Positions 1-13,266 of a stretch of DNA of 13,266 nucleotides are shown piece after piece. A model generated the notes under the pieces. That model searched no databases, was not told the origin of the DNA, and saw only the letters and a program-made list of their open reading frames with translations. A program made the position numbers and the translations under genes. Source of the DNA: an uncultured Catenibacterium sp. (lineage in GTDB: Bacteria > Bacillota_I > Bacilli_A > Erysipelotrichales > Coprobacillaceae); NCBI GenBank assembly GCA_900764725.1, contig CAAFPB010000320.1:1-13266 (forward strand), given 5' to 3'. Position 1 is the first letter of the stretch. The number at the start of each line of letters is the position of its first letter.

Positions 1-396
1 CTCTATTAGACCCCTTTTTGCCCTAAAATTACCTTTTATTTAGCACACTGCTATAATAATATATACAATAAACAAAGAAACAATCAACAACAACATGGGG
101 GTGATGGTGATTTTTGATGTTTTTTCAGAGAAATCGATGATTTTTGACTTGTAGGGGCGGGGGGACAAGCCCCCCTGATCCTCATTCTTGCTTCTGGGTG
201 GCTATAGCTTGCTTGTTCGTTGATGAGTGTGCGCTGACTTTCTGATAACGTGCAAGAAACAGACAGTTTTTGTGTGTGTCAAATCTTTTTACTTTTATAC
301 TTTTTGAGAGATAGTACTCTACTATTATAGTCAAAACGGACATATAGGTTTGGTTGTACCTATTGACGATAGAGAAGAGACCGGGAACTAGCGTTA
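1..396. other. Intergenic left edge with GC hairpin and small palindromes
   Basis: I see no convincing gene here. The stretch lies downstream of the recombinase gene at 397-1050. It contains the 10-bp direct repeat TGATTTTTGA at 108-117 and 138-147, a G6/C6 hairpin at 159-175 (separate entry), and overlapping palindromes at 311-331 (ATAGTA-ctc-TACTAT and ACTAT-t-ATAGT). A TAnnTTTG-like box lies at 345-352 on the + strand without a matching TTTG at the right distance; if active it would make antisense RNA to the recombinase. Function is unknown. Confidence 0.5.
148..175. repeat. GC-rich inverted repeat G6-ACAAG-C6 with a competing CTTGT
   Basis: GGGGGG at 159-164 can pair with CCCCCC at 170-175 around the loop ACAAG (165-169). 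The loop is itself complementary to CTTGT at 148-152, so a second fold or pseudoknot is possible. It stands out as the only strongly GC-rich block in an AT-rich neighbourhood. No U-tract follows on either strand, so it is a poor intrinsic terminator. In a mobilization module, a recognition site for DNA processing is possible but unproven. Confidence 0.5.
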
Positions 397-1050
397 CTAG
401 TCTTTCTGCTGAAGGTTTATCTTGAAGATCTTCTTCACTTTTGCAACTGTTCCTGGTGCCACGTCACAAAGCTTTGCGACTTTGACGATGCTCAAACCTG
501 CTTTGAGTTCTTTGATTACTTGCTTGTATTCTTGCTCCAGCTGCTCTGTTGTTTTGGTGCTTCCTTTCTTTCTGCCAACCTTGCCTCCCTTTGCTCGGTA
601 GTTATTATAACCGGATTTGAGGCGTTCCTTGATGACTGTTCTTTCGTTCTCAGCAAACTTGCTGAACATAGCAAAGAGCATCGTGAAAAGAGTATTCTCG
701 CTGCCATCTTTGTTAAACATACTTAGGTTTTCTCGCAAGAAGTAAACGTTCAAGTGGTGGTCATGAAAGAACTTGGCCAACTCGGTCATTTCCCAGACAT
801 CACGTCCCAATCTTGACACTTCCGACATTAAAACACAGTTTACGTTTTTATTTACAACTGTGCAGTATCTCAAACATTCCTGCAAGAATCGTCTTTCTGA
901 GTTTGGGGTTGCTCCAGACTGATAGTCCTGAAAGACCTTTGCAATTTCTATGTTATATTCCTTTGCAAATTCTGTCAGTTCTTTAACTTGTCGGTCTGTG
1001 TCCTGCTTACCAGTTGATGTTGACACTCTTGCGTATATTACTGCTACCAT
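397..1050 (-). CDS. Small serine recombinase (resolvase/invertase family)
   Basis: The 217-residue protein has the full small serine recombinase layout. The nucleophile motif YARVST places the catalytic serine at residue 10. The conserved SRLGRD block is at 79-84, the long dimerization helix with NERTVIKERL at about 135-144, and a C-terminal Hin/resolvase-type helix-turn-helix at about 184-208 (GLSIVKVAKL...PGTVAKV). The length is normal for resolvases and invertases, and the motifs seen are intact. Such enzymes bind short inverted sites, cut both strands and exchange them, for example to resolve plasmid multimers or invert segments. The gene diverges from the mobilization operon, so a role in maintaining that element is likely. 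A 33-bp inverted repeat sits just upstream. Which reaction it carries out cannot be read from the protein. Confidence 0.92.
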   Translation of the reverse strand: MVAVIYARVSTSTGKQDTDRQVKELTEFAKEYNIEIAKVFQDYQSGATPNSERRFLQECLRYCTVVNKNVNCVLMSEVSRLGRDVWEMTELAKFFHDHHLNVYFLRENLSMFNKDGSENTLFTMLFAMFSKFAENERTVIKERLKSGYNNYRAKGGKVGRKKGSTKTTEQLEQEYKQVIKELKAGLSIVKVAKLCDVAPGTVAKVKKIFKINLQQKD

Positions 1051-1083
1051 AATCGTTTTATTATAAATTAATCCAAAGGATTT

Positions 1084-1137
1084 CTTTGTATTGTTTTATA
1101 CCAAGAAAATACAAAGGTACAAAGATTTTTTTGTATT
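1084..1137. promoter_or_regulatory. Recombinase upstream region: -7 box and candidate res/operator site
   Basis: On the minus strand TACCTTTG (1119-1112) matches the Bacteroidetes -7 consensus TAnnTTTG, about 60 nt before the recombinase start; no good -33 TTTG is seen. CTTTGTATT (1084-1092) and AATACAAAG (1108-1116) form a perfect 9-bp inverted repeat spanning 33 bp, and TTTTGTATT (1129-1137) repeats the left arm a third time. The span is close to that of a resolvase dimer subsite, and one arm overlaps the -7 box, so binding by the recombinase could give both recombination and autoregulation. That role is inferred. Confidence 0.5.
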
Positions 1138-1192
1138 GCCGATTTTCTTATGTTATTTTTCTCAAAAAGACGAGGTCTTCTGTTTCCGCTTC

Positions 1193-1223
1193 AACTTGAA
1201 ATGTTATTTTGGCATTTCAAGTT
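1193..1223. repeat. Perfect 11-bp hairpin, candidate oriT element or terminator
   Basis: AACTTGAAATG (1193-1203) and CATTTCAAGTT (1213-1223) are perfectly complementary around a 9-nt loop, with a T-run directly after on the + strand. It lies in the 495-bp divergent gap between the recombinase and the mobilization operon, where oriT inverted repeats are usually found. No + strand gene ends upstream, so a terminator role is less obvious. The remainder of 1051-1545 holds further small palindromes, ATTGTT-a-AACAAT (1465-1477) and TGCGAGC/GCTCGCA (1482-1488/1523-1529), and no gene. Confidence 0.4.
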
Positions 1224-1384
1224 TTTCAAGCTCTTCCTGTTTCCCCCTTCTCTCTTCCTGTTTCTTTCTATCTATCTCTTCTGGTCTTTCTGACAAGTTC
1301 TAACGAAGAAGTAACAACAAGTCTTAAAACGAAGCTCGCTATCTTTAATGATGCTTAAATGTTCGCTTTACTTAGAGAGTTTTC

Positions 1385-1422
1385 TTTGCTGATACAGAGA
1401 ATTTTACTATCTTTGTAGTAAA
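1385..1422 (+). promoter_or_regulatory. Promoter of the mobilization operon with overlapping palindrome
   Basis: TTTG (1385-1388), 19 nt, then TATCTTTG (1408-1415) is an exact match to the Bacteroidetes sigma consensus. Transcription should start near 1420, leaving a leader of about 125 nt before the ATG at 1546. TTTACTA (1403-1409) and TAGTAAA (1416-1422) form a 7-bp inverted repeat that straddles the -7 box. A bound dimeric protein would block the promoter; the RHH protein encoded first in the operon is the obvious candidate autorepressor. Confidence 0.75.
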
Positions 1423-1545
1423 GTTTTTATAGAGCAAAAGTAATGTACTATTGCAAGTTGGGGTATTGTTAAACAATTCTCTGCGAGCAATGGTTTAAAA
1501 TACAGAACTTGATTACTCGCAAGCTCGCAATAAAATGTATGAATA

Positions 1546-2235
1546 ATGGAAGAAAAGAAAGAAACAATATATCGCTTCAACGGTGACGAGGCTTTACAGA
1601 AAACTTCGCCTGGCAAGGCGTTTTACCTGGTAACAGAAGATGTTGCTTCTGGTAAATCCAAGAAGGTATTTATGCCTATATTGGTATTGGACGTTCATAT
1701 TAGTGGAGGTCCAGAACGGTTCTACATACATGCTTTCATTTGCAAAAAAACGAAGAATGCTTATCAGGGATTGAAGTATGAAATAACAGCAGATGAGTAT
1801 CAGAAGTTTCAGCAGTACAAAGGAGACAAGCGAAGAATAAATCTTCTCTTGAAAGCTTCTGGTGGTTCCCTTGTTGTGAAGAAAAATGCGGCAACCGTAA
1901 TCAAGGGAATAAGAATGACTGCAGAACTTGCTGATGAGCTTACAGCGAATGCTGCTAAGTGCAATATGTCTTTTTCAGACTATTGTAGAACGTTGCTGCA
2001 AGGCAAAACTCCTACGGTGGCACTGACTCCTGACGAAATGGAAGTAATGAAAAATATTGTACAATATCGAACTGATGTAATGAAGTTTGCTGGAGCATAC
2101 TTTAAGGTTCTTCGTGGTGTCCCAAACAGCGAAAGACCAAACTATATAGTCGCCGGAGAAAGCTTTTCCTTTTGGAGAACATATATACAGAAAGGGTTAA
2201 AGTGTTTGGATCGTCTCATTGATAAATGTAAGTGA
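1546..2235 (+). CDS. MobC-like relaxosome protein with RHH domain
   Basis: The protein has 229 residues. Residues about 119-152 (KGIRMTAELADEL...MSFSDYCRTLL) have the pattern of the ribbon-helix-helix domain of MobC-type mobilization proteins, and the helical tail (165-229) also fits. Family members bind oriT and help the relaxase reach its nick site. It is longer than typical MobC proteins (about 110-140 residues): the first 115 residues are an extra, probably beta-rich region I do not recognise. It is the first gene of the operon, 125 nt from a consensus promoter. Its TGA at 2233-2235 lies one base before the ATG of the relaxase, so the two are probably translationally coupled. The family call rests on the RHH region and on context. 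Confidence 0.75.
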   Translation: MEEKKETIYRFNGDEALQKTSPGKAFYLVTEDVASGKSKKVFMPILVLDVHISGGPERFYIHAFICKKTKNAYQGLKYEITADEYQKFQQYKGDKRRINLLLKASGGSLVVKKNAATVIKGIRMTAELADELTANAAKCNMSFSDYCRTLLQGKTPTVALTPDEMEVMKNIVQYRTDVMKFAGAYFKVLRGVPNSERPNYIVAGESFSFWRTYIQKGLKCLDRLIDKCK

Positions 2236-2236
2236 T

Positions 2237-3559
2237 ATGGTTATTAAAATACAAACGGCAGATAGTAGTCATGGGCACAATGCCATCAACTATGCTATGA
2301 ACAAAAAAGCGGATGATGGTCGGAAACCTGAATTTATCACTGCTGGCAATATGATATGGGATAATATTTTTGGTGACCCGATAGAGCCTCGTGCCGTATG
2401 GGACTATATGAAGATGAGACAGAAAAACTGTGGAAGGAAAATTGAAAATCCGTTTTTTCACATTGAACTTTGCCCATCAAAGGAAGAAAGTGCCGGCTTT
2501 GCGAAGTCTGACTGGATAAAGCTTATAGACGATTCTATTAGAAATCTAAGCACTCCTTTTGTTTCTAAAAGAAGAGGAAAGATAAAAGGGTGGGATATAA
2601 AGAACTCGCAATGGGTTGCGTGTCTTCATACAGATACTGACAAGCCTCATATTCATTTGATATTAAATCGTATCACAGAGGATAATAAAGTTCTTGATGA
2701 TACTCAATATAAAGATAGAGCAAAGCAAGCTGCGAATAGACTTGCTGTTGAGCGAGGGTGGACCAAGGCAGAGAGTGTTGGTGAGCGTGATGGGGCAGAA
2801 CGAAAGAACAGGATACATAAAGATGCAATAGATGTATTGGCATGTATGAATAAGTTTAATCTGGAGAGATACTTTGAAGGCATGCGCTCTCGTGGTTGGA
2901 TCATCGATGCTAAGTATGATTCAAAGGGAATCTGCCGAGGCTATTCTATTGGAGAACGTCTCTTCAAGGCTGATGGGAGTTTGTCTAGTACGATTCTTGT
3001 GCAGTCTTCGAAACTAGGCTTTGGACGTGACTTGATGGTATCGAAGCTTCAGGGAACCTGGAACAGATTGCATCGTCCGCAAATCCAGAGGGGTGATAAT
3101 GTATCATCTGCAGGTAGAGGTTCCTCTATGCCTACATATAATAATGTAGAGAATAACCCTGCAAAAAGAGAAGAGCTTCCTAAGATGCCTCAGTGGAAGT
3201 GCTCTGCTCGTGCAGCTAAGCAGAACTGGAACGATGAAGAGATAATGAATGTTCGTATTCCTGATGCAGCTTTTGATATCATCAATAAGTTGGTGGAGTC
3301 AGTCGATAAACTTGATTATCTCAATCCAAACTCTGAAATTCCAGAGCGAATGCAAATGTTGGCGGTTGCAGTGTTCGAGTTCTGTACTGCTGCAAATGTG
3401 TATCCTTCTTCTTCTGGCGGCGGTGGAGGGTCCAGCAATGATCTTCGCTGGGATGGAAAGACGGAAGACGAATTGCAGCGGATGGCTGCGGCTGCTGCTC
3501 GTAAGGCAGTAGGGCGTTGTATGAGGCATTTGACGAAGAAGCGTGGCATGAGAAGATAA
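2237..3559 (+). CDS. Relaxase / mobilization nuclease (MobA/VirD2-type fold)
   Basis: This is the DNA-nicking enzyme of the mobilization module; it should cut oriT and remain bound to the 5' end of the transferred strand. From the ATG at 2237 it has 440 residues. A tyrosine in motif NAINYAMNKK (Tyr19) is the likely nucleophile. The metal-binding histidine triad is clear in HTDTDKPHIHLILNR (His131, His138, His140, followed by Asn144). The region after residue about 290 is not obviously catalytic and includes a Ser/Gly-rich linker (SSSGGGGGSS) and a basic C-terminus (KKRGMRR). An in-frame TTG at 2219 overlaps the upstream gene; I prefer the ATG because it sits one base after the upstream stop and starts at the typical hydrophobic strand VIKIQ. 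The subfamily is not settled. Confidence 0.88.
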   Translation: MVIKIQTADSSHGHNAINYAMNKKADDGRKPEFITAGNMIWDNIFGDPIEPRAVWDYMKMRQKNCGRKIENPFFHIELCPSKEESAGFAKSDWIKLIDDSIRNLSTPFVSKRRGKIKGWDIKNSQWVACLHTDTDKPHIHLILNRITEDNKVLDDTQYKDRAKQAANRLAVERGWTKAESVGERDGAERKNRIHKDAIDVLACMNKFNLERYFEGMRSRGWIIDAKYDSKGICRGYSIGERLFKADGSLSSTILVQSSKLGFGRDLMVSKLQGTWNRLHRPQIQRGDNVSSAGRGSSMPTYNNVENNPAKREELPKMPQWKCSARAAKQNWNDEEIMNVRIPDAAFDIINKLVESVDKLDYLNPNSEIPERMQMLAVAVFEFCTAANVYPSSSGGGGGSSNDLRWDGKTEDELQRMAAAAARKAVGRCMRHLTKKRGMRR

Positions 3560-3574
3560 TAGAGATAGAAGAAT

Positions 3575-3630
3575 AAATGTAGTTGTGCTTTTTGAATTAA
3601 GGTATTATGCCTTTAAGCACAACTGCATTT
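3575..3630 (+). repeat. Intercistronic long hairpin, 16-bp arms
   Basis: AAATGTAGTTGTGCTT (3575-3590) pairs with AAGCACAACTGCATTT (3615-3630); the only non-Watson-Crick position is a U-G wobble (3580/3625). A small inner stem (AAGG 3599-3602 with CCTT 3610-3613) tops it. It lies between the relaxase stop and the next ATG at 3661. There is no U-run after it, so it is more likely an RNA stability, processing or attenuation element, or a protein- or DNA-processing site, than a full terminator. Confidence 0.7.
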
Positions 3631-3660
3631 GATAGTATAATTATAATAAAATTAATAAAG

Positions 3661-4380
3661 ATGGCAAGAAATGATTATAATTTTGAGATGGAAGATGTAG
3701 CTGAAGATGTTCAGTCACCTCAGGAGAAGGTTGCGTCTTCTGTAGAGAATAAAGATAATAGCAATGTTGACAATAGCTATGAGCGCAAACGCCTGGAAAG
3801 CAATCTTGCGCTTTTGAAGGAAGTTGAAGAACTTGCTAGAAGCATAAATGAGAAATATAATGAAATAAATGCGATGTATGAAACTGCAATTGGAAATGAA
3901 AGAGATCGGTTGCAGGGACTAAAAAATATTCTGGAGCAATGCGAAAGCATGTATTCAAATATTTCTTCTTATATTGACAGTGCTAAGAATGCTTTAGCAA
4001 ACATAACTGTTACTATTTCTGAAGAAGCACGTGACAACATCAAGGAAAGCGTGCAGAAGGGCGTACAGGAAGCTTATGCTGATGAACGTAAGAAACATAT
4101 TGATGAGCTAGAGACATACAAGAAAGAGTTTCTTGTTAGTTTCAAGAGAGACATAAATAATGCAGCTTTAGAAGTCGTAGATGATGTAAGAAAGTCGTAT
4201 AAATGTATGTTTTGGAGAACATTCATTATTGCTACTGCATGTATGTGTATAACGCTAACTGCACTGATTAAAATATTTGGTGATGCTTATGCGTGGCTAG
4301 CCATTGTCGGAATACTGCTTGTCGGTGTAGATTTTTGTGTTTGGATATATCGTTATTCGAAAATGTTTGGCTCTAAATGA
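3661..4380 (+). CDS. Coiled-coil protein with two C-terminal membrane helices
   Basis: I do not recognise the family. The 239-residue protein starts with an acidic, Asn/Ser-rich segment (1-40), then a long charged heptad-like helical region (about 42-180: ERKRLESNLALLKEVEEL..., DERKKHIDELETYKKEF), then two hydrophobic helices at about 184-206 and 211-230, and a short basic end. It should be an inner-membrane protein with a cytoplasmic coiled coil. The ATG at 3661 was chosen over the in-frame 3607 because 3607 lies inside the loop of the 3575-3630 hairpin and would add an odd Ile-rich leader. As the third gene after RHH protein and relaxase, it may tether the relaxosome to the membrane or to a helper secretion channel; that role is inference. 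Confidence 0.75.
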   Translation: MARNDYNFEMEDVAEDVQSPQEKVASSVENKDNSNVDNSYERKRLESNLALLKEVEELARSINEKYNEINAMYETAIGNERDRLQGLKNILEQCESMYSNISSYIDSAKNALANITVTISEEARDNIKESVQKGVQEAYADERKKHIDELETYKKEFLVSFKRDINNAALEVVDDVRKSYKCMFWRTFIIATACMCITLTALIKIFGDAYAWLAIVGILLVGVDFCVWIYRYSKMFGSK

Positions 4381-4390
4381 TGTGCATGGT

Positions 4391-4840
4391 ATGGAAAAAA
4401 TGAATCAAGATATACCTTTTGAGCATCAGATGATGTTCATCATCCGAGATTACGACCGCAAGGTTGAAGAGAACATGGAACTTCGCAAGGAAGTGGAAGA
4501 ACTATCTGCAGCCCTGGAAAAGCAGGGAGTTCAACTGCATGATGCGAAAGTTGATTTGAAAAATGAAATTAAAAAGGAAGAGGAGGTGGAAAAGGCTCTG
4601 AAAAAGAAGCCACCATTCGATGAGAAAGTTCTTCAGAAGCAAATGACAGATTTGAAGAAGAAAAACAAAATACTGTCCAAGCAAGTTAATCAACTTCACA
4701 GAACTCTACAGTATGTACGTAACAGAACGTGGACGTTGTTGGAAGAGAATTTTATTCCGGAGTTGGAAAAACTGGAATTGCAAATGAGGGAAACTTTGGA
4801 GAAATATGAAGAAATGGCTTGGGATCTTCATCAGAAATGA
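4391..4840 (+). CDS. Small cytoplasmic coiled-coil protein of the mobilization operon
   Basis: The 149-residue protein is almost entirely predicted coiled coil (about 20-140), rich in Glu and Lys (EENMELRKEVEELSAALEKQ, KKKNKILSKQVNQLHRTL), with no membrane segment and no motif I recognise. The ATG at 4391 follows the previous stop by 10 nt; an open frame continues back to 4337 but overlaps the membrane gene. It is the last gene before the terminator at 4925-4950. Small coiled-coil accessory proteins are common in mobilization operons, and pairing with the membrane-anchored coiled-coil protein encoded just upstream is plausible. No activity can be assigned. Confidence 0.7.
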   Translation: MEKMNQDIPFEHQMMFIIRDYDRKVEENMELRKEVEELSAALEKQGVQLHDAKVDLKNEIKKEEEVEKALKKKPPFDEKVLQKQMTDLKKKNKILSKQVNQLHRTLQYVRNRTWTLLEENFIPELEKLELQMRETLEKYEEMAWDLHQK

Positions 4841-4924
4841 GTTTCTTTGCAGATAAGTAAACGCAGGCGTTCACAGAACTTATTCTATGTCGTGTACATC
4901 TGTAAATCGACCAAACAAGAGGGT

Positions 4925-4955
4925 AGAGGTGGAGAGTATTCTCCACCTCTTTATA
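4925..4955 (+). terminator. Intrinsic terminator of the mobilization operon
   Basis: AGAGGTGGAGA (4925-4935) pairs perfectly with TCTCCACCTCT (4940-4950) around the tetraloop GTAT, and TTATA follows. The stem is the strongest in the intergenic region, 85 nt after the last operon stop. The U-tract is short, so termination may be incomplete or the hairpin may also block convergent transcription from the lipoprotein gene. Confidence 0.75.
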
Positions 4956-4960
4956 GGTAA

Positions 4961-5127
4961 AGCCCTCGACACCTTAGCGTCAAGGGCAAGCCTATCTGTC
5001 ACGTCCTGTCTCAGTAATGAGGCAAACACGAACTTAATCGCACACAACAACGATAGGCTTCCGCTGAGAACGTCCAGCCTCAGTGAAGAGACAAAAACTA
5101 ACTTAATAGCACATAACAACAGCGGAA
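4961..5127 (-). repeat. Structured repeat, copy A (two tandem stem units plus end hairpin)
   Basis: Read on the minus strand, unit 1 is closed by TTCCGCTG/CAGCGGAA (plus coordinates 5059-5066 with 5120-5127) and unit 2 by AAGCCTATC/GATAGGCTT (4988-4996 with 5052-5060). Both enclose the same internal blocks: GTTGTTRTGTGC near the 5' side and GGACGT near the 3' side, so the loop is kept while the closing stem changes. An imperfect hairpin GCCCT...AGGGC (4962-4966/4983-4987) follows. A near-identical copy lies at 6794-6938. Copy A begins about 78 nt after the stop of the lipoprotein gene. It may be a 3' UTR RNA or a dispersed repeat; the strand is inferred from the end hairpin in copy B. Confidence 0.75.
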
Positions 5128-5204
5128 TTTCAAATATAAGCAGGACTTCTTGTGAGAATTCGATTTACGCACTTATTTGTATAAGTAAGTTTTGCTGATG
5201 AAGT

Positions 5205-6482
5205 TTAATATAACTTTGCACCTAAAGCGTTAAGGGCGAGTTCTGCACTAGAAAATAACATGTAATTTGCCCCACTCATAGTTCCTCTGCCAAACAATTC
5301 TCCACAAACCCTTTTTGTGTTTTTGTCGTATATTATACCTCCACTATCGCCACTTTGAGGTAATGCACTAGTGGATTGATTGTTAAGTTTTGCATATACC
5401 ATTTTTTTTAGAGAAACAGTATATGTTCCTGCGACTGTTTTTACGCTTTTTTCATAAGTAACATTTATAGTCGTAACTTTGGCTTCAATTGCTTTTTTTG
5501 TTGTAGCTCCTTCCAAGATTACATTTCTATTTGTGAGACTACTATTTGGGAAAACATTGCTTCTATCCATATTTGATTTGGTCCATTGTGTGACATTGGT
5601 AGGGTAAAATAAGGCATAGTTTACTTTTACGAAAGCAGCCTCTGCATTTGGACCTAATGTCGTTTTTGATGATGTTCCACATAATTTTGAATTATAATAG
5701 ACTGATATACCTGAAGTTGGTAAACAATGAGCTGCAGTAATAAAGCCGTGGTCATTTCCTAGTATAGCTCTGAATCCAACAGAACCTATCGCTGTTGTTT
5801 TGTTATAAGTGCAAGAGATTTTAGCCCCTAAGAAGATGTTTGTTAGTGAAGATGTTGCTCTTGTTGTATTGTAAGAAGATATTGTATCTGCCAAGATATA
5901 GCTTAGGTCTTCTTCCATTTGCATTTCTTCGAATGTTATCATAGGTGAGTCTATGATATTCTTTTTGAAATCAGCAATACTTTTTGTAGAAAGACTTCCT
6001 AAAAAAACAACAATTTTATTCTTTTCTATATTAATACCTGTTGAAACCCAATTAATTTCTTTTCGCAAAGTAGGGTTTTCAAAGTAATATTTGTCGAGAT
6101 TTTCTTTTAATTCATTTAATTCGTTCAAAGAATATGTGCATGATTTAAAAAATAAATTTGGATGTTTTCCAATTCTGTTATAAATATCAGAAATTCCATT
6201 TTTATTCATATCTTTAACAAAAATAACAAGACTATCTTTAGAGTCAGTGTAACTTCCACCAAAATATGTTGGATAAGAATCTTCCTCATCCAAATCTGTT
6301 CTAGTTATATTAGAAGAGAAAGAATTGTATAAATCTTCATTTAAAGACAATGATATATCCTCTTCCGTTTGTTTTAACGTACTAGTTTTTGACCCATTAT
6401 TTGCTAAAGGGTCATTAGAACAAGATATAAAAACACAAAATAATAAAGCGAAGACAAAAATATAAAATCTATAATATCCCAT
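5205..6482 (-). CDS. Secreted lipoprotein with trypsin-like serine protease domain
   Basis: The 425-residue protein starts with a hydrophobic signal and a lipobox-like VFIS-C (Cys21), so it should be a lipoprotein; acidic residue Asp24 follows shortly, as in many surface-exported Bacteroidetes lipoproteins. Residues about 80-200 resemble a propeptide of alpha-lytic-type proteases. The C-terminal domain has TAAHC (His252) and SGDSGG (Ser380), the hallmark histidine and serine of chymotrypsin-fold proteases, plus Cys253 and Cys268 that could form the usual disulfide. The aspartate expected near residue 281 is a glutamate (NAEAAFV), so activity is uncertain. It is convergent with the mobilization operon and followed by repeat copy A. 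It probably processes itself and acts outside the cell; the substrate is unknown. Confidence 0.82.
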   Translation of the reverse strand: MGYYRFYIFVFALLFCVFISCSNDPLANNGSKTSTLKQTEEDISLSLNEDLYNSFSSNITRTDLDEEDSYPTYFGGSYTDSKDSLVIFVKDMNKNGISDIYNRIGKHPNLFFKSCTYSLNELNELKENLDKYYFENPTLRKEINWVSTGINIEKNKIVVFLGSLSTKSIADFKKNIIDSPMITFEEMQMEEDLSYILADTISSYNTTRATSSLTNIFLGAKISCTYNKTTAIGSVGFRAILGNDHGFITAAHCLPTSGISVYYNSKLCGTSSKTTLGPNAEAAFVKVNYALFYPTNVTQWTKSNMDRSNVFPNSSLTNRNVILEGATTKKAIEAKVTTINVTYEKSVKTVAGTYTVSLKKMVYAKLNNQSTSALPQSGDSGGIIYDKNTKRVCGELFGRGTMSGANYMLFSSAELALNALGAKLY

Positions 6483-6511
6483 AATTGAAAATTTTTTGTT
6501 AGTATATAATG

Positions 6512-6544
6512 CAAAAATAATAGTTTTTTGCGTTAGTTGTGCAA
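6512..6544 (-). promoter_or_regulatory. Possible promoter of the lipoprotein gene
   Basis: On the minus strand TATTTTTG (6519-6512) fits TAnnTTTG, about 30 nt before the start codon, with a weak TTGC (6544-6541) 21 nt upstream in place of TTTG. A small inverted repeat ACGTA-attTG-TACGT (6562-6566/6572-6576) lies just beyond it. Confidence 0.45.
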
Positions 6545-6548
6545 TAAA

Positions 6549-6713
6549 TTATATAATTTTAACGTAATTTGTACGTAAAAACAACAAAATGTACTTTGTT
6601 ATACAGAATGTTCCTACAGGGATTGCTGTAGCAGAGATGATGGACATGTAGAAGATGCTATTCTGATTCTGCCTCTGATGCCGTAACCTCCAAAAGTTAT
6701 CTTTGATTGCCAT
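6549..6713 (-). CDS. Possible small membrane protein, 54 residues
   Basis: An open frame starting MAIKDNFWRLRHQRQ has a basic N-terminal part and one hydrophobic stretch (about 19-46, SIFYMSIISATAIPVG...). It sits between the lipoprotein promoter region and repeat copy B, on the same strand as both neighbouring genes. There is no recognisable ribosome-binding site, promoter or family. It may be a genuine small membrane protein, the remnant of a larger decayed gene, or chance. Confidence 0.25.
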   Translation of the reverse strand: MAIKDNFWRLRHQRQNQNSIFYMSIISATAIPVGTFCITKYILLFLRTNYVKII

Positions 6714-6783
6714 ACTTGTGTCCAGTGAAAGCTACATATCCTCTTTTCTTTGGTAAGTAAAATGATTCAGTTACAAATTCTAA

Positions 6784-6818
6784 AACAATAAAAGCCCTCG
6801 ATGCCAAAGCACCGAGGG
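6784..6818 (-). terminator. Terminator-like hairpin ending repeat copy B
   Basis: CCCTCGATGC (6795-6804) and GCACCGAGGG (6809-6818) pair with one A/C mismatch around a 4-nt loop. On the minus strand a T-rich stretch (CTTTTATTGTTTT) follows, as in an intrinsic terminator. It would end transcripts from the 7024-8123 operon, and gives the repeat its most likely orientation. Confidence 0.7.
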
Positions 6819-6938
6819 AAAACCCATCTGTCACGTCCAGTCTCAGTAATGAGGCAAACACGAACTTAATCGCACACAACAACGATAGGTTTCCGCTGAG
6901 GACGTACAAACGCCCATTGGCGCACATAACAACAGCGG
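6794..6938 (-). repeat. Structured repeat, copy B
   Basis: This copy matches copy A closely: the 55-nt interior of the second unit differs at one base (6829-6883 versus 4997-5051). Its closing stem AAACCCATC (6820-6828) / GATAGGTTT (6884-6892) carries a paired change relative to copy A (G-C in A becomes A-T here), which keeps pairing. The first unit is closed by CCGCTG/CAGCGG (6893-6898/6933-6938) and is shortened, its interior replaced by a small CGCC-catt-GGCG hairpin (6911-6922). It starts about 85 nt after the stop of the 64-residue gene, the same relation as copy A to the lipoprotein gene. Confidence 0.75.
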
Positions 6939-7023
6939 TTCTTATATGATATTCCTTTCTCTGTAATATTTCAATTGTGCATTTTGCCAAGATCTTCAGG
7001 AGAAGAATATGGCTATGAGCTGC

Positions 7024-7218
7024 TTACTTTGCAAAAGGACTCTTTCCTCCATGCTCTTTTAGATATTTTCGTGAACGTTCCATCATTCTGTCAATATCCT
7101 CAAACGAGAAAAGTAATTTTCTCCTTTGTGGATTTCTCTCATTCTCATCCGCCTCACGTACAAAACGTTCAGCGTCTTCACCTGTCAATACAGGTATGCT
7201 TCTTATTTCTAATGCCAT
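7024..7218 (-). CDS. Small acidic/basic hypothetical protein, antitoxin-like
   Basis: The 64-residue protein begins MALEIRSIPVLTGEDAERFVREADENE and ends in a basic helical half (RMMERSRKYLKEHGGKSPFAK). The opening pattern (I-x-S-I-P-V-L-x-G-x-x-A-E-R-F) is one I associate with small Bacteroidales proteins that look like antitoxins, but I cannot name a family or a partner, and no toxin gene is adjacent. I chose the ATG at 7218, four bases after the previous stop, over an upstream in-frame ATG at 7260 that overlaps the preceding gene. It is last in a minus-strand operon. Confidence 0.65.
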   Translation of the reverse strand: MALEIRSIPVLTGEDAERFVREADENERNPQRRKLLFSFEDIDRMMERSRKYLKEHGGKSPFAK

Positions 7219-7222
7219 AATT

Positions 7223-7381
7223 TTACGAAAGAATTGTTCCTGCAACAAGCAGCAATACACAAGAGCCTATAGTAAGAAATATGGGAGCTTTTATATCCTG
7301 CATTCTTTTGACTCTGCGTATTACTTCGATTGCACCGATGATGGCAATGGTTCCTGCTAACAGAAAACATTTGTTACTCAT
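7223..7381 (-). CDS. Tiny two-helix membrane protein, 52 residues
   Basis: The frame MSNKCFLLAGTIAIIGAIEVIRR...PIFLTIGSCVLLLVAGTILS encodes two hydrophobic helices (about 5-20 and 33-51) joined by a basic loop (RRVKRMQDIK), a clean small membrane protein pattern. Its ATG overlaps the stop of the upstream gene as TAATG (7383-7379), which points to translational coupling, and its own stop is four bases before the next ATG. I recognise no family. Confidence 0.65.
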   Translation of the reverse strand: MSNKCFLLAGTIAIIGAIEVIRRVKRMQDIKAPIFLTIGSCVLLLVAGTILS

Positions 7382-7536
7382 TATCGCCCATTATGTTTGT
7401 CATGCAGCCATGCCTTCTGTTCGTAGCTGAGTCCATCCCAGCTTTCCTTGCGTTTCTTGCCGCCTGAATGTGTCATAGCCTTACCGAAGCCCTTGAAGAG
7501 CCATGCCATGAATAACCATAAAAATACTGTTCCCAT
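7381..7536 (-). CDS. Tiny single-pass membrane protein, 51 residues
   Basis: The product starts with a hydrophobic helix (MGTVFLWLFMAWLFKGFG), followed by a basic, Gly/Lys-rich cytoplasmic-type tail (SGGKKRKESWDGLSYEQKAW). It begins 35 nt after the exported-protein gene and ends on the start codon of the next gene. Short Trp- and Phe-rich helices like this occur in small regulators of membrane complexes and in type I toxins, but the coupled operon argues for a partner role. No family is recognised. Confidence 0.62.
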   Translation of the reverse strand: MGTVFLWLFMAWLFKGFGKAMTHSGGKKRKESWDGLSYEQKAWLHDKHNGR

Positions 7537-7571
7537 ATCTATAAACTTTAACTGGTTCTACAAAATGATTT

Positions 7572-8123
7572 CTACTTCACTGAGAATGTGGCGATACTGT
7601 CAAAACCGTTAGCCACCACTCCATATTCTCCTGCTGGCAGGTCATTGAGAGTTACGAGGTATGATGAAGATCCAAACTTCTTCGCCTCATAATCCACGGT
7701 GGTGAAATTGGTAGTAGCCGATGCGCTTCCGAAGCCGATGTCTGCCATCTTGAATCTGCGCTCCTTCTTCTTGGTTTCGAACTTGAAGATACCGAAGGCG
7801 TTCTTTGGCTCCTCGCTGTTGTCCTTTACACGGATGATAAGGGAAAATTTCTTGGAGGAAATCTTGTTAGGGCTTTCTGCTCCCTTCACTGTGAGGTAAG
7901 CTTTTGTTCTGTCAAGAAGGGAAGCTCCTGGAATTGGAACCAGGGCGAAAGCTGAAGACTTTGCCTTGTGTTCTCCAGTTTCCTTCTGGAGAAGCGTTGT
8001 AGTGCTGTCTGCGTTGATGACAGCTACCTGTCCTTTATACTCTGGTTCAGGAACCGTTACTTTTTGTGCTTGCGCTGATGCCATGCAGCAAAATACTGCG
8101 ATTGATAGCAATGTTGTTTTCAT
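7572..8123 (-). CDS. Exported hypothetical protein with signal peptide
   Basis: The 183-residue protein has a classical signal peptide (MKTTLLSIAVFCCMASAQA, likely cleaved after Ala19). The mature part is rich in beta-strand pattern and charged residues (KVTVPEPEYKGQVAVIN; FKFETKKKERRFKMADIG; a final LPAGEYGVVANGFDSIATFSVK that resembles the closing strands of an immunoglobulin-like fold). There is no lipobox, so it should be periplasmic or outer-membrane associated. It leads an operon with three tiny genes and has a leader of more than 300 nt. The function is unknown to me. Confidence 0.72.
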   Translation of the reverse strand: MKTTLLSIAVFCCMASAQAQKVTVPEPEYKGQVAVINADSTTTLLQKETGEHKAKSSAFALVPIPGASLLDRTKAYLTVKGAESPNKISSKKFSLIIRVKDNSEEPKNAFGIFKFETKKKERRFKMADIGFGSASATTNFTTVDYEAKKFGSSSYLVTLNDLPAGEYGVVANGFDSIATFSVK

Positions 8124-8450
8124 TTCTTTTCTTTAAAACTTAGTCTGGCTCCTGACTATATAGAGTTTATTTTGAAGATGTGTACGCTTGCATGAAGGGG
8201 TGGAGCCAAGCTGAAATCTTCACTCTAGGCCTTCGCATTGCCATCCGCAAGATTCACCCCAGTCCACCCCAATTGTGTATATACGATAACTTTCACGGCC
8301 AAGAAAACTCGGTCGTGAAAGTGTACAATTCACCCTATGGGGCATCCCTGTTGATTATCGGGCGGATGAAGTTGCGAAGTTCAGAGTGCCGATGAAACAG
8401 TTACGCCTTATGCTGTTGTACTTTGAGAGTGCATTGCTGCATCTCGCTTG
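8124..8450 (-). promoter_or_regulatory. Long structured leader of the exported-protein operon
   Basis: Between the promoter at 8451-8482 and the ATG at 8123 lie about 320 nt without a convincing gene. Two adjacent hairpins are visible: GGGGTGG (8197-8203) with CCACCCC (8264-8270), containing AATCTT/AAGATT (8215-8220/8249-8254); then AATTGT (8271-8276) with ACAATT (8325-8330), containing CTTTCACGGCC (8290-8300) with GGTCGTGAAAG (8311-8321). The arms abut with no gap. This may be a regulatory leader, a small RNA or an inserted dispersed repeat. Confidence 0.55.
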
Positions 8451-8482
8451 CAAAGGTAGGTATTTTTTTTGAAAATCAGCAA
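8451..8482 (-). promoter_or_regulatory. Promoter of the 8123-7024 operon
   Basis: On the minus strand TACCTTTG (8458-8451) matches the Bacteroidetes -7 consensus, with TTGC (8482-8479) 20 nt upstream as a weak -33 element. It is the best minus-strand promoter before the exported-protein gene, and would give a leader of about 320 nt. Confidence 0.6.
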
Positions 8483-8671
8483 CTTTTTTGCAACTATTTT
8501 TAGGCATAAAAATAACCGCAGAGTATTAATATTTACAGTCGTTTTGCTTTTCTTTATAATCGCGCGCGATGATTTTTATTTTAAAAAAAATATTTCTAGG
8601 CTATTTTTTGCAGTTTTTTATATCTGTTTTTATTAAAAAGTATTCTTTTGGATACTTTTAACGCAGATATG

Positions 8672-8702
8672 TGTGCTAAGAGTATTATTTTTTATACCTT
8701 TG
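8672..8702 (+). promoter_or_regulatory. Promoter of the HicB-like gene
   Basis: TACCTTTG (8695-8702) is an exact -7 box; TGTG at 8672-8675, 19 nt upstream, is a one-mismatch -33 box. The expected start near 8707 lies only a few bases before ATG codons at 8711 and 8720, so the mRNA would have almost no leader. Confidence 0.65.
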
Positions 8703-8710
8703 CTGCAAAA

Positions 8711-9178
8711 ATGACTAATATGAAGCAAATAACTATTAAGGTCGCTTGGAATAATTCTGCATTCGAAGGATTGGTATCAAGCGAAACATCATATGGTGAA
8801 ATGAAAATTGTTACCAAAGATTTTAATGATATTATAGATATGGGTGAAGCTGAATTGAAAATTGGTTTTGATGGATATACAGAATTTGGATTAGAACTTC
8901 CTGAATGGTACAAAAACAAAGAATATGAATTTGTATATAAGTTCCAAGATGTAACTGCCATGTTGAAGGCATATTCTTCATACGTATCGCTCGCAGCGAT
9001 TAGTAGGGAGACTGGAATCAATAGTGCATTGCTATCCCATTATGCAAATGGCTTAAAGGTTCCTCGGAACAAGCAGCAAAAGATAATTGTTTCAGGACTG
9101 CACAGGATAGGAGCGTTGTTAAGCAAATGCACTATTGACGATGAACGTAAAACTCAACTCAATATAGAGCGTAAATAG
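8711..9178 (+). CDS. Orphan HicB-like antitoxin/regulator with HTH
   Basis: The 155-residue protein has an N-terminal region resembling the degenerate RNase H-like fold of HicB-type antitoxins and a C-terminal helix-turn-helix (about 95-140: LAAISRETGINSALLSHYANGLKVPRNKQ) of the form seen in Bacteroidetes HicB homologues. Such proteins usually neutralise a HicA toxin and repress their own promoter. No HicA-like gene is next to it, so it is an orphan, possibly now a plain regulator. An upstream in-frame ATG at 8648 lies before the promoter and is excluded; ATG 8720 is an equally possible start. A strong terminator follows. Confidence 0.72.
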   Translation: MTNMKQITIKVAWNNSAFEGLVSSETSYGEMKIVTKDFNDIIDMGEAELKIGFDGYTEFGLELPEWYKNKEYEFVYKFQDVTAMLKAYSSYVSLAAISRETGINSALLSHYANGLKVPRNKQQKIIVSGLHRIGALLSKCTIDDERKTQLNIERK

Positions 9179-9223
9179 AAAAGGATAAGCATACTTTCTA
9201 TTTGATGTTTTGTTAGTAAAGCG

Positions 9224-9260
9224 AAAGTCTGTTAACTTTGTGGTTAGCAGACTTTTGATT
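9224..9260 (+). terminator. Terminator after the HicB-like gene
   Basis: AAAGTCTGTTAAC (9224-9236) pairs with GTTAGCAGACTTT (9243-9255) over 13 positions with one U-G wobble around a 6-nt loop, and TTGATTT follows. It lies 45 nt after the gene's stop. Downstream to 9402 only AT-rich sequence is seen, including a 14-of-15 direct repeat TTTATTAAATAnTAT at 9275-9289 and 9321-9335. Confidence 0.75.
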
Positions 9261-9402
9261 TATTCTATATATTCTTTATTAAATAGTATCTTTATGCTTT
9301 AATAAATAATTTTTATTGTATTTATTAAATACTATATGTTTGTTCTTTGGCTTTGTCAATTTCTACTTGACAGACTATCACGACAAGATTTGGAATGGAA
9401 TG

Positions 9403-10497
9403 TTATACTGGTTTGTAGTCTTTGCATTGAAGAGCTATTGAGCAAGTTGCACACGTTGTGTTGCATGCTGCTACGTCTGTGACAGTGTAGGCTCCTGTTT
9501 TACGGCTTCCGTCACGTTTGATCAATCCGGCAGAAGTGAGACTGGCAAGTCCGTAAGCGGCTGTTCTTTGAGAATAGTCAAGTTCTGATACTATATCTTG
9601 AAGTTGCTTGCCGTTCTTGGATTCACGTATTTTCCAGAACACTTCCTGTGCTTTTGGCGGTTGTGCCATGAGGCGCTGACGTATATCTTCATTGAGTACA
9701 GTAGATTTTTCTGCTAGTTCTACAGCTCGTTTCTCACGAAACTCCTGACGTGCCAGGAAGGCTGCTTTTCGTGCAGCCTTTTCTTCGTTAGAAAGTTGTT
9801 TATAGCCACCTTTTCTTAACGTGCAGTTTTCTTGCAGGTTATTTTTCGCAGAGTTTTTAGCATCTTCCTCAACCATATTTTTTCCTGTTAAAGCTACCGG
9901 TGTTGGTAGTTCTTCGGGAGTGAAGAAAATAGTCTTTGCATCTTTGAAGGCGTAGTTATAGACTGCATTCTGCAATACCAGGTTCTGCTTTTCAATGCTA
10001 ACTTCTGAGCGTTGCGGATGAGAGTATAGTTCGCCTGTTTCGAGGCCTAATACACCTATTTTCGATAGTGTCTCTGGGTGTTCGTTGTTTACCTCGACTA
10101 TTTTTTCAAACGCATATTGAGTGAGATCATCAGGTACGGCTATGAAGAAGAAGTCTGTCCAGCCAACATACTTCCATAGTTTCTCGTCACGCATCAGGTC
10201 TTCTTTAAACTCCTTTATCTCTAGGGCAATGGTAAAACAATGCCCTTGATTAAGAGCTCGATAACCTGGTTTAATGAATAGTATAACATCAGGAATTACC
10301 TGTAGCTTTTTGTCGAGTCCAATGCGTGTCTTTTCGCCTGTTGATTCACGTAAACGGAACTCTTCGAATATCTTATATTCCAAATATTCTACAGGAATGC
10401 GTTCTGTCCAGGGATAGGCATGCAAGCACATGTCTTTAACAAATGCTTGTATCTTCTTGCCTTTTAATAAGTTCTTTAATTCTGCATGAGCTTTCAT
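9403..10497 (-). CDS. MmcB-like PD-(D/E)XK nuclease domain with winged helix and Cys tail
   Basis: The 364-residue protein appears to be a fusion. Residues about 60-125 carry the PD-(D/E)XK pattern PDVILFI...ALEIKEF (Asp70, Glu93-x-Lys95) followed by LMRDEKLWKYVGWTDFFFIAVPDD, which is strikingly like MmcB-type DNA repair/nuclease proteins. A charged, Lys/Glu/Ala-rich helical stretch (about 235-275) links to a winged helix (about 283-340, LQDIVSELDYSQRTAAYGLASLTSAGLIKRDG). The end holds a cysteine cluster C-x3-C-x2-C-x5-C (345, 349, 352, 358) that could bind metal. It probably recognises and cuts or repairs DNA and may regulate itself. It has its own perfect promoter and, unusually here, an AGGAG ribosome-binding site. 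The nuclease call is by motif only. Confidence 0.7.
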   Translation of the reverse strand: MKAHAELKNLLKGKKIQAFVKDMCLHAYPWTERIPVEYLEYKIFEEFRLRESTGEKTRIGLDKKLQVIPDVILFIKPGYRALNQGHCFTIALEIKEFKEDLMRDEKLWKYVGWTDFFFIAVPDDLTQYAFEKIVEVNNEHPETLSKIGVLGLETGELYSHPQRSEVSIEKQNLVLQNAVYNYAFKDAKTIFFTPEELPTPVALTGKNMVEEDAKNSAKNNLQENCTLRKGGYKQLSNEEKAARKAAFLARQEFREKRAVELAEKSTVLNEDIRQRLMAQPPKAQEVFWKIRESKNGKQLQDIVSELDYSQRTAAYGLASLTSAGLIKRDGSRKTGAYTVTDVAACNTTCATCSIALQCKDYKPV

Positions 10498-10501
10498 ACA
10501 A

Positions 10502-10508
10502 ACTCCTT
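10502..10508 (-). promoter_or_regulatory. Strong Shine-Dalgarno site of the MmcB-like gene
   Basis: The minus strand reads AAAGGAG about 7 bases before the ATG at 10497. Purine-rich SD sites are uncommon in Bacteroidetes, so this supports the start and may mean high translation or recent transfer. Confidence 0.5.
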
Positions 10509-10543
10509 TCTTTATGTTTTATATTTGATTTATAATTTTGTCG

Positions 10544-10574
10544 CAAAGATACTAAAAAACATTTAATTTGCAAA
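10544..10574 (-). promoter_or_regulatory. Consensus promoter of the MmcB-like gene
   Basis: On the minus strand TTTG (10574-10571), 19 nt, then TATCTTTG (10551-10544) is an exact Bacteroidetes promoter. Transcription should begin near 10540, giving a leader of about 40 nt. Confidence 0.8.
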
Positions 10575-10610
10575 ATATCTGCATATTATTTTTCGGGCGT
10601 TAGATGTATT

Positions 10611-10635
10611 TAACTTGCAAACATCTTGCAAGTTA
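10611..10635. promoter_or_regulatory. 25-bp palindrome, candidate operator
   Basis: TAACTTGCAA (10611-10620) and TTGCAAGTTA (10626-10635) are perfect 10-bp arms with a 5-bp spacer, about 37 bp upstream of the -33 box of the MmcB-like gene. A partial half-site (TTTGCAAA, 10567-10574) overlaps the -33 box itself. It looks like a dimer-binding site; the winged helix of the downstream protein is one candidate ligand. Confidence 0.6.
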
Positions 10636-10742
10636 TTGTCTGGTATTTTGAAATTATAAATGAAATAGCAAAAGTTTTGCTTTTAATATGTAAAATATAA
10701 TAATCTGATATTCGTGTTTCCTGTAGCTTGGTTTAAAAGAGT

Positions 10743-10810
10743 GTTTTACTTAAAAAATACGTATAAAGGTGCCCTTAGTATACCTTCATACGTATTTTTT
10801 TGAGTAAAAC
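10743..10810. terminator. Long bidirectional terminator / cruciform-forming hairpin
   Basis: GTTTTACT (10743-10750) pairs with AGTAAAAC (10803-10810), A6-TACGTAT (10752-10764) with ATACGTA-T6 (10788-10800), and AAGGT (10766-10770) with ACCTT (10782-10786), leaving an 11-nt loop. The stem is flanked by an A-run on one side and a T-run on the other, so it can act as an intrinsic terminator in both directions. It lies 110 nt after the Fic gene's stop and upstream of the next gene's promoter. The outer 8-bp arms exceed what a terminator needs. The rest of 10636-10921 shows no gene. Confidence 0.75.
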
Positions 10811-10921
10811 CCGGTTGGTTGAAAATATGATATAAGTAGGTGATTTCGTAAAAATGTTAATAAAAATACTTGTATAACAGAAACAATTTACCGAGTTGTA
10901 TATATTGTGTCTGCAAGATGA

Positions 10922-11989
10922 TCATATCGAAGAAGTTGCGAAGACGTGCCAGCTGTTATCGTTGTCTCTTCTTTGGATGTAACCTTTTTCTATCATGGCT
11001 CGCAATTGCTTTTTCACTGCTGTAACAACAATATCTGCTTCTTTACTTAACTCTTCTGTTGTTATGTATGGATTTTCTTGCATGGCATGAAGTAATTTAT
11101 TACTGGATTCACTTCTGAACACAATTTTACTTCCGTCATACCACCATACTTTTTCAGATGTTTCTGTAGCGAAATCTATGTAGTATTTCAATTCCTTTTC
11201 AACAAGTCCATTAAAATATTTTGCAAAACGTTTAATTTGTGAGATTTTGGCATGTGCTCCTGCAGAAGGTGTAGGACCTACTACAACGTCTGTTTCATGT
11301 AAGGCATCTATATATTTGTTCTTGTTTTTGTTTCTGACAACAACCATTGGCCAATTATGGCGTGCAAGGATGTAGTTTACCATTAGTCTGGCAACTCGAC
11401 CATTGCCATCCTCAAATGGATGAATTCGTATATAGCGGTAATGGAATAGCGACGCTAGTTCAACGGGAGTTAGAACTCCTGAAGCTTCTTCCTTGTTAAA
11501 CCAAGTCACGAGATCAGACATTAGAGCAGGAGTTTCTTCTGGTGATGCGTACTCAAAATAATCTCCGTAGCGAGTCCTTACACTGTTTGGTCGGGTCTTG
11601 TATCGTCCTGCATGAACAGTATAGCTTGTTTGTATTCCACCTGGTAGTTGGTTATGTACTTCATAGTCCTCACGAAGTAATGTTTTGTGAAGTTGACGTA
11701 TAAAGGTTTCTGTAAGTGGCATATTCAAGTTTTTGGCCTCTTCTTCTATCATTTTCAAGCTAACTTGACTTGCTTTCATGTCATTAAAATCTTTTAAGTC
11801 TCCCTCTCCGCTAACTTTCCCAAACAATAATAATAACTCAGTTTGGCCATACGTTAAAGTATTTCCTTCGATATGATTGCTATTGTAGTTATAATCAACC
11901 GTAAAGCGTTGACTCAAAAGATATTGCTTCCTTTCTGGTAGAGGTTGCAATGATTGCCATTTTTGATATAATATATCTATTTTGTTCAT
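10922..11989 (-). CDS. fic: Fic family protein (class II, AMP-transferase-type) with wHTH
   Basis: Fic enzymes transfer a nucleotide, usually AMP, to hydroxyl side chains of target proteins. The 355-residue protein carries the full active motif HPFEDGNGRVAR (190-201: His190 as base, Asp194, Asn196, Arg198, Arg201). The inhibitory helix motif S-x-x-x-E-G occurs N-terminally as SNHIEG (37-42), which defines the class II arrangement: Glu41 is expected to block ATP binding until it moves. A winged helix ends the protein (about 295-345). All key residues are present, so it is predicted active but self-inhibited. It lies 36 nt downstream of the recombinase remnant and may be read from the higA promoter. 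A short four-codon open frame (ATG GTT AAA CAA) precedes it. The target is unknown. Confidence 0.92.
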   Translation of the reverse strand: MNKIDILYQKWQSLQPLPERKQYLLSQRFTVDYNYNSNHIEGNTLTYGQTELLLLFGKVSGEGDLKDFNDMKASQVSLKMIEEEAKNLNMPLTETFIRQLHKTLLREDYEVHNQLPGGIQTSYTVHAGRYKTRPNSVRTRYGDYFEYASPEETPALMSDLVTWFNKEEASGVLTPVELASLFHYRYIRIHPFEDGNGRVARLMVNYILARHNWPMVVVRNKNKNKYIDALHETDVVVGPTPSAGAHAKISQIKRFAKYFNGLVEKELKYYIDFATETSEKVWWYDGSKIVFRSESSNKLLHAMQENPYITTEELSKEADIVVTAVKKQLRAMIEKGYIQRRDNDNSWHVFATSSI

Positions 11990-12025
11990 TTGTTCAATTT
12001 TATTGTTTAACCATGTTTTTGTCTC

Positions 12026-12519
12026 TCACTTCTTCTTGCAGATATGTGGCTTTCTTGTTGGTTCTATGCCTTCAATGCGCAAAAATCTGTAAATAGAAGA
12101 TTTCGATTTAATACCTAGCTGTTTTTGGATTTCATCTATGGTCATGCCGTTCTTGTAAAGGGATACTGTAGCCTTGGCTTTTGTATGTCGCTTTAGCTTT
12201 GGTCTTCCCATTTTCTTGCCCTTTGCCATGGCTGCTTTGCGTCCGGCTTGGGTGCGCTCAACGATAAGGTCACGTTCAAATTCTGCAAGACTTGCGAAGA
12301 TATGCATCATTAATTTGCCAGATGTGGATGACGTATCGATATTGTCTTTAAGAGATTGTATCGATACTCCTTTTTCGTGCAACTCTGAAATGATGTTTAG
12401 TAAATCTCTTAAAGAACGTCCTAGACGGTCGAATTTATACACGACTAGTATGTCTCCCTTTCGAAGGTATTTAATCGCTTCTGCTAGCTCTAAACGGGCT
12501 TTTATGCCGCTTTTGTGCT
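12026..12519 (-). pseudogene. Serine recombinase missing its catalytic N-terminus
   Basis: From about residue 35 the sequence is a clear resolvase: KFDRLGRSLRDLL, SGKLMMHIFASLAEFERDLIVERTQAGR, KKMGRPKL and a C-terminal helix-turn-helix (MTIDEIQKQLGIKSKSSIYRFL). The first 40-50 residues of the family, including the Y-x-R-V-S nucleophile block, are absent. Instead the frame runs upstream into higA-like DNA in another reading frame and can start only at a chance ATG (12616). It cannot catalyse recombination; a DNA-binding remnant is conceivable. The fusion point is near 12508-12519. An intact, different recombinase lies at 397-1050. Confidence 0.82.
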
Positions 12520-12719
12520 CGTTGTACACCAATACGTTCACCGAGCTGTTCTTGGGTGAGATTCTGTACTTTACGAGCTTTACGAATTGCTTCGCCCAAA
12601 TAATAGGCATTAACATCTTCTTTGAGCTGCATTTCCATCATGTCACGCTCTTTAGTACCTGTCTTGCCCCAAACTTCATCAACCACTTCAGAAAGTGGTG
12701 TCAAATGCATCTGTGCCAT
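12471..12719 (-). pseudogene. higA: Truncated HigA-type XRE antitoxin
   Basis: From the ATG at 12719 the frame reads as a HigA-family antitoxin: an N-terminal region (SEVVDEVWGKTGTKERDMME) and then the start of the Cro/C1 helix-turn-helix (AIRKARKVQNLTQEQLGERIGVQRAQ, about residues 44-69). In homologues this continues with I-S-R-I-E; here it switches to KRHKSPFRASRSD, which is recombinase DNA read out of frame, and stops at 12471. So the recognition helix and the rest are lost. No HigB toxin gene is next to it. The promoter is intact and may now drive the Fic gene downstream. I kept the ATG at 12719 because the upstream in-frame ATG at 12749 lies inside the -7 box. Confidence 0.8.
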
Positions 12720-12746
12720 ATCTATATTTCTATTTAATTTCGATTG

Positions 12747-12797
12747 CAAAGATACAAAAAATCGAAATAACTACCAAGCTTTTAGCAGTTATTTCGA
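12747..12797 (-). promoter_or_regulatory. higA promoter and inverted-repeat operator
   Basis: On the minus strand TATCTTTG (12754-12747) is an exact -7 box with CTTG (12778-12775) 20 nt upstream. TCGAAATAACT (12762-12772) and AGTTATTTCGA (12787-12797) form a perfect 11-bp inverted repeat over the -33 region, and further TTCGA motifs occur at 12739-12743 and 12812-12816. This is the expected arrangement for autorepression by a HigA dimer, which is now truncated, so the promoter may be derepressed. Confidence 0.7.
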
Positions 12798-12897
12798 GAT
12801 TATTTTGTAGTTCGATTATATTTTAATTTAATCGGACTTTATTTTATTTTTACCTTTCTGCAAAGCTAGTTGGATGTATTTTATGCCGTTAGGACTA

Positions 12898-13266
12898 TTA
12901 TTCCTTAAGATATTCTTCCTTTAATTCTCTCTCTACGCTTAGAGATGGATGATTATATATCTGCAAACGACATACTTCATTCGGTATTTTTTCATAAGAT
13001 GGTGTATTTTCTATCCATATAAGGTGATTATCATCTATAGAATAGAGGTATTTTGTATCTGGTGTAGTTATATAATCGCTAATATTTTTAATATAAAGTC
13101 TATTTGCTTTTTCATTATAAATATAAGGTAATATGACATATCCTGTTTTTTGTGGTGGAATAAAATATAATAATCTAAAAGAAGTTTTCTTACGAATTTT
13201 ATAAAAACCAGTACATATATCTCCAACGATGTCTCCAACTTTTAAACTGTCTAATATTACATTTGC
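12898..13266 (-). CDS. C-terminal part of an unrecognised protein, runs off the right edge
   Basis: An uninterrupted frame enters at the right end and runs 122 codons to a TAA at 12900-12898. The fragment contains VGDIVGDICTGFYKIRKKTSFR, GYVILPYIYNEKANRLYIKN and a C-terminal SLSVERELKEEYLKE. The pattern of alternating hydrophobic and aromatic residues suggests beta structure and a possible membrane-associated or exported protein, but I recognise no family and the start is outside the window. It ends about 120 nt before the higA operator and is probably unrelated to it. Confidence 0.65.
   Translation of the reverse strand, partial: ANVILDSLKVGDIVGDICTGFYKIRKKTSFRLLYFIPPQKTGYVILPYIYNEKANRLYIKNISDYITTPDTKYLYSIDDNHLIWIENTPSYEKIPNEVCRLQIYNHPSLSVERELKEEYLKE

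What the first reader, a model, noticed from the sequence alone, without database searches (positions are those of the whole stretch)
4961..6938. Repeated structured element with covarying stems, each copy placed 3' of a minus-strand gene
Copies at 4961-5127 and 6794-6938 share a 55-nt core with one difference, while the stem closing it changes in a paired way (AAGCCTATC/GATAGGCTT versus AAACCCATC/GATAGGTTT). Inside copy A two tandem units have different closing stems but the same internal blocks GTTGTTRTGTGC and GGACGT. Each copy begins about 80 nt after a stop codon and ends in a hairpin; in copy B a T-tract follows. Conserved loops with changing stems point to a selected RNA or DNA structure, not a decayed gene. 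I do not recognise it from known RNA families.
Basis: partly seen in the sequence, partly recalled or inferred. Interest (0 to 1): 0.75.

Follow-up and report, generated by a model that had tools for sequence, protein, structure and literature searches.

The report
Tandem-hairpin RNA module on Segatella plasmids
Two copies of a roughly 140-base folded element sit at the ends of genes on a gut-bacterium plasmid; the same element recurs beside unrelated genes on other Segatella copri plasmids and looks like an undescribed RNA that travels as a unit, though what it does is not known.

Summary
Copies A (minus strand, 5125-4988) and B (6938-6820) are each two tandem hairpin units followed by a terminator-like hairpin. 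The same two-unit element was found in four Segatella copri plasmids and one 86-kb S. copri genome contig: 7 elements in all. It was not found in phage records, in IMG/VR (three exact patterns), or in 198 sampled genomes of the order apart from S. copri's own. No Rfam family matches. In 12 distinct units 95% of proposed pairs form and 8 of 21 pairs change on both sides; sliding the partner drops pairing to 24-44%. The minus strand folds better than its complement, and it is the strand of the upstream gene. Between unrelated backbones the element is 65-94% identical while most flanks are near the random level. It is thus a self-contained module placed behind different genes (orphan antitoxin-like, protease-like, ORF6N, weakly RelE-like), each time before a terminator-like hairpin. 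It lacks the attC and MITE features tested. Best reading: an undescribed, horizontally shuffled 3'-end RNA (3'UTR element or 3'-derived sRNA). Expression and function are untested. A resemblance to type II-C CRISPR repeats was tested and remains weak.

The parts
4988..5125 (-). Element copy A: two tandem hairpin units
   Evidence: covariance-model hits 92.8 and 75.5 bits (both units were in the model)
5061..5125 (-). Copy A unit 1 (P1 CCGCTG/CAGCGG, P4 ATGT/ACGT, P2 CTA-TTAAGT-TAG, P3 GTCTC/GAGGC)
4988..5060 (-). Copy A unit 2 (P1 AAGCCTATC/GATAGGCTT; P2 CGA-TTAAGT-TCG)
4962..4987 (-). Terminator-like hairpin behind copy A (GCCCTTGACGC-TAAG-GTGTCGAGGGC, T-poor tail TTTACC)
   Evidence: not detected by the consensus scan
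6820..6938 (-). Element copy B: two tandem hairpin units
6893..6938 (-). Copy B unit 1, shortened form without P3 (inner hairpin CGCC-AATG-GGCG)
   Evidence: 22.2 bits with R1, of which it was not a member; by translation the same shortened form recurs in metagenome ORFs (MCANGRLYVLSG)
6820..6892 (-). Copy B unit 2 (P1 AAACCTATC/GATGGGTTT)
   Evidence: 91.5 bits (was in the model)
6795..6818 (-). Intrinsic-terminator-like hairpin behind copy B, tail CTTTTATTGT
5205..6482 (-). 425-aa gene upstream of copy A; protease-like (TAAHC and GDSGG by eye; streptogrisin B only at E 0.06; 26.8% identical to an S1-peptidase-annotated protein of a Bacteroides plasmid); no Pfam or NCBIfam match
7024..7218 (-). 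64-aa gene upstream of copy B; homologs elsewhere precede acetyltransferase genes, so an orphan antitoxin-like gene here (antitoxin role inferred; no Pfam or NCBIfam match)

Best explanation
A structured RNA module of about 140 nt, transcribed as the 3' end of various plasmid mRNAs and finished by an intrinsic terminator. Each half folds into a multi-branched hairpin: an outer stem P1 free to change sequence, an inner stem P4 (RUGU/ACGU), a small hairpin P2 with the loop UUAAGU, and usually a second hairpin P3. The fold and strand are supported by computation. Movement as a unit between different genes and plasmids of S. copri is shown by the loss of homology on both sides. Inferred only: that it is transcribed and accumulates as a stable 3'UTR or 3'-derived sRNA, and that the conserved inner loops are the part read by a host protein or partner RNA while the outer stems only hold them. 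Most likely role: stabilising or regulating the 3' ends of plasmid cargo mRNAs through such a binder, or acting in trans as a 3'-derived sRNA. I cannot separate these two.
For: Covariation and slid controls; RNAalifold consensus with 8 both-side-changed pairs of 21. Sense strand -42.7, -37.8 and -43.6 kcal/mol against antisense -30.0, -28.0 and -26.3 for winA, winB and L003. Element 65-94% identical between unrelated backbones, with most flanks near the shuffled level of 49% (sharp homology ends). A hairpin with 5-7 T in the next 10 bases follows in 7 of 7 copies, from at least two terminator sequences that look unrelated to me. Co-oriented with the upstream gene in 7 of 7. By my reading, 36 ORFs overlapping the element or its 3' end in protein catalogues show about nine different 3' continuations and several 5' ones. 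No Rfam match.
Against: No transcript data. Individual fold z-scores are modest (-1.6 to -3.5). Perhaps five independent compensatory events; unit-to-unit sequence exchange inflates the counts, and the number of further pair types is not above shuffles (498 of 500 as high). Three of nine P1 pairs and four of five P3 pairs contain unpaired cells, three of those four only because L004's replaced hairpin is out of register. Copy A's terminator fails the strict scan. In a possible relative (G205) one copy is not behind a co-oriented gene. Only six records with nucleotide sequence.
Confidence: 0.55

Rival explanations
1. A DNA recombination site: the folded single strand (or the duplex) is the crossover point by which cargo genes are swapped in and out of plasmids, as attC sites do in integrons. 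The window would hold a protease cassette between two direct-repeat sites.
For: Homology between plasmids starts and stops at or near the element. The protease-like gene lies between two direct copies 1832 nt apart. Metagenome ORFs with the same 3' flank carry different 5' sequences (P0004, P0005, P0008, P0009). A possible relative in G205 also flanks a gene pair, 1.8 kb apart.
Against: No integron core boxes GTTRRRY/RYYYAAC on either strand in 7 of 7 copies. Inner sequence is conserved and ends vary, the reverse of attC (recalled). The 2.9-4.1-kb plasmids have no recombinase among their annotated genes, in a gene table that may be incomplete. A terminator-like hairpin in the same sense follows each copy, which a DNA site does not need. 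Ordinary homologous recombination between RNA copies would give the same picture.
Confidence: 0.2
2. A 3' stabiliser or terminator embellishment only: the hairpins merely protect mRNA ends or help termination, with no specific binder.
For: At the 3' end before a terminator-like hairpin in 7 of 7 copies.
Against: Long invariant or nearly invariant blocks (GTTGTTRTGTGC, ATTAAGTT, GGACGT) are more than a protective hairpin needs.
Confidence: 0.13
3. A CRISPR-repeat-like RNA (RNA anti-CRISPR or mini-array): the units imitate the repeats of type II-C systems of the genus and titrate tracrRNA or Cas9.
For: Long Cas9-linked repeats of the genus begin GTTGTGATTTGCT..AAAATTAGTATC or close to it (the subtype name II-C is recalled). 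Unit 1 matches the 14 listed (13 distinct) at 15-20 of 27 positions, best exactly at the repeat start; 0 of 150 shuffles reached the mean and 1 of 150 the maximum. Among 1.39 million positions scanned with a repeat profile, in loci rich in CRISPR arrays, the sites that score higher are by my reading nearly all CRISPR-related.
Against: The comparison was chosen after seeing a resemblance. Unit 2 scores poorly (3.4 against 13.0 bits; 2 of 150 shuffles reach its mean and 5 of 150 its maximum). Duplexes with 16 candidate tracrRNAs are unexceptional (random windows as good: 221 and 302 of 1463 for two unit-1 forms, 89 of 1463 for unit 2). Element bases 6 and 9 (T, G) differ from those of the listed repeats (G at 6; T at 9). 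The S. copri genome with a copy had no Cas9 match (G001).
Confidence: 0.06
4. A MITE, REP or insertion-sequence end.
For: Repeated, hairpin-forming, intergenic.
Against: No terminal inverted repeat (0-1 nt) and no consistent flanking duplication (longest 0-6 nt, differing between copies). Only one full element in the S. copri genome searched. No insertion-sequence database was searched.
Confidence: 0.03

Closest known systems
Multicopy sRNA families of Bacteroides, e.g. FopS (PMC11697453, passages read)
   Same: Paralogous small RNAs in Bacteroidales; [quoted passage not shown]
   Different: FopS occurs at 12-15 copies per Bacteroides genome. Here one or two elements per replicon, mostly on plasmids, with tandem units. 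FopS letters were not available, so sequence was not compared
Integron attC sites
   Same: Hairpin site behind each gene; modular gene neighbourhoods
   Different: No core boxes in 7 of 7; terminator-like hairpin follows
RNA anti-CRISPRs (Racr, solitary repeat units; PMC10651486, abstract and passages read)
   Same: Non-coding element on mobile DNA; partial likeness to Cas9-linked repeats of the genus
   Different: Tandem and far from identical to the repeat; the published finder discards candidates with partial matches in the 100-bp flanks
Type III toxin-antitoxin RNAs (ToxI; recalled)
   Same: Tandem structured repeats next to a terminator
   Different: ToxI lies upstream of one toxin gene; here the element lies downstream of different genes

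Membership tests
Structured 3'-end RNA / 3'UTR-derived sRNA | Conserved RNA fold with compensatory changes | tested here: met
   95.3% paired, 8 of 21 pairs with both-side changes, slid controls 24.1-43.5%; few independent events
Structured 3'-end RNA / 3'UTR-derived sRNA | Ends at an intrinsic terminator, co-oriented with an upstream gene | tested here: met
   7 of 7 terminator-like hairpins, though copy A's fails the strict scan and the other five were not put through that scan; 7 of 7 co-oriented
Structured 3'-end RNA / 3'UTR-derived sRNA | Expressed and processed | not testable with these tools
   no transcriptome data
Integron attC | R boxes RYYYAAC and GTTRRRY | tested here: not met
   none on either strand in 7 copies with 15 nt flanks
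Integron attC | Integron integrase in the host | not tested
   no search made
MITE / IS end | Terminal inverted repeats and target duplication | tested here: not met
Any Rfam family | Covariance-model match | tested here: not met
   window and 10 loci, E up to 1, none at the element
RNA anti-CRISPR (Racr) | Close sequence mimicry of a CRISPR repeat | tested here: inconclusive
   15-20 of 27 for unit 1, poorer for unit 2; duplex energies unexceptional
tRNA / tmRNA | ARAGORN match | tested here: not met
   0 genes in the window

The most novel reading that the evidence does not exclude
The tandem units are a plasmid-borne decoy RNA, derived from or converged on Cas9-linked CRISPR repeats, that blunts Cas9 immunity of Segatella hosts and is traded between plasmids as a portable RNA module.
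Probability: 0.05. Interest if true: 0.85.

Novelty: new member of a known kind. Interest (0 to 1): 0.5.

Why it matters
If the RNA is real, it is an undescribed structured RNA family on plasmids of a common human gut bacterium. It has the unusual property that the RNA element, not the gene beside it, is the unit shared by otherwise unrelated plasmids. That would make a concrete question testable: whether small plasmids carry portable 3'-end RNAs that act on the host, or that mark the points where cargo genes are swapped.

Tried and rejected
Coding explanation: the frame LLCAIK..LRLDV is open through both units in many copies, but by my reading it is broken in L004 unit 2 and shifted in copy B unit 1, and the inner hairpin is replaced in L004 by another hairpin, so a peptide is unlikely. 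Antisense control of the replication gene: best duplexes to the rep start regions ranked 284 of 552, 81 of 384, 23 of 1786 and 95 of 384, with no consistent signal. Small gene as owner of the element: of 20 loci with homologs, model R1 found the element in one (L090, S. copri) and a 10.9-bit partial match in L091; the 3' flanks of 18 of the 20 were printed. Weak covariance-model hits L061 and L062 lie inside ORFs and L060 is borderline. L014 has a degenerate block without a closing hairpin; L015 was not examined. L110 lies inside a long ORF and L111 folds into nothing similar. Of the four genome contigs pattern hits, L006 and L007 are unrelated on reading and L008 was not examined. A 40-nt exact match of 4883-4922 to S. 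copri plasmid NZ_CP085933 is outside the element and unexplained.

Model R1 was built with the P3 helix one column off. The pair count was first made with that structure (84.5% paired) and repeated with the corrected one, but all searches with R1 used the uncorrected model. Genome searches covered even samples of the genus (299, 398 or 120 genomes), family (399) and order (198), not all genomes. Literature searches listed no title or abstract start describing this element; of the papers, passages of PMC11697453 and PMC10651486 were read and nothing else beyond the search listings.

Full report
What is there. The window shares 96-98% identity over four stretches (2723, 2315, 547 and 122 nt) with S. 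copri plasmid NZ_CP152355 (L003), so it is very probably plasmid DNA of that species. Copies A and B were confirmed. Read on the minus strand, each is two tandem units. A unit consists of an outer stem P1, the block GUUGUURUGUGC, a short hairpin P2 (CKA-UUAAGU-UMG), usually a hairpin P3, the block GGACGU that pairs back as P4 with RUGU, and the P1 return strand. RNAalifold draws P4 in a shifted register. Copy B's first unit has lost P3. A terminator-like hairpin follows each element.

Where else. BLAST against 72,556 plasmid records found four S. copri records. Among the genome contigs (84,980 species) the pattern gave four hits, of which one is the element, on an 86-kb S. copri contig that I take to be chromosomal. 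Phage records and IMG/VR with three exact patterns gave none. In 299 genomes of the genus the full element occurs only in the S. copri genome G001. In 198 genomes of the order it is again only there, with two matches that look like chance. ORFs that overlap the element or its 3' end in protein catalogues give 36 further predicted proteins. By my reading these show about nine different 3' continuations, several different 5' ones and a recurrent P3-less first unit. A few look like fusions of unit 1 with unit 2 or of the small gene with unit 1, or may be assembly artefacts.

Structure. Across 12 distinct full units (13 rows; the P3-less unit of copy B was left out) 95.3% of 232 cells form standard pairs and 8 of 21 pairs change on both sides. 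Sliding the 3' partner by 1-3 columns gives 24.1-43.5%. Shuffles do not reach the observed covariation score (0 of 500), but the tool warns that relatedness can do this. The number of further pair types was not above shuffles (498 of 500 as high). Compensated changes include P1 pair 2-72 (AU/UA), 3-71 (GC/AU), 6-68 (CG/UA), P2 pair 22-31 (UA/GC), and the wholly different P1 of units 1 and 2. Exceptions are A.C or A.G mismatches in P1 of L001, L003 and L005, a C.A in P3 of three units (winA, winB, L001 unit 2), and L004 unit 2, whose replaced P3 is out of register in the alignment. Fold z-scores of whole elements run from -1.6 to -3.5. The antisense strand is 10-17 kcal/mol less stable in the three copies folded, as expected if G.U pairs on the sense strand matter.

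Module. Pairwise identities of the element are 65-97% (81-97% if copy B is set aside). The flanks sit around the level of shuffled sequence (50 shuffles of one 50-nt pair: mean 48.9, maximum 56.1). Exceptions are the kin pairs: L002/L004 on both sides, L003/L005 upstream, L001/L002/L004 downstream, and winB/L005 downstream (73%). A few other pairs reach 56-59% upstream or downstream. Homology between the window and L003 stops just after the small gene (7023/3088), resumes only in the element and stops again at its end. Upstream genes are an antitoxin-like gene (window B, L003, L005), the protease-like gene (A), an ORF6N gene (L001) and a weakly RelE-like gene (L002/L004; E 0.0086, below the Pfam cut-off, tested on L002's). 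Homologs of the antitoxin-like gene elsewhere are followed by acetyltransferase genes in both of the two loci tested with Pfam. In S. copri no such partner follows.

Possible relatives. A 19-nt block, GTGCGATTAAGTTCGTGTT, identical to unit 2 recurs inside hairpins with other outer stems in G205 (twice), G083 and G438, and with one mismatch in G067. G083 and G438 share 32 nt at 97%, so these are related to one another. Their link to the plasmid element rests on one block. BLAST E-values for it are 2e-4 to 0.01 per genome over 299 genomes, model scores 14-25.5 bits, and in the family search the reversed control pattern also gave one match against one true one. I treat the link as suggestive only. 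In G205 the two copies flank a gene pair, as in the window, but one of them lies in front of an oppositely oriented gene rather than behind a co-oriented one, which does not fit a 3'UTR.

What it is not. No attC boxes, no terminal inverted repeats, no consistent target duplication, no Rfam family, no tRNA. The CRISPR resemblance is described under rivals. It stands out in a profile scan for unit 1 but fails on duplex energy and on unit 2, and was chosen after the fact.

Mechanism. Supported by computation: fold, strand, tandem form, following terminator-like hairpin, modular spread. Inferred: transcription as the 3' end of the upstream gene, stability of the RNA, and a binder that reads the conserved loops. 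I put the RNA reading first (0.55), then a DNA recombination site (0.2), then a simple 3' stabiliser (0.13).

Noticed in passing
window 4883-4922: 40 nt identical to an intergenic spot of the 167-kb S. copri DSM 18205 plasmid NZ_CP085933 (16057-16096), with no evident similarity on either side; seems part of a decayed reading frame there.
   Followed up: partly
window 7024-7218: Orphan antitoxin-like gene whose homologs in other Prevotella-like genomes precede GNAT acetyltransferases (2 of 2 tested); no such partner follows it in the window, L003 or L005.
   Followed up: partly
window 397-1050 and 12026-12616: Two different serine recombinases (resolvase family) in the same window; the second is shared with L003.
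   Followed up: no
L064 (G205 contig 47) 5145-7116: Gene pair (188 and 282 aa, no Pfam, NCBIfam or PADLOC match) between two direct repeats of a hairpin element, near a gene that looks by eye like a mobilisation relaxase.
   Followed up: partly
L001 674-1291: ORF6N gene beside the element matches the PADLOC candidate defence model PDC-S05 (E 2.8e-68).
   Followed up: no
window 10743-10810: AT-rich palindrome between the 364-aa winged-helix gene and the Fic gene.
   Followed up: no
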